In this document: positions 1-64,000 of the stretch, one piece after another
Layout: every line of letters begins with the position of its first letter
Position numbering within the stretch: position 1 is the stretch's first letter
Source of the DNA: Ignavibacteriota bacterium
GTDB taxonomy: Bacteria > Bacteroidota > Ignavibacteria > Tepidaquicellales > Tepidaquicellaceae
NCBI GenBank assembly: GCA_016218085.1
Contig: JACREY010000015.1
Span: 186,001 to 250,000 of the forward strand
Reading direction: 5' to 3'
DNA: 64,000 nucleotides
Notes under the pieces: model-generated
What the model saw: only the letters and a program-made list of their open reading frames with translations
Databases searched by the model: none
What the model was told of the DNA's origin: nothing
Program-made: the position numbers and the translations under genes

Positions 1-1
1 A

Positions 2-343
2 CCTCCTATAGTCGGAAAGGACACAGACAGCACATCAGAATTCCTGCCACTCGTAATAAAAAGAATGCTGAATCTGTATCCGAGACTCAGAAATCTCAGG
101 GTCAGAAGAACCTGGAGAGGGCTCTACCCAATGACTCCCGACGGATTTCCAATTGTCGGATTCACAAAGGAAATAGAAAATTTATTCCTTGCTGCAGGTA
201 TGTGCGGACAGGGATTTATGCTTGGCCCGGGCCTGGGATTAATAACATCGGAAATAATAGCTGACGGAAACAGAAGATACGACTTCATTACGGAACAGTT
301 GACGCTTTACAGAAATTTCTCCGGAACGGAAATGTTAAAGTAA
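2..343 (+). CDS. FAD-dependent oxidoreductase (DAO family), C-terminal fragment
   Basis: The frame is open from the left edge of the window, so only the last 113 codons are present. The motif WRGLYPMTPDGFPIVG followed by AAGMCGQGFMLGPGLG is the C-terminal FAD-binding signature of the DAO fold (glycine/sarcosine oxidase, D-amino acid dehydrogenase and similar flavoproteins). The first Met in frame is at 65, but codons 2-64 read as good protein and lead into it. The stop overlaps the end of the convergent aminotransferase gene by 9 bp. The substrate cannot be told from this fragment. Confidence 0.85.
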   Translation, partial: PPIVGKDTDSTSEFLPLVIKRMLNLYPRLRNLRVRRTWRGLYPMTPDGFPIVGFTKEIENLFLAAGMCGQGFMLGPGLGLITSEIIADGNRRYDFITEQLTLYRNFSGTEMLK

Positions 344-1516
344 TTTCAACAGGCAGTTTTTTATTTCGTGTATGCCTTTTTTGAGTTCGTCCTTTTTTGT
401 CAGAAGGCTCACTACCGCATAACCTTCATCCTCGAAGTCGAAGAAATATCCGGGATGGATATAGACATTATGCTTATCGAGTAAATCATAAGCCAGTTTC
501 TCTTCGTTAATTTTAATATTAATTTTCAGAACAGAATACCATCCGCCTTCCGTTTTCAAAACGGAAATATTCTTGTCCTTTTCGAATTCCGATTTAAGAA
601 ATTCATAATTGGAAATAATTCTTTCTGTTATCTGCCTCTGTATATGATGCCTCCCTTCCAGAAGAGTCGAAAGGCCAATCTGGACGGGGGTTCCGACAGA
701 CAGGTAAGTGTCGGAAATTATTTCAAGTCTGGACTTTGCCGCATCTCTGATATTTTCAGGACCATTAATTACTATCCAACTCAGTTTCATCTGGGGCAGT
801 GCGCAAATTTTTGATATTCCGCTTAATGTGAAAGTAAGAGCACCGTCTGCCTGAACAACGGAAAGTATATTATTACCTACGGTGTTAATATTAAAATCCA
901 GAAACACCTCATCGCAAATTAAGGCAATATTATTTGCTTTGCACAGAGAAATTAAACCGGTTAAATCCTCCTTATGAAGAAAATTTCCTGTCGGATTATT
1001 GGGATTAACAACAATGATTGCTTTTGTTTTTGGAGTCAACTGTCGCTTAATTGAATCAAAATCAATTCCGAATCCATTTTCATCCGTGTATTTTAGCGTA
1101 TAAGATTTTACAGTAACCGATTCCATTTCAGCAATAAAAGAAAACAAAGGATAGCCGGGTGAGGGAATTAATATTTCATCAAAAGAATCGGTGAGCAGCT
1201 TAAAAACGAACGAATAAGCTTCACTTGTTGAGGATGTGAGAAAAATATTTTCTTCACTTACTTTTAACCCTGCCGATTCGTAATATTCCTTTACCGCTTT
1301 TCTTGCGGCGGGAATTCCTTTAGGGTCGGGATTATATTCGAGTGAACCATAACCGGAAACTGACTCAAGAATTTTAACCGCCTCGTATTCAAAACCGGCC
1401 TTCGTGGGATTTGACTCCGTTAAATCATATAATTTCACGCCGGAATTTCTTTTTTCGGTAAGCAGTCGGCTGATTTTATTCTCTGAGGTATTATATTCGA
1501 ATTTCTTTGAAAACAT
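335..1516 (-). CDS. PLP-dependent aminotransferase, class I/II
   Basis: A 393-residue fold-type I aminotransferase that would move an amino group between an amino acid and a 2-oxo acid in the cytoplasm. Visible landmarks are ESNPTK near residue 35 (substrate/cofactor region), NPNNPTG at 171-177, the PLP-contacting Asp in CDEVF (D202) and the Schiff-base lysine in SGISK (K236). Length is normal for the family. It is the last gene on the minus strand of this group; its 3' end overlaps the convergent FAD oxidoreductase by 9 bp. The specific substrate is not evident; annotated relatives are often called aspartate/alanine-type aminotransferases. Confidence 0.9.
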   Translation of the reverse strand: MFSKKFEYNTSENKISRLLTEKRNSGVKLYDLTESNPTKAGFEYEAVKILESVSGYGSLEYNPDPKGIPAARKAVKEYYESAGLKVSEENIFLTSSTSEAYSFVFKLLTDSFDEILIPSPGYPLFSFIAEMESVTVKSYTLKYTDENGFGIDFDSIKRQLTPKTKAIIVVNPNNPTGNFLHKEDLTGLISLCKANNIALICDEVFLDFNINTVGNNILSVVQADGALTFTLSGISKICALPQMKLSWIVINGPENIRDAAKSRLEIISDTYLSVGTPVQIGLSTLLEGRHHIQRQITERIISNYEFLKSEFEKDKNISVLKTEGGWYSVLKINIKINEEKLAYDLLDKHNVYIHPGYFFDFEDEGYAVVSLLTKKDELKKGIHEIKNCLLKLL

Positions 1517-1528
1517 TCTGAATTAAAT

Positions 1529-1568
1529 GAAAATGACTTCATAAGATTATTCTTACGAAGCCATTTTC
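1529..1568 (-). terminator. Hairpin between the lipoprotein and aminotransferase genes
   Basis: A long inverted repeat (GAAAATG...CATTTTC arms). Its two mismatches become G-U pairs only in the minus-strand transcript, so it is likely a minus-strand RNA hairpin downstream of the 1586-2233 lipoprotein gene. The following minus-strand sequence is only moderately T-rich, so it may be a weak terminator or a processing/stability element in front of the aminotransferase gene. Confidence 0.5.
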
Positions 1569-1585
1569 TAATAAAGATTTGAAAT

Positions 1586-2233
1586 TTATTTTAACATTTT
1601 GTCCAGATTACTGAAGTCCATATATTCGACATCTTTCGGAGGAGCAAAGAAATCATCGGCAATTTTTATATCCTGTTCAAGGGCAGTTGCCACAAATACA
1701 TCACCTTTTTTATCCACAATTTTCAGGGCAAAAGCTTCTTTATAAATCGACAGCTTTGTTCCCTCTTTTGTTTTATAAACGTCGCATTTATATCCGAGAA
1801 CTTCATCGGTTCCTTCTTTTTCGTATTCTTTTAATTTGTCTTTGACATTAATCATTTCAGTGCTCGCATCCTTGCTTTCCGAAACGTCCATTTTCATTCC
1901 CATTTTCTTTCCTTCGAGACTTGTAATCATATAAAGGACTTTATTTTCGAAGAACATAGAAGAAGTAACTTTTTTTCCCGCTTCTTCGAAGTTAACTTCT
2001 ACTTTTGCATTTTTATTTTTGAAATAAAAATCCATAGTACCTTTCAGCTTTTCACTTTTTGCGTCATATTTTATATGATATGAGGAATTTTCCGAGAATG
2101 ATATTTCTTTCTTGTCGGTTTTCTGTTCTGTTTTACCATCCTTTTTTTCGTCAACAGCACCTTCTTTTTTTCCGCACCCGTTTAATACTATAAACAGGGA
2201 AATAAATATTGCCAGAAAATATATTTTTTTCAT
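1586..2233 (-). CDS. Exported lipoprotein, DUF4412-like
   Basis: A 215-residue protein with a lipoprotein signal peptide ending in LNGC (lipidated Cys20), a lysine-rich linker (about 22-42) and a beta-rich domain. Repeated patterns such as YHIKYDA, MDFYFKNK and VLGYKCDVYKTKEGTKLSIY resemble the DUF4412/LolA-like lipoprotein group, in which a curved sheet may bind hydrophobic ligands. That assignment is from pattern only. It lies 84 bp after scpB on the same strand and may be transcribed with it or separately. Confidence 0.75.
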   Translation of the reverse strand: MKKIYFLAIFISLFIVLNGCGKKEGAVDEKKDGKTEQKTDKKEISFSENSSYHIKYDAKSEKLKGTMDFYFKNKNAKVEVNFEEAGKKVTSSMFFENKVLYMITSLEGKKMGMKMDVSESKDASTEMINVKDKLKEYEKEGTDEVLGYKCDVYKTKEGTKLSIYKEAFALKIVDKKGDVFVATALEQDIKIADDFFAPPKDVEYMDFSNLDKMLK

Positions 2234-2317
2234 AAGAAATGATTTTTGTTTTTTAAAAAAGTAAATTAGCGAAATAAAACCGATACATCAAGGAAATTTA
2301 ATTTAAACGAGGATTAT

Positions 2318-3100
2318 TCATTCCTTGCCTTTAAAATCTGGTTTTCTTCTTTCAAGAAACGCTTTTATGCCTTCTTTATAATCTTCACTTTCATAGACTG
2401 CTTTTCGAAGCTGTGTTATCCGTTCGAAAGCAGCGGGAGACAGCGGATGAGCTTTTCCGAGTATGTTAAGCTGTTCCTTAATGACGTTTATTGCGAGAGG
2501 TGAATTGCAGGCTATATCATCTGCAAAACCGTATGTAAATGTTTCCAGCTCCTCAAGCGGAACCATATGATTCAGGAGTCCAAGCTTTTCGGCTTTTTCC
2601 GCACTTACAGGTTGAGCGGTAAAAAACATCTCCTTGACTGCGGACATACCGAGCATGTTAATAAAATGCAGGATACCGTTTGAATTATAAGGAACACCGA
2701 TTTTTGCAGGTGTGATAGCAAAGGTAACATTAGGAGCGCCAATAAGAATATCGCAGGTAAAGGCAAGTTCGCAGGCGCCTCCCCAGACAGTTCCCTCAAC
2801 CATGGCTATTACAGGTGCGGGAAAATTTTCAACGGCTCTGAGAAGAAGTTCAAGCGGATTATCATACGACAGCGGGTCTGTACCGGGTGCGGCAAGTTCT
2901 GTAATGTCATGCCCCGATGACCAGACTTTTGATCCTTTATCTGCCCTGATAATAACAACTCTTAAATTTTTTCTTTTAAAATCCTCCAGGCAATCAACGA
3001 TTTCTTTTATCATTACCGAGGAAAGAGCATTTCTTTTTTCATAATTATTAAACTGAATAATTCCGGTTTTATTCCGGATGCTTGATAAAATCAGGGGCAT
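2318..3100 (-). CDS. scpB: Methylmalonyl-CoA decarboxylase (crotonase fold)
   Basis: A 260-residue crotonase-fold enzyme predicted to decarboxylate (R)-methylmalonyl-CoA to propionyl-CoA. It follows the E. coli ScpB/YgfG pattern closely along its whole length: GSKVWSSGHDITEL (oxyanion loop), DPLSYDNPL, FPAPVIAMVEGTVWGGACEL, TPAKIGVPYN, and the C-terminal VYESEDYKEGIKAFLERRKP. These stretches are specific to ScpB rather than to generic enoyl-CoA hydratases. It starts 4 bp after the stop of the histidine kinase gene, so it is almost certainly the third cistron of that two-component operon, an unusual partnership. Confidence 0.88.
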   Translation of the reverse strand: MPLILSSIRNKTGIIQFNNYEKRNALSSVMIKEIVDCLEDFKRKNLRVVIIRADKGSKVWSSGHDITELAAPGTDPLSYDNPLELLLRAVENFPAPVIAMVEGTVWGGACELAFTCDILIGAPNVTFAITPAKIGVPYNSNGILHFINMLGMSAVKEMFFTAQPVSAEKAEKLGLLNHMVPLEELETFTYGFADDIACNSPLAINVIKEQLNILGKAHPLSPAAFERITQLRKAVYESEDYKEGIKAFLERRKPDFKGKE

Positions 3101-3104
3101 GAAT

Positions 3105-4409
3105 TTAATGTTTTTTAAATTTTATTATCATTTCGGTTCCCTTTTGCTCTTCGCTAATAACTTCTATTACTGCATTGTGCAGGTCAACAATTTTCTTAAC
3201 AATAGCCAGTCCAAGCCCGTATCCGCCGGTTTTTTTGGAGCGGGAGGAATCTATTCTGGAAAAAGGTTCGAAAATTTTATGCATGTCCTCCATTTTCATG
3301 CCGACTCCGAAATCCCTTACGCCTATCTTGTAATATTTTTTGGTTTCATCTATGCTCACCAGAATATTTTTCTCAACAGTCGAATACTTCAGGGCATTGC
3401 TGATTAAATTCCTCAGTGCAATTTCAAGTTTTTCTTCATCAGCTTTTATTATAATAGAATTTTTATTGGTTGTAAAGTTATGGAAGACTATCCTGAATTT
3501 ATAAATCTCGAAAGAGTCGATGACTTTTTGAAGCAGCGGAATAACGTTTATATCTACAAGGTTTGCCTCGAGATAAAAAAATTCATTCCTGTAATAGTCC
3601 AATGTCTTCTTAATCATATTTTCGATTTCCGTTACGTCATCGTTAATTTTCTCTTTGGGCGAGCCAAGTTCCAGTCCGAATTTGATTCTGGTCAATGGAG
3701 TTCTTAACTCGTGTGAAATATCCTTTAGCAACTGTTCTTTTGCTATTATGGAATCCTTTACTCTGAGGGACATATTTTTAAGGGATTCGGCAAGTTCTCC
3801 CAACTCATCTTCGCGGTTTACTTTTAGATCGACTTCGAAATTTCCTTCCCCGATTTGCTTTACAACATTTGTTATGGATTCAATCGGATTTAAAAGCCAT
3901 TTAATTAAAAAGTAAAACGGAATGAAAAACAGGGAAATATGGATTAATATTGCAATAATTACTGTACCAATATCAAAAGCATCATAAGGATTAAAGTAAT
4001 AAGAAACAACTATAATTCCATCCTCAATTTTCAAAGCGCCGAACATTTTTTCCTTAAAATAAAAAGAAAAAAAACTCGTATCGTTTTCGTTCTCCCTGAA
4101 TTCAGGGTAATTTGTAATAACATCAATAGGATAAAGAGATTCGGATGTTGACCAGTTTGCATCCTTGTATTTAAACTGTACATTGACCTTTAAATCATTT
4201 GCAATTTCTCTTGCTTTGACTGAATCGGGAGGAGAACCAATCTGTTCAACAAGAACCTCTTCCATTTTGGAGAGAATTCTTCTGTTATGCTCTGTCTGCT
4301 CATTATTCTGGCTGAATTTCAGGAAAAGTACCACGGCAATACTCAGTAATATACCGTAAATTACTAACAGTGCAATCAGTTTGGCAAATATCGATTCTCT
4401 AATACTCAT
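3105..4409 (-). CDS. Membrane sensor histidine kinase
   Basis: A 434-residue kinase with TM1 at about 9-31, an extracytoplasmic sensor region 32-146, TM2 147-172, a HAMP linker 172-225, a HisKA dimerisation domain with phospho-acceptor His233 in ISHELRTPLTR, and a HATPase domain with an N box (LRNLISNALKYS), G1 (DFGVGM) and G2 (GGYGLGLAIVK). The layout is CpxA/EnvZ-like. The partner regulator is the next gene upstream, 9 bp away. The signal is unknown; the sensor region has no recognisable named domain. Confidence 0.93.
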   Translation of the reverse strand: MSIRESIFAKLIALLVIYGILLSIAVVLFLKFSQNNEQTEHNRRILSKMEEVLVEQIGSPPDSVKAREIANDLKVNVQFKYKDANWSTSESLYPIDVITNYPEFRENENDTSFFSFYFKEKMFGALKIEDGIIVVSYYFNPYDAFDIGTVIIAILIHISLFFIPFYFLIKWLLNPIESITNVVKQIGEGNFEVDLKVNREDELGELAESLKNMSLRVKDSIIAKEQLLKDISHELRTPLTRIKFGLELGSPKEKINDDVTEIENMIKKTLDYYRNEFFYLEANLVDINVIPLLQKVIDSFEIYKFRIVFHNFTTNKNSIIIKADEEKLEIALRNLISNALKYSTVEKNILVSIDETKKYYKIGVRDFGVGMKMEDMHKIFEPFSRIDSSRSKKTGGYGLGLAIVKKIVDLHNAVIEVISEEQKGTEMIIKFKKH

Positions 4410-4418
4410 GGCTCAATG

Positions 4419-5111
4419 TTATTCTTCTTCTGCAAAGAACATATAACCAACGGAATGAACAGTTTTTATGTAATCTTCTTTTTTCGGGGAAAAACTTTTA
4501 AGTTTGCTTCTGAGTCTTGAAACCATAACATCTACCGAACGGTTATATGATTCCCAGGAGATGCCCCTCGTGTTCTTCATTAAATCATCCCTGGATAAAA
4601 CTTTCCCGTTGTGTTTGGCAAATAAATAAAGAAGCTCGAATTCTGCGGTTGTCAGCTCGATATCCTTATTGTCGATATAAGCCGCTCTTTTGCTTACGTC
4701 TATAGAAAGGTTTTTAAATTTAATTAAAGATGAAAGTTTTAATTTTCCTTCTACCCTTCTCATTACCGAAGTGATTCTGGCTATCAATTCCCTCGGTTCG
4801 AACGGCTTCGGGAGGTAATCATCGGCACCAAGTTCGAGACCGACAATTTTATCCGTTACCCCTCCTCTTGCCGTCAACATAATTATCGGGATGTCGTATT
4901 CTTTCCTGATTGTCTTGCAGACTTCGAAACCGTCCATTTCAGGAAGCATAACATCAAGAATAATTAAATCGAAATTGTTTTTTTTGATTTTCGACAAAGC
5001 ATCAGAGGGCAGCTCAGAGGCAGTGCAGGAATAGCCGTTATTTGTCAGATATTCGGAAAGTAAAGCATTGAGCTTTGTATCGTCATCTATTATAAGAATT
5101 GATTTATTCAT
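4419..5111 (-). CDS. OmpR/PhoB-family response regulator
   Basis: 230 residues: a receiver domain with acidic pocket IIDDD (9-11), phospho-acceptor D53 in LILDVMLPEMDG and conserved K102 in PKPFEPREL, followed by a winged-helix DNA-binding domain (about 130-228) with SRLRSKL and the C-terminal YIKTVHSVGYMF. It is the first gene of a regulator-kinase-scpB operon. The roughly 300-bp leader contains a terminator-like hairpin (5161-5192), which could attenuate the operon. Confidence 0.94.
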   Translation of the reverse strand: MNKSILIIDDDTKLNALLSEYLTNNGYSCTASELPSDALSKIKKNNFDLIILDVMLPEMDGFEVCKTIRKEYDIPIIMLTARGGVTDKIVGLELGADDYLPKPFEPRELIARITSVMRRVEGKLKLSSLIKFKNLSIDVSKRAAYIDNKDIELTTAEFELLYLFAKHNGKVLSRDDLMKNTRGISWESYNRSVDVMVSRLRSKLKSFSPKKEDYIKTVHSVGYMFFAEEE

Positions 5112-5423
5112 TTATAATATTTAATTGAGAATAAAGATAATAAAACAATTTAAAAAAAGAGACAGCAAAAGTCCGTGCGGACTTTTACTGTCGATTTGAG
5201 GGATATGGGATAATTTTTATTCAGTATTCAGCGATTAAAATTATCAGCATTATATTTTAATCAAATCAAAAATAATTATAAATCAACGCCCTTATTTAAG
5301 CTTCCTGAACAAAAATATAACCAATAAACCGATAAATAATCTCTTTATGGTAAATAAATGTAACAAATTGTAACCACGATTACCGTTGTAATACTGGAAA
5401 ATTATTTATAAATTTATAAACCT
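5112..5423. other. Divergent intergenic region between the response regulator and a lipoprotein gene
   Basis: About 310 bp, very AT-rich, holding promoters for both directions. The only clear structure is the hairpin at 5161-5192. I could not find a full TTG-N20-TAnnTTTG promoter in either direction. Confidence 0.6.
5143..5192 (-). terminator. Terminator-like hairpin in the 5' leader of the two-component operon
   Basis: Near-perfect inverted repeat at 5161-5192 with arms GACAG-x-AAAAGTCCG and CGGACTTTT-x-CTGTC. On the minus strand it is followed directly by TCTCTTTTTTT, the form of an intrinsic terminator. It lies 50-80 bp before the response-regulator start codon on the coding strand, so it is either an attenuator of that operon or a terminator for a short upstream transcript. 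Confidence 0.65.
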
Positions 5424-6023
5424 ATGATAAAAAAGAATATATACCGGTATATATTAATTTTTTTAATCCCTCTGTTTTTGCAGATATATTCCTGCTCTAC
5501 TACAACTGAATTAGCAAGCTGGAGGGAACAAACAACAGAAGACAGCACTTTTCAAAAAATATTTGTAATGGTTCTGATAAGGGATTTGGAATACAGAATT
5601 ATTCTTGAAAACAAAATTACTGCAGAGCTTAATAAAGCAGGGGTAAATGCTGTTCAGAGCCTTAAAAAACTGTCTCCCGTAGAAAGGTATGAGAAAGATG
5701 ATTTTGATACATTGCTGCAGAAGAATAATTTCGACGGATTTCTTATGATTAAATACGAGGGTTCAATTGAGGAAAAAAAGAATAAGGAAGGAATCACCTA
5801 TTATAAATATTACAGGAAATTTTCGAGACCTACAAGAAGAAAAGGGTATATTGAATCGCATAAAATAGTTATTTTTGAAAGTGTGTTGTTTTCAGTATTA
5901 AATGAAAAGAGCATCTGGGCTGCAACAACCAAGACAAATGATTCATCTGGTCCGGAGGATCTTGCACAGTCATTTTGCGAAGCAATTATTAAGGAGTTCA
6001 AAACCTGCAGACTGATAAGATAA
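5424..6023 (+). CDS. Putative lipoprotein of unknown function
   Basis: 199 residues with an N-terminal hydrophobic segment and Cys24 in IYSC, which fits a lipoprotein signal although the Tyr near the cleavage site is not typical. The rest is a soluble alpha/beta domain. The phrases KIFVMVLIRDLEYRIILENKI and LLQKNNFDGFLMIKYEG are like DUF4136-type outer-membrane lipoproteins, but this is not certain. The gene runs directly into the glycosyltransferase reading frame downstream. Confidence 0.7.
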   Translation: MIKKNIYRYILIFLIPLFLQIYSCSTTTELASWREQTTEDSTFQKIFVMVLIRDLEYRIILENKITAELNKAGVNAVQSLKKLSPVERYEKDDFDTLLQKNNFDGFLMIKYEGSIEEKKNKEGITYYKYYRKFSRPTRRKGYIESHKIVIFESVLFSVLNEKSIWAATTKTNDSSGPEDLAQSFCEAIIKEFKTCRLIR

Positions 6024-6052
6024 AAAATACAGATAATGAAGAACGGAAAAAA

Positions 6053-7489
6053 ATTAAATCCGCTTTCATTCTATTATTCTCCATACTTATCATTTTAGCC
6101 GCCTGGCAGGTACAATTCACATTCAATATTCCGGATTCGGACACAGATGCATATGTTCACCATGTTATTGCAAGACAGATTACTGCAAATCCCTGGGATT
6201 TAAGCATTCACTGGGTGTGGCTTCCATTTTTTCACTACATATCAGCAGGAGCAATACTAATTGGTGCCGGAATGCAGGCAATAAGATTTGCAAATATTAT
6301 CATTTGGTTTCTGACACCGGTTTTACTTTTCAGATTTCTTTACAATTACGTACAAAATGACAGGATTTTCATTTCTTTTCTGTCGGCTATTTTGTGCGCT
6401 TTATTCCCGATCGGAATTCTAATGGGAACCACCGCTCAGCCCGAGCCGATATTTTCGATTCTGATTTTACTTTTTATTATAACATCCTCAAAAGAAAAAT
6501 ATTTAATATCATCATTTATTTTATCTGCTGCATGCCTGATGAGATATGAAGCCTGGGCTGTTTTGGCAGTAGTTTTTATTTTGTATCTGTCCGAATCAAT
6601 AAAGAGAAAAAGAATAATTTCCGGCGGAAGGATTTTGAACATCATATTACCTGCTCTTTTTATTACTGCCTGGGCATTACTCAGGCTTCCTTTTGACGGA
6701 ATGCCTTTCGGATTTCTTTTCCAGACACAACAGTTTGCAAGCGATGCCCTGAAGGAAAGCAACTCGTTTCAGGGCGGATTTTTCAAGATAATAAAAGACC
6801 TTTTTCATTATCCAGTTATAATTCCGGCTTTATTCACAGGCCTGAACATAATTTTTATTCCTTTCGGCATAAAAAATCTTTACAGAAACAATAAGTTATT
6901 TTTGTTTTCGGGCGCGGGAATCCTGGCTTTCATAACATTCAGCTGGATGATGAAATCGAACCTGGGATTAAACAGGCATTTCGTTTCCCTTATACCTGTA
7001 TATTCGGTGCTGGCAGCATATGGAATATTAAATGTTATAAAATATTTTGAAGAAAGAAATATTTTAAGCAATTTGAACATCAGGAAGTCCTTGCCTGCCG
7101 TTATTTTGCTTTTATGCGCGGGATATCTTGTAATGTGGCTTTATATCTGGCAGACTGATAATAAAGACGGATATCCCGAGAGAAAATCTGCAATTGAATT
7201 TTTCAAAACCATAGAAGACGGCAAAACCATTTTCTGCAATGATGCTGTTTTTGAAATATTAAGCGGGCTGGAAATGGAGAGATTCAATCACGTTTGGATG
7301 GAAAATAATCCCGCGGCTTATACCACCATAAAGAGAGCAGCTGATAAAGAAGGTTTTATTTACATAATAACATCAGAAGATAAAATTCACAATGTAAAAA
7401 GTTTGGGGAAAATAATTTATACTTCTCCCATTAACAATAAAACCGGAATGACTGTGTTGATTATGAAAGTGGAAAGTAAAACACAATAA
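6053..7489 (+). CDS. Membrane glycosyltransferase, GT39/PMT-like (start codon unresolved)
   Basis: A polytopic membrane protein with about ten hydrophobic segments and a soluble C-terminal part, typical of lipid-phosphosugar-dependent glycosyltransferases of the ArnT/PMT type. The first conventional start in this frame is GTG at 6215. The frame is open from 5993, and the upstream codons clearly encode the family's first TM helix (AFILLFSILIILAAW) and the acidic first loop PDSDTDAYVHHVIAR, where the catalytic Asp normally lies. There is no ATG, GTG or TTG in frame upstream. An ATG at 6036 lies in another frame and enters this one through a -1 slip on seven A's (6047-6053). I give the extent from 6053, where this frame becomes continuous after the A run. 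Confidence 0.75.
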   Translation: MKSAFILLFSILIILAAWQVQFTFNIPDSDTDAYVHHVIARQITANPWDLSIHWVWLPFFHYISAGAILIGAGMQAIRFANIIIWFLTPVLLFRFLYNYVQNDRIFISFLSAILCALFPIGILMGTTAQPEPIFSILILLFIITSSKEKYLISSFILSAACLMRYEAWAVLAVVFILYLSESIKRKRIISGGRILNIILPALFITAWALLRLPFDGMPFGFLFQTQQFASDALKESNSFQGGFFKIIKDLFHYPVIIPALFTGLNIIFIPFGIKNLYRNNKLFLFSGAGILAFITFSWMMKSNLGLNRHFVSLIPVYSVLAAYGILNVIKYFEERNILSNLNIRKSLPAVILLLCAGYLVMWLYIWQTDNKDGYPERKSAIEFFKTIEDGKTIFCNDAVFEILSGLEMERFNHVWMENNPAAYTTIKRAADKEGFIYIITSEDKIHNVKSLGKIIYTSPINNKTGMTVLIMKVESKTQ

Positions 7490-7519
7490 TAATATATAAA
7501 GCTATCTGAATTTATCGGG

Positions 7520-7554
7520 AACTTTATTTTTTTGAGGTGTCGATCGGATTCGAA
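7520..7554 (-). repeat. 35-bp direct repeat of the tRNA-Cys 3' end (copy 1 of 2)
   Basis: Identical over 35 bp to 7885-7919, which spans the T arm, acceptor strand and downstream flank of the intact tRNA-Cys gene. The pair brackets the GIY-YIG gene like attachment-site or target duplications. Confidence 0.85.
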
Positions 7555-7600
7555 TCCATCCGCCACGGCGGATCTTCGACCACGGCGGACTCCCTTAGCC
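7535..7600 (-). pseudogene. Remnant tRNA-Cys gene with palindromic insert
   Basis: Read on the minus strand, this region matches the D arm of tRNA-Cys (AGTGGC-TAAGGGAG). It then loses the anticodon arm to a run carrying two TCCGCCGTGG-type palindromes (one is TCCGCCGTGGCGGA), and resumes with the T arm and 3' acceptor strand of tRNA-Cys. The first roughly 16 nt are replaced by the end of the GIY-YIG gene, whose TAA stop is inside the D-arm remnant. It cannot make a functional tRNA. Confidence 0.8.
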
Positions 7601-7840
7601 ACTATTAATAATTCCATTTAGGAAATCACGTCCTTTTCCAAATTTTAATTCTTTTTCTCTTTTAATTGCTTCGCTTCTAGTATTATATTCTTCTTTATAT
7701 ATTAATTCTAACGGCAATCTTGATTTTGTTGATTTGCACATTCCTGAATTATGTTTAAGTAATCTTTTTTCAAGATTACCTGTTTGACCAATATACAATT
7801 TTCCATCTTTGAGACTCTTTAATACATAAACGTGATACAT
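7595..7840 (-). CDS. GIY-YIG nuclease domain protein (UPF0213-like)
   Basis: An 81-residue single-domain GIY-YIG protein. VYVLKS matches the GIY strand, LYIGQTGNLEKRLLKHN holds the YIG strand and the catalytic Arg, and EEYNTRSEAIKREKELKF is the family's C-terminal helix with its acidic residue. It is transcribed in the same direction as the tRNA genes. It lies between two direct copies of the tRNA-Cys 3' end, and its stop codon is made from tRNA remnant sequence. Members of this small family are known as stand-alone nuclease-fold proteins of unclear function. A homing-type role is inference from the position. Confidence 0.88.
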   Translation of the reverse strand: MYHVYVLKSLKDGKLYIGQTGNLEKRLLKHNSGMCKSTKSRLPLELIYKEEYNTRSEAIKREKELKFGKGRDFLNGIINSG

Positions 7841-7860
7841 AATTTTTATTAAAAATGAAA

Positions 7861-7890
7861 AAAGTTATTCAATATTATTTGAATAACTTT
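7861..7890 (-). terminator. Intrinsic terminator after tRNA-Cys
   Basis: Perfect 12-bp stem (AAAGTTATTCAA / TTGAATAACTTT, loop of 6) just downstream of the tRNA-Cys gene on the minus strand and followed by TTTC. It separates the tRNA from the GIY-YIG gene. Confidence 0.75.
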
Positions 7891-7899
7891 ATTTTTTTG

Positions 7900-7973
7900 A
7901 GGTGTCGATCGGATTCGAACCGATGCATAACAGTTTTGCAGACTGCTCCCTTAAGCCACTTGGGTACGACACC
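7900..7973 (-). tRNA. tRNA-Cys (GCA)
   Basis: Complete 74-nt cloverleaf on the minus strand. The acceptor stem is GGTGTCG/CGACACC with discriminator U73, as expected for Cys. The D arm is CCC...GGG, the anticodon stem-loop GCAGT-CTGCAAA-ACTGT gives anticodon GCA, and the T arm contains GGTTCGAATCC. The 3' CCA is not encoded. Two damaged 5'-half copies lie directly upstream and one 3'-half remnant lies downstream. Confidence 0.95.
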
Positions 7974-8113
7974 GAATTATTTTTTTTATAGAACAGTTTT
8001 GTCCGCCGAGGCGGACTCCCTCGTACCACTTGGGTACGACACCGAATTATTTTTTTTGTAGAACAGTTTTGTCCGCCAAGGCGGACTCACTCGTATCACT
8101 TGGATACGACACT
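7974..8113 (-). repeat. Two tandem 70-bp degenerate tRNA-Cys 5'-half copies with a palindrome
   Basis: Units 7974-8043 and 8044-8113 are nearly identical to each other. Each matches the tRNA-Cys 5' acceptor strand and D arm. In both, the CAGTCTG half of the anticodon arm is replaced by TCCGCCTYGGCGGA, a perfect or near-perfect palindrome. The match then resumes with CAAAACTGTT and ends in an A/T-rich spacer. They lie immediately upstream of the intact tRNA-Cys. Confidence 0.85.
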
Positions 8114-8127
8114 CCATAAATAAAATG

Positions 8128-8200
8128 AGCGGGAAACGAGGCTCGAACTCGCGACATCAACCTTGGCAAGGTTGCGCTCTACCAACTGAGCTATTCCCGC
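8128..8200 (-). tRNA. tRNA-Gly (GCC)
   Basis: A 73-nt cloverleaf on the minus strand with acceptor GCGGGAA/TTCCCGC, D arm AGCTCAGTTGGTAGAGC, anticodon stem-loop CAACC-TTGCCAA-GGTTG (anticodon GCC), and T arm GCGAGTTCGAGCCTCGT. The discriminator is U and CCA is not encoded. It is probably the first RNA of a tRNA-Gly/tRNA-Cys transcription unit. Confidence 0.95.
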
Positions 8201-8264
8201 TTGGAATAACAAAAATAAATTTTAATTTTTGATTTTTCAAGTCCGAATTTATTCTGAAAACAAA

Positions 8265-8882
8265 TTACTGAGACTTAAACTCCTTGTCAATTACGGTAAT
8301 TTCACCCGGATATGTAATAGGCCCGAGAAATGTATCTACAGTAGGTGTAACACCGAGTTTCACTCTGGCAGCTGAGCCGTTTTTTCCACCCAAAGCTAAA
8401 GCAAGGTTCATAAGTTTATCGTAATTATCACCCTTGAAAAAGCTAAGCAGGTCGAACGCCATATCAATAGGAATTGTTGTTTCCTGTCCAACACCAGGTA
8501 CCTCGATACCGCTTGCTATATTTCCGTTGATTAATTCGGATTCATCAATAAATAATCTCCATGCAAGAGATTTAATTACAGCGGATGTATTAGCTGTACC
8601 GCCTGTTCCGTCGTTTGGATTTTTAGCCAGCAGGTTAAGCGTAAATGAAGTATTCAGCTTGCCGCCCGTAAACGCGGAAAGCAGTGCTGCCCCGTCCAGC
8701 AGGCTGAAATCCTTTATTGATGTTTTAGTGTCGAATGGAATTCCTGCTACTTTCATGTTAGAAATGCTTCCGAGTTTGAATTTCAGTCTCTGAACATTTA
8801 CCATTGCATCTTTTAATCCCGCACAGGAAAATGAAATCAGTGCAAAGAAAATCAGCGAGTAAATTAAAAATTTTTTCTTCAT
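8265..8882 (-). CDS. LEA14-like (LEA type 2) lipoprotein
   Basis: 205 residues with a lipoprotein signal (lipobox SFSC, Cys20) followed by a beta-sandwich domain typical of LEA14/WHy proteins: NPNDGTGGTANTSAVIKSLAWRLFI, then an 'ELINGNI' strand and an ETTIPID strand. LEA14-like proteins are linked to desiccation and stress in plants. In bacteria they are small exported lipoproteins of unknown role. It ends 64 bp before the tRNA-Gly gene. Confidence 0.78.
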   Translation of the reverse strand: MKKKFLIYSLIFFALISFSCAGLKDAMVNVQRLKFKLGSISNMKVAGIPFDTKTSIKDFSLLDGAALLSAFTGGKLNTSFTLNLLAKNPNDGTGGTANTSAVIKSLAWRLFIDESELINGNIASGIEVPGVGQETTIPIDMAFDLLSFFKGDNYDKLMNLALALGGKNGSAARVKLGVTPTVDTFLGPITYPGEITVIDKEFKSQ

Positions 8883-8934
8883 AAAATATTTTTTTAAATT
8901 TTCAGAAAGTAATATATTATTTATTACATAAAAA

Positions 8935-8962
8935 TTGTCATTCCCGTTTCCGGAAATGACAA
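8935..8962 (-). terminator. Terminator of gap
   Basis: Stem TTGTCATTTCCG / CGGGAATGACAA with a GAAA tetraloop on the minus strand, followed by TTTT. It starts about 20 bp beyond the gap stop codon and precedes the LEA14-like gene. Confidence 0.8.
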
Positions 8963-8982
8963 TTAATTAATTATGCTGATAA

Positions 8983-10023
<1,041 letters not shown>

Positions 10024-10077
10024 TTAAAATACTCAAATAGTGCAAAAGAATCAAATCAATTTTAAGTAAATCTATAA

Positions 10078-10108
10078 TTGATTTTAGCAGGCTAATTAAG
10101 TATATTTG
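10078..10108 (+). promoter_or_regulatory. Bacteroidota-type promoter of efp
   Basis: TTG at 10078-10080, 20 bp of spacing, then TATATTTG at 10101-10108, matching the Bacteroidota housekeeping consensus TTG-N19-21-TAnnTTTG. The efp ATG is 31 bp downstream of the -7 element. Confidence 0.7.
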
Positions 10109-10139
10109 CAAATGCTTATTTTTTAACAAATTTATTAAC

Positions 10140-10703
10140 ATGGCGACTACATCAGATTTAAAAAACGGAATTGTAATAAAATTTAACGGTGAATTACACA
10201 CGGTAATGACTGTAGAACACAGAACTCCCGGCAATCTGAGGGCATTTTATCAGGTTAAAATGAGAAACCTCAAAAACGGTAGGACAATTGAAAACCGCTT
10301 CCGTTCCGGGGAGGAAATTGAAATTGAAAGACTCGAATTTAAAAACTACCAATTTTTATATAAAGACGATACGGATTATTATTTTATGGATAATGATACG
10401 TATGAACAAACCCAGTTAAATGAGGGTTTTGTAGGGGAGCAGGGCGAGTTTTTAAAACCCGGCCAGAATGTACAGATTACTTTCCACGACGGCAAAGCAA
10501 TTGCTCTGGAAATGCCGCCACACGTCGAACTTCTGATAACTTCGGCTCCTCCCGGAGTAAAAGGTAATACTGCTACAGGCGCAACTAAACAGGCAATACT
10601 GGAGACAGGCGCAGTTGTAAATGTACCGCTTTTTGTAAATGAAGGCGATATAATCAGGGTAGACATCAGAACCCGTGGGTATGTGGAAAGAGTAAAAAGC
10701 TAA
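10140..10703 (+). CDS. efp: Elongation factor P
   Basis: 187 residues, the three-barrel tRNA-mimic that relieves ribosome stalling at polyproline. The domain I loop reads RTPGNLRAF. By alignment with the E. coli KPGKGQAF loop the tip residue (Lys34 in E. coli, beta-lysylated) is Asn32 here, so neither lysylation nor arginine rhamnosylation at that site is possible. Chlorobi EF-P shares this loop. The C-terminal VDTRTRGYVERVKS is standard. It has a good TTG/TAnnTTTG promoter. Polyproline runs occur in exported proteins of this window (for example PPPPPP in the 24778-28197 protein). Confidence 0.96.
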   Translation: MATTSDLKNGIVIKFNGELHTVMTVEHRTPGNLRAFYQVKMRNLKNGRTIENRFRSGEEIEIERLEFKNYQFLYKDDTDYYFMDNDTYEQTQLNEGFVGEQGEFLKPGQNVQITFHDGKAIALEMPPHVELLITSAPPGVKGNTATGATKQAILETGAVVNVPLFVNEGDIIRVDIRTRGYVERVKS

Positions 10704-10801
10704 TACAAGCACCAAATAAAAGAATTATTCAAAACGGTTTGATGTATAAGTCATTACATACAACCGGGGAACACAATTTTTATTAATTTAAACTTAAAAT
10801 A

Positions 10802-11272
10802 ATGAAAATGGATTTAAATTACGTCAAAAAACTGATAAAGTTATTGGACACCAGCGATCTGGCTGAAATTGAAATTGAGGAGGAAGGTTCAAAAATAAGA
10901 TTATCGAAACCCAGACCAAAAATTACTCAAAATATTCCTGCAGTACAATTACCGAATTTAGCGGCTCAGGGACTGCCTGCACAGGCAGCACCCAAGGCAG
11001 AAGAGAAAAAAGAAGAAGCAAAAGCAGAGAACATAATAGAAGTCCGCTCCCCGATGGTAGGGACATTCTATCGCTCGCCATCACCGGATGCAGATGCTTA
11101 CGTAAACGTAGGCACTGAAATAAAGCCGGGCAAGACAATCTGCATTATCGAAGCTATGAAGCTTATGAACGAAATCGAAGCAGAAGTTGCAGGAAAGATT
11201 GTAAAAATTCTTGTCGAGAACGGTCAGGCAGTTGAGTTTGACCAGGTGCTTTTCCATGTCGAGAAGAAATAA
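10802..11272 (+). CDS. accB: Acetyl-CoA carboxylase biotin carboxyl carrier protein
   Basis: 156 residues: an N-terminal helical domain (1-40), a flexible Ala/Pro/Lys/Glu linker (about 45-78) and a biotinyl domain with [12 protein letters not shown], in which Lys120 carries biotin. It delivers carboxybiotin between AccC and the carboxyltransferase for malonyl-CoA synthesis. It lies 98 bp after efp and 25 bp before accC; the efp-accB-accC order is common in bacteria. Confidence 0.97.
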
Positions 11273-11297
11273 TTTTTACATTAATCTAATTTAAATA

Positions 11298-12641
11298 ATG
11301 ATAAAAAAAATATTAATTGCCAACAGGGGCGAAATTGCCTTAAGGGTAATCCGCACCTGCAAGGAAATGGGCATTAAAACAGTTGCAGTCTATTCCACTG
11401 CCGATAAGGATTCTTTGCACGTCAGGTTTGCCGATGAGGCGGTATGCATAGGGAGGGCGCCTGCATATGCAAGCTACCTGAACATACCAAGGATAATATC
11501 GGCAGCCGAAATCACGGACGCGGATGCAATTCATCCGGGATACGGTTTTCTTTCGGAGAATGCTGAGTTTGCAGAGATTTGCATGGATTCGGGAATAATA
11601 TTCATTGGTCCTACTGCTGAGATGATTAACAAAATGGGTGACAAATCGTCCGCAAAGGAACACCTGAAATCACTCGGTATTCCGGTAGTTCCGGGAAGTG
11701 ACGGAGTTGTTAAAGACTCCGAAGAAGCCAAAATGATAGCCCAAGAGATTGGATTTCCTGTGATTTTGAAGGCTTCGGCTGGCGGAGGAGGAAAAGGGAT
11801 GAGAATAGTAAGGGAAGAATCTCACCTCGAGGCGGCATATACAATTGCAAGGAATGAAGCAATCTCTGCCTTTGAAAACGGTGATTTATACATTGAAAAG
11901 CTTATCGAGGACCCAAGGCATATCGAAGTGCAGGTACTGGGTGATACTCACGGCAGGATAATTCATTTAGGAGAAAGGGACTGCACAATACAGAGAAGAC
12001 ATCAGAAGCTTATAGAAGAAACACCATCTCCATTTATATCCGATGAAGTAAGGGAAAAAATGACTTCGGATGCTGTGAAAATCGCGGCTTCAATAAATTA
12101 TATCGGAGCCGGCACAGTTGAATTTCTAGTAGATAAGAACAGGAATTATTATTTCATGGAGATGAATACAAGGCTCCAGGTAGAGCACCCTATAACCGAA
12201 GCAGTGACCAATACGGATATGATTAAAGAGCAGATAATAATCGCATCGGGCGGGAAGATTACAATAAAGAAACCTAAGTTCATCGGGCACTCGATAGAGT
12301 GCAGAATAAACGCTGAAGATATCGAAAATAATTTCAGACCAAACCCGGGATTAATAACGGCATTCCACTCCCCCGGCGGAAACGGCGTCAGGGTTGATAC
12401 TCACTGCTATGCAGGATACAAGATTCCTCAGGATTACGATTCGATGATAGGAAAGCTGATAGTGATAGCGGAAAGCAGAAATGAAGCAATAAAGAGAATG
12501 TCGCGAGCACTTGAAGAATTTATAGTCGAAGGCGTAAAAACAACAATACCTTTATTAGAAAAAATTATGAATGATAAAAAATTCATAAATTATGAATACG
12601 ATACCAACTACATCGAAAAAAGAGAAGAAATTGAAGTATAA
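11298..12641 (+). CDS. accC: Acetyl-CoA carboxylase biotin carboxylase subunit
   Basis: A 447-residue ATP-grasp enzyme that carboxylates biotin on AccB. Seen are the N-terminal [20 protein letters not shown], the glycine-rich ATP loop [11 protein letters not shown], the [17 protein letters not shown] region and the metal-binding [16 protein letters not shown], followed by the biotin carboxylase C-terminal domain to about residue 440. Length is typical. Its last codons overlap the start of the next gene. Confidence 0.97.
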
Positions 12642-13188
12642 TAATTTCTACAACATATTTCCGATTGCCTGCATTGCAGTGGTATTATTATTTTCAATAA
12701 ATAATACTTTCGCACAGGATTCGACAAGGAAGAAAAAAGCAGATACAAGTCTGACCTCTACAGGTAAAAAGTCAGGCGATACTTTGCAAAAGAACACCTT
12801 GCAGATAGACACAGGAAAGATAATCAACCAGATTGACACTGCAAAGAAAGAGCCTCAGAAGATAGATTCAATGCTGACTGCACCGCTGAAGGAAAACAGC
12901 TTGACAAACACAAAACTGTTCATATACATTCTGCTATCGGCGCTTGGACTGGGTTTGTTCTTCTTTATATTCGTGCAAACGCTTTTCAAAACGTTTCACA
13001 AAAAAAGGTCAACGCGGCAAAGCATGATGCTAAGCTGGAGCCTGTTCCTGATAGTTTCGATAATCTGGATATTCATAATCTGGGGAATAGTGGCAAACTT
13101 CTGGAACTCGGCGGCATTTATGGTTGTGCTGATATTCCTTTTCATAATCGGATTAATAATGACGATTATAGCTTTAAAGAGCAGATAA
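12592..13188 (+). CDS. Membrane protein of unknown function
   Basis: Up to 198 residues: an N-terminal hydrophobic segment ending NNTFAQ (signal peptide or anchor), a Ser/Thr/Lys-rich extracytoplasmic stretch (about 44-105), then three TM segments ([37 protein letters not shown], and a C-terminal one). The ATG start overlaps accC by 50 bp. A TTG at 12631 would shorten the overlap to 11 bp and put the signal peptide at the N-terminus, and may be the true start. No known family was recognised. The position between accC and a FabL-like gene may only reflect operon packing. Confidence 0.65.
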
Positions 13189-13261
13189 AAATTAAACTAA
13201 AACGGTTTTTATTCTGTTTACATATTTAGAAAAAGCAAAAACATAAAAAGACAATCAATTT

Positions 13262-14056
13262 ATGGATAAATATTATGCATTAATACTCGGTGCATCAAGC
13301 GGTTTCGGTAAAGCTATTTCACTTGCGCTTGCAAAGGACGGCGTGAATATAATCGGAGTACATCTTGACAGAGCTGTAACTATGCCCGCAGTGGAAGAAG
13401 AAATTGCAGAGATAAAATCATACGGAGTTGATGCACATTTTTTCAATGTTAATGCGGCTGACCCGAACAAGAGAAACGATGTGCTGAACAAGGTTGCTGA
13501 AATTTTCAAAGAGAAGAAAAATCCTACAATAAAAGTGATGGTGCATTCTCTTGCATTCGGAACGCTTAAAAGATTTATCGATTCCGATACATCATTGCAG
13601 ATTAATCAGAAACAGCTAGAGATGACATTAGACGTAATGGCAAACAGTCTTGTTTACTGGACTCAGGATATGATGAGGCTGGGACTTATGAAATCAGGCG
13701 GAAAGATTTATGCACTCACTTCCACGGGAGGTTCGAGGGTAATCGAAGCATACGGAGCCGTATCTGCGGCAAAAGCGTGTCTCGAATCGCACATCAGACA
13801 GCTTGCTATGGAACTCGGACAGAAAGGAATCTCCGCAAATGCTATACTGGCAGGGGTTACGGACACACCTGCGGCGAGAAAGATTCCGAATATCAGTACT
13901 ATAATGGATTATACATTAGGACGAAATGCACAGGGAAGACTTACGCAGCCCGAAGATATTGCAAATTTCATATTGGATAATTACAGAAGAGATTCTCACT
14001 GGATGAGCGGTGGTATAATACACGTGGACGGCGGAGAAAGCGTAACCGGATTCTAA
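13262..14056 (+). CDS. Enoyl-ACP reductase-like SDR (FabL/FabI type)
   Basis: A 264-residue short-chain dehydrogenase. The nucleotide loop is GASSGFGKA (10-18). The catalytic pair is Y164-x6-K171 in YGAVSAAK; this spacing marks enoyl-ACP reductases, unlike the Y-x3-K of ordinary SDRs. The stretch TSTGGSRVIEAY, then KACLESHIRQLAMELGQKGI and NAILAGVTDT, fits Bacillus FabL well. The predicted reaction is reduction of trans-2-enoyl-ACP in fatty-acid elongation, which fits the accB-accC neighbours. Another SDR activity cannot be excluded. Confidence 0.75.
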   Translation: MDKYYALILGASSGFGKAISLALAKDGVNIIGVHLDRAVTMPAVEEEIAEIKSYGVDAHFFNVNAADPNKRNDVLNKVAEIFKEKKNPTIKVMVHSLAFGTLKRFIDSDTSLQINQKQLEMTLDVMANSLVYWTQDMMRLGLMKSGGKIYALTSTGGSRVIEAYGAVSAAKACLESHIRQLAMELGQKGISANAILAGVTDTPAARKIPNISTIMDYTLGRNAQGRLTQPEDIANFILDNYRRDSHWMSGGIIHVDGGESVTGF

Positions 14057-14110
14057 GAATTCTGAATTAAGAATTATGAATGCTGAATTAAGAGCATAAA
14101 GAATATTAAG

Positions 14111-14131
14111 CCCGCAGTTGCGGGTTTTTTT
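14111..14131 (+). terminator. Intrinsic terminator after the FabL-like gene
   Basis: Stem CCCGCA-GT-TGCGGG followed by seven T's, 55 bp after the stop codon. Confidence 0.9.
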
Positions 14132-14199
14132 ATTTAAAGAGCATATTACACGAAGTTTCACGAAGGAAATTACCGAAAGATATTGAATGGATTTGTTGC

Positions 14200-14275
14200 G
14201 TTCCCAACGAGGACGTTGGGAACGAGGGGTGGTTGTCTTTGGTAAAATTTGGTGTTATGGGCGTTCCCAACGAGG
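14200..14275. repeat. REP-like palindrome GTTCCCAACG and half copy
   Basis: A perfect palindrome with 10-bp arms GTTCCCAACG / CGTTGGGAAC and loop AGGA at 14200-14223, followed by GAGG. A second copy of one arm plus CGAGG is at 14262-14275. It has the form of a REP element mobilised by IS200-like (RAYT) transposases; no such transposase gene is in the window. Confidence 0.7.
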
Positions 14276-14530
14276 AAAATGATGACTTAAATACTGTAAA
14301 TACGGAAAATAAAAAAGAAAAAAAGTCTGTCTGTAACAATGTAACAAATTCTTCTGGTTACAATTCTTCACCCAATTCCGATTCTTCATTTGTTCCCCAT
14401 TCCCGTGCTGATTTCTGGCTAAAAGCTTCAAAAAATAAACCTAAACCACCATCTTAATTATTTCTGATATACTATTATTTTATATATTAAACATTGTTCA
14501 TTATTTGCAGTTCTTTAACATATAAAAATT

Positions 14531-14701
14531 CAACTCCTACGGAGTTGTAGGTGTGGGGAGATGTATTTTGCTATTAACAGGTAGCTCCTACGGAGCTATA
14601 GGTGTGGGTGAATGATTCTTTCTACAAACTGGTCGCTCCTCTGGAGCTATATAAAGGGTGGTGAATTATCTTTCTACAAACTGGTCGCTACTCCGTAGCT
14701 C
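14531..14701. repeat. Cluster of four CTCC-TAC-GGAG palindromes
   Basis: Palindromes at 14531-14547 (CAACTCC TAC GGAGTTG), 14582-14598 (TAGCTCC TAC GGAGCTA), 14635-14647 (GCTCC TCT GGAGC) and about 14686-14700 (GCTACTCCGTAGC), separated by shared spacers. TTTCTACAAACTGGTCGCT occurs twice and TAGGTGTGGG twice. The pattern is REP-like and non-coding. Confidence 0.75.
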
Positions 14702-14847
14702 AAAACTATTGTTGATGACCTGCTGCGGTGAGACTATTCACGATTCGCCTTTCACGTTTGACATTTCACGTTTGACGTTTTAGAATAATTTATTCATATA
14801 AAAATTAAATTTATATCATTATTTTAATTTAATTAAACAAAAATGTT

Positions 14848-17800
14848 ATGAGTGATGCGTTTTCGTTACCTAAGGAAAAAAAGACTTCTTCTCTGCCTGC
14901 GGAAAAAGGCTCTCTTGAGCTTAAGACACAGGAATTTATGCCCACGATATTAATCGGTCTGGGTGGCACGGGGAAAGAGGTTTTGCTGAGAATAAGGCGC
15001 CAGTTTGTGGAGAAATACGGCTCGATAGACAACTTCCCTATTACTTCTTATTTATACATCGATACGGATAATGCTCCTTCGGAGGAAAGCGGAATAGCAA
15101 GGGAGCGCGACTACCTTATAAACGAAATCGATTTTCAGCCTTCGGAAAAAATATTCAATCCGGTAAATCCTTCGGATTACATCAACAGAATAAACGACGT
15201 GCCGCATATTAAGAAATGGCTGAACACGAGCGGAGAAATCGGCAAGCTGGGCACGATGAATACGGGCGCAGGACAAATCAGACCTGCGGCAAGGCTGGCG
15301 TTTTATCATAACTTCGATGAGATTTCGCAAAAGCTGTTATCTGCCAAGGCGAGAATAACGGATTCACGCTCGATAAACCTTGTGAAAGATAAGCATAAAA
15401 TTAAAAATGTTAATACGGAAAAAATAAATGTATATGTGATTACTTCCGTGAGCGGAGGAACAGGCTCGGGAATGTTTGTTGATTTCGGATTTTTAATAAG
15501 GAACATATTCAAGAATCAGGCGATATCATCTTGCTATCTGGTTTTGCCTAAGATATTTCAGGGTTACGGCAAGGAAAGAGTCTTTGCTAACGGATATTCT
15601 GCTCTTACGGAGCTGGAGTATTACAATCTGAAGAATACTTTTTCAGTAAGCTGGAAGAAGAACGAGCCGAATACTTTTCAGCCGGGAGTGTATGATGATG
15701 TTTATTTAATAGATGGAGAGAATTACAAAAATTTATCCCTATCGGATTTGAGCAACAGGGATATTTACAAGATGATAGCAGATACGATATTTCAGGATTT
15801 TTCGAATTCGGATTTTGCGAATTACAAACGCGGGGTGAGGGTGAACCTGGTGCAGTACAAGCAGAGGCTTTATCCCGACGATGTAACCGTAACAGAGAAT
15901 ACATTTTCGAGGAAATATTCGACGCTGGGACAGGCAACTATTTCCCTGCCGGTGGACAGGATTATACTTTCCTGCGCATACAAACTTTGTGAGGAGATTA
16001 TAAATTATTACCTTACATATGCAGAAGGCTCACAAAGCGATATTGATAATTACCTGATGAATGAATTTCTGCCCGAGCTGGGGCTTCTGGAATCATCATC
16101 GAAGCATCAACTATTGGATTCGCTTTACAGCATGGGAGAGAAGTCATCGATACAATCAAAGATAAAAACTTTTCTCACAAATCTTCAGAACGAGCTGATG
16201 AGCGGAAAACGCGGAGACAACTGGACATCGTTTATCATAAATGAGAAGGCAAAGTTCGATACGAACTTTAAGGATGATAATGATATTCAGAGGAAGGGTT
16301 TATTTTATTCGCAGGTATATGCAAACAGGTCAAATATTTTAACAAAGACAATCGGAGACAGGGAGAGAAACATAATCGGAGAGCTCGAGAGGAAAGTAAA
16401 TAACCTGATAAACGATTCCACAAGAGGTGTATTTTATTCGATTAATGTTTTAAGGAGACTTCAGTTCATACTCACAAACGGCAACTTCGAATACATTCCG
16501 AAATTCGAAAAAGAAATAAAGGATATTCAGATACACGTTACGAAGCTTGAATCGGAAATAAAGAGAAGGCTGCAGGATTTGAAAGAAGACGAAGCAAGGT
16601 CGAAGCTGAACGTACTGAAAAAGACTGCAATGTCGGGCACGCTGGAGAAGCTGATAGAGACGCTGGATAAATATTACGAAGCGCTGATAAAACTAAACTC
16701 AAGATATTATGCAAAGGAAATTTGCCAGAGGATGCTGAACCTGATAGAGAAAGGAATGAAAACAGACGATGGAAAGATACAATTCACGGGACTGATTTCG
16801 GACATAAACAAGCTGACGGGAAATCTCGGAGTGCTGAAAGATAATTTCAGGAACAAGTACAATTATTTCATACAGAAGCTCGAGAACAGTTTTAATCTAT
16901 ACATTTATGAGCCTGATGATGTGAAGAATGATTATTATGTAAGATATATGGGCACGGGGCAGAATGCAATGGACAAGATTAAGGAATTATCATTCAATCT
17001 TCTAAAGGAATTAAATGCGCTGGATGTGACGGATATAGTAAACATTTTGAAAAACAGCGACACAAAGTCTGTCGAAGAAAAGATGATTGGATTTGCGAAG
17101 AAGCAGTTCGAGAAGATAAAAGAAGATTACAATATTACGGATATACTATTTGAAAAGGACACAATCAGAAGCGAATCAAAAATCAGGGGTATGCTGGCGC
17201 AGGCATATCCGTGGCTTAAGGTATTCGAAGAGCCGGGAAGATTCAAGCTGGATGATTCGGCAAAGAAATTTTATATTGGTGTAAAGACTAATACGAATTC
17301 CTTTACAAAGTTCAGGAACCTTATTTACTCAATAGTCGGAGATGCAGTGGAATTCAAGGATTCGGCGGATAACTCTTCGATAATATTCTATACCGAGTGG
17401 GCGGGATTCCCGTTGTTTTACTCTTACACGGTATCAGACGAAATGAAGAGATATTACAAGCACCTGATAAAGAATCTGAATATCGATTTGCATATTGACA
17501 AGAATTATTATTTATACAACGATATAATACCATTGAACTCGGATGAGAAAAAAAGATTAGATGAATCTTATAAAGCTTATATAATGGGACTGATATTCGG
17601 GCTATTCGAAGTAGTGTCGGATGTGAATCCTGATACAGGTGACAGAATTGCTATATACAAATACACAAGGCAGGAAGGGATTACGGTTACGAGAACGGAG
17701 CAGCTTGGAATAGAATCGAGGCTGATAAACAGGCTATTCGAAGAGCAGGGACGGGATACATTAAGATATGAAATTATAAAGAAAGCGGAAAAGATACAGA

Positions 17801-18234
17801 ATGAACTAATAGCAAAGAATAAATTTGCAGAGATGCTTGTGCTATTCGAATACTACTATGAAAATATTTTCAAATTAGAGGAATTCGAGATTTCAGGTGA
17901 GGCAAAGAAAAAGAAAGAAACATACCAGTATCAGATAGTAAGGAACTTTGCAAAGGATATAGAGAATAAGATTTCGCAAGAAGAGAAAGACGGGTTCATA
18001 AAGAATGTAATTGATTTAAAGAAAAATCTCGATTCATTTTCATACCTTTGCGGAGACGGGTTAAAGAGAATTTTAAAAATAGATTCGCTTTTGAAAGGAA
18101 ACAAGAAAAAAGAAACAGCGGTATCGGAAGAAAAAACAGGAATTGAAAAATTAAAGGAATTAAAAAACGCGTTAGACCTCGGGCTGATAACAGAGGAAGA
18201 ATACAAAAAAGCAAAAGAAAAATTTTTGAATTAA
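14848..18234 (+). CDS. Giant tubulin-like (Tubulin_2) protein with C-terminal SHOCT
   Basis: 1128 residues, no signal peptide or TM segment, hence cytoplasmic. Residues 30-300 look like a nucleotide-binding tubulin/FtsZ-type domain: ILIGLGGTGKE (35-44), SYLYIDTD (67-74), GAGQIRPAARLAF (140-152) and the tubulin-signature-like loop SVSGGTGSGMF at 200-210, then NGYSALTELEYY (248-259). This matches the bacterial 'tubulin-like doman' (Tubulin_2) family. The middle is long and helical, with coiled-coil character near 555-640. The last 30 residues (GIEKLKELKNALDLGLITEEEYKKAKEKFLN region) form a SHOCT motif. It is the first gene of an operon with two zinc-ribbon proteins. The function is unknown; family members have been found near signalling and stress-type genes. 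Confidence 0.82.
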   Translation: MSDAFSLPKEKKTSSLPAEKGSLELKTQEFMPTILIGLGGTGKEVLLRIRRQFVEKYGSIDNFPITSYLYIDTDNAPSEESGIARERDYLINEIDFQPSEKIFNPVNPSDYINRINDVPHIKKWLNTSGEIGKLGTMNTGAGQIRPAARLAFYHNFDEISQKLLSAKARITDSRSINLVKDKHKIKNVNTEKINVYVITSVSGGTGSGMFVDFGFLIRNIFKNQAISSCYLVLPKIFQGYGKERVFANGYSALTELEYYNLKNTFSVSWKKNEPNTFQPGVYDDVYLIDGENYKNLSLSDLSNRDIYKMIADTIFQDFSNSDFANYKRGVRVNLVQYKQRLYPDDVTVTENTFSRKYSTLGQATISLPVDRIILSCAYKLCEEIINYYLTYAEGSQSDIDNYLMNEFLPELGLLESSSKHQLLDSLYSMGEKSSIQSKIKTFLTNLQNELMSGKRGDNWTSFIINEKAKFDTNFKDDNDIQRKGLFYSQVYANRSNILTKTIGDRERNIIGELERKVNNLINDSTRGVFYSINVLRRLQFILTNGNFEYIPKFEKEIKDIQIHVTKLESEIKRRLQDLKEDEARSKLNVLKKTAMSGTLEKLIETLDKYYEALIKLNSRYYAKEICQRMLNLIEKGMKTDDGKIQFTGLISDINKLTGNLGVLKDNFRNKYNYFIQKLENSFNLYIYEPDDVKNDYYVRYMGTGQNAMDKIKELSFNLLKELNALDVTDIVNILKNSDTKSVEEKMIGFAKKQFEKIKEDYNITDILFEKDTIRSESKIRGMLAQAYPWLKVFEEPGRFKLDDSAKKFYIGVKTNTNSFTKFRNLIYSIVGDAVEFKDSADNSSIIFYTEWAGFPLFYSYTVSDEMKRYYKHLIKNLNIDLHIDKNYYLYNDIIPLNSDEKKRLDESYKAYIMGLIFGLFEVVSDVNPDTGDRIAIYKYTRQEGITVTRTEQLGIESRLINRLFEEQGRDTLRYEIIKKAEKIQNELIAKNKFAEMLVLFEYYYENIFKLEEFEISGEAKKKKETYQYQIVRNFAKDIENKISQEEKDGFIKNVIDLKKNLDSFSYLCGDGLKRILKIDSLLKGNKKKETAVSEEKTGIEKLKELKNALDLGLITEEEYKKAKEKFLN

Positions 18235-18238
18235 AAAA

Positions 18239-18529
18239 ATGCCGACATACGATTATAAATGTGAGAGCTGCAATCACGAATTCGAAATAATGCAGTCAAT
18301 AAAGGATGACCCTTTAACAAAATGCCCTGAATGCGGGAAAAACAAGCTAAAGAAAGTAATAAGCGGAGGCGCTGGACTGATTTTCAAGGGCAGCGGGTTT
18401 TATTTAACCGATTACAAGAACAAGCAATCGAATCAGAAAAAAAGTACCGGAAAGGTGATTGACACAACCGGTGATACCTCTAAACCTGCTGAGAAAAAGG
18501 CATCAGTCAGCAAGTCATCAAAGAAATAA
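18239..18529 (+). CDS. FmdB-family zinc-ribbon protein
   Basis: 96 residues: MPTYDYKCESCNHEFE with a CxxC pair (C8, C11), then CPECG (C29, C32), the FmdB/CxxC_CXXC_SSSS putative regulatory zinc ribbon, then the conserved KKVISGGAGLIFKGSGFY and a Lys/Ser-rich tail. It starts 4 bp after the tubulin-like gene, so it is translated from the same message. Its role is unknown; zinc binding is inferred from the four cysteines. Confidence 0.9.
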   Translation: MPTYDYKCESCNHEFEIMQSIKDDPLTKCPECGKNKLKKVISGGAGLIFKGSGFYLTDYKNKQSNQKKSTGKVIDTTGDTSKPAEKKASVSKSSKK

Positions 18530-18532
18530 TTT

Positions 18533-18880
18533 ATGAATAAATCAACTGTTTACATCAAATGCCCCGAATGCGGGAAAACCGCACTGGTAGAGCAGTTACA
18601 GGGAAAGTATGTCTGTGCAAACTGCAGTTTTGATTACACGAAGCTGAAAGATGACCCTCGCAAGCTCGATGAAATTCTTATCGAGAACCTGAAGAACGGG
18701 CAGATGGGTCAGCTGATGGCATTAACAATTCACCGATGGATTACTTTAATGCCTTACAATGAATCAATCAACTATGTAAAAGGATTAGCGATAAACAACG
18801 GGATTAAATGGGCAGGAGACAGGAAAGGATGCATATGGACTTTATTCGAAAAAATATTTTTCAGAAAAAAATCTTACTGA
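18533..18880 (+). CDS. Small zinc-ribbon protein, unknown function
   Basis: 115 residues with two CxxC pairs (C10/C13 in CPECGK, C28/C31 in CANCSF) forming one N-terminal zinc ribbon, then a helical domain (LMALTIHRWITLMPYNESINYV) that I do not recognise, and a basic C-terminus. It lies 3 bp after the FmdB-like gene and is the third cistron of the tubulin-like operon. Its 3' end overlaps the convergent lptB gene by 7 bp. Confidence 0.8.
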   Translation: MNKSTVYIKCPECGKTALVEQLQGKYVCANCSFDYTKLKDDPRKLDEILIENLKNGQMGQLMALTIHRWITLMPYNESINYVKGLAINNGIKWAGDRKGCIWTLFEKIFFRKKSY

Positions 18881-19638
18881 TTATTATTTTTCTCTTTAAT
18901 ACCAAGCAGATACCTATCGAGCGAGAAGTTCTCACCGAGATATAATTTTTTAACCATTTCATCAGTGGCAAGGTCGATTGAATTACCCGAGCGGAAGATT
19001 TTTCCTTCGATAAGTATATAAGCCCTGTCCACGATGGAGAGAGTTTCGTGTACGTTATGATCAGTAATAAGCACGCCGATTCCCCTGTCTTTGAGCTTAG
19101 CCACAATTTTCATAATATCTTCAGAGGCAATCGGGTCTATGCCTGCAAAAGGTTCATCGAGGAGTATGAATTTCGGATTAGATGCGAGTGCGCGGGCGAT
19201 TTCAGTTCTTCTTCTTTCACCGCCGGAGAGCATATAGCCTTTTGAATCTTCGATTTTATCGATGTTGAAATCTTTAAGGAGCTTATCGCACTGAATTTCA
19301 ATATCTTCCTTACTTAACTTCATAAATTGAAGAACGGAAGTGATATTTTGTCTGACGGTCATTTTTCTGAATATGGACGCTTCCTGCGGGAGGTATCCGA
19401 TGCCTGCTTTTGCGCGTTTATACATCGGGTAGTTTGAGATATTTTCGCCGTCGAGTTCGATTTCGCCTGAATTCGGTTTTATCATTCCGCAAATCATATA
19501 GAATGTTGTAGTCTTACCAGCCCCGTTTGGCCCGAGCAGACCTACAATTTCACCCTGCTTAACGTTCAGCGATACGTTATTAACGACCGTGCGCTTTTTA
19601 TATTCCTTAACGAGATTAAATGCCTTCAGTTCGCTCAT
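18874..19638 (-). CDS. lptB: LPS export ABC transporter ATPase LptB
   Basis: A 254-residue ABC ATPase. Walker A GPNGAGKT is at 36-43, the Q-loop region GIGYLPQEASIFRKM is characteristic of LptB, the signature LSGGE is at 137-141, Walker B ILLDEP at 158-163, and the switch His in LITDHNV. It powers extraction of lipopolysaccharide from the inner membrane with LptF/LptG, which are not in this window. It is the last gene of a minus-strand run and starts 9 bp after pdxJ. Confidence 0.95.
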   Translation of the reverse strand: MSELKAFNLVKEYKKRTVVNNVSLNVKQGEIVGLLGPNGAGKTTTFYMICGMIKPNSGEIELDGENISNYPMYKRAKAGIGYLPQEASIFRKMTVRQNITSVLQFMKLSKEDIEIQCDKLLKDFNIDKIEDSKGYMLSGGERRRTEIARALASNPKFILLDEPFAGIDPIASEDIMKIVAKLKDRGIGVLITDHNVHETLSIVDRAYILIEGKIFRSGNSIDLATDEMVKKLYLGENFSLDRYLLGIKEKNNNQ

Positions 19639-19647
19639 ATAGTTGCG

Positions 19648-20364
19648 TTAATCCTTTTGTAAAATTCTAACCATATCTTCAACAGCTTTATGCAGTCCCG
19701 AAAAAACCGCCCTTGAGATTATCGAGTGGCCTATGCTGACTTCCCTTATCTCTTTCATTGCAAGCAGAGGAAAGATGTTGTAATAGTTCAGGCCGTGTCC
19801 TGCGGTAACTATGAGTCCCATTTCGGCTGCCATCTGTGCCATGCTGCCGATTTTGCTAAGTTCATTTATCTGGTCTTTTTCGACAAATGTATTTGAATAT
19901 TTTCCCGTATGGATTTCAATAATATCGGCGCCAACTTCAAGGGCTTTATCGATATTTGCCGGATCGGGGTCAATAAAAAGGCTTACCAGAATATTTTTGG
20001 AATGCAGGGCATCAATTGCGTTTTCAATTTTATGCTTACCGGCGGTGATATTCAGCCCGCCTTCGGTAGTAAGTTCATTTCTGTTTTCAGGAACAAGGGT
20101 AACAAGGTCGGGAATAATATCGCAGGCAATTTTCACCATTTCATCGGTCGCAGCCATTTCGAGGTCGAATTTAGTTTTAACAACTTCGCGCACGAGTTTC
20201 ACATCCCTGTCGTTAATGTGCCGTCTGTCTTCGCGTAGGTGGCAGACAATTCCCTCCGCGCCGGCGAGCTCGCAAATTCCAGCGGCAATAACCGGATCGG
20301 GTTCAATTTCACCTCTTGCTTCGCGCAGAGTGGCTACGTGGTCAATATTAACTGATAATTTCAT
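19648..20364 (-). CDS. pdxJ: Pyridoxine 5'-phosphate synthase
   Basis: A 238-residue TIM barrel that condenses 1-deoxyxylulose-5-phosphate with 3-amino-1-hydroxyacetone phosphate to give PNP (DXP-dependent vitamin B6 route). The N-terminal LSVNIDHVATLREARG, ICHLREDRRHI-like (VCHLREDRRHINDRDV) and the C-terminal GHGLNYYN and VSIGHSIISRAVF motifs are all family-specific. Length is standard. It lies between the CPBP gene and lptB on the same strand. Confidence 0.97.
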   Translation of the reverse strand: MKLSVNIDHVATLREARGEIEPDPVIAAGICELAGAEGIVCHLREDRRHINDRDVKLVREVVKTKFDLEMAATDEMVKIACDIIPDLVTLVPENRNELTTEGGLNITAGKHKIENAIDALHSKNILVSLFIDPDPANIDKALEVGADIIEIHTGKYSNTFVEKDQINELSKIGSMAQMAAEMGLIVTAGHGLNYYNIFPLLAMKEIREVSIGHSIISRAVFSGLHKAVEDMVRILQKD

Positions 20365-20398
20365 ATTTATCTCCTATTTCTTTTCTTATACAAAAATA

Positions 20399-21133
20399 TT
20401 AAAATAATCCGTAAAATTTAGTGGCAAATCTAATGACTGAAACTGAATCGATAGAAATCATAACGCAGCAGTGAAGCAGCCAGCAATAGAAGAACGAATT
20501 GCTTCGAAGTGCCTGAATGCCGAGAATGATGCCAGCGATGATAGAAGCGAATAATTCCAGTTCGGGTTTACCCCTGTGGAGGATGAAGAAAGGAATCATC
20601 TGTATAAAAACAGAATAGTAGCCAAGTTTCGGTTTAAGACCGAATAGCATATAACCCCGCCAGAAAAATTCCCAGCCAAGCATATAGAACATAACGCAGG
20701 CTTCATAAATCAGAAAGAGTCCGATATTAGTTTTCAGTTCCGAGCCTCCGAGCGGATAGGTATTAGCGAAGCTTTCGGAAGCAGACACTATCCAAACAAG
20801 AGGAAGCATAACAAGAAAAAATACGAGTGAAGAAATGAAGCCGAACTTTTTATCCCCCATCCTGAATCCGTAATCCGATAATTTTTCTTTCAGTACGAAC
20901 TTAATCGATATAACCGAGAGGAAGAACATCAGAGCTCCATCAGCTGTAAACCAGTACAGGCGTGAAATAAGCCGGTCTCTTCCGATATGTTCATAATAAA
21001 ACATCGGAGTAGCGAATGCCATCGAGATAAAGGTGATAACCGAAACCGAAATCAATATATAGGTTACTTTAAAGTCGAGTGTTTTAGTTTCGGTAACCAG
21101 CTTTTTAAATTCATTTTTAAGGTATTCTATCAC
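20399..21133 (-). CDS. CPBP-family membrane protein (putative intramembrane protease)
   Basis: 244 residues with about seven TM segments. Conserved CPBP/Rce1 motifs appear in order: GWEFFWRGYM (E155...R159), PFFILHRGKPE (F182...H186) and a third motif around LLHCC (H221). The classical first motif is EExxxR; here the first position is Trp154, so a Glu usually counted as catalytic is absent. Bacterial CPBP proteins include proteases and non-proteolytic members. The start overlaps the end of the YbbR-like gene by 4 bp. Confidence 0.82.
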   Translation of the reverse strand: MIEYLKNEFKKLVTETKTLDFKVTYILISVSVITFISMAFATPMFYYEHIGRDRLISRLYWFTADGALMFFLSVISIKFVLKEKLSDYGFRMGDKKFGFISSLVFFLVMLPLVWIVSASESFANTYPLGGSELKTNIGLFLIYEACVMFYMLGWEFFWRGYMLFGLKPKLGYYSVFIQMIPFFILHRGKPELELFASIIAGIILGIQALRSNSFFYCWLLHCCVMISIDSVSVIRFATKFYGLF

Positions 21134-22062
21134 TTATTCTCCGTATTTTTCTTTTTAATAATATACTGAAATTTCTGCGGTTCGTATTTAATAATCGATG
21201 CATCTACCGGCAGAGTAATTTTTGGAGAGACATATCCGAGACTGTCGCTATCGATAGACCTGAAATCCACGCTTGCAAGAATTTCTTCAGGGTTTATTTT
21301 AGCGAGCTGCTCTACACCGCCCCTGAGATAAATTTTAAGTTTAGGAGGAACAAGCAGGACTTCTTTATCAGGCGGCACATCCCTGACCACGACATTTACA
21401 TCTTCAATATTTTTTTCAGCGGAAAGCTCAATCCTGTATGAAATAGTGACCGTTTTGGGTTCGATTTTCATAATATTATTCAGCGTATCAATTATTTTAA
21501 ATGTCCTCGTAAATCCGCTGTTTACATCATTGATATTAACGGATTCGGTAGGCAGGAATTTAATTTTTCCGATTACGGACATGGCACCGATGATTTTAAC
21601 GGAATCCGGGGAAACGGAGGGCTGTCCGATAATAAAATAGTTTTCTTTCGGTACTACATTAATCATATTTTTAACTTTCACCATTCTTGACGTAATATTA
21701 TCGAAATTAATTTCCAGAATTTCGGGATTTACGTTCAACACAGATACGCCGGAAGGTATTTCGAGAATTTCTCCAAGTTTTTGAGATACATTAATTTTAG
21801 TATCTTTTTTAAAAGACGATAAATCGAGGTTAAAGGATTTCTTTTTAGAAAGTATTATTCCCAGCAATTCCCAGCCTTTGCCTTTCACGGTGAGGTCAAT
21901 AAAAGAAGGAAGGTCGCTGCCGAGAGCCTGCGAGCCTGCAGTTTTAACTTCGAGCGGAATCTGAAAGTTAATCGTATAACTCAGGTTAAGGTTAACATAG
22001 AGCCATAAAAGGGCTGCTCCCACAAAGGAGAGGATATAAATAAGAATGTTTTTACGCATCAA
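21130..22062 (-). CDS. YbbR/CdaR-like domain protein
   Basis: 310 residues: one N-terminal TM anchor (ILIYILSFVGAALLWLYVNL) followed by YbbR-type beta repeats outside the membrane, with typical phrases such as NFQIPLEVK, PSFIDLTVKGKG, VSPDSVKIIGA and EEILASVDF. YbbR proteins such as CdaR bind and regulate diadenylate cyclase CdaA in Firmicutes. In Bacteroidota they are often encoded near lipid or envelope genes, and no cdaA is next to it here. It starts 12 bp after the GWxTD gene. Confidence 0.85.
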   Translation of the reverse strand: MMRKNILIYILSFVGAALLWLYVNLNLSYTINFQIPLEVKTAGSQALGSDLPSFIDLTVKGKGWELLGIILSKKKSFNLDLSSFKKDTKINVSQKLGEILEIPSGVSVLNVNPEILEINFDNITSRMVKVKNMINVVPKENYFIIGQPSVSPDSVKIIGAMSVIGKIKFLPTESVNINDVNSGFTRTFKIIDTLNNIMKIEPKTVTISYRIELSAEKNIEDVNVVVRDVPPDKEVLLVPPKLKIYLRGGVEQLAKINPEEILASVDFRSIDSDSLGYVSPKITLPVDASIIKYEPQKFQYIIKKKNTENK

Positions 22063-22074
22063 TCACAAGCGGTA

Positions 22075-23445
22075 TTATTTTTTAATTTTGGTTTTCCAGT
22101 CAGAATCTGAGAACTCTCCTCTGATAGTTGAATGGACGAGGTGATAAATTCCTCCTCCGATTTCATCTTCGGCAAAGACGCAAATAGCATTTCCTTGAAT
22201 ATTATTATAGGACCAGATTTCATAAGCTTTAGAATCAGCCTCATTGGGATGATTTTCTATTTCAGAGGGTTTGCCATAAACAATATAAATTCTTCCTTTA
22301 TCGGTTTTCCAGCCATCCATAAATCCCTGTTTGTAATATTTATTTGCATCATTAACTCTTTTAAAATATTCTATTTTATAATCATTTACGGGTGAGTTCG
22401 GATTAATTTTTCGCTTAGCCCAGAAATTAAACATAAACCTGCGTTTTTCGTCGAGTGTTTTCAGTTTTGAAAATTCCTCGTTTTCAGGAGTAGAGCGGAT
22501 GTATAAAGTTTTATCATACTCATTATCAATATTTTCCTGTGACATAACTTTATATTCACTTGTAAGGAATGATTTATCATCAGAAAAATTTCCCGTTATT
22601 TCTTTAGATTTATTATAAACAAAAAACTTTTTTTCCTTTTCGACATAGAAGCCGGAAGTGCTATCGAGAATTTTTGCTTTAAACAAATAAACGCCTTTTT
22701 CGAGAGAGTCGATGGCAATTTTTCCAATTTCGAAAAATGCATCTGCCCTGTATTTTTCGGGTTTGACGACCTGCTTGACGATATTATTGGAAAGGTCTGT
22801 AATGGTAAAGTAAGCATATATCTCTTCGCTTTTCATTTCTTTTTTAATCGAATATACTTCAAAATAATAATACAGAGTATTAAGATTCATACCGTAGAGG
22901 GCGTCCGGATTCGGAGTAATTTCATATCCGTTTTTATAGAAGATGCTTTTATTATCCGAGGATTTAGCAAAGTTTGCAGACAGCTGAATATCACTTAATG
23001 TTGTTTTATTCGAATCATAATCAGCCAGGTCAAAGTTAAAGACAACAGTATCGGTTTTAGACCTGTTGTTAAAGTCGGAGCCAATCAGCTTAACAGAATA
23101 GCTGCTAACGGGCAGGGTGAAATTCTGCTGTCCGATTAGTTTATTTGTAAGTTTTGCTTTAGATGTATCATTTGTTTTTGAAAGAAGTCCGAAGACATCG
23201 CTGAACACGAATTTATCCTTACTCTTATCAAAGATACTGATTTCCAGATTAGCCTGACCTTTGAATTCACCGTTTTCGAAGTTATATTTCAGATCTCTCT
23301 GGTTAAAGGCGAAATATAATTCGATAGTAGATTTATTATCTGCATATTTAAAGAGGGCATAATCAGCAAAAACCATAAATTTTTCCTGAGCTTGCAATGA
23401 AGAGAAGAAGAAACCGGCGAGAAGCAATAAAAATATTTTTTTCAT
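22075..23445 (-). CDS. GWxTD domain-containing exported protein
   Basis: 456 residues with a signal peptide ending SSLQAQ, three or so beta-sandwich-like regions, and a C-terminal GWxTD domain (about 340-456): FWAKRKINPNSPVNDYK, then the diagnostic GWKTDKGRIYIVYGKP, then YEIWSYNN. GWxTD proteins occur mainly in Bacteroidota, Ignavibacteria and Acidobacteria; their biochemical role is unknown. It is the first gene of the run ending with lptB. Confidence 0.92.
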   Translation of the reverse strand: MKKIFLLLLAGFFFSSLQAQEKFMVFADYALFKYADNKSTIELYFAFNQRDLKYNFENGEFKGQANLEISIFDKSKDKFVFSDVFGLLSKTNDTSKAKLTNKLIGQQNFTLPVSSYSVKLIGSDFNNRSKTDTVVFNFDLADYDSNKTTLSDIQLSANFAKSSDNKSIFYKNGYEITPNPDALYGMNLNTLYYYFEVYSIKKEMKSEEIYAYFTITDLSNNIVKQVVKPEKYRADAFFEIGKIAIDSLEKGVYLFKAKILDSTSGFYVEKEKKFFVYNKSKEITGNFSDDKSFLTSEYKVMSQENIDNEYDKTLYIRSTPENEEFSKLKTLDEKRRFMFNFWAKRKINPNSPVNDYKIEYFKRVNDANKYYKQGFMDGWKTDKGRIYIVYGKPSEIENHPNEADSKAYEIWSYNNIQGNAICVFAEDEIGGGIYHLVHSTIRGEFSDSDWKTKIKK

Positions 23446-23560
23446 ATTGGGAGGTTTTAAATTAATATAACCTGTTTATAAATATGATTATCAAATATAA
23501 AAATTTCAAGTTACAAAGAAGTAAGCAATTTTTTTCCGGATAATGGTTTTTTTTAATAAA

Positions 23561-23590
23561 AAAAGGTAATCAAATATATGATTACCTTTT
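23561..23590 (-). terminator. Terminator of the TonB receptor-PorV operon
   Basis: Perfect 12-bp stem AAAAGGTAATCA / TGATTACCTTTT, followed on the minus strand by more T's. It is nested in a wider TAATGGTTT...AAACCATTA inverted repeat. Confidence 0.9.
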
Positions 23591-23631
23591 AAACCATTAT
23601 CAACAATAACATTTGAATCCCGAATCAAATC

Positions 23632-23667
23632 CGAAGCAGTATCACCATAAGATGATACTGCTTTCGG
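23632..23667 (-). other. Hairpin directly after the PorV-like stop codon
   Basis: Long stem CCGAAGCAGTATCA / TGATACTGCTT(T)CGG with an 8-nt loop and a one-base bulge, 11 bp past the stop codon and before the terminator. It could protect the operon mRNA 3' end. There is no T tract of its own. Confidence 0.6.
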
Positions 23668-23677
23668 AAGAGATAAA

Positions 23678-24709
23678 TCAGAATCCTAAATTAAGGGTGA
23701 AGAACTGGTTTGTCTGGAAAGCGCTTTCCGTAACGTGACGGTAGGCGTAGTCAAGACCGATTGACATAGAGCCGATAGGATATCTAAAGCCGGCTCCGAA
23801 TGTCGGTCCGAATAAAGCTTCGTTTGATTCTTTATCCGGTAGCACGTTTGCACCACCTCTTAAATAAATGATATTATTGAAGTTATATTCAAGGCCGAAT
23901 CTATATTCATCGCTTGTAAAGCTTGCATTGTTGAATGAAGTATACAGATTGATGAAATGTTTTTTCTGGATTGCGGCTGAATAAGAGACACCCATTTCAA
24001 GACTTGTCGGTAAATCGAAGTCCTGAAGGATAACTCTCTGAATGGAGGTTGTACCGTTTGTATTGGTAATTGTTCTGTCAAGTCCCGAGCCGTTGAAAGA
24101 CATTGCAGGTCCGAGGTTTTTGATAGCGATACCAAATGCAAGTCCGGTATTACCGCCTTTATACTGAATACCGAAATCGAAAGCAAAACCGGTAGCAGTA
24201 ACATTAGCGACATTTTCAGAAATGAGTTTAATGTTAGTACCGAATCTGATTTTATCGGTCATTTGTCTGGCAAGAGTAAGAGTACCGACGATATAGGTAG
24301 GTTTATAAACCGTACCTGTTCCATCGGGTTGAGTTTCGGTAGTTTCGATAATATCACCGATATTCAGCGAGCGGATGCTGAATCCAAGGTTCATTAAGCT
24401 ACCGAGACCGGCACCTACTGCAAAATACTGCATATTCATATCAGCGAAATAAACTGAATGAGAAAAGAGCAGTTCGGCTTTCTGGTTATTGAGACTGGCC
24501 AAACCTGCAGGATTCCAATAAATTGCATCCACACCTGTAATATTCGAAAGGTTAGCTCCGCTGAGGGAGGTACCGATCGAACCGACAGGTATGAGTAATT
24601 CCGGTGCCGCAGAAGTACCCAGTTTGCTTCTGGGTCCGCCAAAACCAATATTAACAGCAAAGAACACGGTTAATATTATTGTTGTTATTTTTATATAATT
24701 TAATTTCAT
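23678..24709 (-). CDS. PorV/PorQ-family outer-membrane protein
   Basis: 343 residues with a signal peptide (ending around VNIGFG) and a FadL-like 14-strand barrel. The N-terminal GTSLSGANLSNITGVDAIYWNPAGLA is the PorV/PorQ signature, and the C-terminal strand ends in NLGF. PorV proteins shuttle T9SS cargo to the sortase PorU. Ignavibacteria often encode several such proteins beside exported or TonB-linked genes, as here, where it is the last gene of a three-gene operon. Confidence 0.9.
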   Translation of the reverse strand: MKLNYIKITTIILTVFFAVNIGFGGPRSKLGTSAAPELLIPVGSIGTSLSGANLSNITGVDAIYWNPAGLASLNNQKAELLFSHSVYFADMNMQYFAVGAGLGSLMNLGFSIRSLNIGDIIETTETQPDGTGTVYKPTYIVGTLTLARQMTDKIRFGTNIKLISENVANVTATGFAFDFGIQYKGGNTGLAFGIAIKNLGPAMSFNGSGLDRTITNTNGTTSIQRVILQDFDLPTSLEMGVSYSAAIQKKHFINLYTSFNNASFTSDEYRFGLEYNFNNIIYLRGGANVLPDKESNEALFGPTFGAGFRYPIGSMSIGLDYAYRHVTESAFQTNQFFTLNLGF

Positions 24710-24736
24710 TTAAAGTTTTCTCCTTACGGTTTAATT

Positions 24737-24765
24737 AAACTCTCCCGCAACCTGCGAAAGAGTTT
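24737..24765 (-). other. Intercistronic hairpin
   Basis: 12-bp stem (AAACTCTTTCGC / GCGGGAGAGTTT on the minus strand, two G-U pairs) with loop AGGTT in the 68-bp gap between the large exported protein gene and the PorV-like gene. There is no T tract, so it is more likely a processing or stability hairpin. The PorV-like gene's AAGGAG ribosome-binding site follows it. Confidence 0.55.
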
Positions 24766-24777
24766 CTACTATTAAAT

Positions 24778-27700
24778 TTAAAAATTAATTCTCTCTTGTG
24801 ATGTAAAGATAGCTATTTTCAGGACCTTGGTACCGATGCCAGGCGCATCAATAAATGCGATATAGACGCCTGAAGCGACCGGTGTATTTTCAAGATTCTG
24901 CAGGTTCCATTCAATCGTGCTTGAAGTGGTGGAGCTTCCTGTAGCCGTTTTCACGAGAGTGCGAATTAAATCACCGTTTAATGTATAAATCTTAATAGTG
25001 CAATTTAAAGGAAGATTTCTGAAAGTGACAAATTTATCACTTACACTTCTGTCGAGAGTACTGAAGCCGTAGTACGGATTCGGCACGACTCTGATTTTAT
25101 CCAATGCATTTGTATTCTTTGCAAGGTTCGGGTCACCGAATGTCGGGGCTGTAGTAGAGAACTCATAATACAGCGGATAATTCGGTCCCTGTCTGAACGG
25201 AATACAGAGTGTATAGGGATAAATCCAGAATTCATCGTTTTCTACAAATGTTCTGCCGTCAGCAATCAACTTCGGAGCCCAGATATAGGCTATATCAATA
25301 TTGCTCTGATTGAAATAGATATTTGTCCTATAGCTGGTAATGCTTGTATCATAGGCTGAGCTGAATATTACGACTCTAAATTTTCCGCCGAGTGAATCTG
25401 ATGTAGGATTCCAGCCACCTGTATCGGTAGTATCAATTATACCGACATTCAGCTGAACCGGCGCAGCGGTGCTGTCCGTAAAATCCATTTCGAAAGCCTG
25501 GAACGGCACAGAAACCATTGATTTATAAAGGACCGATACGCCGCCAGCGTCTTTATATTTATAAGCAAAAGATTTATTTGTATTTGAGAATACAATTTTA
25601 ACTTTCTTTAAATCAGTTGCTTTAGTTTTAGACGTAAGGTCATTGTACGTTCCTTTTCCGGGATAGCTGAGACTCATTTCAGTGGACTGCCACAGACGAG
25701 TTGCGGAATACTTGAACTGGCTTCCTTCAAGGAATCTGTTTGAAGCAGGTTTATATTCCCAGCCTTTATATCTTGCCTGAGACGAATCCGAATCTACTGA
25801 GGCACTCCAGTCTTTGATAACACCTACTTTTTTGGTTGCATCGAACTGAGCACCAGCGAGTGAATATCTGATTTTCGACATTTTAAACAGGATACCATCC
25901 GCTGTTTTGGAAGACATATCCGAGCTTGGATTTGATTTACCTGTAAAATATACATTCTTATAGAGTGTATCAAAAACAGTTGCACCCTGATTCAGTCTGT
26001 ATATATTATAAGTAGTATCTCCATTTGTAGCTATGGGATTAAATATTACCCTATAGGTAGCATTCCTGATTAAGTTTTGATTTCTGATAATTGGAATGAA
26101 GCCAAGGTCTCTTACGTTTGTATTTAATGTATCGCCGTTTTTATAAGTAAATTCAGAGCCTGCAGGCGGCATAATGGGCCTGATAGTAAATGCCTGTGAC
26201 TGAACAGAGTTTCTGATGACTCTGAAACCTCTCTTCAGATGGTTTGATTTACTTATACCGTATGCAACAACTGCAAACTGGTAATCCTGACCATATATAA
26301 AGTTGGAATTACCGCCATAGTTTTCAGGATATCTTGTACTTGTCAGAGTAATACCTCTTTTTATACCTTTTTCCGGGAAACCGCTTCCTGAGGACATTTT
26401 ATACGGAGGAACGATGGAATATGTACCATACTGTTCAACACCGTTTATAAATGCGCCTGTTGAGAAAGTATCGACAACAACTCCCCATCCGTCAACTAAA
26501 TCCCAGGAATCAATTAACTGTAAAGCTCTTGTATCAATTGTTTCGGGTTTAGAGAAATCAGGGAATGAGCCGTTGAAGAATCTGTTTAATTCATATACTT
26601 CATAGCCCTGGAACTCATAGATATTTGAGTCTGTACCAAGGAAGAAGATAGAATCCCAGTATCTGTAGGCTTCCGAAACGTCACCCCAGTTTAAGCTGAT
26701 ATTACATTTACCATTAAGTAGCGGGGTAAATGAAGTTGCGACCACCGGAGGAGGAGGAGGAGGAGTAACGTTAAAGTTTGCAAGGTAAATTAACTTTGCA
26801 GTTTTTGCAAGTCTTTTTAAGACTGTTACTGAATTTTTATTTGAAGTTCCTTTTGCAACGAACTGTGCAAGAACGATATTCTGAGTATCGCCGGGCTGCA
26901 TAGTCCAGGTTGTTCTACCGGAAGCGAAGATAAATCTTCTGTCACCGGGAGGGTTGACTGCAATCTGATTACCTTGTATTCCGCCGCAGTTCTGGATACT
27001 TCCTTTATATTCTGTCCATCCTGCATTTGTTTCCGGGTCACCGGTATAGCAGAATTTAGTAGGAACTATAGTAGGATATTGAGTAGCATCGAGGAACGGT
27101 GAGCCGTCTTTTTTAAGACCTTTGAGGCACACATACGCCGGATAAGGTTCTCCATTCGGGTCTGACTCGCAGGGAGGCGGACTGCTTCCTGAATTTGTAA
27201 AGAAGGTAAACGAAGTCATACCAAGCGTATCATCAGGAAATCCTGCTCTTCTGATGATAGGGCTTTTGAAGTAGTCCATACCGAACGCAGGCGGGATACT
27301 GCCGTATATAATATCAGAAGCAGTTCCGTTGTAAACATATCCAAGGTTAATTTTATTTGTAGTATCGCAACCGATATAGTCATCATCAGCAGTGCCCAAG
27401 TCAGGGTCAACAACAACACCTGTAAAGGTGCTGTCCCAGTTTTTAATTCCTTTGTTAATGACAACCCAGTTTACGAACTGAAGATCTTCGAGTCCGGGGG
27501 TATTATATGCCCAAGCCGTGAAGTGAATTTCAGCATACATAAGCGGGCTTGTGATACCGCCTCCGAATCCTTCACCACCGTTTCTATTTGAAGAGTCGGC
27601 ATCGGTTAGGACCTGGAAAATAGTCTGACCGGCATTTTTCTGACCGGGAACATCTATACCCGGGTCATACTGACCGTTATGGTTCACGTCTTCATAAGGA

Positions 27701-28197
27701 GCACCGTAGGGAATCATATTAGTCCACGCATCCCAATCCGGATTGTTAAGACTATTATCACCGGCTTTTATGTCATACATTCTGAATTTTGCATCATTAT
27801 CGATTATGGGCTGGTTATTAACATATTTTACACCGCCGTTAACATATTCACCTTTATAAGATGCCATACATTCTGCTAATGAAGGAACTCCTGCATTATT
27901 CACAATGTAGCATCCGATGCTTAAGCCCGCAGTAAAGCAGGCATTTTTGCCCGAGCCTTTCGGCCATTCAAAACCCGGAGTATTCTGAGTTCTCGGGTCC
28001 TGGTCGAACACACCTGAATTCCAAAAAATCGAACTAATATTATTAGCTCTCAGGAATTTATATTTCAAGACAAATGCATTCGGGCCTGTCGGTGCAATTC
28101 GAATCACATTATTTGTGTTTATAGTCACTCTCGGTTTAGAGAAACCAAGAGTAGCACAAACAATTATCAAAAATATTAATATGCTTTTAAATTTCAT
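24778..28197 (-). CDS. Large exported protein with FlgD/T9SS-like C-terminal domain
   Basis: 1139 residues with a signal peptide (MKFKSILIFLIIVCATLGFS). The N-terminal half has aromatic- and Asn/Gly-rich stretches and a DVNHNGQYDPGID loop that looks like a dockerin/EF-hand-type calcium loop. A PPPPPP linker lies near residue 495, followed by fibronectin-like repeats. The C-terminus (from about 1040) reads IRVVPNPYYG, then CTIKIYTLNGDLIRTL and ENTPVASGVYIAFI. This is the T9SS/FlgD-like sandwich, but with VPNPYYG in place of YPNPFNP. It is encoded between a TonB receptor (46 bp) and a PorV-like gene (68 bp), which suggests a surface complex. The substrate is unknown. Confidence 0.82.
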   Translation of the reverse strand: MKFKSILIFLIIVCATLGFSKPRVTINTNNVIRIAPTGPNAFVLKYKFLRANNISSIFWNSGVFDQDPRTQNTPGFEWPKGSGKNACFTAGLSIGCYIVNNAGVPSLAECMASYKGEYVNGGVKYVNNQPIIDNDAKFRMYDIKAGDNSLNNPDWDAWTNMIPYGAPYEDVNHNGQYDPGIDVPGQKNAGQTIFQVLTDADSSNRNGGEGFGGGITSPLMYAEIHFTAWAYNTPGLEDLQFVNWVVINKGIKNWDSTFTGVVVDPDLGTADDDYIGCDTTNKINLGYVYNGTASDIIYGSIPPAFGMDYFKSPIIRRAGFPDDTLGMTSFTFFTNSGSSPPPCESDPNGEPYPAYVCLKGLKKDGSPFLDATQYPTIVPTKFCYTGDPETNAGWTEYKGSIQNCGGIQGNQIAVNPPGDRRFIFASGRTTWTMQPGDTQNIVLAQFVAKGTSNKNSVTVLKRLAKTAKLIYLANFNVTPPPPPPVVATSFTPLLNGKCNISLNWGDVSEAYRYWDSIFFLGTDSNIYEFQGYEVYELNRFFNGSFPDFSKPETIDTRALQLIDSWDLVDGWGVVVDTFSTGAFINGVEQYGTYSIVPPYKMSSGSGFPEKGIKRGITLTSTRYPENYGGNSNFIYGQDYQFAVVAYGISKSNHLKRGFRVIRNSVQSQAFTIRPIMPPAGSEFTYKNGDTLNTNVRDLGFIPIIRNQNLIRNATYRVIFNPIATNGDTTYNIYRLNQGATVFDTLYKNVYFTGKSNPSSDMSSKTADGILFKMSKIRYSLAGAQFDATKKVGVIKDWSASVDSDSSQARYKGWEYKPASNRFLEGSQFKYSATRLWQSTEMSLSYPGKGTYNDLTSKTKATDLKKVKIVFSNTNKSFAYKYKDAGGVSVLYKSMVSVPFQAFEMDFTDSTAAPVQLNVGIIDTTDTGGWNPTSDSLGGKFRVVIFSSAYDTSITSYRTNIYFNQSNIDIAYIWAPKLIADGRTFVENDEFWIYPYTLCIPFRQGPNYPLYYEFSTTAPTFGDPNLAKNTNALDKIRVVPNPYYGFSTLDRSVSDKFVTFRNLPLNCTIKIYTLNGDLIRTLVKTATGSSTTSSTIEWNLQNLENTPVASGVYIAFIDAPGIGTKVLKIAIFTSQERINF

Positions 28198-28243
28198 TTT
28201 TCTAAGATTGAATTTATAAAAAATTTATTCAAATGCAGTTCTT

Positions 28244-31159
28244 TTAGAAACTGATATTCAATCCAAATCTAACCTGTCTTGGCGGTCCCCAGTTCGAACC
28301 ATTACCCCAGTTAGTTAAGAATTTAACTCTATCAGGCCAATATTTCCTGAAATTGGCATTAGACGCCCAGGTTGAAGAACCGGTCGGAGTCTGTAAATAG
28401 CCATTATCATCCGGTAATCCTGTTCCTTCGAAAATATCATTAATGATTTTGGTATCAAGAACATTGATTACATAGATATAGAAATTCCAACTGGTTTTCA
28501 TGAAGTTGACGGTTTTGTCAAGTTTCATATCGAGCCTGAAGTTCCAGTCTGTGTATAATTCATTTTTGCTTGAATAAATATAATTACCTGAGAAACCTGT
28601 TGCAGTTTGTGATACATCTCTCTTTGTGTAAGGTCTGCCGCTATGGAACGAAAAATCAAAGTTTAATCCGAGATTTTTCAATACATGACCCATAAAGCCT
28701 TTCGGTACATCATTTTCACCGAACCTGTAATCAAGATTGACAGCGCCTGTATGTCTCTGGTCATAATCGAGAGCATAGACAAACAGCGGAAGCTGTTCAG
28801 CTGAGTTGTTTGCAAGACTTGTTTTAGAGAAAGCGTCCGAACCTGTACCTGTTGCATAGGAAAGAGTATAAGCAAAATCTATTGCAAGCCTGTTGGTCCT
28901 TCTCAAGTGCAAGTAGAAGTCGAAACCTCTGGAAATCGCAAAGTCAGTATTATCATAAGCAACGAATCCAACGGGGACTTTTCCATCGGGAGTTGCAGAA
29001 ATTCTTGCAGCACCGAGGAGATCAGTTGATTCTTTATAGAATACAGTAAGTCCCAGATCGATAATATCGCTTACCTGATGTTTAAGACCGATTTCATAAG
29101 AAGTAAGTTTCGTCGGTTTCAAAGCTGAATTTTCGATTACGTCCTGCAATGAAGTCGAGAAGAATCTCTGCAGAGTAGCTCTGCTGACATAAAGCAGGTT
29201 AAGCTGAGGCATCTGAACCATTTTACCGTACTGAGTATGGAATATGGTTTTATCGGTTATCGGGAAAGAGAAACCCAGCCTTGGGCTGACATAAAACTTC
29301 ATTTCGCTTTGAACGAAATCGTCGTCTGTAGCTAAAATTCCGTCAGGACCTACGAGGTCGTGTCTTAAATCTCTTAAGACTTCGGTATTAGCATCGAGGA
29401 AGTCAACCCTGACGCCGCCGTTGAAGTTAAAGTCAGAGAAGTTGACTTTATCCCTGATGTAGAAACCTCCGGTAATCGGATGTTTTGCATCATCGCCTGT
29501 AGCAATCACAGTACCGGTCGGGTCGTCAGTAATGGCATATCCAAAGCTTTTTAATCTACCGTTATTAGTACCGTACCATCTGTCAATCGGGTTACCGATA
29601 GTTAAATCAGAAAGTATTACGGGGTTAACGGTAAGTCTTTTTAATGTAGCATATTTATATTCACCGCCGATTTTTATTTCGTGCTCACCGAATTTTTTAC
29701 TGATTAAAGCCCAGGTAGCGTCTAATTTAGCACCGAGGTAGCTTACATCAATTTTCTGATAGGCATCGAGTACCGTATTCGGGAGTCTGAATAACAAAGC
29801 AGTATTGGGGTCGTTACTCGAAATAGTTCTGCCCTGTGCATTTGTTATACCGATATTCTGGTAATAAGCATTTAATCCGGGGACGTGATTAGTGTCACCA
29901 TAGTAGAACAGATTATTACCGAAGAACTGGTCACCCTGTTCGGTAAAAGTTCTGTTATAGCTTCCCTGCAATTCATAGAAGAAATTGCTTGAGACATCGT
30001 GGGAAATTCTCGCAAAGTACTGATAGTCGTCACTTGTGAAGACCTGATTTCTGCTGCTGTTGCTGAGAATATTGAGACCTGATAACACTCTTGAGCGGCT
30101 ATTGTTAAGTGTAGCACCAAGTTTAAGGGTTATCGGAACTTTAGAATTCTGAATTTCCTTTAAATTAATCGTAAATCTTCCGTTATAAGAATAGCTGCCG
30201 GATTCATTATCTTTAAGTTTACCGTCCGGGACTACAGTAGGCAGACGGCTAAGAATCCAAGAATTAACTGAAATTCTCTGGAAGCTTCTTTCGACACTTC
30301 CGAAAATATTAAATACTCTTGCGAGTTTTTTAGTAGGAATAAGCGGACCGCCGAAAGTTACGTTATACAGGTTATAGCCCTGAATCGGGGCATCGAGCCA
30401 TCTACCTGAGAATTCGTCGGTAATAGCTTCAACAGAACCTGTATATTTGTCGGAACCGCTTTTAGTAGAAACGTTGATAACACCGCTGAGCACGTTACCG
30501 TATTCAGCGCCGAAACCGCCCGTTAAAACGGAGATTTCCTGCATCAAGCTGTTTGGTACGAATGCTCTTGAGGAGCCATCGAGAGGGTTAGTAGTTTCAA
30601 CACCATCCACGATAACGATACTTTCGTTGCTTCTTCCACCGCGGATATTAATAGAACCGCCTCTTTCGTCCTGAATAACTCCTGCAGTTTTTGAGACGAT
30701 ATTATTAACGCCCCTGGTACCGCTGTTCTTTATCTGCTGGTCGTCGATGATTCTACCGCTTTGTTCGACATCGATACCTTTTCTTTCGGCTTCGATGATA
30801 ATTACATCCGTAACAATACCACCTGTAACATTAAGGTCAAAGGTCAACTTCGATCTCTGATCGACGGAAACCCTAACGCCAGTCATTTTTTTTGTATCAT
30901 AACCAATGTAAGACGCTTCGACATCATACGTGCCGACGTCAACATTAAGAATGATAAAATTTCCGTTATCATCTGTAACTGCCCCTATATTATATCCGGC
31001 TAACTTCACAGTGGCGCCTACCAGCGGGGAGTTGTCTTTTGCGTCAACTACCGAACCGCCGATACTACCGGTCGACTGCGAATAGGAGTTTCCGGAATAT
31101 AAGATAAGAAATGCAAAAAGCAAAAGGGGAATAATCCTGTAAAATTTAAAATCCCTCAT
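28244..31159 (-). CDS. TonB-dependent outer-membrane receptor
   Basis: 971 residues with a signal peptide, a carboxypeptidase-regulatory-like beta-sandwich (about 30-115, GSIGGSVVDAKDNSPLVGATV), a plug domain (about 130-240, with RGGRSNESIVIVDGVE and GGFGAEYGNVLSGVINV) and a 22-strand barrel ending in the aromatic C-terminus FGLNISF. It imports or senses an unknown large substrate using TonB energy. A strong GGAGGA ribosome-binding site precedes the ATG. It is the first gene of a TonB receptor-exported protein-PorV operon. This is SusC-like in organisation, but the partner is not a recognisable SusD. Confidence 0.93.
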   Translation of the reverse strand: MRDFKFYRIIPLLLFAFLILYSGNSYSQSTGSIGGSVVDAKDNSPLVGATVKLAGYNIGAVTDDNGNFIILNVDVGTYDVEASYIGYDTKKMTGVRVSVDQRSKLTFDLNVTGGIVTDVIIIEAERKGIDVEQSGRIIDDQQIKNSGTRGVNNIVSKTAGVIQDERGGSINIRGGRSNESIVIVDGVETTNPLDGSSRAFVPNSLMQEISVLTGGFGAEYGNVLSGVINVSTKSGSDKYTGSVEAITDEFSGRWLDAPIQGYNLYNVTFGGPLIPTKKLARVFNIFGSVERSFQRISVNSWILSRLPTVVPDGKLKDNESGSYSYNGRFTINLKEIQNSKVPITLKLGATLNNSRSRVLSGLNILSNSSRNQVFTSDDYQYFARISHDVSSNFFYELQGSYNRTFTEQGDQFFGNNLFYYGDTNHVPGLNAYYQNIGITNAQGRTISSNDPNTALLFRLPNTVLDAYQKIDVSYLGAKLDATWALISKKFGEHEIKIGGEYKYATLKRLTVNPVILSDLTIGNPIDRWYGTNNGRLKSFGYAITDDPTGTVIATGDDAKHPITGGFYIRDKVNFSDFNFNGGVRVDFLDANTEVLRDLRHDLVGPDGILATDDDFVQSEMKFYVSPRLGFSFPITDKTIFHTQYGKMVQMPQLNLLYVSRATLQRFFSTSLQDVIENSALKPTKLTSYEIGLKHQVSDIIDLGLTVFYKESTDLLGAARISATPDGKVPVGFVAYDNTDFAISRGFDFYLHLRRTNRLAIDFAYTLSYATGTGSDAFSKTSLANNSAEQLPLFVYALDYDQRHTGAVNLDYRFGENDVPKGFMGHVLKNLGLNFDFSFHSGRPYTKRDVSQTATGFSGNYIYSSKNELYTDWNFRLDMKLDKTVNFMKTSWNFYIYVINVLDTKIINDIFEGTGLPDDNGYLQTPTGSSTWASNANFRKYWPDRVKFLTNWGNGSNWGPPRQVRFGLNISF

Positions 31160-31197
31160 TACTTTCCTCCAATAAAATTTAATTTTTTATTAAAAAT

Positions 31198-31240
31198 ACA
31201 ACCCCCATAAAACTTCAAAATCGAACTTTATGAGGGTTGT
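31198..31240 (-). terminator. Terminator of the sialidase-like T9SS cargo gene
   Basis: 14-bp arms ACAACCC-x-CATAAA / TTTATGAGGGTTGT with one mismatch, followed on the minus strand by TGTATTTTTAATAAAAAA. It lies 20 bp after the stop and separates this gene from the TonB receptor operon. Confidence 0.85.
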
Positions 31241-31261
31241 GGTAAATTCATCCAAGTAAAA

Positions 31262-33091
31262 TTACTTAATTAACATCATCTTCTTGGTTTCCCTGAAGCT
31301 GCCTGCTTCGATAGAATAGAAATACACGCCGCTGGCAAGGTTCGAACCGTTGAATCTTACTTCCTTGGTTCCTGCTGTTGTCATTTCGTTTTCAGCCAAT
31401 ACTGATACGAGCTGTCCAGCAATATTGTAAACCTTCAAAGTTACCGGTGATGCTTTTGGTAATGTGAACCTGATTGTCGTAGCCGGGTTGAACGGGTTCG
31501 GATAATTCTGCATTAAAGAATAATTTTCCGGAACAACCGAAGAAATATTATTGATACCGATGGTTACTTTATCAACATCCTGAAGAGTGCTGAATACTAC
31601 ATTTTTTTTCAGGATTGTATAAGTTGTATCGATAGGAGCATTATCATTAAAGGTAAAGCAACCCGGGTTTTTACCTGCATTATAAACGATGCTGAAAGTC
31701 GTTGAAGTGTTACCGCTTGTTGAAAGTGAAGGATAGAGATAGTCATATCCTCTGTCTTTTGCAACATATTTTGCATCTGACCAGGTAGCACCGTCGTCAG
31801 TTGATTTACAAACCATTATTACGTTTCTGTTGTAGTTTGTGCCGGTTGTATATGCGCTGGTATCATTTGAAATAGCTGAAAATGCGCAATATAAAACTGT
31901 TCCGTCAGCTGAATAAGCAAGTGAAGCGTGTGATAACGGAGTGACACCAACCTGAAGACCGATATACATATTATTCCATTTTGAAGTATCATTCATAAAT
32001 CCGTATTTATGATAATCCATTATGCAAACCGGGTTACCGCTGTTGATAGTGGGTGACCAGTAAACAAGTTTGGAACCTTCTCTTGTCGAGTAGCTGCCTG
32101 CACCATTGTACCAAGCGAGTGTGCTGAAAGCAAGACCGTGCTGGGTTCCGGGTGTACCTGGTTTGTAAACAACATCACCGCCGAACCAGGAAACGCACGA
32201 GTCGCCGTTTACGAGAGTCGGAGCATTGAATACAACTGTCGGGGCGCTAAAGCTTGTACCGCCGTTTGTTGATTCATAAGTCATCATTGCCTGACTGGGT
32301 GAAGCAGATCTCCACCAAGCTGTGAAGATGTGAGTACCTGCGGTATTGATTGCGCAATAGTACCTAAAGCTTGCATCCATTGCAGTTGCAATAACGACTT
32401 TAGGTCCGAATGTACCGGTTGTATAGTTGAAATCCCTATATACGAATGAATCTGTTGCCGCACCAGCGGGTGTTGATACAACACCGCCGAGGGTAGTGGA
32501 ATTCTTATAAGCACCGAAGAAATCTCTGTATGTATTCGGGACTGTATAAGATGTCACTGAACCTAATCCGAGCATTGTCTCAACCATTGTAAGACCGCCC
32601 TGGGTTGCATTGTAAACTCTGCCGCAAAATACGACTGACCTCAAGCCGGAATTGAAGATAGGATATAAGTTTGCCCATCTGTTGGCAGTGGAAGTAGAAG
32701 TATTTATAGCATCAGAAAGCCAGGTTAAACCGCCGTCATAGCTGACCTGATAATAAATCCTGGTTGTCAATGTTGCCGGGGGAGGACCTGTTGGGTCTGG
32801 ATTTATATCCTGACCTACAACAATAGTATCGCCTAAAATAAAGAGTTTTCTCATAGCATTTCCGTTTGTACCATAGTCACTGAAGTTCAGCGGGAACGGT
32901 ACAGTTCCAACGGGAGCAAATTTATTATGAATAGTCGGATAATATTTTCCGGGAACAAAGTTCTGGGAAACTGTCTGACCATCATCCCTTGCGTCTGACA
33001 TTTTAAAGTATTTATTTCCGATTACATTACTCTGCGCAAGCAAAGATGTTGCAACCAAAAATAAAAGAAGAGTTTGAAAAATTTTAAGCAT
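31262..33091 (-). CDS. T9SS cargo protein with sialidase/BNR-like propeller
   Basis: 609 residues with a signal peptide (ending SLLAQ), a propeller-like region with Asp-box-type motifs (SYDGGLTWLSDA, ESTNGGTSFSAP, STDDGATWSDAK), and a classical C-terminal type A sorting domain: QNYPNPFNPATTI, then VTLKVYNIAGQLVSVL and ASGVYFYSIEAGSFRETKKM. It is secreted by T9SS and probably anchored at the cell surface. Catalytic sialidase residues were not evident. It has an AAAGGAG ribosome-binding site and its own terminator. Confidence 0.92.
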   Translation of the reverse strand: MLKIFQTLLLFLVATSLLAQSNVIGNKYFKMSDARDDGQTVSQNFVPGKYYPTIHNKFAPVGTVPFPLNFSDYGTNGNAMRKLFILGDTIVVGQDINPDPTGPPPATLTTRIYYQVSYDGGLTWLSDAINTSTSTANRWANLYPIFNSGLRSVVFCGRVYNATQGGLTMVETMLGLGSVTSYTVPNTYRDFFGAYKNSTTLGGVVSTPAGAATDSFVYRDFNYTTGTFGPKVVIATAMDASFRYYCAINTAGTHIFTAWWRSASPSQAMMTYESTNGGTSFSAPTVVFNAPTLVNGDSCVSWFGGDVVYKPGTPGTQHGLAFSTLAWYNGAGSYSTREGSKLVYWSPTINSGNPVCIMDYHKYGFMNDTSKWNNMYIGLQVGVTPLSHASLAYSADGTVLYCAFSAISNDTSAYTTGTNYNRNVIMVCKSTDDGATWSDAKYVAKDRGYDYLYPSLSTSGNTSTTFSIVYNAGKNPGCFTFNDNAPIDTTYTILKKNVVFSTLQDVDKVTIGINNISSVVPENYSLMQNYPNPFNPATTIRFTLPKASPVTLKVYNIAGQLVSVLAENEMTTAGTKEVRFNGSNLASGVYFYSIEAGSFRETKKMMLIK

Positions 33092-33251
33092 TTTTTTTCT
33101 CCTTTAAGTTTTTTTTGGGAATTTTGATTTATTTAAAAAAAAGAACAATTTCTATGTTTTTCTTAATATAATACTAATTGAAAAACTTGTCAATATACAT
33201 TTTTGTAATCGATTTTTAACAATTTTTTAATATTCAAGTGAAAAATTTTTT

Positions 33252-34193
33252 TCAACATTTTTTTGTTTTAAGCGAAAAATGCTTTTTTACTTGCATAAAA
33301 ATATCTTTTGATATATATTTAGAGCTATCCTTTGTTTTTCCAGCAATATGGTTTGTCAGCAAAACATTATCGAGATTAAAGAACTCTGCATTCACGGCAG
33401 GCTCATTTCTGAAAACATCCAGTCCGGCATAGAAAATCTTCCTGTTTTTAAGCATTTTTAAAAGATAATTCTCATCAATAACTCCTCCACGGGATGTATT
33501 AATAATTACTGCATTTTCATTAATTAACTTTAATTTTTCACGGGATATGAAATTTTTATTATCCGAATTAAGCGGTATGTGTACAGTTATAATATCTGCA
33601 TTCTCAAGCAAATAATCGAGATCAACGAAGCTAAATTTTCTGTATTTCCGCACTATTTTTTTATCGATATCATTAGCCATTATTTTCATTTGAAAAGCCT
33701 TTGCGTACATTGCCACCCGGGAGCCGACCTTTCCGAGACCGATAATGCCGATTTTTTTCCCTTTCAATTCCGCCCTTCTGTAGTCATAAAAAGAAAATTT
33801 ATTTTTCCTTACGAGTTTATCAGAAAGCAGAATATTTTTAAAAATTGAGAGAATCAGGGCAAAAGTATGCTCGGCGGCAGAAACGGAATTTCCCTGTTCC
33901 GAATTAATGATTTTGATTTTACTTTTTTTTGCGGCTTCAAGGTCGATGTGGTCAATTCCCTTGGTGCAGGTTGCGATTATTTTAAAACTGCATTTTTTTA
34001 AAAACTTATTATTAATTTTGCGTGTTGACCGGATAACAAGAACGTCATAGGCAATACCGGAATTCAGGATTTTACTGTTTGGAATGCCGAATTTTATATC
34101 TGCTGAAAAGTGATTTTCATTCAGGAGTGAAAGTCCTGCAAGGTCCACTTTATCAGCAACGAGAATTCTTATTTTGTCTTCAGGTTTTAACAA
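33252..34193 (-). CDS. D-2-hydroxyacid dehydrogenase (SerA-like)
   Basis: 313 residues. The NAD-binding loop is GLGKVG (152-157) with D175 for the adenosine ribose. The catalytic set is R235 (TSRGG), E264 (RNEPAV) and H282 (TNHIAG). The N-terminal and nucleotide domains are of normal size and there is no C-terminal ACT domain. It is close to short D-3-phosphoglycerate dehydrogenases, so serine biosynthesis is possible, but glyoxylate/hydroxypyruvate or other D-2-hydroxyacid substrates are not excluded. It lies 30 bp after engB on the same strand. Confidence 0.9.
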   Translation of the reverse strand: MLKPEDKIRILVADKVDLAGLSLLNENHFSADIKFGIPNSKILNSGIAYDVLVIRSTRKINNKFLKKCSFKIIATCTKGIDHIDLEAAKKSKIKIINSEQGNSVSAAEHTFALILSIFKNILLSDKLVRKNKFSFYDYRRAELKGKKIGIIGLGKVGSRVAMYAKAFQMKIMANDIDKKIVRKYRKFSFVDLDYLLENADIITVHIPLNSDNKNFISREKLKLINENAVIINTSRGGVIDENYLLKMLKNRKIFYAGLDVFRNEPAVNAEFFNLDNVLLTNHIAGKTKDSSKYISKDIFMQVKKHFSLKTKKC

Positions 34194-34223
34194 AACAGAA
34201 ATGAGATATTTGATTAAATCAAA

Positions 34224-34829
34224 TTAATCTTTGTTTTTGGGATTATCAAGTGCTTCCGTAATAAGCTGCAGTATTTCAGATTTCCCTTCGCCGGTAATAA
34301 TGGAAAAAGGGATATAATCCTTGCAGAGTTCATCGTTATTGACAATTTTGGAAGAGCGGTAAATCTGCTTCTCCATTTTGTTTTTCGATATTTTATCGGC
34401 TTTTGTAAGGACTATAGCATAAGAGATTTCATAATATTCCAGCCAGCTGACCATCAATTCATCGAGGTATGTAGGTTCGTGCCTTGCATCAATCAGGACG
34501 AAAACCATATTGACGTTTTGTCTTTCGCTGATGTACTCTTCGACGAGTTTTCTCCATCCCGCCCTGATTTGTTCAGGAACTTTAGCATATCCATATCCGG
34601 GAAGGTCGACCAGATAGAATTCTTCATTTATCAGGAAATAGTTAAGCTGTCTTGTTTTTCCCGGTACGGAGCCGATTTTAGCAAGATTTTTTTTGTTGCA
34701 AATTTTATTTATGAGGGAAGATTTGCCGACATTGGATCTTCCTACAAAGACAAATTCAGACAACACCGACTTGGGTAGTGTTCTTAAATCGTAAATGCTG
34801 TTAATAAATTCTGCCGAATTGATTTTCAT
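34224..34829 (-). CDS. engB: Ribosome biogenesis GTPase EngB/YsxC
   Basis: 201-residue small GTPase with G1 GRSNVGKS (30-37), a switch region with GKTRQLNYF, G3 DLPGYGYAKV and G4 LTKADK. It helps assemble the large ribosomal subunit. It follows the ribosomal cluster on the same strand but is separated from rplQ by a strong terminator, so it likely has its own promoter. Length and motifs are standard. Confidence 0.96.
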   Translation of the reverse strand: MKINSAEFINSIYDLRTLPKSVLSEFVFVGRSNVGKSSLINKICNKKNLAKIGSVPGKTRQLNYFLINEEFYLVDLPGYGYAKVPEQIRAGWRKLVEEYISERQNVNMVFVLIDARHEPTYLDELMVSWLEYYEISYAIVLTKADKISKNKMEKQIYRSSKIVNNDELCKDYIPFSIITGEGKSEILQLITEALDNPKNKD

Positions 34830-34860
34830 TATTTTTTTATATATTTATTATATAAAAAAC

Positions 34861-34914
34861 CCTTAACTTTTAATCACCTCAGTGTTTAAATAATTCTAAT
34901 TTTAAAAGTTAAGG
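34861..34914 (-). other. Long inverted repeat upstream of engB
   Basis: 13-bp perfect arms CCTTAACTTTTAA / TTAAAAGTTAAGG separated by 28 bp, followed on the minus strand by GTTTTTTAT. It lies 30-85 bp before the engB start. It may be a second terminator for the ribosomal operon or a leader structure of engB. Confidence 0.55.
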
Positions 34915-35012
34915 ATTCATATTAAGCACACGCTTTTTACCTTTTCCAAAAATAACAATTTATAGACTTAAATAAAATGCAAATTAAATCCACACAGATA
35001 AAAAAAAGCAAT

Positions 35013-35049
35013 AAAAAAAACTCCAAAAACATTCAAGCTTTCGGAGTTT
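35013..35049 (-). terminator. Terminator of the ribosomal-protein cluster
   Basis: 13-bp stem AAACTCCGAAAGC / GTTTTTGGAGTTT with three G-U pairs, then eight T's on the minus strand, 24 bp beyond the rplQ stop. Confidence 0.92.
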
Positions 35050-35072
35050 AAATATCAGTCAGTTAAAAAAAG

Positions 35073-35702
35073 CTATTCGCCTTTTTTTGTTTTTGTCTGT
35101 TTTGTTACTTTCTTGGCTTTTGTGGTAGTGCTTTTCGGTTTTGCCTCTTTTTCCTTTGCAGGAGTTTTCTTTGCTTTAGGTTTTGCAACAGTCTTTTTCT
35201 TTGTATCTTTTTTCGTTTCTTCGGTTTTATCTTCTTCTTTCACTTCTGTTTTTTCTTTTCCCTTGTCCTTAACTTCTTCTTTTTTCTTTGCTGCTTTTTC
35301 TTTTTCCTTGAATATGCTGTAGTCAACAAATTCGATAATAGCTTCGCTTGCTCCGTCACCGTACCTGAATCCTGTTTTCAGAATTCTAGTATAGCCGCCG
35401 TTTCTTGATTCTACTTTTTTTGCGATTTCATCGAAAAGAATCCTGACTGCTTCTTTATCTTTTATCATGCTGGCAACGACTCTTCTGAGATGCAGACCTT
35501 TAGCAGCTTCAGCAGATTTCAGATTGAGAGCGTTTTTTGCTTTTGTAACATACGGTTCGATATAAGTTCTGAGTTCTTTTGCTTTTGCAACAGTAGTTTT
35601 TATTCTTTTATGTTTTATCAATGCAACAGCGAGATTTGCCATCAGCGCTTTTTTATGACTGGCAGTTCTTTTTAATTTTCTACCTTTTTTTCTATGCTCC
35701 AT
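35073..35702 (-). CDS. rplQ: Ribosomal protein L17 with long basic tail
   Basis: 209 residues. The first roughly 128 are a normal L17 (MEHRKKGRKLKRTASHKKALMANLA..., then RRVVASMIKDKEAV and GGYTRILKTGFRYGDGA). About 80 extra residues are almost only Lys, Glu, Ala and Thr, ending KTKKGE. L17 lies near the exit tunnel of the 50S subunit. The tail is presumably disordered and solvent-exposed or RNA-binding. It is the last gene of the alpha-operon segment, 29 bp after rpoA. Confidence 0.97.
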   Translation of the reverse strand: MEHRKKGRKLKRTASHKKALMANLAVALIKHKRIKTTVAKAKELRTYIEPYVTKAKNALNLKSAEAAKGLHLRRVVASMIKDKEAVRILFDEIAKKVESRNGGYTRILKTGFRYGDGASEAIIEFVDYSIFKEKEKAAKKKEEVKDKGKEKTEVKEEDKTEETKKDTKKKTVAKPKAKKTPAKEKEAKPKSTTTKAKKVTKQTKTKKGE

Positions 35703-35731
35703 TTCGAATTATTTATATAGTTGTATAATAT

Positions 35732-36724
35732 TTATTCTTTTTCTTCATTTAAATACTTGCCAATATCCATTCCGAATGTAAGCCCGAAATCTTCAATAAG
35801 CTCTGTAAGTTCGGCAAGGGATTTTCTTCCGAAGTTTCTGAAGTGCAGCATTTCGGATTCGTTTTTGCTGACCAGGTCTGCGATTGTTTTAATTTCTGCT
35901 GACCTGAGGCAGTTTTGAGAGCGGACAGATAAATCGAGTTCATCGACCGGTGTAAGAAGAATCTTCTTAACCATTTCAAATTGTTCATCTTTTTCATCCG
36001 ATTCAATTTTCTTTTCTTCGAGTTCAGGTCTAAGGTCAAGGATAAGCTGAATATGTTCTCTCAGAATCCTTGCGGCGATGATAATCGACTCTTCAGGCTC
36101 GATAGTACCGTTCGTAAAAATTTCGAGGACTAATTTTTCGTAATCTGTTTTTTGTCCAACGCGGGTATTTTCAATTATGTAGTTGACTTTTGTAATGGGA
36201 GAAAAGATCGAATCCACGGGAATAAATCCGAGCGGAAATTCATATTTTTTATTTTCTTCTGAAGGAACGTATCCGATTCCGTTTCCGATTCTCAGTTCGA
36301 TATTCAAGTGCGCATCTTTATTCATGGTAGCGATATGCAGTCCCGGATTCATAATCTCGAAATCTGCAGTAGCATTCTGTATATCTTTTGCGGTGAAGAC
36401 ACCGGGACCGGTAAGTTTGAGTTCAATTTTTCCTGATTTACCGGTAACTTCCTTAAATCTTACTTCTTTAAGATTAAGTACAATTTCCGATAAATCTTCA
36501 ACTACTCCTTTTATCGGGGTGAATTCATGCTGAATATCATTTACTTTTATAGCAACAATAGCCGTCCCGGGGAGAGATGAAATTAATACGCGTCTCAGGG
36601 AATTGCCCAGCGTAACACCATATCCTCTTTCAAGCGGTTGAATTATAAATTTCCCGTAAGTGTCTGTATAAGATGATTCTTCTTTTACAACTTTTTCGGG
36701 TATTTGTAAATGATTGATCTTCAT
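35732..36724 (-). CDS. rpoA: RNA polymerase alpha subunit
   Basis: 330 residues: an N-terminal dimerisation domain (GYGVTLGNSLRRVLISSLPG) and a C-terminal DNA/activator-binding domain (ELDLSVRSQNCLRSAEIKTIADLV, then LLHFRNFGRKSLAEL-type motif). It lies between rpsD (26 bp) and rplQ (29 bp) in the usual alpha-operon order. Confidence 0.98.
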   Translation of the reverse strand: MKINHLQIPEKVVKEESSYTDTYGKFIIQPLERGYGVTLGNSLRRVLISSLPGTAIVAIKVNDIQHEFTPIKGVVEDLSEIVLNLKEVRFKEVTGKSGKIELKLTGPGVFTAKDIQNATADFEIMNPGLHIATMNKDAHLNIELRIGNGIGYVPSEENKKYEFPLGFIPVDSIFSPITKVNYIIENTRVGQKTDYEKLVLEIFTNGTIEPEESIIIAARILREHIQLILDLRPELEEKKIESDEKDEQFEMVKKILLTPVDELDLSVRSQNCLRSAEIKTIADLVSKNESEMLHFRNFGRKSLAELTELIEDFGLTFGMDIGKYLNEEKE

Positions 36725-36750
36725 TATTATATATTTTTAAATTTTAAATT

Positions 36751-37380
36751 TTATTTTGAATACAATTCGACTACAAGCTGTTCGTTTCCGATAAACGGTA
36801 CTTCGGCTCTTTCAGGACTATGCAAGAATGTACCTGCCATATTAGCCTTGTCGAGATTCAGCCAGGTCGGAAGCATATTATCCTTCATTCTCTTCATAGA
36901 TTCATGGAAAGCCGGCAATTTCTTGCTTTTTTCCCTAACTTGAATTACGTCTCCTGATTTCAGTACAAAGGAAGGGATATTCACTACTTTTCCATTAACA
37001 GTAAGGTGGCGGTGTGTAATGAGCTGTCTTGCCGCTTTTCTGGACGGAGCCAGACCTAACCTGTACAATGTATTATCGAATCTACTTTCAAGAATTCTTA
37101 CGAGGTTTTCGCCCGTAATGCCTTTTTTTCTGGAAGCGTCTTCAAAATAGCTTCTGAATTGTTTTTCAAGCAGGCCGTAGGTTTTGCGAATTTTCTGTTT
37201 TTCCCTGAGCTGAAGGGAATAGTCGCTAATTCTAGACCTTCTCGACAATCCGTGCTGTCCCGGAGGGTAGTTTCTTGATTCAATCGGGCATTTATCAGTA
37301 TAGCATTTCGTACCTTTTAAGAATAATTTTTGTCTTTCTCTTCTGCAAAGTTTGCAATTTGCGTCTGTATATCTTGCCAT
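36751..37380 (-). CDS. rpsD: Ribosomal protein S4 (zinc-ribbon form)
   Basis: 209 residues. The N-terminus ARYTDANCKLCRRE...KCYTDKC carries four cysteines (9, 12, 26, 31) that would bind zinc. The S4 RNA-binding motif is at about 98-160 (SRKAARQLITHRHLTVNGK). S4 nucleates 30S assembly and can repress the alpha operon by binding its mRNA; no leader structure was resolved here. Confidence 0.98.
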   Translation of the reverse strand: MARYTDANCKLCRRERQKLFLKGTKCYTDKCPIESRNYPPGQHGLSRRSRISDYSLQLREKQKIRKTYGLLEKQFRSYFEDASRKKGITGENLVRILESRFDNTLYRLGLAPSRKAARQLITHRHLTVNGKVVNIPSFVLKSGDVIQVREKSKKLPAFHESMKRMKDNMLPTWLNLDKANMAGTFLHSPERAEVPFIGNEQLVVELYSK

Positions 37381-37463
37381 TATTTAATTTTATTAGTTTA
37401 TTTCTTTATAAATATTTTTATAAGTAAGCACTGCGCGCAGTACGGTAAAAAATAAGAACCGGA

Positions 37464-37850
37464 TCAGACTCTTCTTTTCTTAGGAGGTCTGCACCCGTTA
37501 TGCGGCAGAGGTGTAATATCTTTTATAGATGTAATTTCAAGACCTGTTGTATTTAAAGATCTAACTGCGGCATCGCGTCCCGAGCCAACACCTTTTATTA
37601 GAACTTCCACTTTTTTCAATCCTGCGTCGATAGCTTCTTTTGCAGCAGCTTCAGCGCAGAGCTGTGCTGCGAACGGAGTATTTTTTTTGGAGCCTTTGAA
37701 GCCCATTTTGCCGGATGAAGCCCAGGATATTGTATTTCCATAAACATCCGTTAAAGTAACGATGACATTGTTGAAAGTAGCTTTTACATGAGCCACTCCT
37801 GTAGATTCAACCTGAATTTTCTTTTTTGCTTTTTTGTAAGTCTTAGCCAA
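37464..37850 (-). CDS. rpsK: Ribosomal protein S11
   Basis: 128 residues, typical length. Has [37 protein letters not shown] and the C-terminal [18 protein letters not shown]. It sits on the 30S platform near the E site. Intergenic gaps around it (95 and 83 bp) are larger than in many alpha operons and hold short AAATTTT/AAATGTT repeats. Confidence 0.98.
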
Positions 37851-37945
37851 TCTATTTAAATTTTAAATTTTAAATGTTAAATGTTAAATTAAAATCTTCC
37901 CGGCATTCCGAATGTTCAGGAAACCGTTAAGCACACAGTCTGAAA

Positions 37946-38329
37946 TTATTTCTTGGCTGATGCTTTCTTTTTGCCTGCAACAGTTTTCCTTTTGCCTTTA
38001 CGCGTTCTGGCATTGGTTCTGGTTCTTTGACCGCGAACCGGAAGTCCCCTGCGGTGTCTTTTGCCCCTGTAGGTACCAATATCCATAAGTCTTTTGATAT
38101 TCATCTGCACTTCGGATTTCAAGGCACCTTCGACTTTAATTTCCGAGCTGATTTCATTTCTTATCTGATTCACCTGATCATCAGTCAAAGCAGATACTTT
38201 TGTGTCTTCACTAATTCCGAGTTTACCAAGTATTTTCTGTGATGTTGATTTTCCAATACCGAAAATCGACGTAAGTCCTATTACGACTCTTTTATTTCTC
38301 GGTAAATCTATTCCAGCAATTCTTGCCAA
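37946..38329 (-). CDS. rpsM: Ribosomal protein S13
   Basis: 127 residues. Begins [14 protein letters not shown], has the helix-turn region [12 protein letters not shown] and the C-terminal [17 protein letters not shown] tail that contacts P-site tRNA, plus a short Lys/Ala extension. First gene of the S13-S11-S4-alpha-L17 set. Confidence 0.98.
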
Positions 38330-38410
38330 TTTTATTTCTCCTGATTATTCTTTAAATTTATATATTTTTAATTATACAATTTGCACTTAAGAAGCAAACT
38401 GAAAATTAAA

Positions 38411-38524
38411 TTAGCCCTGTCTTTGTTTGTGTTTCGGATTAACGCAAATTACTCTGACAACACCCTTGCGTTTGATTATTTTGCATTTATCACACATTTT
38501 TTTTACGGAACTTCTTACTTTCAT
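38411..38524 (-). CDS. rpmJ: Ribosomal protein L36
   Basis: A 37-residue protein beginning [15 protein letters not shown] and ending KHKQRQG. Cys11, Cys14, Cys27 and His32 form the zinc site, so this is the zinc-binding L36 type. It lies 25 bp after infA and 81 bp before rpsM, its usual position. Confidence 0.97.
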
Positions 38525-38549
38525 GATAGCTTATATTTAAAATTAATTT

Positions 38550-38768
38550 TTATTTATACCTGTATGTAATTCTGCCTTTTGTTAAATCATATGGAGACAG
38601 CTCCACAGTAACCTTATCGCCCTGCAGTATCCTGATATAGTTCATCCTCATTTTGCCCGAAATATGTGCAAGAATTTCGTGTCCGTTTTCAAGTTTCACC
38701 TTGAAAGAAGTATTCGGAAGGATTTCCGTAATAATACCGTCAACTTTTATTGAATCCTGCTTAACCAA
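38550..38768 (-). CDS. infA: Translation initiation factor IF-1
   Basis: A 72-residue single OB-fold protein ([54 protein letters not shown]). It binds the 30S A site during initiation. It lies 14 bp after map and 25 bp before rpmJ, a classical arrangement. Confidence 0.98.
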
Positions 38769-38782
38769 TTTATTACTTTTTA

Positions 38783-39547
38783 TTAATAAAAAGATTTTGT
38801 TAAAATTTCAGGTTCACCGTCGGTTACAAGCACAGTATGTTCAAAGTGTGCTGACGGTTCCTTATCTTTTGTAACTGTAGTCCACCCGTCTTTCAGGGTT
38901 TTGATGGCATACGTTCCGTAATTAACCATAGGTTCGATTGCAATCGTCATACCTTTAACAATTCTGAATCTGTTTTTAGGGTTATAATAGTTTAAAACAG
39001 CGGGTTCTTCATGCAGGTGGCTGCCGATTCCGTGTCCACACAAATCTCTGACGACACCGTATCCGGAACCCTCGACATAATCCTGGACGGCGCTGGCAAT
39101 ATCATTCAGTTCATTACCGTCTCTTGCCTGAGAAATTCCTTTATACAAAGATTCCCTTGTTACATTGAGCAATCTTTTTTTCTTTGCCGATACTTCCCCC
39201 ACTTCAAACGTGTAAGCCGCATCTCCGTAAAATCCATCTTTCAGCACACCGACATCAACGGAAACAATATCACCATTTACAAGTTTTCTTTCCGCCGGAA
39301 TTCCATGGACAACCTCTTCGTTAACCGAAATGCAACTGCTTGCCGGATATTTATTCTTTCCGCTTCCGTAGCCTTTGAAAGCCGGATAGCCCCCACTTTT
39401 AAGAATAAACTCTTCGATAAGCCTGTCTATTTCGAATGTTGTAGTACCCTCTTTTATAAAATCTTTTATATATGTAAGAACATTTGCAACAATTTTGCAG
39501 CTTGCCCTGATAAGCTCAATTTCCTTTTCCGATTTAACTAAAGACAA
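38783..39547 (-). CDS. map: Methionine aminopeptidase, type I
   Basis: A 254-residue metalloprotease that removes N-terminal Met from nascent proteins. The metal ligands are in [17 protein letters not shown] (two Asp), [13 protein letters not shown] (His), AIEPMVNYG (Glu) and FEHTVLV (Glu). It starts 7 bp after secY, as in many bacterial spc operons. Confidence 0.97.
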
Positions 39548-39554
39548 ATCTCAA

Positions 39555-40889
39555 TTACCTTCTGGATTTTAGTTTTGTTCCTTTCATAAATCCGTCATAA
39601 TGCCTCATCAACAGATGTGATTCTATCTGCTGGAGAGTATCGAGGGCAACACCGACGACAATCAGGAGGCTTGTTCCGCCGAAGAACTGTGCAAGTCCCT
39701 GAGTTATACCCAATTTGACAAGAATAGTAGGAATTACAGCAATGATTGCAAGGAAAATTGAACCCGGCAATGTAATTTTTGTCAGAATATTGTCAATAAA
39801 ATCCGAAGTTGGTTTGCCAGGTCTGACGCCCGGAATAAAGCCCCCTTGTTTTTTCATATTATCAGCAACATCTTTCGGATTGAAAGCAATTGCGGTATAG
39901 AAATAAGTAAAGAACACAATCAAAAGAGCATAGGAGAATGAATAGAAGAAACTGTCATATTCAAAATATTTTGCAATTGACTGCATAAATTCACTATTGG
40001 GGAAGAACGAAAGCACAGTATTAGGCACAAACATTATTGACTGTGCAAAAATCAAAGGCATAACACCTGCCTGGTTAACTTTCATCGGAATATACTGAGT
40101 AACGCCGCCGAATACTTTTCTTCCGACGACTCTTTTTGCATACTGGACGGGTATTTTCCTAGTAGCCACCGTAACGGCAATTACACCCGTAATGATTAAT
40201 ACAAATCCCGCTATATATATAACTTCAATTAAAACATTTCTTACGCCTGACGAAATAATCTGAATTTCGTCGAACACAGAATATGGAAAACGGTCTATAA
40301 TACCAATGAAAATAATCAGAGATATACCATTGCCAATCCCCTTTTCCGTAATCTGTTCACCGAACCACATCAGTAGAATAGTACCCGCCGTAAGGAAAAT
40401 AACGGTAGAGAAAGTGAAGACAAACGGAGCTACCTCAGGGCTCAGAATATTCATTTCACCGGCTCTGCGGCTAGCTAACTGAACGCTGACTCCCCATGCC
40501 TGAAGCGCTGCGACAGGAATGGTAAGCAAACGGGTCATCTGGTTGATTTTTTTTCTTCCGTCTTCGCCTTCTTTTTGAAGTTTCTGGAAATACGGAAAGA
40601 CTGCACCGAGAAGCTGAATAATAATAGATGCGCTGATATAGGGCATAATGCCGAGTGAAAAGACCGCGGCTTTGCTGAATGCGCCGCCAACAAAAAGGTC
40701 ATAAAGTCCGAACAGTGTATTCGCCGACTGATTTTTCTGAGCTTCTGCAAGCAGTGATGCATTGATTCCCGGAAGTGTGATGTGAGCACCAATCCTGACA
40801 ACGATTAGAATAGCAATCGTAAAGAGAATTCTGGAGCGGAGCTCTTCAATTTTAAAAATATTTCTGAAATTCTCTACGAATCCGCTCAT
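39555..40889 (-). CDS. secY: Protein translocase subunit SecY
   Basis: 444 residues with ten TM segments. SecY signatures include RIGAHITLPGIN, the SIIIQLL region of TM2, GIGNGISLIIFIGI, KVNQAGVMPLIFAQS and the C-terminal ESHLLMRHYDGFMKG. It forms the inner-membrane channel for Sec export, which all T9SS cargo here would need. Its ATG overlaps the rplO stop by 4 bp. Confidence 0.98.
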   Translation of the reverse strand: MSGFVENFRNIFKIEELRSRILFTIAILIVVRIGAHITLPGINASLLAEAQKNQSANTLFGLYDLFVGGAFSKAAVFSLGIMPYISASIIIQLLGAVFPYFQKLQKEGEDGRKKINQMTRLLTIPVAALQAWGVSVQLASRRAGEMNILSPEVAPFVFTFSTVIFLTAGTILLMWFGEQITEKGIGNGISLIIFIGIIDRFPYSVFDEIQIISSGVRNVLIEVIYIAGFVLIITGVIAVTVATRKIPVQYAKRVVGRKVFGGVTQYIPMKVNQAGVMPLIFAQSIMFVPNTVLSFFPNSEFMQSIAKYFEYDSFFYSFSYALLIVFFTYFYTAIAFNPKDVADNMKKQGGFIPGVRPGKPTSDFIDNILTKITLPGSIFLAIIAVIPTILVKLGITQGLAQFFGGTSLLIVVGVALDTLQQIESHLLMRHYDGFMKGTKLKSRR

Positions 40890-41344
40890 ATTTTAATCGC
40901 TTTCCCTCCCGCCGACTCAATTTTTTCAACCGCAGTTTTACTGAACGAGTTTGCAGAAATTTCAAGTTTTGCTTTCAGTTCACCGTTGCCCAAAATCTTC
41001 AACGGTCTGTTCTTGATTTTCAGAAAACTATTTTTCAATAAGAATTCCAAATTCAAACTTGTTTCCTTTAACTTCCCTGAGTCAATTAATTTTTGTAAAT
41101 CGCCAACATTGATTACGTTATAATCAACGCGGTTAATATTTTTAAACCCAAATTTTGGCACTCTTCTCTGCAGCGGCATCTGACCGCCTTCGAACCAGGC
41201 TCTGTTTTTATATCCTGAACGAGATTTAGCGCCGTTTTCCCCTCTTGTTGAAGTTCCTCCGAAACCGGACCCCTGTCCTCTTCCGACTCTTTTTTTCTTT
41301 TTCCTTGAACCTTCTGCGTATTTTAAATTGCTAAGTATGTCCAT
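40886..41344 (-). CDS. rplO: Ribosomal protein L15
   Basis: 152 residues with the Gly/Arg-rich N-terminus (KKKRVGRGQGSGFGGTSTRG) and PLQRRVPKFGFKN. It overlaps secY by 4 bp. Upstream, in place of the usual direct junction with rpmD, there is a 136-bp gap with a terminator and then an outer-membrane protein gene, so rplO-secY-map-onward must be served by a promoter in this gap or by read-through. Confidence 0.97.
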   Translation of the reverse strand: MDILSNLKYAEGSRKKKKRVGRGQGSGFGGTSTRGENGAKSRSGYKNRAWFEGGQMPLQRRVPKFGFKNINRVDYNVINVGDLQKLIDSGKLKETSLNLEFLLKNSFLKIKNRPLKILGNGELKAKLEISANSFSKTAVEKIESAGGKAIKI

Positions 41345-41407
41345 TATGTTATTTTGTGTATGTTAAATCTTGTGAACTGAAAAAATCCTTTTTACGACTT
41401 ATAAAAC

Positions 41408-41446
41408 TAAAAAAATCCTTTGTCCGCCTCTTCGACGGACAAAGGA
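41408..41446 (-). terminator. Terminator inside the ribosomal cluster, after the barrel gene
   Basis: 11-bp perfect stem TCCTTTGTCCG / CGGACAAAGGA followed by a run of T's on the minus strand, 35 bp beyond the stop of the 41481-42182 gene and 62 bp before the rplO start. The stem contains a GTCCG...CGGAC core resembling the palindromes in the tRNA-Cys locus. Confidence 0.92.
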
Positions 41447-41480
41447 GTAATATTAAAACTTAAGTATTACTTTTAATCAA

Positions 41481-42182
41481 TTAAAAATGAACGTTTAACA
41501 TTATGCTTGCAATACCTGTACCGAATGATGTTGATTTCGGTCCGGTTAATGTTGTTGTTGTGCTACCACCGGTGAATGTATTTTCCGGTGCACTATTCAT
41601 TGTCATTCCGAGTGTATATTTTCCACCGAGTGAAAGTCCGGGTGTGAAGTACCAGTCAAAACCGAAGTTTAATCCGAAACCAATTGAGCTACCTTTTGAT
41701 TCCCATTTATTGGTTGTTGAACCTGATGTAACTTCATATGATGAACTGTTTGAACCCATATTGACATTTAATCCTAAGTATGGTGATACACTGTATAAAG
41801 CTTTGAAGTGGTAGTTACCATCTAAAGAGACACCAAATGTCGTTCCCGATGATTTTACAGTTGCACCTGCCCATTTCGGTTCCCAAGAGGAATTTCCGAA
41901 ATTAAAGCCGATTGCTAAAGCTATTTCAGGTGTTACATAATACTGAAAACCTGCACCGAAAAGGTTGGTTACAGTAAAGTTATTGGTATCTACAAAATTC
42001 GTATATGCACCTGAAGGAGCAGCACCAAGGCTACCGCTTACAAACGGTGAATACATGAACACGAAATTTTTTGAACCTTTGTAGACTTCCGGTTTTGTTC
42101 CGTCCCAGCCTTTATTGATCTGGGCAAATGAGAAACTGGAAACTAAAAATACTAACATCAAAGATACGAATAGTTTTTTCAT
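41481..42182 (-). CDS. Outer-membrane beta-barrel protein inserted in the spc operon
   Basis: 233 residues with a clean signal peptide (MKKLFVSLMLVFLVSSFSFAQ) and alternating strands ending in an aromatic C-terminus (IMLNVHF), as in OmpX/OmpW-sized porin-like barrels. It lies between rpmD and rplO, where no such gene is expected, with gaps of about 140 bp on both sides and its own terminator. It is therefore probably an independently controlled gene inserted in the cluster. The barrel fold is clear; its function is not. Confidence 0.85.
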   Translation of the reverse strand: MKKLFVSLMLVFLVSSFSFAQINKGWDGTKPEVYKGSKNFVFMYSPFVSGSLGAAPSGAYTNFVDTNNFTVTNLFGAGFQYYVTPEIALAIGFNFGNSSWEPKWAGATVKSSGTTFGVSLDGNYHFKALYSVSPYLGLNVNMGSNSSSYEVTSGSTTNKWESKGSSIGFGLNFGFDWYFTPGLSLGGKYTLGMTMNSAPENTFTGGSTTTTLTGPKSTSFGTGIASIMLNVHF

Positions 42183-42321
42183 TTTTTTTCCTTTCTGTTT
42201 TGTTTTTAAATAGATTAATTTTTGTTGCTAAAAGAAAAAGATCGTTAAATAGTTTATGATATTTTATACCATAAATATTCCTTTCTTTAGTTATTAAAAT
42301 AACTTTTAAAAAGAAATTTTA

Positions 42322-42504
42322 TTATGATATTTCTACTTTCACTAAATGTTTTACTTTCTCAATCATACCCCTTATTTGCGGAGTATCTTTTTTAACAACA
42401 GAATAATTAGGTCTTCCTAATCCTAACGCTTCAATTGTTCTTTTCTGATTTTTTACTCTATCTATTACGCTTTTTGTTTGCGTTATTTTTATAAATTTAT
42501 CCAT
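42322..42504 (-). CDS. rpmD: Ribosomal protein L30
   Basis: 60 residues from the ATG at 42504: MDKFIKITQTKSVIDR, then LGLGRPNYSVVKKDTPQIRGM. A further Met six codons upstream would add residues not found in the family, so 42504 is preferred. It lies 53 bp after rpsE. Confidence 0.95.
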   Translation of the reverse strand: MDKFIKITQTKSVIDRVKNQKRTIEALGLGRPNYSVVKKDTPQIRGMIEKVKHLVKVEIS

Positions 42505-42557
42505 TTTATATGAAAAAGTCAAGTTTCTTCGTAAATTACTTCAAATATACTTTCTAA

Positions 42558-43067
42558 TTACGTTGTAAATAATTCAGTTAAACTAATGCCTCTTTTTTCC
42601 GCAGCAATTCTGGCATCGTATAAATTCTTCAATGCACCGATAGTAGCTTTTACAACATTATGCGGATTTGAAGAGCCAAGCAGTTTTGTAAGAACGTCCT
42701 GAATGCCGGCGCTTTCGAGCACAGCTCTAACGCCGCCACCGGCGATTAATCCTGTTCCCGGAGAAGCAGGTTTCAACAAAACTTTAGCGGCACCGAATTT
42801 ACCTATAATTTCGAACGGAATAGTGCCTTTATAAAGAGGAACCTCAATAATATTCTTTCTTGCATCCTCAACGCTCTTTTTGATTGAGTCAGTTACCTCA
42901 TTTGCTTTTCCCAGACCGATACCAACATGACCTTTTCCGTCACCAACCACGCTGACAGCACTGAAGCTGAATCTTCTGCCGCCTTTTACAACTTTAGCAA
43001 CCCTGCTAATGTGTACTAACTTTTCTTTGAGTTCTAACTCACCTGCCTTGATGTATTTTTTCGCCAT
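42558..43067 (-). CDS. rpsE: Ribosomal protein S5
   Basis: 169 residues: an N-terminal dsRNA-binding fold ([19 protein letters not shown]) and a C-terminal domain with [19 protein letters not shown]. It is involved in decoding fidelity. It is separated from rplR by two tRNA-Gln genes, so rpsE is about 360 bp from its usual neighbour. Confidence 0.98.
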
Positions 43068-43174
43068 TTAATAACTATATAAAAAATAAGATTATATTTA
43101 GATAATTTCAATTATAAAATTTATATCAATAATACTTAAAACATTGATTAAAAGATGTTTAAGCTTCAACACTG

Positions 43175-43245
43175 TTCTCGAGGGAGGAGTCGAACCTCCA
43201 CGTACGGCTTCAGAGGCCGCTGTCCTGCCATTAGACGACTCGAGA
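43175..43245 (-). tRNA. tRNA-Gln (CTG)
   Basis: 71-nt cloverleaf on the minus strand. The acceptor stem is TCTCGAG/CTCGAGA (itself palindromic) with discriminator A73 and a U1-A72 pair, as expected for Gln. The anticodon stem-loop GCGGC-CTCTGAA-GCCGT gives CTG. The T arm is GGAGG-TTCGACT-CCTCC. CCA is not encoded. It lies in the ribosomal cluster, 107 bp before rpsE. Confidence 0.93.
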
Positions 43246-43343
43246 ATATTAAAGAACAGTAAAATGTAAAAAAGTAAGAACGTGTTATTACGTTTATAAT
43301 CTGAAAATCTTAAAATTCTATCTCTATTCAAATAATCGACTCG

Positions 43344-43414
43344 TTCTCGAGGGAGGAGTCGAACCTCCACTAACGGCTCCAAAGGCCGCTGTCCTGCCAT
43401 TAGACGACCCGAGA
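43344..43414 (-). tRNA. tRNA-Gln (TTG)
   Basis: 71-nt cloverleaf nearly identical to the neighbouring CTG isoacceptor. The anticodon loop CTTTGGA gives TTG. The acceptor is TCTCGGG/CTCGAGA with one G-U pair. It lies 11 bp after the rplR stop on the same strand. The pair covers both Gln codons and looks like a duplication followed by anticodon change. Confidence 0.93.
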
Positions 43415-43425
43415 ATAATGATTGT

Positions 43426-43791
43426 TTAAAACTTCAAACCACCTTCTCGAGCACCATCAGCAAATGCTTTTACTCTACCGTGATAAAGATAACCATTTCT
43501 ATCAAATACTACTTCACAGATATTTGCACTTTTTGCTTTTTCAGCTATAATTTTTCCAACAATTTTGCTTTTGCTGATTTTTCCTTTTTCGGTTTTCAAT
43601 TTTTCGGCCACATCCTTAGAAATTGAGCTTACAGATAACAATGTTTTTCCACTTAAATCATCAACAAGCTGGCCGTAAAACTGGTTCAGACTTCTGTAAA
43701 CAACAAGTCTTGGTCTTTCAGAAGTACCGTTAATTTTCTTTCTGATTTTATACTTTATTTTTTGTCTTCTGTCTAAATTTTTTCTATTCAT
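43426..43791 (-). CDS. rplR: Ribosomal protein L18
   Basis: 121 residues, standard for a 5S rRNA-binding L18: [18 protein letters not shown] and the C-terminal [24 protein letters not shown]. The two tRNA-Gln genes start 11 bp downstream, so mRNA processing by RNase P/Z would cut the operon transcript here. Confidence 0.98.
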
Positions 43792-43823
43792 TTTTTTAAA
43801 CTTTTAATCTTTGAATCAAATTA

Positions 43824-44363
43824 TTACTTGGCAGCTGTTTTACCTGCTTTTCTTCTAATCTTTTCAGTATCGTATTTAATGCCTTTGCCTTTATATGGTT
43901 CGGGTTCCCTGAATGACCTGATTTTTGCAGCAACGAGTCCTACAAGCTGTTTGTCGATACCGCTAATAACTATTGAAGTCGGAACAGGAACTTCGATTTT
44001 AACATCCTGCGGACAAATGAACACAATCGGATGAGAGTAACCGAGCATAAGAACAAGTTTATCTCCTTTTAATTCGGCTTTATATCCTATGCCAACCAGT
44101 TCAAGTTTTTTTGAATATCCTTCGGTAACACCGACGACCATATTTTGCAGCAGCGCCCTGTATAATCCGTGCAAAGCCTTGTTCTTTTTATAATCATTTT
44201 CTCTTGTAAAAACAACTTCATTATCTTTTACATCAACACTAATACCGCCTGTTATTTCCATGCTTAAAGTACCCTTAGGACCTTTTACCTCGATAATATT
44301 ATCCTGCTTTTTTATCTGTACGTTTTTTATAATATCTACAGGTTTTTTACCTATTCTACTCAT
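43824..44363 (-). CDS. rplF: Ribosomal protein L6
   Basis: 179 residues with the duplicated L6 fold: MSRIGKKPV, VKGPKGTLS, LVGIGYKAELKGDKL and the C-terminal PEPYKGKGIKYDTE. It binds near the GTPase centre of the 50S subunit. Usual place between rpsH and rplR. Confidence 0.98.
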   Translation of the reverse strand: MSRIGKKPVDIIKNVQIKKQDNIIEVKGPKGTLSMEITGGISVDVKDNEVVFTRENDYKKNKALHGLYRALLQNMVVGVTEGYSKKLELVGIGYKAELKGDKLVLMLGYSHPIVFICPQDVKIEVPVPTSIVISGIDKQLVGLVAAKIRSFREPEPYKGKGIKYDTEKIRRKAGKTAAK

Positions 44364-44391
44364 TTTTTTAAATTTTCTTAATTATTTAAAA

Positions 44392-44787
44392 TTACCAAAT
44401 TGCGCAGACCACTTCGCCGCCAATTTGAAGTTTTCTAGCTTCTTTTTCCGTTATTAATCCTTTCGAAGTAGAGACTACGGCAACCCCAAGTCCGTTTCTG
44501 ACTCTCGGAAGTTTTTCATATTTCACATATCTTCTGATACCGGGTTTGCTGACTCTGCGGAGGCCTTCGATAACGCAGCGGCCGTTGTTATATTTCAGTT
44601 TTACAGACAAATATTTTTTCCCGTCATTTTCAACTACACTGTAATCCGTAATATAGCTGGTTCTTTTCAGAATATCTGCTATACCGGCTTTCATTTTTGA
44701 GAGCGGAATATCAACAGTTTTTTTCTCTGCTTTGATTGCATTTCTCATTCTTGTTAAAAAATCCGCAATTGGGTCTGTCATGGACAT
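44392..44787 (-). CDS. rpsH: Ribosomal protein S8
   Basis: 131 residues: DPIADFLTRMRNA at the N-terminus, and the C-terminal RNGLGVAVVSTSKGLITEKEARK. S8 binds helix 21 of 16S rRNA and in E. coli represses the spc operon. Any such site here was not resolved. Confidence 0.98.
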   Translation of the reverse strand: MSMTDPIADFLTRMRNAIKAEKKTVDIPLSKMKAGIADILKRTSYITDYSVVENDGKKYLSVKLKYNNGRCVIEGLRRVSKPGIRRYVKYEKLPRVRNGLGVAVVSTSKGLITEKEARKLQIGGEVVCAIW

Positions 44788-44813
44788 AAATTAAATTTCT
44801 CCTGTTTATTTTT

Positions 44814-45083
44814 TTACCAGCTTGATTTTACGACTCCGGGAATTTTTCCCTGCAACGCAAGTTCTCTGAAAACGAGTCTTGAAACACCAAATTTCCTGTA
44901 ATAGCTTCTTGCTCTACCGGTCACCAGGCATCTATTGTGAAGCCTGGATGCACTGCTGTCACGGGGAAGCTTTGCTAATGCTGCATAGTCGCCTTTTTCC
45001 TTGAGTTCTTTTCTTTTCTCTGCGTATTTTTTTACAGTCGCTTCTCTTCTTGCCTGTCTTGCTATTAATGATTTTTTGGCCAT
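44814..45083 (-). CDS. rpsN: Ribosomal protein S14 (zinc-free long form)
   Basis: 89 residues: [22 protein letters not shown] and the C-terminal [27 protein letters not shown] region. It lacks the CxxC pairs of the short zinc form, unlike the zinc-type S4 and L36 in this cluster. Confidence 0.97.
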
Positions 45084-45106
45084 TCTTAAATTTTGTTATT
45101 TTTAAT

Positions 45107-45754
45107 TTATTTCGTAAAGGGCATTCCGAAATTCTTCAGAAGTTCGTAAGCCTCTTCGTCTGTTTTAGCTGAAGTTGCAAAAGTAATATCGAGTCCGCTG
45201 ATTCTCTGAATATTATCGACATTGATTTCGGGAAAAATAATTTGTTCTTTAACGCCTATAGAATAGTTTCCTCTTCCGTCGAAGCTTTTATCAGACAAAC
45301 CCCTGAAATCCCTAATCCTCGGTATAGCAATGCTGATAAGCCTATCGAGGAATTCATACATTCTGTCATTTCTTAAAGTAACCCTAACACCAATATTCAT
45401 GCCTTCGCGTAGTTTGAAGTTAGACACTGATTTCTTTGCTTTTACCACTGTCGGTTTCTGTCCGGCAATAGCTTCAATTTCTTTTACTGTCTGATCGATA
45501 ATTTTCGGATCTGCAACTGCCGCACCGACACCTACATTCAAGCAAATTTTATTAAGCTTAGGTACCTGCATTAAATTTTTATAGTTGAATTTTTTCATCA
45601 ACTCGGGAACAACTTTTCCTCTGTAGTGTTCTAAGAGTCTTGCAGGAACTTTTTCCTCGACAAATACTTCTTTGGAATCTTTGCCTTTTTTATCTTTTTT
45701 AGCATCTCCTGCCGGTTTCGAATCTTTTTTTCTGTCTTCCTTTGTTTTTGCCAT
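45107..45754 (-). CDS. rplE: Ribosomal protein L5 with N-terminal extension
   Basis: 215 residues, about 35 more than usual. The extra part is N-terminal and very rich in Lys, Asp and Glu (residues 1-36). The canonical L5 then begins around [18 protein letters not shown] and includes [13 protein letters not shown] and the [21 protein letters not shown] motif. It binds 5S rRNA and contacts P-site tRNA. No alternative Met would remove the extension cleanly before the core. Confidence 0.96.
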
Positions 45755-45762
45755 AAAAATTA

Positions 45763-46101
45763 TTAACTAATTAAAATTTCTCCTGATTTTTTGCTTTTTC
45801 TCATGCGTTTTGATTTGCCTGACACTTCATCTTTCACCACTTCCATACCGATTCTTGTTGGTTGTCCAGATTTGGGGCACATTAGCTGAACATTAGTAAT
45901 ATTAATTGGAGCTTCTCTTCTGACAATTCCGCCCTGCTGATTCTTTTGATTCGGTTTTGTATGTCTGTGCATGATATTAACGCCTTCAACGATAACGCGG
46001 CCTTTATTTCTGTCAATGAAAAGTACCTTACCGACCGTGCCTTTGGCATTTCCGCTGATAACTTTTACTGTATCGTTTTTCTTTAATCTTGTTTTTACCA
46101 T
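45763..46101 (-). CDS. rplX: Ribosomal protein L24
   Basis: 112 residues with a KOW motif near the N-terminus ([21 protein letters not shown]) and [15 protein letters not shown]. An early 50S assembly initiator. 8 bp before rplE. Confidence 0.97.
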
Positions 46102-46133
46102 TTTTATAATCTTTTTATCTTTTATCTAAAGAA

Positions 46134-46502
46134 TTAAATTACTTCCGGAGCCAGGGAGATAATTTTCATAAACTGTTTTTCCCTTAGTTCGCGGGCAACG
46201 GGTCCGAAAATTCTCGTGCCTCTTGGTTCATTCTGCGGGTTAATCAGCACTGCGGCATTTTCATCGAATTTTATGCAGCTTCCGTCTTTTCTTTTTACTT
46301 CTTTCACAGTTCTTACGATAACCGCTCTTGAAACCTCGCCTTTTTTCACGGCACCGCCTGGAATGGCCGATTTTACTGACACCACGATAATATCGCCCAG
46401 GCTTGCATATCTCCTGTCGGAGCCACCGAGAACGCGGATGCAGCGGACCGATTTAGCACCGGAGTTATCTGCAACCGTTAAATTTGTTTCTTCCTGTATC
46501 AT
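46134..46502 (-). CDS. rplN: Ribosomal protein L14
   Basis: 122 residues: [27 protein letters not shown], and the C-terminal [22 protein letters not shown]. Highly conserved; no oddities. Some 70 bp separate it from rpsQ upstream. Confidence 0.98.
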
Positions 46503-46572
46503 AATATATAATATATATTCTATTTCAGTTTTTAAATAAACAGGCTGATGCCTCTATTTCAAATATTAAAAT

Positions 46573-46857
46573 TTATTTAGCTTTTTCAACTATTTCAACA
46601 AGACGCCATCTTTTATTTTTACTCATCGGTTTTGTTTCCATAATTTTGACTAAATCACCGATTCCGCATTCATTCTTAGAATCATGAGCCATAAATTTGG
46701 TAGTCTTTTTGAAATACTTTTTATAAATAGGATGTTTTACCCTTTTTTCGATTGAAACTGTAATGGATTTCTCCATTTTATTGCTTGTTACCAGACCGAT
46801 ACGGGTTTTCCTTTTTGTCTGCCTTGTTCCGGGCACGATATTTTTTTCTTCGCTCAT
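46573..46857 (-). CDS. rpsQ: Ribosomal protein S17
   Basis: 94 residues; the OB-fold core reads [20 protein letters not shown] and [15 protein letters not shown], followed by [23 protein letters not shown]. 5 bp after rpmC. Confidence 0.98.
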
Positions 46858-46862
46858 TAATC

Positions 46863-47078
46863 TTAATTCTTTTTACTGTTTTTTTGTTCTTCTTTTTCTC
46901 TTTCCTTCAAAACTGTTAAGATTCTTGCAATATCTCTTTTTGTGTTAGCAAGTGCTTTAAAGTTTTCGAGCTGGCCTGAAGCGTGCTGAAAGCGGTAGTT
47001 TTCGAGAGCTTCGAAGTTGTCTTTGAGTGTTACCTTTAAATCCTTGGTTGCTAAATCTCTTATGTGATATATTTTCAT
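46863..47078 (-). CDS. rpmC: Ribosomal protein L29
   Basis: A 71-residue two-helix protein ([20 protein letters not shown], then [25 protein letters not shown]). It lies at the tunnel exit near L23. Normal neighbours rplP and rpsQ. Confidence 0.96.
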
Positions 47079-47091
47079 TTTAAATAGTATT

Positions 47092-47505
47092 TTATAACGT
47101 AATTCTGCTTACAAATTTGGTTTTTATGGGCAATTTATGCGCTGCAAGTCTGAAAGCTTCTTCGGCAATAGTTTTTGAAACGCCGTCGACTTCGAACATA
47201 ATTTTTCCCGGCTGAACCACGGCGACCCAGTATTCAGGTGCGCCTTTACCTTTACCCATTCTGGTTTCAGCGGGTTTTTTGGTAACAGGTTTATCGGGAA
47301 ATATTCTTATCCAAACTTTTCCGTCTCTTTTCATATGCCTGGTAAGCGCGATACGGGCGGCTTCTATCTGCCTGTCGGTAATCCACGCTGCATCAAGCGA
47401 TTTTAGACCATAAGAACCAAAAGCGACAAGATTACCCCTTTGGGCTTTACCTCTTCTGTTTCCCTTTTGTGATTTCCTAAACTTAACTCTTTTGGGCATT
47501 AACAT
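47092..47505 (-). CDS. rplP: Ribosomal protein L16
   Basis: 137 residues beginning [11 protein letters not shown], which matches the family's usual MLxPKR start, so the first Met is preferred over the third residue. The region [31 protein letters not shown] and the [16 protein letters not shown] loop are standard. Confidence 0.98.
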
Positions 47506-47525
47506 ATTAGTATAACTCCAGAATT

Positions 47526-48164
47526 TTAATAATTGTTTTTAGATAACTTTTCACCTCTGCAAATCCAGACTTTAACTCCGATTGCGCCGTAAATCGTATG
47601 TGAAGTAACCGAAGCATAGTCTATATCGGCTCTCAAAGTCTGAAGAGGAATACGTCCCTCTTTATACTGTTCGCTTCTGGCAATTTCAGCACCACCGAGT
47701 CTTCCGCTGCACATCACTTTAATTCCTTCGGCACCCATTCTCATTGTAGAAGTAATTGCTGATTTCATAGCTCTTCTGAACGAAACGCGGTTAGCCAGCT
47801 GCTGGGCAATGCCTTCGCCTACGAGCTGAGCGCTGAGTTCAGGTTTTTTTATTTCGTTTACGTTTATTTTAACTTCTTTATTTGTAATCTTTTTAATTTC
47901 GTTTTCAAGCTGGGTAATTTCTTTTCCGCTTTTTCCTATAACGAAACCCGGACGCGAAGTAAATATAGTAAGTGTGATTTTTTTAAGAGTTCTTTCTATT
48001 AAAACTTTCGCAATTCCTGCTTTTTCAAGCCTTTTCTTCAGATATCCCCTGATAAGGGAATCTTCTTTCAGCTTGTGAGCAAAACTTTTCTCATCGTACC
48101 AGTTTGAATCCCAGGTATTGATGACCCCTAGTCTGAATCCTACAGGGTGTGTTTTCTGTCCCAA
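47526..48164 (-). CDS. rpsC: Ribosomal protein S3
   Basis: 212 residues: [15 protein letters not shown], a KH domain with [11 protein letters not shown], and the C-terminal [30 protein letters not shown]-type region. It forms part of the mRNA entry channel. Confidence 0.98.
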
Positions 48165-48196
48165 TAAATCTCCTTAAAGATTAATTTTTAATTTAA

Positions 48197-48550
48197 CTAT
48201 GATTTATTTTCTAAATGTTCAACCACAAGTGTTAAATGTGATGAACGTTTTCTGATTCTGTACGCTCTTCCCTGCGGAGCGGGAAGCATTCTTTTCAAAG
48301 ACGGTCCTTCGTTCACAAAAGCTCTTTTCACAACCACTTCATTTTTATTGATTCTGCCTGTATCCAATTTTCTTACGAGGTTCGAATAGGCAGAAATTAG
48401 TGTTTTTTCGACTACTTTTGCCGCATTTTTATTCGTAAACTTTAGAATCGCCAAAGCTTCGTCAACATTACGGTTTCTGATTAAATCTACCACGAGTCTC
48501 ATTTTTCTGGGTGATGACCCAACGTATCTTGTTAATGCTCTTGATTCCAT
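48197..48550 (-). CDS. rplV: Ribosomal protein L22
   Basis: 117 residues with VGSSPRKMRLVVDLIRN and the tunnel loop region KRMLPAPQGRAYRIRKRSSHLTLVV. 2 bp after rpsS. Confidence 0.97.
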   Translation of the reverse strand: MESRALTRYVGSSPRKMRLVVDLIRNRNVDEALAILKFTNKNAAKVVEKTLISAYSNLVRKLDTGRINKNEVVVKRAFVNEGPSLKRMLPAPQGRAYRIRKRSSHLTLVVEHLENKS

Positions 48551-48552
48551 GA

Positions 48553-48843
48553 TTATGATGCTCCTCCCGATTTTTCTTCTTTTCTCTGTCCTGAGTGAGC
48601 TCTGAACGTACGAGTATGAGCAAATTCGCCAAGTTTATGGCCAACCATATTCTCTGAAACAAAAACCGGGATAAATTTATTCCCGTTATGAACAGCGAAT
48701 GTATGTCCGATGAAATCAGGTGTAATAGTACAGGCTCTTGACCAGGTTTTTACAACCTTTTTCTGATTCTTTTCATTAAGTTTTTCTACTTTTGCAAGCA
48801 GTTTATAATCTAAATTTGGACCTTTTTTTAATGATCTCGACAT
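48553..48843 (-). CDS. rpsS: Ribosomal protein S19
   Basis: 96 residues: [36 protein letters not shown] and [20 protein letters not shown]. 3 bp after rplB and 2 bp before rplV; standard. Confidence 0.98.
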
Positions 48844-48846
48844 TTA

Positions 48847-49668
48847 TTATTTCCTCTTTTTAACTATGTATTTATCAGAAATATTTTTCTTTTTTCTTGT
48901 TTTATAACCTTTAGCAGGCAGTCCCCACGGGCTGACCGGGTGTCCGCCACCTGATGTTTTACCTTCACCGCCGCCCATCGGATGGTCAACGGGGTTCATA
49001 GCAACGCCTCTGACGTGAGGTCTTTTACCCATCCATCTTGACCTTCCGGCTTTACCGATGCTGATATTTTCGTGATCGATATTGCCTACGACGCCGATTG
49101 TTGCTTTGCATTCGCTTCTAATCATTCTGACTTCGCCTGAAGGCAGTTTAATCTGGCAGTATTTTTCGTCTTTTGCGACTATCTGCGCTGAAGCGCCTGC
49201 GCTTCTTGCAATCTGACCGCCCTTACCGGGTTTCAGTTCGATATTATGTATGAAAGTACCAACCGGAATAGATGAAACTTGCATCGTATTGCCGGTTTTA
49301 ATTTCTGCTTCATTTGAAGACTGTATTACTTCGCCAACTTTTATTCCGTCGGGTGCAATAATATAATTTTTGCTTCCGTCGGGATATTGAATAAGAGCTA
49401 TTCTCGAAGTTCTGTTCGGATCATATTCAACTGCGATAACTTTTGCTTCTTCTGCGTTTACTCTTTTAAAATCTATAATTCTGTATCTTCTCTTGTGACC
49501 GCCGCCTCTGTGTCTGGACGTGACTCTTCCGAGATTGTTCCTTCCGCCTGATTTTTTAAGCGGAGCAAGCAAAGACTTTTCGGGTGTAGTTTTAGTAATC
49601 TCATCAAATGAAGAAATAGAATAATATCTCGTTGCCGGTGTCATCGGCTTTAGCTTTCTAAGTGCCAT
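48847..49668 (-). CDS. rplB: Ribosomal protein L2
   Basis: 273 residues: [19 protein letters not shown], the SH3-like domain, and the C-terminal [20 protein letters not shown] loop with the His implicated in peptidyl transfer. This is the first ribosomal gene in the cluster here. The genes that normally precede it (rpsJ, rplC, rplD, rplW) are absent and a moxR gene lies 161 bp upstream, so transcription probably starts in that gap. Confidence 0.98.
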
Positions 49669-49829
49669 TATCGTTAATATTTATCGAAATTATAAACTCA
49701 AAAAAATTATAAACAACAAAATACCTAAATTATTAAAAAAAGTCAATATAGTAAAAATTGTGCTACTGTCCTTTATTTTAGACGTTTCGGGGTGGTGGAA
49801 GTGTTAACAACAGGTAAATAAATTATTAA

Positions 49830-50819
49830 TTATTTTCCGAAGAGATTTTCGATAATTTCAAGAATATTGATATTATCCGCTTCGGCATTGAAGTTCGGAA
49901 TTAGCCTGTGCCTTAACACTGATTTAGATACTTTTTTGACATCATCGATATTAGGTGAGAATCTTCCGTCCAAAACGGATAAAGCTTTAGCTCCCAGAAT
50001 CAGATACTGCGATGCGCGCGGTCCGGCACCCCAGCTTATATAGTCTTTTATGAATTTCGGTGCATCGGGATTATTCGGTCTTGATTTTGAGACTATACCC
50101 ACGGTATATTTGATTACCTCATCGGCAACGGGAACTTTTCGGATTAATTCCTGATAACCGATTATTTCATTTTTTGAAAATATTACCTGCGGCTCCGGGA
50201 TATAAGTACCTGTGGTTTTTTTAATAATTTCAATTTCATCTTCTTCATTCGTATAATCGAGCCAGAGATTAAACATAAATCTGTCGAGCTGGGCTTCGGG
50301 CAAGGGATACGTACCTTCCTGCTCAATGGGGTTCTGAGTTGCGAGCACGAAGAACGGCTCTTCGAGAGTATAAGTGGTTCCAGCGGCAGTAACTTTATGC
50401 TCCTGCATTGCCTCGAGCAGTGCTGACTGGGTTTTAGGCGGAGTCCTGTTTATCTCATCTGCGAGTATAATATTGGCAAAGACGGGTCCTTTTATGAATT
50501 TGAATTTCTTTCCGTCGTTATTGTAGCTGTCGAAAATCTCAGTGCCAGTAATATCCGACGGCATAAGGTCGGGCGTGAACTGAATCCTGCTGAATTTTAC
50601 CCCGAGCACGTCGGAGATGGTTTTAACAATAAGGGTTTTCGCAAGGCCCGGAACGCCGACGAGCAGGCAGTGGCCTTTTGAAAGTATGGATATAATTACC
50701 TGTTCGATAATTTTATCCTGACCTACTATAACTTTTGATATTTCGCTTCTTAAATTTTTATACTTTGCGCTTAAGTCCTGCACAAGTTCTGAATCGCTGA
50801 GATTATTTACAGTCGGCAT
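49830..50819 (-). CDS. MoxR-family AAA+ ATPase
   Basis: 329 residues: Walker A GVPGLAKT (55-62), Walker B with LADEINRTPPKTQSALLEAMQE, sensor and arginine-finger region ATQNPIEQEGTYPLPEAQLDRF, then a lid domain. MoxR ATPases act as chaperones, usually with DUF58 and VWA partners. None is adjacent here; it is instead 11 bp after three M16 peptidase genes, with which it is likely co-transcribed. Confidence 0.93.
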   Translation of the reverse strand: MPTVNNLSDSELVQDLSAKYKNLRSEISKVIVGQDKIIEQVIISILSKGHCLLVGVPGLAKTLIVKTISDVLGVKFSRIQFTPDLMPSDITGTEIFDSYNNDGKKFKFIKGPVFANIILADEINRTPPKTQSALLEAMQEHKVTAAGTTYTLEEPFFVLATQNPIEQEGTYPLPEAQLDRFMFNLWLDYTNEEDEIEIIKKTTGTYIPEPQVIFSKNEIIGYQELIRKVPVADEVIKYTVGIVSKSRPNNPDAPKFIKDYISWGAGPRASQYLILGAKALSVLDGRFSPNIDDVKKVSKSVLRHRLIPNFNAEADNINILEIIENLFGK

Positions 50820-50830
50820 ATTAAAATAGT

Positions 50831-52210
50831 TTATAATTCATTTATATTTTTTATTACCTCAACTTCCGCAATTTGTTCCATTGAACTCTTTATTATACCG
50901 GTATTTCCCGCAATGGAAATCACGAGCTTATCCGGATGGATATATTCCTGCGAAACTCTTTTCACATCATCAATTGAAACTTCGTTTATCCTTGTAATAT
51001 ATGATTCATAAAAATCTTTTCCTATGCCGTAAAGTTCGAGATTTAAAATTTTATTTGCTATGGCATTCGGAGTTTCAAGCTGAAGCGGGAAACTGCCTGA
51101 CAGGTAATTTTTCACCGAGTCGAGTTCATCAGCAGTGATTTTTTCATTTCTAAGAATATTAAGTTCTTTTATAATTTCGTTTACGGCATTATAGGTAAGA
51201 GAATTTTCCACATTGGTTTCAATGCAGAAGTCACCGGAGAATTTTCTGAAATTAAAGTAAGACCTTGCCCCGTAGGTATAGCCGTTTACCTCACGGAGAT
51301 TTTTATTAATGCGCGAAGTAAAAAAACCGCCGAGCAGGGTATTCATCACCATAACGGGGATAAAATCGGGAGTATTCCTGTTCACGCCGAGATGCCCCAT
51401 TAATATTTCCGACTGAACCGCGCCTTTTTTCTCAACAGCAATTATTTTTGTTTTTTCGCCGAGGATATCCGTATAAGCCGCTCCTGTTGAATGTTTTCCG
51501 GGGTTCCAGTTTCCGAATTTCGAATTCACAAGAGCAAGAGCTTCATTTTTTTTAATATCGCCCACTATTGCTATAACAAGGTTTTGGGGATTAAAATATT
51601 TCCCGAAAAATTCCTTAATATATTCCTGTCTGATATTTTCAACCGAACTTATTTTCCCTTCGATATTTAATTTATAGGGAGAGTTTTTATAAACATTTAT
51701 TTTATATGCGCGTTCGGAAAGGAAACTGCCTTCATCCAGATAAGAAAGCAGTGAATTTGTAATCTGCTGTTTTTCCCTTTCGATTTCTTCCTCAAGGAAA
51801 GAGGGATTCATCAACAGGCGGGATGCAAGACCGAATAAATCCGTAAAATATTTTTTTAAAGAAGTAAGCGCAAGGTATGTTGCGTCATATTCGCAACCGC
51901 TGTTCAGCGATGCACCAAAATAATCCACAGTTTCCGCAACTTTAACTGCATTCATTCCTTCTGTGCCTTTTACAAGGAGGTCTGAAGTGATAGATGCAAG
52001 CCCGGACTTATCCTCACCGAATGCGAGTTCATCGTAAGTTCCTGTTTTCATTACAAATTTTGCAGTCACAAGCGGGATTTTATCATCCTCGATTACAAAA
52101 ACCTTAATTCCGTTTGCCAATTTTGCTTCGAAGTAAGCAGGAAATTTTACATCCTTTGATTTTGCAACCACGGGTGGTTTGGAGCGGTCAAGATTAAATT
52201 CAAAACTCAT
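50831..52210 (-). CDS. M16-family protein, catalytically degenerate
   Basis: 459 residues with the M16 two-domain half-clamshell. It lacks the HxxEH zinc motif: the position reads SGLASITSDLL. Other M16 features remain (KYFNPQNLVIAIVGD, then GHLGVNRNTPDFIPVMVMNTLLGG and REVNGYTYGARSYF). It is probably the non-catalytic partner of the M16 enzymes encoded immediately upstream, as in bacterial PqqL/YmxG-like heterodimers. No signal peptide is seen. 2 bp after the preceding M16 gene. Confidence 0.92.
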   Translation of the reverse strand: MSFEFNLDRSKPPVVAKSKDVKFPAYFEAKLANGIKVFVIEDDKIPLVTAKFVMKTGTYDELAFGEDKSGLASITSDLLVKGTEGMNAVKVAETVDYFGASLNSGCEYDATYLALTSLKKYFTDLFGLASRLLMNPSFLEEEIEREKQQITNSLLSYLDEGSFLSERAYKINVYKNSPYKLNIEGKISSVENIRQEYIKEFFGKYFNPQNLVIAIVGDIKKNEALALVNSKFGNWNPGKHSTGAAYTDILGEKTKIIAVEKKGAVQSEILMGHLGVNRNTPDFIPVMVMNTLLGGFFTSRINKNLREVNGYTYGARSYFNFRKFSGDFCIETNVENSLTYNAVNEIIKELNILRNEKITADELDSVKNYLSGSFPLQLETPNAIANKILNLELYGIGKDFYESYITRINEVSIDDVKRVSQEYIHPDKLVISIAGNTGIIKSSMEQIAEVEVIKNINEL

Positions 52211-52212
52211 TA

Positions 52213-53478
52213 TTATTCCTTTGGTAAATAGCTTAAATTAACTCTTTGATTTTTATTTAAATATTTGTTAGCAACTTCAACAATATCGTCCCTGGTAATA
52301 TTCTCATACATTTCCACTTCTTCAATAAGTTTTTCATAACTGCCGAAAAGCACCTGATATTCGGAGAGCTTTTCGGAGATAAAGACATCCGAGCTGAACT
52401 TGCTGAAAAAGGCTGTTTCAAGCTTATTTTTTGCTTTTTGCACATCAGCATCGGGAAAATCGCCCTGTTTAATTTTATCTATTATATAGTCAAATTTTTC
52501 TTCGATATCTTTCAGAGCTATGCCTTTCCTTGCTATTAGATTAACGAAAAACAGGCTTACATGTTCCATTCCGTAAATCACAGACTCGGCTTCATTTGCA
52601 AGACGGGAATTATAGACAAGTTCATTAAAAAGTTTTGAGCTTTCCCCAGCAGTAAGAATCTGGTTCAGTACCTGCATGCAGTAATATTCACCGGTGCCGA
52701 ATTTAGGAATCAGGTAGAACAAAAACTTTCCCGGAAGCTGGACATCACTATATATAACAGCGGATTGCTCTGAATTCAGGAATTCATCTTCAAAGGGTTT
52801 TCTGATAATTGCTTCCCCTTTTTCGATTGTTCCGTAGTACTTCGTCACCAGCTTTTGAGTTTCTACATAGTCGATATCCCCTACTATACTCAATACGGCA
52901 TTATTGGGTTTATAGAATTTATCAAAGAACTTTTTCACGTCTTCGAATTTCAGGTTCTTAATATTCTCAGTATATCCGATAATCGGCCAGCGGTATCCGC
53001 TTTTCTTAAAAAGGAGTTTGCTGCTTTCCTCTTCGAGCGAGCCGTAAGGCACATTATCCTGAGTCTGGAGTTTTTCTTCCAGAACCACGCTTTTCTGAAT
53101 GCCGAAGCTCTCTTCGGTAATTCCGAAACCTGCAAGGCGGTCGGAGTCAAGCCACAGACCGAGTTCGAGTTTGCTTGAAGGAAGCACAAGATAATATCCG
53201 GTCATATCCCAGGAAGTATAAGCATTACTATCTCCGCCGTTTTTATTCAGGATTTCATCAAATTCCCCTTTTCCGGTATTAGGCGAGCCTTCGAACATCA
53301 GATGCTCGAGCAGATGAGCAATTCCAGTTTTATCTTCATCCTCATCCTTGGAGCCGACGAGGAAAGTCATATTCATAGCGGCAATCGGAAGCTCATCGCG
53401 TTTGCACATTATAACTTTCAGACCGTTTTCGAGTTCAAATTCCTTTACATCGAGTTTTAGTTTAATATTATCGCTCAA
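52213..53478 (-). CDS. M16-family zinc peptidase
   Basis: 421 residues with the inverted zinc motif HLLEH (H55, E58, H59) and a distal Glu in VVLEEKLQ. The second domain has FYKPNNAVLSIVGDID. It would cleave peptides in a closed chamber. No signal peptide, so it is cytoplasmic unless exported otherwise. Its start overlaps the first M16 gene by 4 bp. Confidence 0.94.
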   Translation of the reverse strand: MSDNIKLKLDVKEFELENGLKVIMCKRDELPIAAMNMTFLVGSKDEDEDKTGIAHLLEHLMFEGSPNTGKGEFDEILNKNGGDSNAYTSWDMTGYYLVLPSSKLELGLWLDSDRLAGFGITEESFGIQKSVVLEEKLQTQDNVPYGSLEEESSKLLFKKSGYRWPIIGYTENIKNLKFEDVKKFFDKFYKPNNAVLSIVGDIDYVETQKLVTKYYGTIEKGEAIIRKPFEDEFLNSEQSAVIYSDVQLPGKFLFYLIPKFGTGEYYCMQVLNQILTAGESSKLFNELVYNSRLANEAESVIYGMEHVSLFFVNLIARKGIALKDIEEKFDYIIDKIKQGDFPDADVQKAKNKLETAFFSKFSSDVFISEKLSEYQVLFGSYEKLIEEVEMYENITRDDIVEVANKYLNKNQRVNLSYLPKE

Positions 53479-54722
53479 TTTTCCTTTGGTAAATATGTTA
53501 AAAATAATTTCGGAGCATCCGTCAGGTATTTTCTGACGGAATCAATCACATCTTCTTTCTTCACATTCATATACCTGTCGATTTCATTATTTATTCTTTC
53601 CGCATCATTGAAATAAAACCAGTGCTCGAAGAGGTCGCGGCAGATATTCTGCATAGTATAGAGCCGGAGGTTAAAACCGTAATCGAGTTTATTTCTGATT
53701 TTAGTATATTCCTCTTCTTTAATGCCATTTTTCACAAAATAATTCACTTCGGAGAATATTTCTTTTTCAATAATATTCAACTCGCCTCCGGGATATGCAA
53801 CCACGGTAAAAAGGAAAACTCCCGAATGCTGGAGCTGGTATTTAGATGCGTGGATTTCCTTTATGAGCTTTCTATCATAGACAAGATTTTTATACAGTCT
53901 GCTGGAGCGGTTATTAGCCAGAATGCTAGTAAAATATTCAAGGGTGTAATCCTCATTGCTGCCCGCTTCGGGAATAGGAAAGCAAATATACATTACGGGC
54001 AGTGTGATATTATCATTCACGACCTGCCTGATATCCGATTTCATTATTTCGGGTTCAGTAAATAATCTGTTTACGGGTCCGCCTTTTTTAATACTGCCGA
54101 AATATTTATTTAAGAGCTTTTCGCATTCCGAATAATCAATATCACCTGAAATCAGCAGAGAGGCATTTGCAGGAGAATAATATTTAAAATGGAAATCCTC
54201 CGCTTCGGATTTCAGGAATGACCTGATATCATCTTCAAACCCTATAGTAGCAACTTCATAAGAAGAGCCTTTCATAACATTTTTCAGGATATTTATGAAT
54301 GATGTGCCGTAGGGAGCGTTATCATAGTTCTGCATTTTTTCCTGAATCACGACATTTTTCTGGTTAAGTATATTCTCTTCGGATAAATCTATGGAGTTCA
54401 TCCTGTCGGATTCAAGCCAGAGGCCTGTTTCAAGGTGATTCGAAGGCAGGTTTTCATAATACACGGTCATATCCTGATTTGTGAATGCATTGCAGTTGCC
54501 GCCTGCGCGCTGAATAAAATCGAAGTGGTCGCCTTTTTTCACATTGGCAGAGCCCTGAAACATAAGATGTTCGAAAAGGTGCGCCACGCCTTTTTTGCCG
54601 GGTAGTTCATCCCGTGAGCCTACACGATAGCCGACGGTAATATTCACAATCGGGTTTACAGTGTCTTTGTGCAGTATGCAATGGAGACCGTTATCGAGAT
54701 TAAATTCAATAAAATCAATCAT
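53475..54722 (-). CDS. M16-family zinc peptidase
   Basis: 415 residues with HLFEH (H48, E51, H52) and a distal Glu in VVIQEKMQ, plus YYSPANASLLISGDIDY. It is similar to the next gene, which suggests duplication. It is the first gene of the M16-M16-M16-moxR operon. No signal peptide. Confidence 0.94.
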   Translation of the reverse strand: MIDFIEFNLDNGLHCILHKDTVNPIVNITVGYRVGSRDELPGKKGVAHLFEHLMFQGSANVKKGDHFDFIQRAGGNCNAFTNQDMTVYYENLPSNHLETGLWLESDRMNSIDLSEENILNQKNVVIQEKMQNYDNAPYGTSFINILKNVMKGSSYEVATIGFEDDIRSFLKSEAEDFHFKYYSPANASLLISGDIDYSECEKLLNKYFGSIKKGGPVNRLFTEPEIMKSDIRQVVNDNITLPVMYICFPIPEAGSNEDYTLEYFTSILANNRSSRLYKNLVYDRKLIKEIHASKYQLQHSGVFLFTVVAYPGGELNIIEKEIFSEVNYFVKNGIKEEEYTKIRNKLDYGFNLRLYTMQNICRDLFEHWFYFNDAERINNEIDRYMNVKKEDVIDSVRKYLTDAPKLFLTYLPKEN

Positions 54723-54915
54723 ACAAAAAAATAAGTAATCAAATTAGTTTATTATAGTGTAAAATGCAGTACAGTTTGCAGAGGCTATAGAGTCCGTAGA
54801 GTTTATAGAGTGTGTATAGTTAGTAGAGTACATGAGATTTCTTAAATTCTAAATGTGAAATTCTAAATTCTAAACAAATCCGAAATAACAAATACGAATA
54901 ATTTTGTGTTTTTCA

Positions 54916-55070
54916 ATTCAGCCCACGGCTTAAGCCGTGGGAAAGGAATATAAAAAAATATTCCAAAACCATTTCAACGGTTTTTCAGAGAAGTATTTTT
55001 TTTGTAAACCGTTGAAACGGTTAAGAGATTTTTGTTGCACTTTTCCCACGACTAAAGTCGTGGGCTGAAC
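54916..55070. repeat. REPIN-like pair of inverted CCCACG palindromes
   Basis: 54922-54941 is the perfect 20-bp palindrome CCCACGGCTTAAGCCGTGGG, preceded by TTCAG and followed by AAAGG. 55045-55064 is CCCACGACTAAAGTCGTGGG in the opposite orientation, with mirrored flanks (TTTTC...CTGAA). Between them an AACC..TTTCAACGG.. motif occurs twice, also inverted. The whole could fold into one large cruciform. Confidence 0.8.
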
Positions 55071-55130
55071 TGAAGAGCTCAACATTAATAATCTTTATGT
55101 TTTTTCACTTTTACATCCCCAACCTTGTCA

Positions 55131-55153
55131 CCCCCGCATGTTTTAGGCGGGGG
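55131..55153. repeat. CCCCCGC palindrome
   Basis: 7-bp arms CCCCCGC / GCGGGGG with loop ATGTTTTAG, flanked by GTCA and TCTCGCT. Non-coding and possibly an interspersed element; no adjacent T tract. Confidence 0.6.
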
Positions 55154-55177
55154 TCTCGCTCTTGTTCTTTAATTTAG

Positions 55178-55197
55178 CCCACAGCTTCAGCCGTGGG
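55178..55197. repeat. Third CCCAC palindrome copy
   Basis: CCCACAGCTTCAGCCGTGGG, an imperfect copy of the REP-like palindrome at 54922-54941, in the same orientation and also followed by AAAGGAAT. Confidence 0.7.
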
Positions 55198-55356
55198 AAA
55201 GGAATATTTTTTTAGGAAATAAACATTTTATGCAATCTTTTTGTCAGAAAATCATCTAAAAAAATGAATTATATATTATTATTTCTTTATATATCTTAAA
55301 AAAGAACTATTGATTTACAATATTGTTTTAATATATAAATACTATAACACTGAAAA

Positions 55357-58300
55357 ATGAAAAAAAGGATTTATTTAATACTGGCACTTGCCTTCTTCTC
55401 TATATTAATACAGAGCACTCTCTTTGCCCAGTTCGGAAAAAACAAGGTACAATACAAATATTTCAAATGGCAGTACATACAAACGAAGCATTTCGATATA
55501 TATTTTTCGCAGGACGGATATGACATAGCGGAATACACTGCAACTGTAGCGGAGAGTTCGCTTGTTTCACTTTCGAGAAATCACAATTACAACATAAGCA
55601 ACAGGATTCCGTTAGTTGTATTTAATTCGCATAACGAATTTCAGCAGAACAACGTAATTGACGAATACCTGCCCGAAGGAGTAGGCGGAGTAACAGAACT
55701 TTTCAAAAACCGCGTGCTGGTGCCCTTCGAAGGAGACTATGAGCAGTTCAGACACGTGATACATCACGAGCTGAACCACGCATTCATGAATGATATGTAT
55801 TACGGCGGTTCGATTCAGAATATAATTTCAAAAAATATGACGCTGAGCTTTCCGCTCTGGTTCAGCGAGGGAATGTCGGAGATACAGAGCCTTGACGGAC
55901 TTGATAAAGCAACTGATATGTATATACGCAACCTGATAATAAACGATTACCTGCCGGGAATAGATTACTGCAACGGCTTCCTGGCGTACCGTGGCGGGCA
56001 GAGTTTTTTTGCATACCTGATAGACACATACGGCAGGTATAAAATCGGCGAGCTTATGAATAACATCAAGAGTCTCAACGATGTGGATGCGGGATTTCAG
56101 GAGACATACAAGCTTAGCATCGAAAAGCTTTCGGAAAAATGGATAAAGGAATTAAAAAAAACATACTGGCCGGAGCTTAAAACTCGTGATGATGTTACTG
56201 ATTTTGCAAAAGAACTTACAAATCACGAAAAGGACGGAGGGTTTTATAACATATCCCCCGTAATTTCCCCTGACGGAAGCAAGTTTGCATTTATTTCGAA
56301 CAGGGATGACCTTTTTGATGTATTCCTTGCTGACACAAAGAACGGTGAAATAATAGATAAACTGATTCAGGGAAACACTTCAAGCAACTTCGAAGAGCTT
56401 CAGGTGCTGACTCCGGGTCTCAGCTGGTCTCCTGACGGAAGGAAGATTGCAATCAGCGTAAAGGCGGGAGAAAAAGATGCGATATTTTTAGTGGATGTGA
56501 AAAGCGGAGACAAGCAGAAAATCACGACAAAGTTTAATTCGATTACATACGTAAACTGGTCGCCCGATAAATCAAAGCTTGCATTTGTCGGCTCGGATTC
56601 GAAGCAGTCGGACATTTACATATACAATCTCAACACAAACAGCATAGAGACACTTACGAATGATGTATTTTCGGATTACACTCCATCCTGGACTCCGGAC
56701 GGCAGATACATTTATTTTTCATCTGACAGGGGAAAATACACCAGCCCCGAATTGATTCCTTCGGATTTCAAAATGTCGAATTACAAGTCAACAAACAGGG
56801 ACATATACAAAATAGAAGTTGCGACAAAGACAGTAACGAGAATTACAGATGTTCCCGATTCGAAACTCGGATATGCTCAGTTCAGCAGTGACGGGAAGAA
56901 AATGCTGTATGTATCCGACGAAAGCGGGATAACAAATATTTATTTAAGGGAAGAAGACTCGTCGGGTATGCCTGTAATAAGACCGATAACCAACTCACTT
57001 GCACCGCTTGACCAGATATCGCTTTCGAAAGACGGGAAGAAGCTGCTGTTCACAGGTCTAAACAAAGGCGGTTATGATATTTATTCAATGGACAATCCGT
57101 TTGATAAGAAGCTCAGCATTACAAAAATCGAGCCGACCAAATTTGTAATGGATAAAACTGAAAGAGAAGCAAACAGAAAGGATTCAAGCAGTCTTGTTAA
57201 GAAAGATTCAACGATAATGACCGATACTAATATAATAACGAAGGAAAATGCTGATTCACTGAACACTGCACTGAAAAAGCAAAAGGACAGCCTGAATTTA
57301 TACGGCAGTGATATCAGGATTAACTTCAACTCATACAACAACGACACGAACCTGACAAGGTACAATTCAGATTCCATATACGCAAGCAATGAAAAGTTCA
57401 AAGTTTCGGATTTTCAGAATTCCGACGGCTCATTCAATATAAAAAATTACAAAATTAAGTTCTCACCCGACCTTGTTTACGGAAACGTAAATTACTCGAG
57501 TTTTTACGGAGTGCAGGGTGTGGCACAGATTGCGCTGAGTGACATGCTTGGTGACCACAGGGTTTACATTTTGACTTCAATGGTGATAGATTTGAAGAAC
57601 AGCGATTATGCACTGGCATATTATCACCTGCCGAAGAGGATAGATTACGGATTTATGATGTTTCACACTGCGAGATTCCTTTTATATAACAGCGGTAACG
57701 GCTTCGGGAATGAGCTATACAGGTTCAGGACCTGGGGAGGAAACATAAGCGCATCATATCCGTTTTCAAAATTCAAGAGAGTTGACGGCTCGCTTGCCGT
57801 GATGAACATTTCCAGGGAAAACCTTGATGATGTAAACATGCCGATAGACAGGAGCGTTTTTATTGTTCCTTCTCTGAGTCTTGTTCACGACAATACATTA
57901 TACGGAATGTTCGCACCGGTAAAGGGAACAAGATATAACCTGACATTGATGAATTCGCCAAAGCTCGGTACAGAAGGGCTTGACTTTACCACTTTAATGG
58001 GAGACATAAGAACTTACGGGAAGCTTGGTGAGGGATTCAGTGTTGCATTAAGATTATCCGGAGGAGTCAGCTTCGGAGCACAGCCGATGAGGTTTTATTT
58101 AGGCGGAACAGAAAACTGGATAAACTGGGAATATGAAAGCGACAACATCGAAATCGGAAGAAACATCAGGGAATATGCATTCTCGGTACCGGGACTTCCA
58201 TTAAGAGGATACAATTTCGACAGGATATCGGGTTCCAGGTATGCACTGGCAAATTTTGAATTCAGATTTCCCCTATTCAGATACCTGATACTCGGAGCGC

Positions 58301-58557
58301 TGCCGATAGGATTTCAGGATATACTGGGAACGTTTTTTATTGATGCAGGAACGGCTTGGTCAGACAATAAATCTTTAAAACTATTTGAAAAAAACATAAA
58401 CGGGAATACTGTATCGAGAGATTTGCTGATGGGTACAGGATTTGGAACGAGAATTGCACTCTTTGGTTTACCGTTTAAATATGATATGGCCTGGAGCTAC
58501 GATTTAAATAAATTTTCAATGCCAAAACATTATTTTTCACTGGCGCTGGATTTTTAA
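55357..58557 (+). CDS. Metalloprotease-TolB propeller-outer-membrane barrel fusion
   Basis: 1066 residues with a signal peptide (ending TLFAQ). Residues about 30-280 form a gluzincin-like peptidase domain with HExxH at H137-E138-x-x-H141 (HHELNHAFM) and downstream Glu in WFSEGMSE (E171/E175). Residues about 285-590 contain TolB/PD40 propeller repeats (ISPDGSKFAFIS, SWSPDGRKIAISV, WSPDKSKLAFVG, WTPDGRYIYFSSDRG). Residues about 700-1066 look like an Omp85/surface-antigen type barrel (GNELYRFRTWGGNISASYPF, PVKGTRYNLTLM, LPLRGYNF, ending SLALDF). It may be an outer-membrane-anchored protease. Similar long proteins are annotated 'peptidase MA family/TolB' in Bacteroidota. Confidence 0.85.
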   Translation: MKKRIYLILALAFFSILIQSTLFAQFGKNKVQYKYFKWQYIQTKHFDIYFSQDGYDIAEYTATVAESSLVSLSRNHNYNISNRIPLVVFNSHNEFQQNNVIDEYLPEGVGGVTELFKNRVLVPFEGDYEQFRHVIHHELNHAFMNDMYYGGSIQNIISKNMTLSFPLWFSEGMSEIQSLDGLDKATDMYIRNLIINDYLPGIDYCNGFLAYRGGQSFFAYLIDTYGRYKIGELMNNIKSLNDVDAGFQETYKLSIEKLSEKWIKELKKTYWPELKTRDDVTDFAKELTNHEKDGGFYNISPVISPDGSKFAFISNRDDLFDVFLADTKNGEIIDKLIQGNTSSNFEELQVLTPGLSWSPDGRKIAISVKAGEKDAIFLVDVKSGDKQKITTKFNSITYVNWSPDKSKLAFVGSDSKQSDIYIYNLNTNSIETLTNDVFSDYTPSWTPDGRYIYFSSDRGKYTSPELIPSDFKMSNYKSTNRDIYKIEVATKTVTRITDVPDSKLGYAQFSSDGKKMLYVSDESGITNIYLREEDSSGMPVIRPITNSLAPLDQISLSKDGKKLLFTGLNKGGYDIYSMDNPFDKKLSITKIEPTKFVMDKTEREANRKDSSSLVKKDSTIMTDTNIITKENADSLNTALKKQKDSLNLYGSDIRINFNSYNNDTNLTRYNSDSIYASNEKFKVSDFQNSDGSFNIKNYKIKFSPDLVYGNVNYSSFYGVQGVAQIALSDMLGDHRVYILTSMVIDLKNSDYALAYYHLPKRIDYGFMMFHTARFLLYNSGNGFGNELYRFRTWGGNISASYPFSKFKRVDGSLAVMNISRENLDDVNMPIDRSVFIVPSLSLVHDNTLYGMFAPVKGTRYNLTLMNSPKLGTEGLDFTTLMGDIRTYGKLGEGFSVALRLSGGVSFGAQPMRFYLGGTENWINWEYESDNIEIGRNIREYAFSVPGLPLRGYNFDRISGSRYALANFEFRFPLFRYLILGALPIGFQDILGTFFIDAGTAWSDNKSLKLFEKNINGNTVSRDLLMGTGFGTRIALFGLPFKYDMAWSYDLNKFSMPKHYFSLALDF

Positions 58558-58588
58558 CAATAGTTCGCAAGCCCGTAAGCATAGTAAT

Positions 58589-58650
58589 TATACTTATTTT
58601 ATTACTTGTAATAAATGAATTTGAGGATTAACTTAGATAAAATAAGTATA
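58589..58650 (+). terminator. Long inverted repeat after the peptidase-barrel gene
   Basis: 14-bp perfect arms TATACTTATTTTAT / ATAAAATAAGTATA with a 34-bp loop, then TTTT. It may terminate the 55357-58557 transcript or act in the leader of the next gene. Confidence 0.5.
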
Positions 58651-58690
58651 TTTTAAAGGGAAATTTAATTCAAATAAAAATTATAATAAT

Positions 58691-60754
58691 ATGAAGCACA
58701 AATTATTCACTTTATTTGTTGTAGTATTTAGTATTTTTACTTTAAGTACTACAAACGCACAATGGCAGCAAACCGGTGGACCTGCCGGAGGATACATATA
58801 CAGTCTTGCCGCATCAGGTACTAATTTATATGCAAGCAGTAACGGTGTTTTTCTATCGACTAATAGCGGTTCAAGCTGGACAGGTATCGGGAACGGCCTT
58901 CCGAATATGGAAGTATATGCACTTGCAATATCAGGTTCGACGATTTATGCGGGATTATACGGCGGAGGTATTTATGTTTCAACTAACAACGGAACAAACT
59001 GGACAGTAAAAAATACGGGACTGACAAATTTATATGTATATGATATAATTATTTCGGGGTCAAATATTTTCGCGGCAACATACGGAGGCGGAGTGTTTTT
59101 GTCCACAAACGGCGGAACAAGCTGGACTGCAGTAAACACAGGATTAACCGGATTGAATGTGATTTCATTAATGTTTTCGGGTACAAATCTTTTTGCAGGA
59201 ACGGCAACAGGAGTATTCCTAACGACAAATAACGGAACAAGCTGGACTTCAGCGGGATTATCCACTTCAATAGTTTATACACTGGCAGTAAACGGAGCTA
59301 ATCTTTTTGCAGGTACGGCAACAGGAGCATTCATCACCACAAACAACGGAGCCAACTGGACAGCAATTAACAGCGGACTGACAAACACTGTTGTAAACGT
59401 ATTAGCGGTTTCGGGTACAAATCTGTTTGCAGGAACCTGGGGCGGAGGAATGTTTTTATCTACAAACAACGGAACAAGCTGGAGTACAATAAATACAGGA
59501 ATAGGAAGTTTTTACATCAGTGCTTTACAGGTTTTTTCATCGAGTTTATTTGCTGGAACAGGCGGATTCGGAGTATACCTGACATCAAATAACGGTGGAA
59601 GCTGGGGTGCGGTTAATAGCGGTTTGAACGGATACATTGTTTACTCTACTCTACTATCCGGTTCAAATCTTTTTGCAGGTACATTTAAAGGCGGAGCTTA
59701 TCTCTCGACAAACGAAGGACTGACCTGGACACAGATTAATAACGGACTGACAAATCCAAATGTTTTATGTCTTTCAATATTAGGTTCAAATTTATTTGCA
59801 GGAACTCAGGGCGGCGGAATCTTCCTGTCCGCAAATAACGGCGGAAGCTGGACTTCGGTAAATAACGGATTGACAAACCTAAATGTGCTGAGCATAGCCT
59901 CTTCGGGTACAAATTTATTTGCGGGAACTTCAACAGGCGGAGTTTTCCTTTCCGCAAATAACGGAGGTACCTGGTCTGCCGTTAATACCGGTCTTACAAA
60001 TCTCACCGTTAATGCCATTCTTTCATCCGGGGCAAATGTGTTCGCGGGAACAGGAGGAGGCGGTGTATTCGTGACATCGAATAACGGCTCAAGCTGGACG
60101 CAGGTCAGCACGGGACTGACAAACAACGTTGTGTATTCGCTGGCTATGATAGGCACAAATCTTTTTGCGGGTACAGGTGCAGGGGTTTTTGTGTCGACCA
60201 ATAACGGTTCAAGCTGGACAGCTGCAAACTCAGGAATGGGATCCGTATCGGTATATTCACTGCAGGTTTCAACTACAAACCTGATTGCAGGAACATACGG
60301 CTCGGGAGTTTATGCTTCAAGTAACAACGGCACAAGCTGGACACAGAGAAACCAGGGTCTCGGAAATTTATATGTTAGAACGATAGCCGCATCTGCAAAC
60401 TTTGTATTTGCAGGAACAAACGGTTATTCGACCTGGAAAAGAGGTCTTACTGAATTACTCGATGTTAAAACAATCAGTACAACCGTTCCGGATAAATATT
60501 CATTAATGCAGAACTATCCGAACCCGTTCAATCCTTCAACAAGCATAAATTTCGAAATTCCGAAAAACGATTTTGTAACGATAAAAGTTTACAACATGCT
60601 TGGAATGGAAGTAGCGACGCTTGTCAACGAAAAACTGACTGCCGGGACATACAGTACAGAGTTTACGGGCGAAAATATTCCGAGCGGAGTGTATTTCTAT
60701 ACTTTGCAAACCAGCGGATACACCGAAACAAAGAAAATGACGCTTATAAAATAA
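58691..60754 (+). CDS. T9SS cargo protein with about 13 propeller-type repeats
   Basis: 687 residues: a signal peptide (ending STTNAQ), then about 13 full and one partial repeat of 38-41 residues. Each has the plan NLFAGTxxGGVFLSTNNGTSW-TxxNTGLTNxxVxxLxxSG (Asp-box/BNR-like, HCF136-type). The C-terminal type A sorting domain has QNYPNPFNPSTSI, VTIKVYNMLGMEVATLV and PSGVYFYTLQTSGYTETKKM. It is a surface or secreted beta-propeller protein; the ligand is unknown. The repeats are also similar at DNA level, so the copy number may vary. Confidence 0.93.
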   Translation: MKHKLFTLFVVVFSIFTLSTTNAQWQQTGGPAGGYIYSLAASGTNLYASSNGVFLSTNSGSSWTGIGNGLPNMEVYALAISGSTIYAGLYGGGIYVSTNNGTNWTVKNTGLTNLYVYDIIISGSNIFAATYGGGVFLSTNGGTSWTAVNTGLTGLNVISLMFSGTNLFAGTATGVFLTTNNGTSWTSAGLSTSIVYTLAVNGANLFAGTATGAFITTNNGANWTAINSGLTNTVVNVLAVSGTNLFAGTWGGGMFLSTNNGTSWSTINTGIGSFYISALQVFSSSLFAGTGGFGVYLTSNNGGSWGAVNSGLNGYIVYSTLLSGSNLFAGTFKGGAYLSTNEGLTWTQINNGLTNPNVLCLSILGSNLFAGTQGGGIFLSANNGGSWTSVNNGLTNLNVLSIASSGTNLFAGTSTGGVFLSANNGGTWSAVNTGLTNLTVNAILSSGANVFAGTGGGGVFVTSNNGSSWTQVSTGLTNNVVYSLAMIGTNLFAGTGAGVFVSTNNGSSWTAANSGMGSVSVYSLQVSTTNLIAGTYGSGVYASSNNGTSWTQRNQGLGNLYVRTIAASANFVFAGTNGYSTWKRGLTELLDVKTISTTVPDKYSLMQNYPNPFNPSTSINFEIPKNDFVTIKVYNMLGMEVATLVNEKLTAGTYSTEFTGENIPSGVYFYTLQTSGYTETKKMTLIK

Positions 60755-60779
60755 AAAGTTTAGGGTAAAGAATATTTTT

Positions 60780-60814
60780 ACGCATTTCCGGGAAACCGGG
60801 AATGCGTTTTTTTA
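60780..60814 (+). terminator. Intrinsic terminator
   Basis: Stem ACGCATTTCCGG / CCGGGAATGCGT (one G-U) with loop GAAA, then seven T's, 25 bp after the 58691-60754 gene. Confidence 0.92.
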
Positions 60815-60921
60815 TGCAGAAAGCCATGCCTATAAAATTCTTTTAAATTGAATGTTACAGACTATTTTTTTAATTTAATAAATTAAAAAAGTGTTCATTT
60901 CTTAAATTACTTTATACTGCC

Positions 60922-62655
60922 ATGAAAAAAATTTTATCGGTCAGTTTTATTTTAACTTTCTTTTTTTCAACCGGATTAATATACAGCCAGGTTACTTTTA
61001 CGGACCAGGCAATCGCTCTCGGTGTGAACGACGGCGGAGCGGCGCAGGGAGTCGTCTTTCTCGACGTGAACAATGACGGTTTTCTGGATATTTTCCTTGC
61101 AAATAATAATACACAGAGCAAGCTGTGGTTAAATAACAGCGGAACTTCTTTTACGGATGTTTCAGCTTCCTGGGGACTGAACCTTATGAGTCCGACAAGA
61201 GGGACATCTGCAGCGGATTATAATAACGACGGATTCATTGATATAGTTGTCGGGAACTGGCAGACGCCGATTATGCTTTTTAAAAATACGGGTACTGCTT
61301 ATCAGGATGTTTCCTCTACTGCGGGTATAAATTTTATGAGTTACGGCGGCTCTGTTAACTGGATTGATTTTAACAAGGACGGTAAAATCGATTTTCTTTT
61401 TGCAAACGACGGAATGCCCCCAAGGTACAATTACTTTTTCAGGAACGACAACCTGACAAGCTTTACAAATATTGCTTTTACAATCGGACTTATTGACAGT
61501 TCTTCTACTCTTTGTCTTGCAGCAGCGGATTACAATAATGACGGATACCCGGATTTATTCCTCGGAACGCAGTCATACCCCGGTTCAACAACGACCGGAA
61601 TTCTATACAAAAATAACGGCAACGGAACATTTTCGGATGTTACAATGGCCTCAGGAATAATTACAACCTTTTACACCTGGGGAGCTGAATGGGGTGATTA
61701 TAATAATGACGGTTTTATGGATTTATATCTGTCAAGCACTACGGGATATAATCAGCTATTCAAAAACAACGGCAACGGAACATTTTCGGATGTATCGATT
61801 GCAGTAGGATTAGGAACCGATTACGGACAGTCTTATTCCTGCGGATGGGCTGATATTGATAATGACGGAGACCTTGATTTATACGTTGCCAAAGGGCAGA
61901 CATATGCGGATAAGATGTACAGGAATGATGATTCGATATTTACAGACATTGCAGGCACGTGCGGTATGGGAGATTTAAGGCATTCGAGTTGTGTATCGTG
62001 GGGTGATTACAATAATGACGGTTTCCCGGATTTATATCTGAACAATAACGGAACAGAAAACCGCCTTTACAAGAATTCGGGCAATTCAAACAAATGGGTA
62101 GAGTTCAAACTCATAGGAACTAACTCGAACAAATCCGCAATCGGCGCAAGGGTAAGAATTAAAACCGGAACAAAGAACCAGATACGCGAAGTGGAAGGCG
62201 GTTCGGGAGGAAAAGGAATGAATTCACTTCCGCTTGAATTCGGAATAGGGACTTCAACCGTTATAGACAGCGTGATAGTGAACTGGCCAAGCGGATTAAT
62301 ACAAAGATTTGCAAATGTAAATCCGAATACAATATACTCACTGACAGAGGGACAGCCGCTCGGAGTGAACAATTTAAATACAGGAATACCGGAAAAATAT
62401 TCTTTGAGCCAGAACTATCCGAATCCGTTTAATCCAAACACGATTATAAGATTTCAGATTAAAGATACAAGATTTGTTACATTAAAAGTATATGATATTT
62501 TAGGAAAAGAGATAGCAGTACTTGTAAATGAAAATAAGAAAGAGGGATATTATGAGACGGAATTTAGGGCTGAAAATATCCCAAGCGGTGTGTATTTTTA
62601 CACACTCAAGGCAGACAGCTACACTGAGACGAAAAAAATGTTATACATAAAATAA
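60922..62655 (+). CDS. T9SS cargo protein with FG-GAP/VCBS repeats and UnbV/ASPIC domain
   Basis: 577 residues: a signal peptide (ending GLIYSQ), then seven or so VCBS/FG-GAP repeats with calcium-loop motifs such as DVNNDGFLDIF, DYNNDGFIDIV and DYNNDGFPDLYL. These are followed by an ASPIC/UnbV domain (about 390-480: KWVEFKLIGTNSNKSAIGARV, GMNSLPLEFGIG, VNWPSGLIQRF) as in CRTAC1-like proteins, and a type A sorting domain with QNYPNPFNPNTII and PSGVYFYTLKADSYTETKKM. It is predicted to be a calcium-binding surface propeller. Confidence 0.94.
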   Translation: MKKILSVSFILTFFFSTGLIYSQVTFTDQAIALGVNDGGAAQGVVFLDVNNDGFLDIFLANNNTQSKLWLNNSGTSFTDVSASWGLNLMSPTRGTSAADYNNDGFIDIVVGNWQTPIMLFKNTGTAYQDVSSTAGINFMSYGGSVNWIDFNKDGKIDFLFANDGMPPRYNYFFRNDNLTSFTNIAFTIGLIDSSSTLCLAAADYNNDGYPDLFLGTQSYPGSTTTGILYKNNGNGTFSDVTMASGIITTFYTWGAEWGDYNNDGFMDLYLSSTTGYNQLFKNNGNGTFSDVSIAVGLGTDYGQSYSCGWADIDNDGDLDLYVAKGQTYADKMYRNDDSIFTDIAGTCGMGDLRHSSCVSWGDYNNDGFPDLYLNNNGTENRLYKNSGNSNKWVEFKLIGTNSNKSAIGARVRIKTGTKNQIREVEGGSGGKGMNSLPLEFGIGTSTVIDSVIVNWPSGLIQRFANVNPNTIYSLTEGQPLGVNNLNTGIPEKYSLSQNYPNPFNPNTIIRFQIKDTRFVTLKVYDILGKEIAVLVNENKKEGYYETEFRAENIPSGVYFYTLKADSYTETKKMLYIK

Positions 62656-62679
62656 ATTTAAAAAAATAAAAAAAAAGTT

Positions 62680-63381
62680 ATGAAAAAAATTCTCTTTGTT
62701 CTTGCAGTATTTTTATTTATAGTTAAAGTTACAGAAGCACAGAAGCTTCCGGGATTCGATGCAGACCTCGGCAAGAAGACAGTATTCGGACAGGAAATCC
62801 GTCTGCCCTATACAGATGTATTGAGTTATTACGGATATATTAAACCGGGTTCTACCTGCGATGAAGAGCGTGGCGGAAAAAAATATTATTATCTGTATTT
62901 ATGGATTCCCTCTGCAATTCCCGAACTCGGAATAAGGATGGTATCCCCCGTTCCAAAAGGAATGAAGCCTGAAAAATCCGATTACCAGATGGATGAATAC
63001 AAAGAAAATTCAAGCGACGCGAAAAGCTATTTTGATACGTGGATTTCACTTGAAAAGTCAAATGTATATTTCAATGATTCAAGTTTTGTAGAAAACGTAA
63101 AAAATGCCACGTGGACAATGATGGCGCAGAATGATGATTCAGGCGAGCTTCCGGCACAGCCATCGGGTAAGGAATATAACTCGCTGATGAGAATATCCAG
63201 CGAGACAAGCAATCCGACAAAATCGCTTGTGAAAGGATTATACAGGATAGGATTCACTACATTCAAGACAGGTGAAGTTCAGGGAAGCTTTATCGCACAA
63301 ATTGGCGCTGTGATAAAAATCCCCGGAACAGTGATAACAAGGACTGTAGAAGGAATGAAAGTGATATTGGATTCGAAATAG
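62680..63381 (+). CDS. LipL32-family surface protein homologue
   Basis: 233 residues with a signal peptide (cleavage near VTEAQ) but no lipobox cysteine. The mature part follows Leptospira LipL32 in order: LPYTDVLSYYGYIKPGS, KKYYYLYLWIPSAIPELGIRM, SYFDTWISLEK, YNSLMRI, and LVKGLYRIGFTTFKTGEVQGSF. The acidic Asp-rich calcium loop of Leptospira LipL32 is not conserved. LipL32 is the dominant surface lipoprotein of pathogenic leptospires and its function is unclear. It starts 24 bp after the FG-GAP/UnbV gene and may share its transcript. Confidence 0.85.
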   Translation: MKKILFVLAVFLFIVKVTEAQKLPGFDADLGKKTVFGQEIRLPYTDVLSYYGYIKPGSTCDEERGGKKYYYLYLWIPSAIPELGIRMVSPVPKGMKPEKSDYQMDEYKENSSDAKSYFDTWISLEKSNVYFNDSSFVENVKNATWTMMAQNDDSGELPAQPSGKEYNSLMRISSETSNPTKSLVKGLYRIGFTTFKTGEVQGSFIAQIGAVIKIPGTVITRTVEGMKVILDSK

Positions 63382-63385
63382 ATCT

Positions 63386-63505
63386 TCGATTCATAAGATT
63401 CATAAAATTTTTAAGATTCATAAGATTAAAAGCGGAAGAGCAGACTACTTCAAATGCTATTGCCGAAATAATAGATTCATAAGATTAAAAGCGGGAAGAA
63501 AAATC
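63386..63505. repeat. Short direct repeats GATTCATAAGATT
   Basis: GATTCATAAGATT and shortened forms occur four times after the LipL32-like gene. The longer form GATTCATAAGATTAAAAGCGG recurs about 58 bp apart. Non-coding; similar micro-repeats are common in intergenic DNA of such genomes. Confidence 0.55.
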
Positions 63506-63536
63506 CACTGTTTTTAAATTTTTAAAGCTAAATAAG

Positions 63537-63566
63537 AAAACCCCGATTGAAAAACCGGGGTTTTTT
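63537..63566. terminator. Bidirectional terminator
   Basis: Perfect stem AAAACCCCG / CGGGGTTTT with a T tract on both strands, between the plus-strand LipL32-like gene and the minus-strand korB-like gene; it can serve both. Confidence 0.92.
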
Positions 63567-63608
63567 ATTATTATCAGAAAATCAGTGATATCAGTGTATT
63601 CAGTGATA

Positions 63609-64000
63609 CTATTTAATTTCCCAGGTGGAGGGACCCATTAGGAGTTCGTCTATGGTTCCTTCTCCGTATTTTTTCTTTGTATCGGCAATCTGGTTTTCCA
63701 TTTCGACTTCGTAGCGGTTTCGCTGGCGATCGAGGAAGACTCCGAGCGGAAGCGGAAGCGACGGATTATCATAGAAGCTGCTGAGTATGAATGCGAGGTC
63801 TTTTGAAGATTCATCGTGGACGAGGCAATCGTTAATGCTGTGCTTGCCATCGCTTAAATTAATTACAACAGGTTTCCATCCGTCGAGTTTTATGCCTTTA
63901 TCTTTTTGCTTTCCGAATATGAGCGGCTTGCCGTTTTCGAGATAGATTACATTATCGTCTTTGGTTTCTTTATTAGTATACATTTCATACGCACCGTCGT
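63609..64000 (-). CDS. 2-oxoacid:ferredoxin oxidoreductase beta subunit, C-terminal part
   Basis: The frame stays open to the right edge, so the N-terminal TPP-binding part is outside the window. The visible 130 residues include NVIYLENGKPLIFGKQKDKGI, LVHDESSKDLAFILSSFYD and PLPLGVFLDRQRNRYEVEM, which match the C-terminus of KorB-type (2-oxoglutarate) beta subunits. The enzyme would oxidise or form 2-oxoglutarate with ferredoxin, in the oxidative or reductive TCA cycle. Pyruvate or another 2-oxoacid remains possible. Confidence 0.85.
   Translation of the reverse strand, partial: DGAYEMYTNKETKDDNVIYLENGKPLIFGKQKDKGIKLDGWKPVVINLSDGKHSINDCLVHDESSKDLAFILSSFYDNPSLPLPLGVFLDRQRNRYEVEMENQIADTKKKYGEGTIDELLMGPSTWEIK

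Follow-up and report, generated by a model that had tools for sequence, protein, structure and literature searches.

A putative minimal homing-type cassette, consisting of a small GIY-YIG nuclease gene and a duplicated piece of its host tRNA gene

SegB, a free-standing GIY-YIG homing endonuclease of the T-even phages, cuts within tRNA genes at the motif RAWTSGAAC; it is phage-borne, has been reported without isotype preference, and occurs in tRNA-segB units that undergo tandem amplification through homologous recombination (PMC13096335). By our own reading, this motif is the reverse complement of the tRNA T-loop. The Ssn proteins are site-specific, single-strand GIY-YIG nucleases associated with the NTS repeats of Neisseria; they are small, single-domain proteins of genomes with dispersed palindromic repeats, and no Ssn protein is known to lie within a tRNA gene or to be accompanied by tRNA halves. 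In the mitochondrial atp6 gene of Allomyces, an insertion comprises a nuclease ORF that arrived together with a replacement end for the host gene, with the original end displaced. Integrative elements with attachment sites in tRNA genes likewise target a tRNA, restore a working gene, and leave a displaced half behind.

The window analyzed here (the whole stretch of 64,000 nucleotides) contains a locus that shares features with each of these systems (Table 1). Read along the minus strand, a tRNA-Gly gene is followed by two 70-nt units, an intact tRNA-Cys, a terminator-like hairpin, a GIY-YIG gene, and a tRNA-Cys 3' half. A prior sequence-only reading had described an 81-codon GIY-YIG gene bracketed by a 35-bp perfect direct repeat of the tRNA-Cys 3' end, and both features were recovered: the repeat extends over 40 nt at 95% identity (7520-7559 vs 7885-7924), the first 35 nt are identical, and this perfect portion, which covers non-tRNA flank as well, is far beyond chance. 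The far copy is, as had been proposed, a tRNA-Cys remnant with the nuclease stop codon inside the old D arm; the stop lies in GTGGC-TAA-GGGAG, which is the tRNA D-arm sequence with one T lost (intact copy: GTGGCTTAAGGGAG). The anticodon region of the remnant is likewise replaced by TCCGCC/GGCGGA palindromes, TCCGCCGTGG and TCCGCCGTGGCGGA (7559-7572). While this layout holds, the two tRNA-Cys 5' remnants upstream had been overlooked; each of these 70-nt units has its own TCCGCC..GGCGGA, the CAGTCTG of tRNA-Cys having turned into TCCGCC-NN-GGCGGA. A second locus in the same genome has two GIY-YIG genes flanking an intact tRNA-Asp, in the order 5' half with TCCCGAGCACTCGGGA, GIY-YIG gene (now stop-interrupted), intact tRNA-Asp, second GIY-YIG gene, and tRNA-Asp 3' half with TCCCGAGTACTCGGGA.

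Table 1. Positions of the features at the tRNA-Cys locus (numbered from the first letter of the window) and of tandem arrays in other genomes.
Feature	Position	Strand	Basis
Perfect 35-nt repeat, far copy	7520..7554	-	repeat search
Displaced tRNA-Cys 3' half, overlapping the nuclease stop codon	7534..7602	-	direct repeat; sequence
Palindrome TCCGCCACGGCGGA within the 3' half	7559..7572	.	genome palindrome search (C6:193559-193572)
Partial second palindrome in the tRNA-Cys 3' half	7580-7589		
GIY-YIG nuclease gene, 81 codons, single domain	7595..7840	-	ORF; PF01541 E=2e-15
Terminator-like hairpin between intact tRNA-Cys and nuclease gene	7853..7898	-	inverted repeat
Perfect 35-nt repeat, copy at the intact tRNA-Cys 3' end and flank	7885..7919	-	repeat search
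Intact tRNA-Cys (GCA)	7899..7973	-	ARAGORN; Rfam tRNA 62.7 bits
Inner gene-less unit: tRNA-Cys 5' half, CAGTCTG replaced by palindrome 8002-8015	7974..8043	-	direct repeat, sequence
Outer gene-less unit, same design as the inner one, palindrome 8072-8085	8044..8113	-	direct repeat, sequence
tRNA-Gly (GCC), conserved neighbour marking the site in relatives	8127..8200	-	tRNA call; relatives' loci
Tandem array	G335:C1:2945594-2947090		
Tandem array	G278:C1:120132-122174		
Tandem array	G175:C1:1733866-1734727		

The nuclease is the sole ORF in the cassette and GIY-YIG its only encoded domain; there is no integrase gene and no tyrosine HUH transposase, and an Rfam search with E up to 1 returned the two tRNAs only, with no group I intron or other known structured RNA. 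The cassette thereby differs from tRNA-attachment integrative elements in lacking an integrase, in its size of about 350 bp, and in its use of both 5' and 3' halves. The Allomyces insertion lies in a mitochondrial protein gene, whereas the cassettes described below occur at many tRNA isotypes, with duplication on either side and a palindrome swap.

The 81-aa window protein is a member of the GIY-YIG nuclease superfamily, as judged by its domain, catalytic residues, and fold match. The active-site signature is intact, and the catalytic residues Y5, Y16, G18, R26, H30, and E62 are invariant across 18 relatives. The predicted structure is a compact, confident single-domain fold (pLDDT 92), in which no DNA-binding region besides the GIY-YIG domain was found. 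By both sequence and fold, the nearest solved relatives are UPF0213 (1zg2, 1ywl) and SLX1, followed by I-TevI; however, the UPF0213-like genes in these genomes are not at tRNA genes and have lower scores against the subfamily profile. Between close nuclease pairs, dN/dS is 0.03-0.11, and the protein is therefore under selection to work.

A profile of 18 such proteins was run against 29 genomes from the family, then against 44 from the order, and the DNA around the matches was read. At 65 bits or above, 72 of the 74 loci in the 44 genomes have a tRNA gene or a piece of one on the same strand within 300 nt, and the other two are second copies inside tandem arrays. Below 57 bits only 4 of 32 loci are at a tRNA, all four being truncated copies of the same nuclease subfamily; the remaining, more distant GIY-YIG genes of these genomes, which serve as an internal control, are not at tRNA genes. 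Across the order, all pairs of nuclease gene and intact tRNA share a strand. The sequence-only reading would have been refuted had the gene been mostly away from tRNA genes, and this subfamily is found almost exclusively at them. Predicted GIY-YIG domains also occur in open frames of >1000 codons with helicase/restriction-type domains (L035, L042), with no tie to tRNA genes. At two tRNA-Leu loci (L031, L098), nuclease frames read into the tRNA, resulting in a translated-tRNA tail such as AELVDALDSKSSGT.

Sixteen isotypes are occupied (Asp, Cys, Pro, Thr, Leu, Phe, Met, Ser, Ala, Arg, Gly, Ile, Asn, Val, Gln, and Tyr), with one or a few nuclease lineages per isotype. The proposal of a minimal mobile or homing cassette inserted in a tRNA gene is supported, although the family is not Cys-specific, and insertion occurs on either side of the tRNA. 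In a wider search the arrangement recurs across the phylum, with named records in Ignavibacteria, Cloacimonadota, Patescibacteria, Balneolaceae, and the isolate Flavobacterium sp. GT3R68, which has a 5'-side cassette at tRNA-Pro (L165 1417-1813); several of these records are metagenome bins and possibly misassigned. The Flavobacterium strain is cultivated, and would be a handy experimental system for the tRNA-Pro cassette. No viral relatives of the nuclease were found and the PHROG homing-endonuclease match is weak, so a phage origin of the cassette was rejected. No description of this nuclease family was found in an open-access library, although its absence is not proven, and the locus belongs to a large, apparently undescribed family.

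Each nuclease lineage is bound to one tRNA isotype. On a tree of 75 proteins bearing 13 isotype labels, 15 changes are needed (the minimum possible is 12), while shuffled labels required a mean of 53 and never as few as 15; the tree rests on few columns, but the isotype clustering is not in doubt. This clustering can arise from nuclease specificity, from homology of the carried tRNA, or from both, which the data do not separate, and as a sign of sequence-specific cleavage of the cassette-free site, itself inferred, it is suggestive only. Unlike the situation with Ssn, the isotype link points to tRNA sequence as the target of the inferred activity. It is quite improbable, in our judgment, that the protein is instead a domesticated host nuclease of the Ssn kind, one that would process single-stranded DNA where it meets the dispersed palindromes, in DNA uptake for instance, and whose tRNA location is secondary. 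The Neisseria precedent, the palindrome families dispersed over these genomes, and the scarcity of TCCCGA palindromes in most genomes that lack a tRNA-type nuclease would fit such a role, but patchy presence, gene-less relics, and isotype tracking do not; palindrome arms common to many isotypes cannot be an isotype-specific target, and one genome (G009) has 24 palindromes and no tRNA-type nuclease.

Comparison of occupied and empty sites bears on mobility. Empty tRNA-Cys sites, whose absence would have refuted the sequence-only reading, are present in most relatives: at the tRNA-Gly/tRNA-Cys pair, which is conserved in the family, a cassette is found in three genomes (G000, the genome of the window, G003, and G004), about 16 are clean, and one (G028) has a relic without the gene. 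In this last genome (L228), a working tRNA-Cys is followed by a gene-less 3' remnant with the palindrome TTCGCCACAGCGAA, likely the relic of a lost cassette. Beside alaS in one genus, tRNA-Met has a 5'-side cassette in five genomes and none in four, and a sixth genome has a 3'-side cassette from a different nuclease lineage. Patchy presence with empty sites in relatives, as looked for in a free-standing homing gene, is thus seen at both the Cys and the Met sites. The cassette is also less diverged than alaS, in dN as well as dS, in six of six species pairs, as is looked for in horizontal spread into the same site, although alaS is the single host gene used. Together, these sequence comparisons provide good evidence for cassette gain, spread, amplification, and loss, within the limits of one host gene, and mobility is well supported by them.

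In the closely related, near-identical pair G033 (empty) and G042 (occupied), a host segment of about 106 bp is duplicated around the nuclease gene; it starts 62 bp upstream of the tRNA and runs to position 44 inside it. The outer duplicate has lost the promoter -10 region and has a palindrome where one of its tRNA stretches used to be, and the last codons of the nuclease are built from the duplicated host promoter. Tandem arrays comprise 3-5 or more near-identical nuclease units, with a period of about 315-450 bp. Upstream of a tRNA-Val (L182 1301-1500, minus-strand coordinates) are repeated 96-nt gene-less units, each combining the tRNA-Val 5' half with a palindrome and a duplicate of the upstream sequence. 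Chance duplication or an assembly artefact around a vertically inherited gene is almost certainly not the explanation; many cassette loci in draft genomes do lie at contig ends, but others are inside long contigs, in single-contig genomes (G021, G230, G278, G335), and in the Flavobacterium isolate, and isotype tracking and purifying selection speak against it as well.

The expectation that an intact tRNA copy is kept was borne out at most of the occupied sites that lie on sufficiently long contigs. This copy, which accompanies the nuclease while the displaced halves are always crippled, could be the surviving element of a cleave-and-rescue addiction, in which cognate tRNA genes lacking protection would be destroyed by the nuclease, to the detriment of any cell that loses the cassette or takes in a bare tRNA gene. 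We hold this to be very improbable: at the Met loci the retained copy is identical in occupied and empty sites and hence not recoded, so that a recoded rescue tRNA is not seen there, and gene-less relics with a working tRNA exist (L228).

The palindromes noted in the sequence-only reading are present, but they belong to repeat families dispersed over the genome. In the genome of the window, TCCGCCNNGGCGGA has 41 copies vs 0 for a reversed control, far more than chance would give, and TCCCGA(0-6)TCGGGA ranges from 0 to 72 per genome across the order (control mostly 0-5); in the contexts that were read, the palindromes mostly lie away from tRNA genes. The TCCGCCNNGGCGGA copies (e.g., L007-L021) are dispersed in AT-rich intergenic repeats, often adjoining AACTTTATAAA or CACAAAGAACG motifs, and one copy is within a larger inverted repeat (CGTTACGAA..TTCGTAACG). 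A strict dependence of the palindromes on the nuclease was not shown, as G009 attests, and a role as isotype-specific target was rejected, with identical arms (TCCCGA, TCCGCC) serving many isotypes.

In displaced tRNA halves the palindrome replaces a tRNA stretch and is not a simple insertion. Of the distinct replaced stretches that are 6 nt or longer, 19 of 24 show complementarity between their two ends over 3 nt or more, whereas random windows drawn from these tRNAs would give 0.8; examples include CGA-GT-TCG, CCA-AG-TGG, AACC..GGTT, and whole anticodon arms, and by eye the CAG-T-CTG replaced in the window also fits. The distance between the palindrome and the inner end of the half is about 8-15 nt, a spacing partly set by the method, in which matches <7 nt are undetectable. 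A single shared palindrome duplicated into both flanking remnants would fit Thr, Gly, and Ile, and was rejected on account of Asn (L112) and Cys (L022), whose left and right halves have the palindrome at different tRNA positions. To our knowledge, no process exchanges one hairpin-forming sequence for another in this manner. The palindrome may abolish a cutting site, guard against a harmful half-tRNA, or contribute to the mobility mechanism; our inference is that it probably deprives the spare half of its cutting site or its tRNA fold.

These observations could also suggest hairpin-directed, single-strand mobility, in which the nuclease acts on single-stranded or extruded DNA at hairpins, such as tRNA arms or palindromes, and the ends of the cassette consist of a palindrome together with 8-15 nt of tRNA sequence specifying the target, much like the subterminal hairpins of IS200/IS605 or REP/RAYT. 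Palindromes adjoin the cassette ends, as in those elements, although their tyrosine HUH transposase is absent; the replacement of inverted-repeat stretches, the spacing from the inner end, and the presence of SLX1, a structure-specific nuclease, among the nearest solved relatives are in keeping with it. Against this, the cassette has no strand-transfer enzyme, the GIY-YIG domain, as far as known, only hydrolyses DNA, the duplicated segments are long (about 50-110 bp), and the spacing is partly imposed by detection. We regard such mobility as possible but unlikely, and the same doubt attaches to its fuller form, a hairpin-directed element of ~350 bp with a single small nuclease, in which palindromes of the host genome replace tRNA arms and tRNA pieces of 8-15 nt at the ends of the cassette determine the tRNA gene that is entered.

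The reading we prefer, with a probability of roughly 0.68, is that of a minimal selfish homing-type cassette, made up of the small GIY-YIG gene and a duplicated piece of its host tRNA gene. The nuclease would break or nick the matching tRNA gene in a cassette-free genome, recombinational repair would copy the cassette into the cut gene from a cassette-bearing copy, and duplication of part of the target would keep one working tRNA. The arrangement observed is one intact tRNA gene, a nuclease gene, and a displaced tRNA half in which a hairpin-capable stretch has been swapped for a palindrome; DNA cleavage, the insertion mechanism, and the palindrome's role are inferred. The direct repeats may then permit tandem amplification or loss, and both arrays and gene-less relics are seen.

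By analogy, the best explanation may be that the cassette is a cellular counterpart of phage SegB, its nearest tested precedent. Both have a small intron-free GIY-YIG gene adjoining tRNA genes, whereas the cassettes lie in bacterial chromosomes, form isotype-bound lineages, have a single catalytic domain, and carry displaced tRNA halves with palindromes. Placement in the SegB group itself, which would call for a phage-encoded gene beside tRNA genes, does not hold, as the loci are chromosomal and no viral relatives were found. The cassette behaves as a free-standing homing cassette, but its membership is incomplete, with no cutting data and without the usual extra DNA-binding region. It counts against homing that, judging from the predicted structure, there is no DNA-binding region past the GIY-YIG domain, unlike in I-TevI-type homing enzymes, and that homing alone leaves the palindrome swap unexplained. 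Furthermore, at the cassette's own locus the displaced half is altered by the palindrome and the retained tRNA copy is unchanged (Met); because it is not recoded, this copy should still be open to the nuclease, barring protection by expression or context. SegB shows that such an enzyme can exist alongside tRNA genes that it is able to cut in its own locus (PMC13096335), and this lessens what is the main difficulty for the cassette.

These findings point to widespread, very small selfish elements (about 350 bp, with one 80-aa gene) within essential tRNA genes, at 16 isotypes in Bacteroidota-type bacteria and several other phyla. If hairpin-directed mobility were true after all, they would make up a new class within the smallest autonomous mobile elements, with tRNA genes in single-stranded or extruded form as their substrate. 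The swap of a palindrome for a hairpin is an unexplained, testable DNA process, and the nuclease lineages, each bound to its isotype, offer a natural series for studying target recognition by a minimal GIY-YIG domain. The cassette also accounts for many tRNA pseudogenes, small GIY-YIG annotations, and contig breaks beside tRNA genes.

Follow-up and report, generated by a model that had tools for sequence, protein, structure and literature searches.

A LipL32-family protein without lipobox and with a conserved predicted calcium site in Ignavibacteria

What a relative of the Leptospira protein LipL32 might do in an environmental bacterium related to Bacteroidota is the question raised by a single gene on contig JACREY010000015.1 of an Ignavibacteriota genome, of which we analyzed a stretch of 64,000 nt (hereafter the window, features in Table 1). 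A preliminary description of the window had matched five motif blocks of the translated protein with Leptospira LipL32, and both the ORF and the quoted blocks were confirmed here. A Pfam search with the 233 aa protein found the Lipl32 domain PF12103 with 239.4 bits (E 2.6e-71, cut-off 25), covering positions 2–179 of the 179 in the profile, and up to E 1 neither a T9SS tail (Por_Secre_tail, CHU_C) nor any other domain. In the PDB a sequence search matched three distinct sequences, all of them LipL32 (E about 1e-33), and a profile built from 19 rows reached the PDB LipL32 chains at about 5e-47, with the C-terminal PG motif now covered. The homology to LipL32 is real, as had been claimed. Against the NCBIfam model for the LipL32 equivalog (NF038394) the protein scored 133.3 bits, below the cut-off of 300 bits, and we therefore regard it as a relative within the family and not as the equivalog of the Leptospira protein. 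It extends a known protein family, being of a known kind in a new lineage. The genome (G000, 3.3 Mb) carries one copy. A foreign origin was considered from composition, but the GC content of the gene gave no signal (40.0%, compared to 38.3% for the window). Directly after the gene, positions 63388–63427 hold 4.4 copies of the 9-base tandem repeat GATTCATAA.

Table 1. Positions of the LipL32-family gene, its parts and adjacent features in the window.
Feature	Position	Strand	Basis
LipL32-family gene, 233 aa + stop	62680..63381	+	ORF, PF12103, PDB sequence search, profile, Foldseek, structure alignment
Signal peptide, residues 1–20, putative cleavage between TEA and Q, no lipobox	62680..62739	+	sequence and N-terminus comparison
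LipL32 domain (Pfam PF12103), residues 39–219	62794..63336	+	Pfam search
D119-T120, equivalents of LipL32 calcium ligands D132-T133	63034..63039	+	alignment; ligand identity from papers
D152-D153, equivalents of LipL32 calcium ligands D164-D165	63133..63138	+	alignment; ligand identity from papers
Y166, equivalent of LipL32 calcium ligand Y178	63175..63177	+	alignment; ligand identity from papers
577 aa protein (FG-GAP / UnbV_ASPIC, T9SS tail), 24 bases upstream of LipL32 gene	60922..62655	+	ORF, Pfam, locus comparison
Terminator-like stem between LipL32 gene and convergent downstream gene	63537..63564	. (listed on -)	terminator search

A structure model was built from the 19-row alignment (pLDDT 77, pTM 0.74) and compared with known structures. 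The best eight matches in Foldseek were all LipL32, with 'Calcium bound LipL32' at the top (E 9.8e-18, TM 0.69), and VIA-align superposed 208 residues on 2wfk_B with Z 21.4 and an rmsd of 3.5, so that the predicted fold agrees with the LipL32 crystal structure and the model places the window protein among the LipL32 jelly-rolls. Outside LipL32, VIA-align ranked a calpain C2-like domain highest, at Z 9.4. A collagenase collagen-binding domain gave Z 7.6 over 91 residues, a range (Z under 8) in which a match may reflect a mere common arrangement. Neither likeness is strong enough to assign a function. The Leptospira protein (PDB 2wfk, 2zz8, 3frl; PF12103) and the window protein share fold, motif order, the five calcium ligands and the C-terminal PG motif, with about 35% identity over the structural alignment; the window protein differs by a shorter acidic run and a shorter YNSL-GLYR stretch.

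The shorter acidic run had led the preliminary description to regard the Asp-rich calcium loop as missing. This does not hold, as in the alignment with 3frl the acidic loop has the same length in both proteins (residues 139–166 of the query, 131–158 of the chain, gapless) and only the poly-Asp run is cut down, to N-D-D. To convert positions in the 3frl chain to protein numbering we derived an offset of 20, anchored at the start of the LipL32 acidic run, which we take to be residue 161. With this offset the published LipL32 calcium ligands D132, T133, D164, D165 and Y178 (PMC8951592, PMC5566480) meet the expected letters in the chain and lie opposite D119, T120, D152, D153 and Y166 of the window protein. 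In the wider alignment each of the five residues is unchanged throughout the core (37 of 37 rows, counting the window) as well as in Leptospira. They are all found among the 36 invariant columns out of 184 compared in 36 rows, which would occur by chance with a probability of about 2e-4 if the columns were independent. Judged from these alignments, the predicted ligand set of the family is intact in the window protein, and the calcium ligands persist without the poly-Asp run.

A second, divergent group of LipL32-like proteins has a different ligand pattern. It comprises L073/L074 (1504–2178, minus strand), L075, L076, L077, L079, L081 and L082 and is carried by 7 of the 42 genomes in the order of genome G969, where two more genomes were matched via core proteins only; in the class sample it occurs only in G969 (295 genomes). 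Within the group (L074, L075, L076, L077, L079, L081) PF12103 was matched at 25–54 bits in five of five proteins tested, and L076 shares the predicted LipL32 fold with Z 16.6. Unlike the core relatives, however, none of the six divergent rows in the wider alignment keeps all five ligands, and the branches of the group in the tree are long. This sister group thus appears to have lost the calcium ligands while retaining the predicted fold. Its existence makes it conceivable that the window protein, too, keeps the fold of LipL32 but has given up calcium binding, and the reduction of the poly-Asp run to N-D-D would fit such a loss; given the contrast between 37/37 core rows with five ligands and 0/6 divergent rows with the full set, we consider this quite improbable.

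The N-terminus of the window protein reads MKKILFVLAVFLFIVKVTEA before and QKLPG after the putative cleavage point. The preliminary description had found no lipidation Cys in the signal peptide, which was borne out: the junction lies after residue 20 and the first Cys of the protein is residue 60. All core rows with a readable N-terminus (n = 36, window included) have an A-Q or S-Q junction at this place, and in 34 of them even a loose pattern found no lipobox-like match. The two loose matches are L018, where position 6 lies implausibly close to the start, and L080 with the ambiguous IVAC. The same loose pattern matched in none of the six divergent relatives. A strict lipobox count across the ORFs of the window was zero and thus offers no positive control, for which a search for the lipoprotein signal peptidase was used instead. 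By comparison, Leptospira LipL32 is described with a lipobox Cys20 (PMC8951592). Since a lipoprotein signal peptidase was found in the genome, lipidation is available to the cell, and the loose lipobox of the core relative L080 indicates that lipidation may come and go. Judged by their N-termini, these relatives seem as a rule to be exported without a lipid anchor.

The upstream neighbor of the gene carries a T9SS tail, and the adjacency to T9SS cargo had been pointed out in the preliminary description. It is true for the window and for the genus-mate G001, the only genome in which this cargo gene is conserved next to lipL32. Together with the short intergenic gap, in which no terminator-like site is listed, the conserved gene pair could suggest a T9SS-exported partner that is co-transcribed with the FG-GAP cargo protein. 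The protein itself, however, has no T9SS tail, and the linkage was not seen outside the genus. Moreover, at least 150 T9SS tails were matched in the 3.3 Mb genome (150 of 246 candidates were scored), a large secreted repertoire that makes such an adjacency unsurprising and of little meaning. We regard a T9SS partner as very improbable. Terminator-like sites were not in excess in the region, with three found compared to a shuffle mean of 2.4. Among 35 loci, which include overlapping copies from a single genome, no conserved lipL32 partner was found beyond the genus in Ignavibacteria, and in Bacteroidia shared neighbors occur only in small groups. Six Bacteroidia loci of two kinds (L016, L054, L057, L058, L060, L061) have a histidine kinase of the TPR type within a few genes upstream of lipL32, in most cases accompanied by a response regulator gene, which may reflect regulation or chance; such kinase/regulator pairs are common in Bacteroidota. 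In two related genomes the gene just before lipL32 encodes a protein of ~188 aa whose N-terminus resembles a lipobox (I-S-C-G; L060 6824–7390 and L061 6759–7325, both minus strand).

We slightly favor the reading that the window protein is a calcium-stabilized, non-lipidated periplasmic jelly-roll protein of the LipL32 family. What the analysis itself establishes is the family, the predicted fold, the kind of export signal as judged by sequence, and the conservation of the calcium ligands. The jelly-roll domain would be exported by the Sec pathway and its signal peptide cleaved by signal peptidase I, as a consequence of which the protein would not be lipidated. As neither a lipobox nor a T9SS tail is present, a periplasmic location appears most likely, with the protein either soluble or loosely held at the inner side of the outer membrane. 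As in Leptospira LipL32, one calcium ion at D119, T120, D152, D153 and Y166 would order the acidic loop, and the same ion would presumably stabilize the binding face. The job of the protein may be ligand binding or a stabilizing function in the envelope, rather than host adhesion. A periplasmic role also fits the report that LipL32 of L. interrogans is subsurface and of largely unknown function (PMC3544172).

The main rival to the periplasmic reading is a secreted or surface-held adhesin that binds matrix or polysaccharide on surfaces, with calcium tuning the binding. Such a role has been proposed for LipL32, and in Pseudoalteromonas tunicata it is favored by a knock-out of the orthologue, as the Delta-ptlL32 strain is described to be reduced in its binding to extracellular matrix (ECM) and to an alga (PMC4080168), a result that counts against a periplasmic protein, as does the lack of an independent functional clue from conserved neighbors. 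Relatives in marine Aquimarina and the weak likeness to the collagen-binding domain would also suit an adhesin, although the Z value of the latter lies in the range under 8 discussed above. On the other hand, the window protein has neither the lipid anchor nor the T9SS tail with which it might reach the surface, and besides the subsurface location a lipL32 mutant was reported to be equally adherent to ECM (PMC3544172). All in all we consider the adhesin role unlikely, and we keep to the periplasmic protein as the preferred reading.

That the family occurs outside spirochaetes, as stated in the preliminary description, is true but not new: Gardiner et al. reported LipL32 orthologues in gammaproteobacteria and four Bacteroidetes in 2014 (PMC4080168). 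PtlL32 of P. tunicata and the orthologues in Cellulophaga, Formosa and Ulvibacter, compared here by description, are likewise patchy in occurrence; in the portions of this paper available to us neither 'lipobox' nor 'signal peptide' is mentioned and the lipidation of the orthologues is not stated, and the rows of its Table 2 that were examined contain no Ignavibacteria. Open-licence PMC papers yielded none that links LipL32 with Ignavibacter or names PF12103. New here are the Ignavibacteria clade, a calcium-site form that mostly lacks lipidation in those relatives that were reached, and the divergent group that lost the calcium ligands. The family was found in 6 of 59 near genomes (own included), in 1 of 395 genomes of the phylum sample (the own genome only), in 12 of 299 genomes of the family of Aquimarina G442 and in 4 of 395 genomes of its class (G442 counted in both). 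A scan of genome contigs yielded 19 loci, among others in Ignavibacteria, Saprospiraceae, Chitinophagaceae, Vicingaceae and Aquimarina.

The six rows from Ignavibacteria group as one clade (99/98) in a maximum-likelihood tree built from 44 rows, with no sign of a recent transfer into the window, and the deeper branches have no clear order; the phylogeny proposed in the preliminary description as a check for transfer is thus answered for the recent past only. With the single Leptospira row on a long branch, long branches meeting and the tree unrooted for lipidation state, we put forward only as a rather unlikely reading that the ancestral LipL32 was a periplasmic calcium protein, not lipidated, in Bacteroidota/Ignavibacteriota, that the anchor was added later in Leptospira, that a side branch dropped calcium binding, and that the envelope role predates pathogenesis. 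If true, the long-sought function of LipL32 would be an envelope role older than pathogenesis. The suggestions in the preliminary description, of a likely free-living organism whose gene could help to identify the ancestral role, are an inference. The non-lipidated form with a predicted calcium site, present also in culturable marine Aquimarina, would make calcium and ligand role separable from lipid anchor and infection.

Travel of lipL32 on plasmids or viruses left no sign, as plasmid records gave no match (tblastn, 1e-5) and none of 33 pattern matches on viral contigs was confirmed. At a smaller scale the gene has been gained or lost between close relatives: G008 (L094, C58:16000–26000) belongs to the genus that also contains the carriers G020 and G028, and its flanking genes adjoin each other with no lipL32 in between, whereas G020 (L010) holds about 5.3 kb including lipL32 at this site. 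One Aquimarina genome (L021, G449:C39) carries three lipL32 copies, two of which start 4.3 kb apart.
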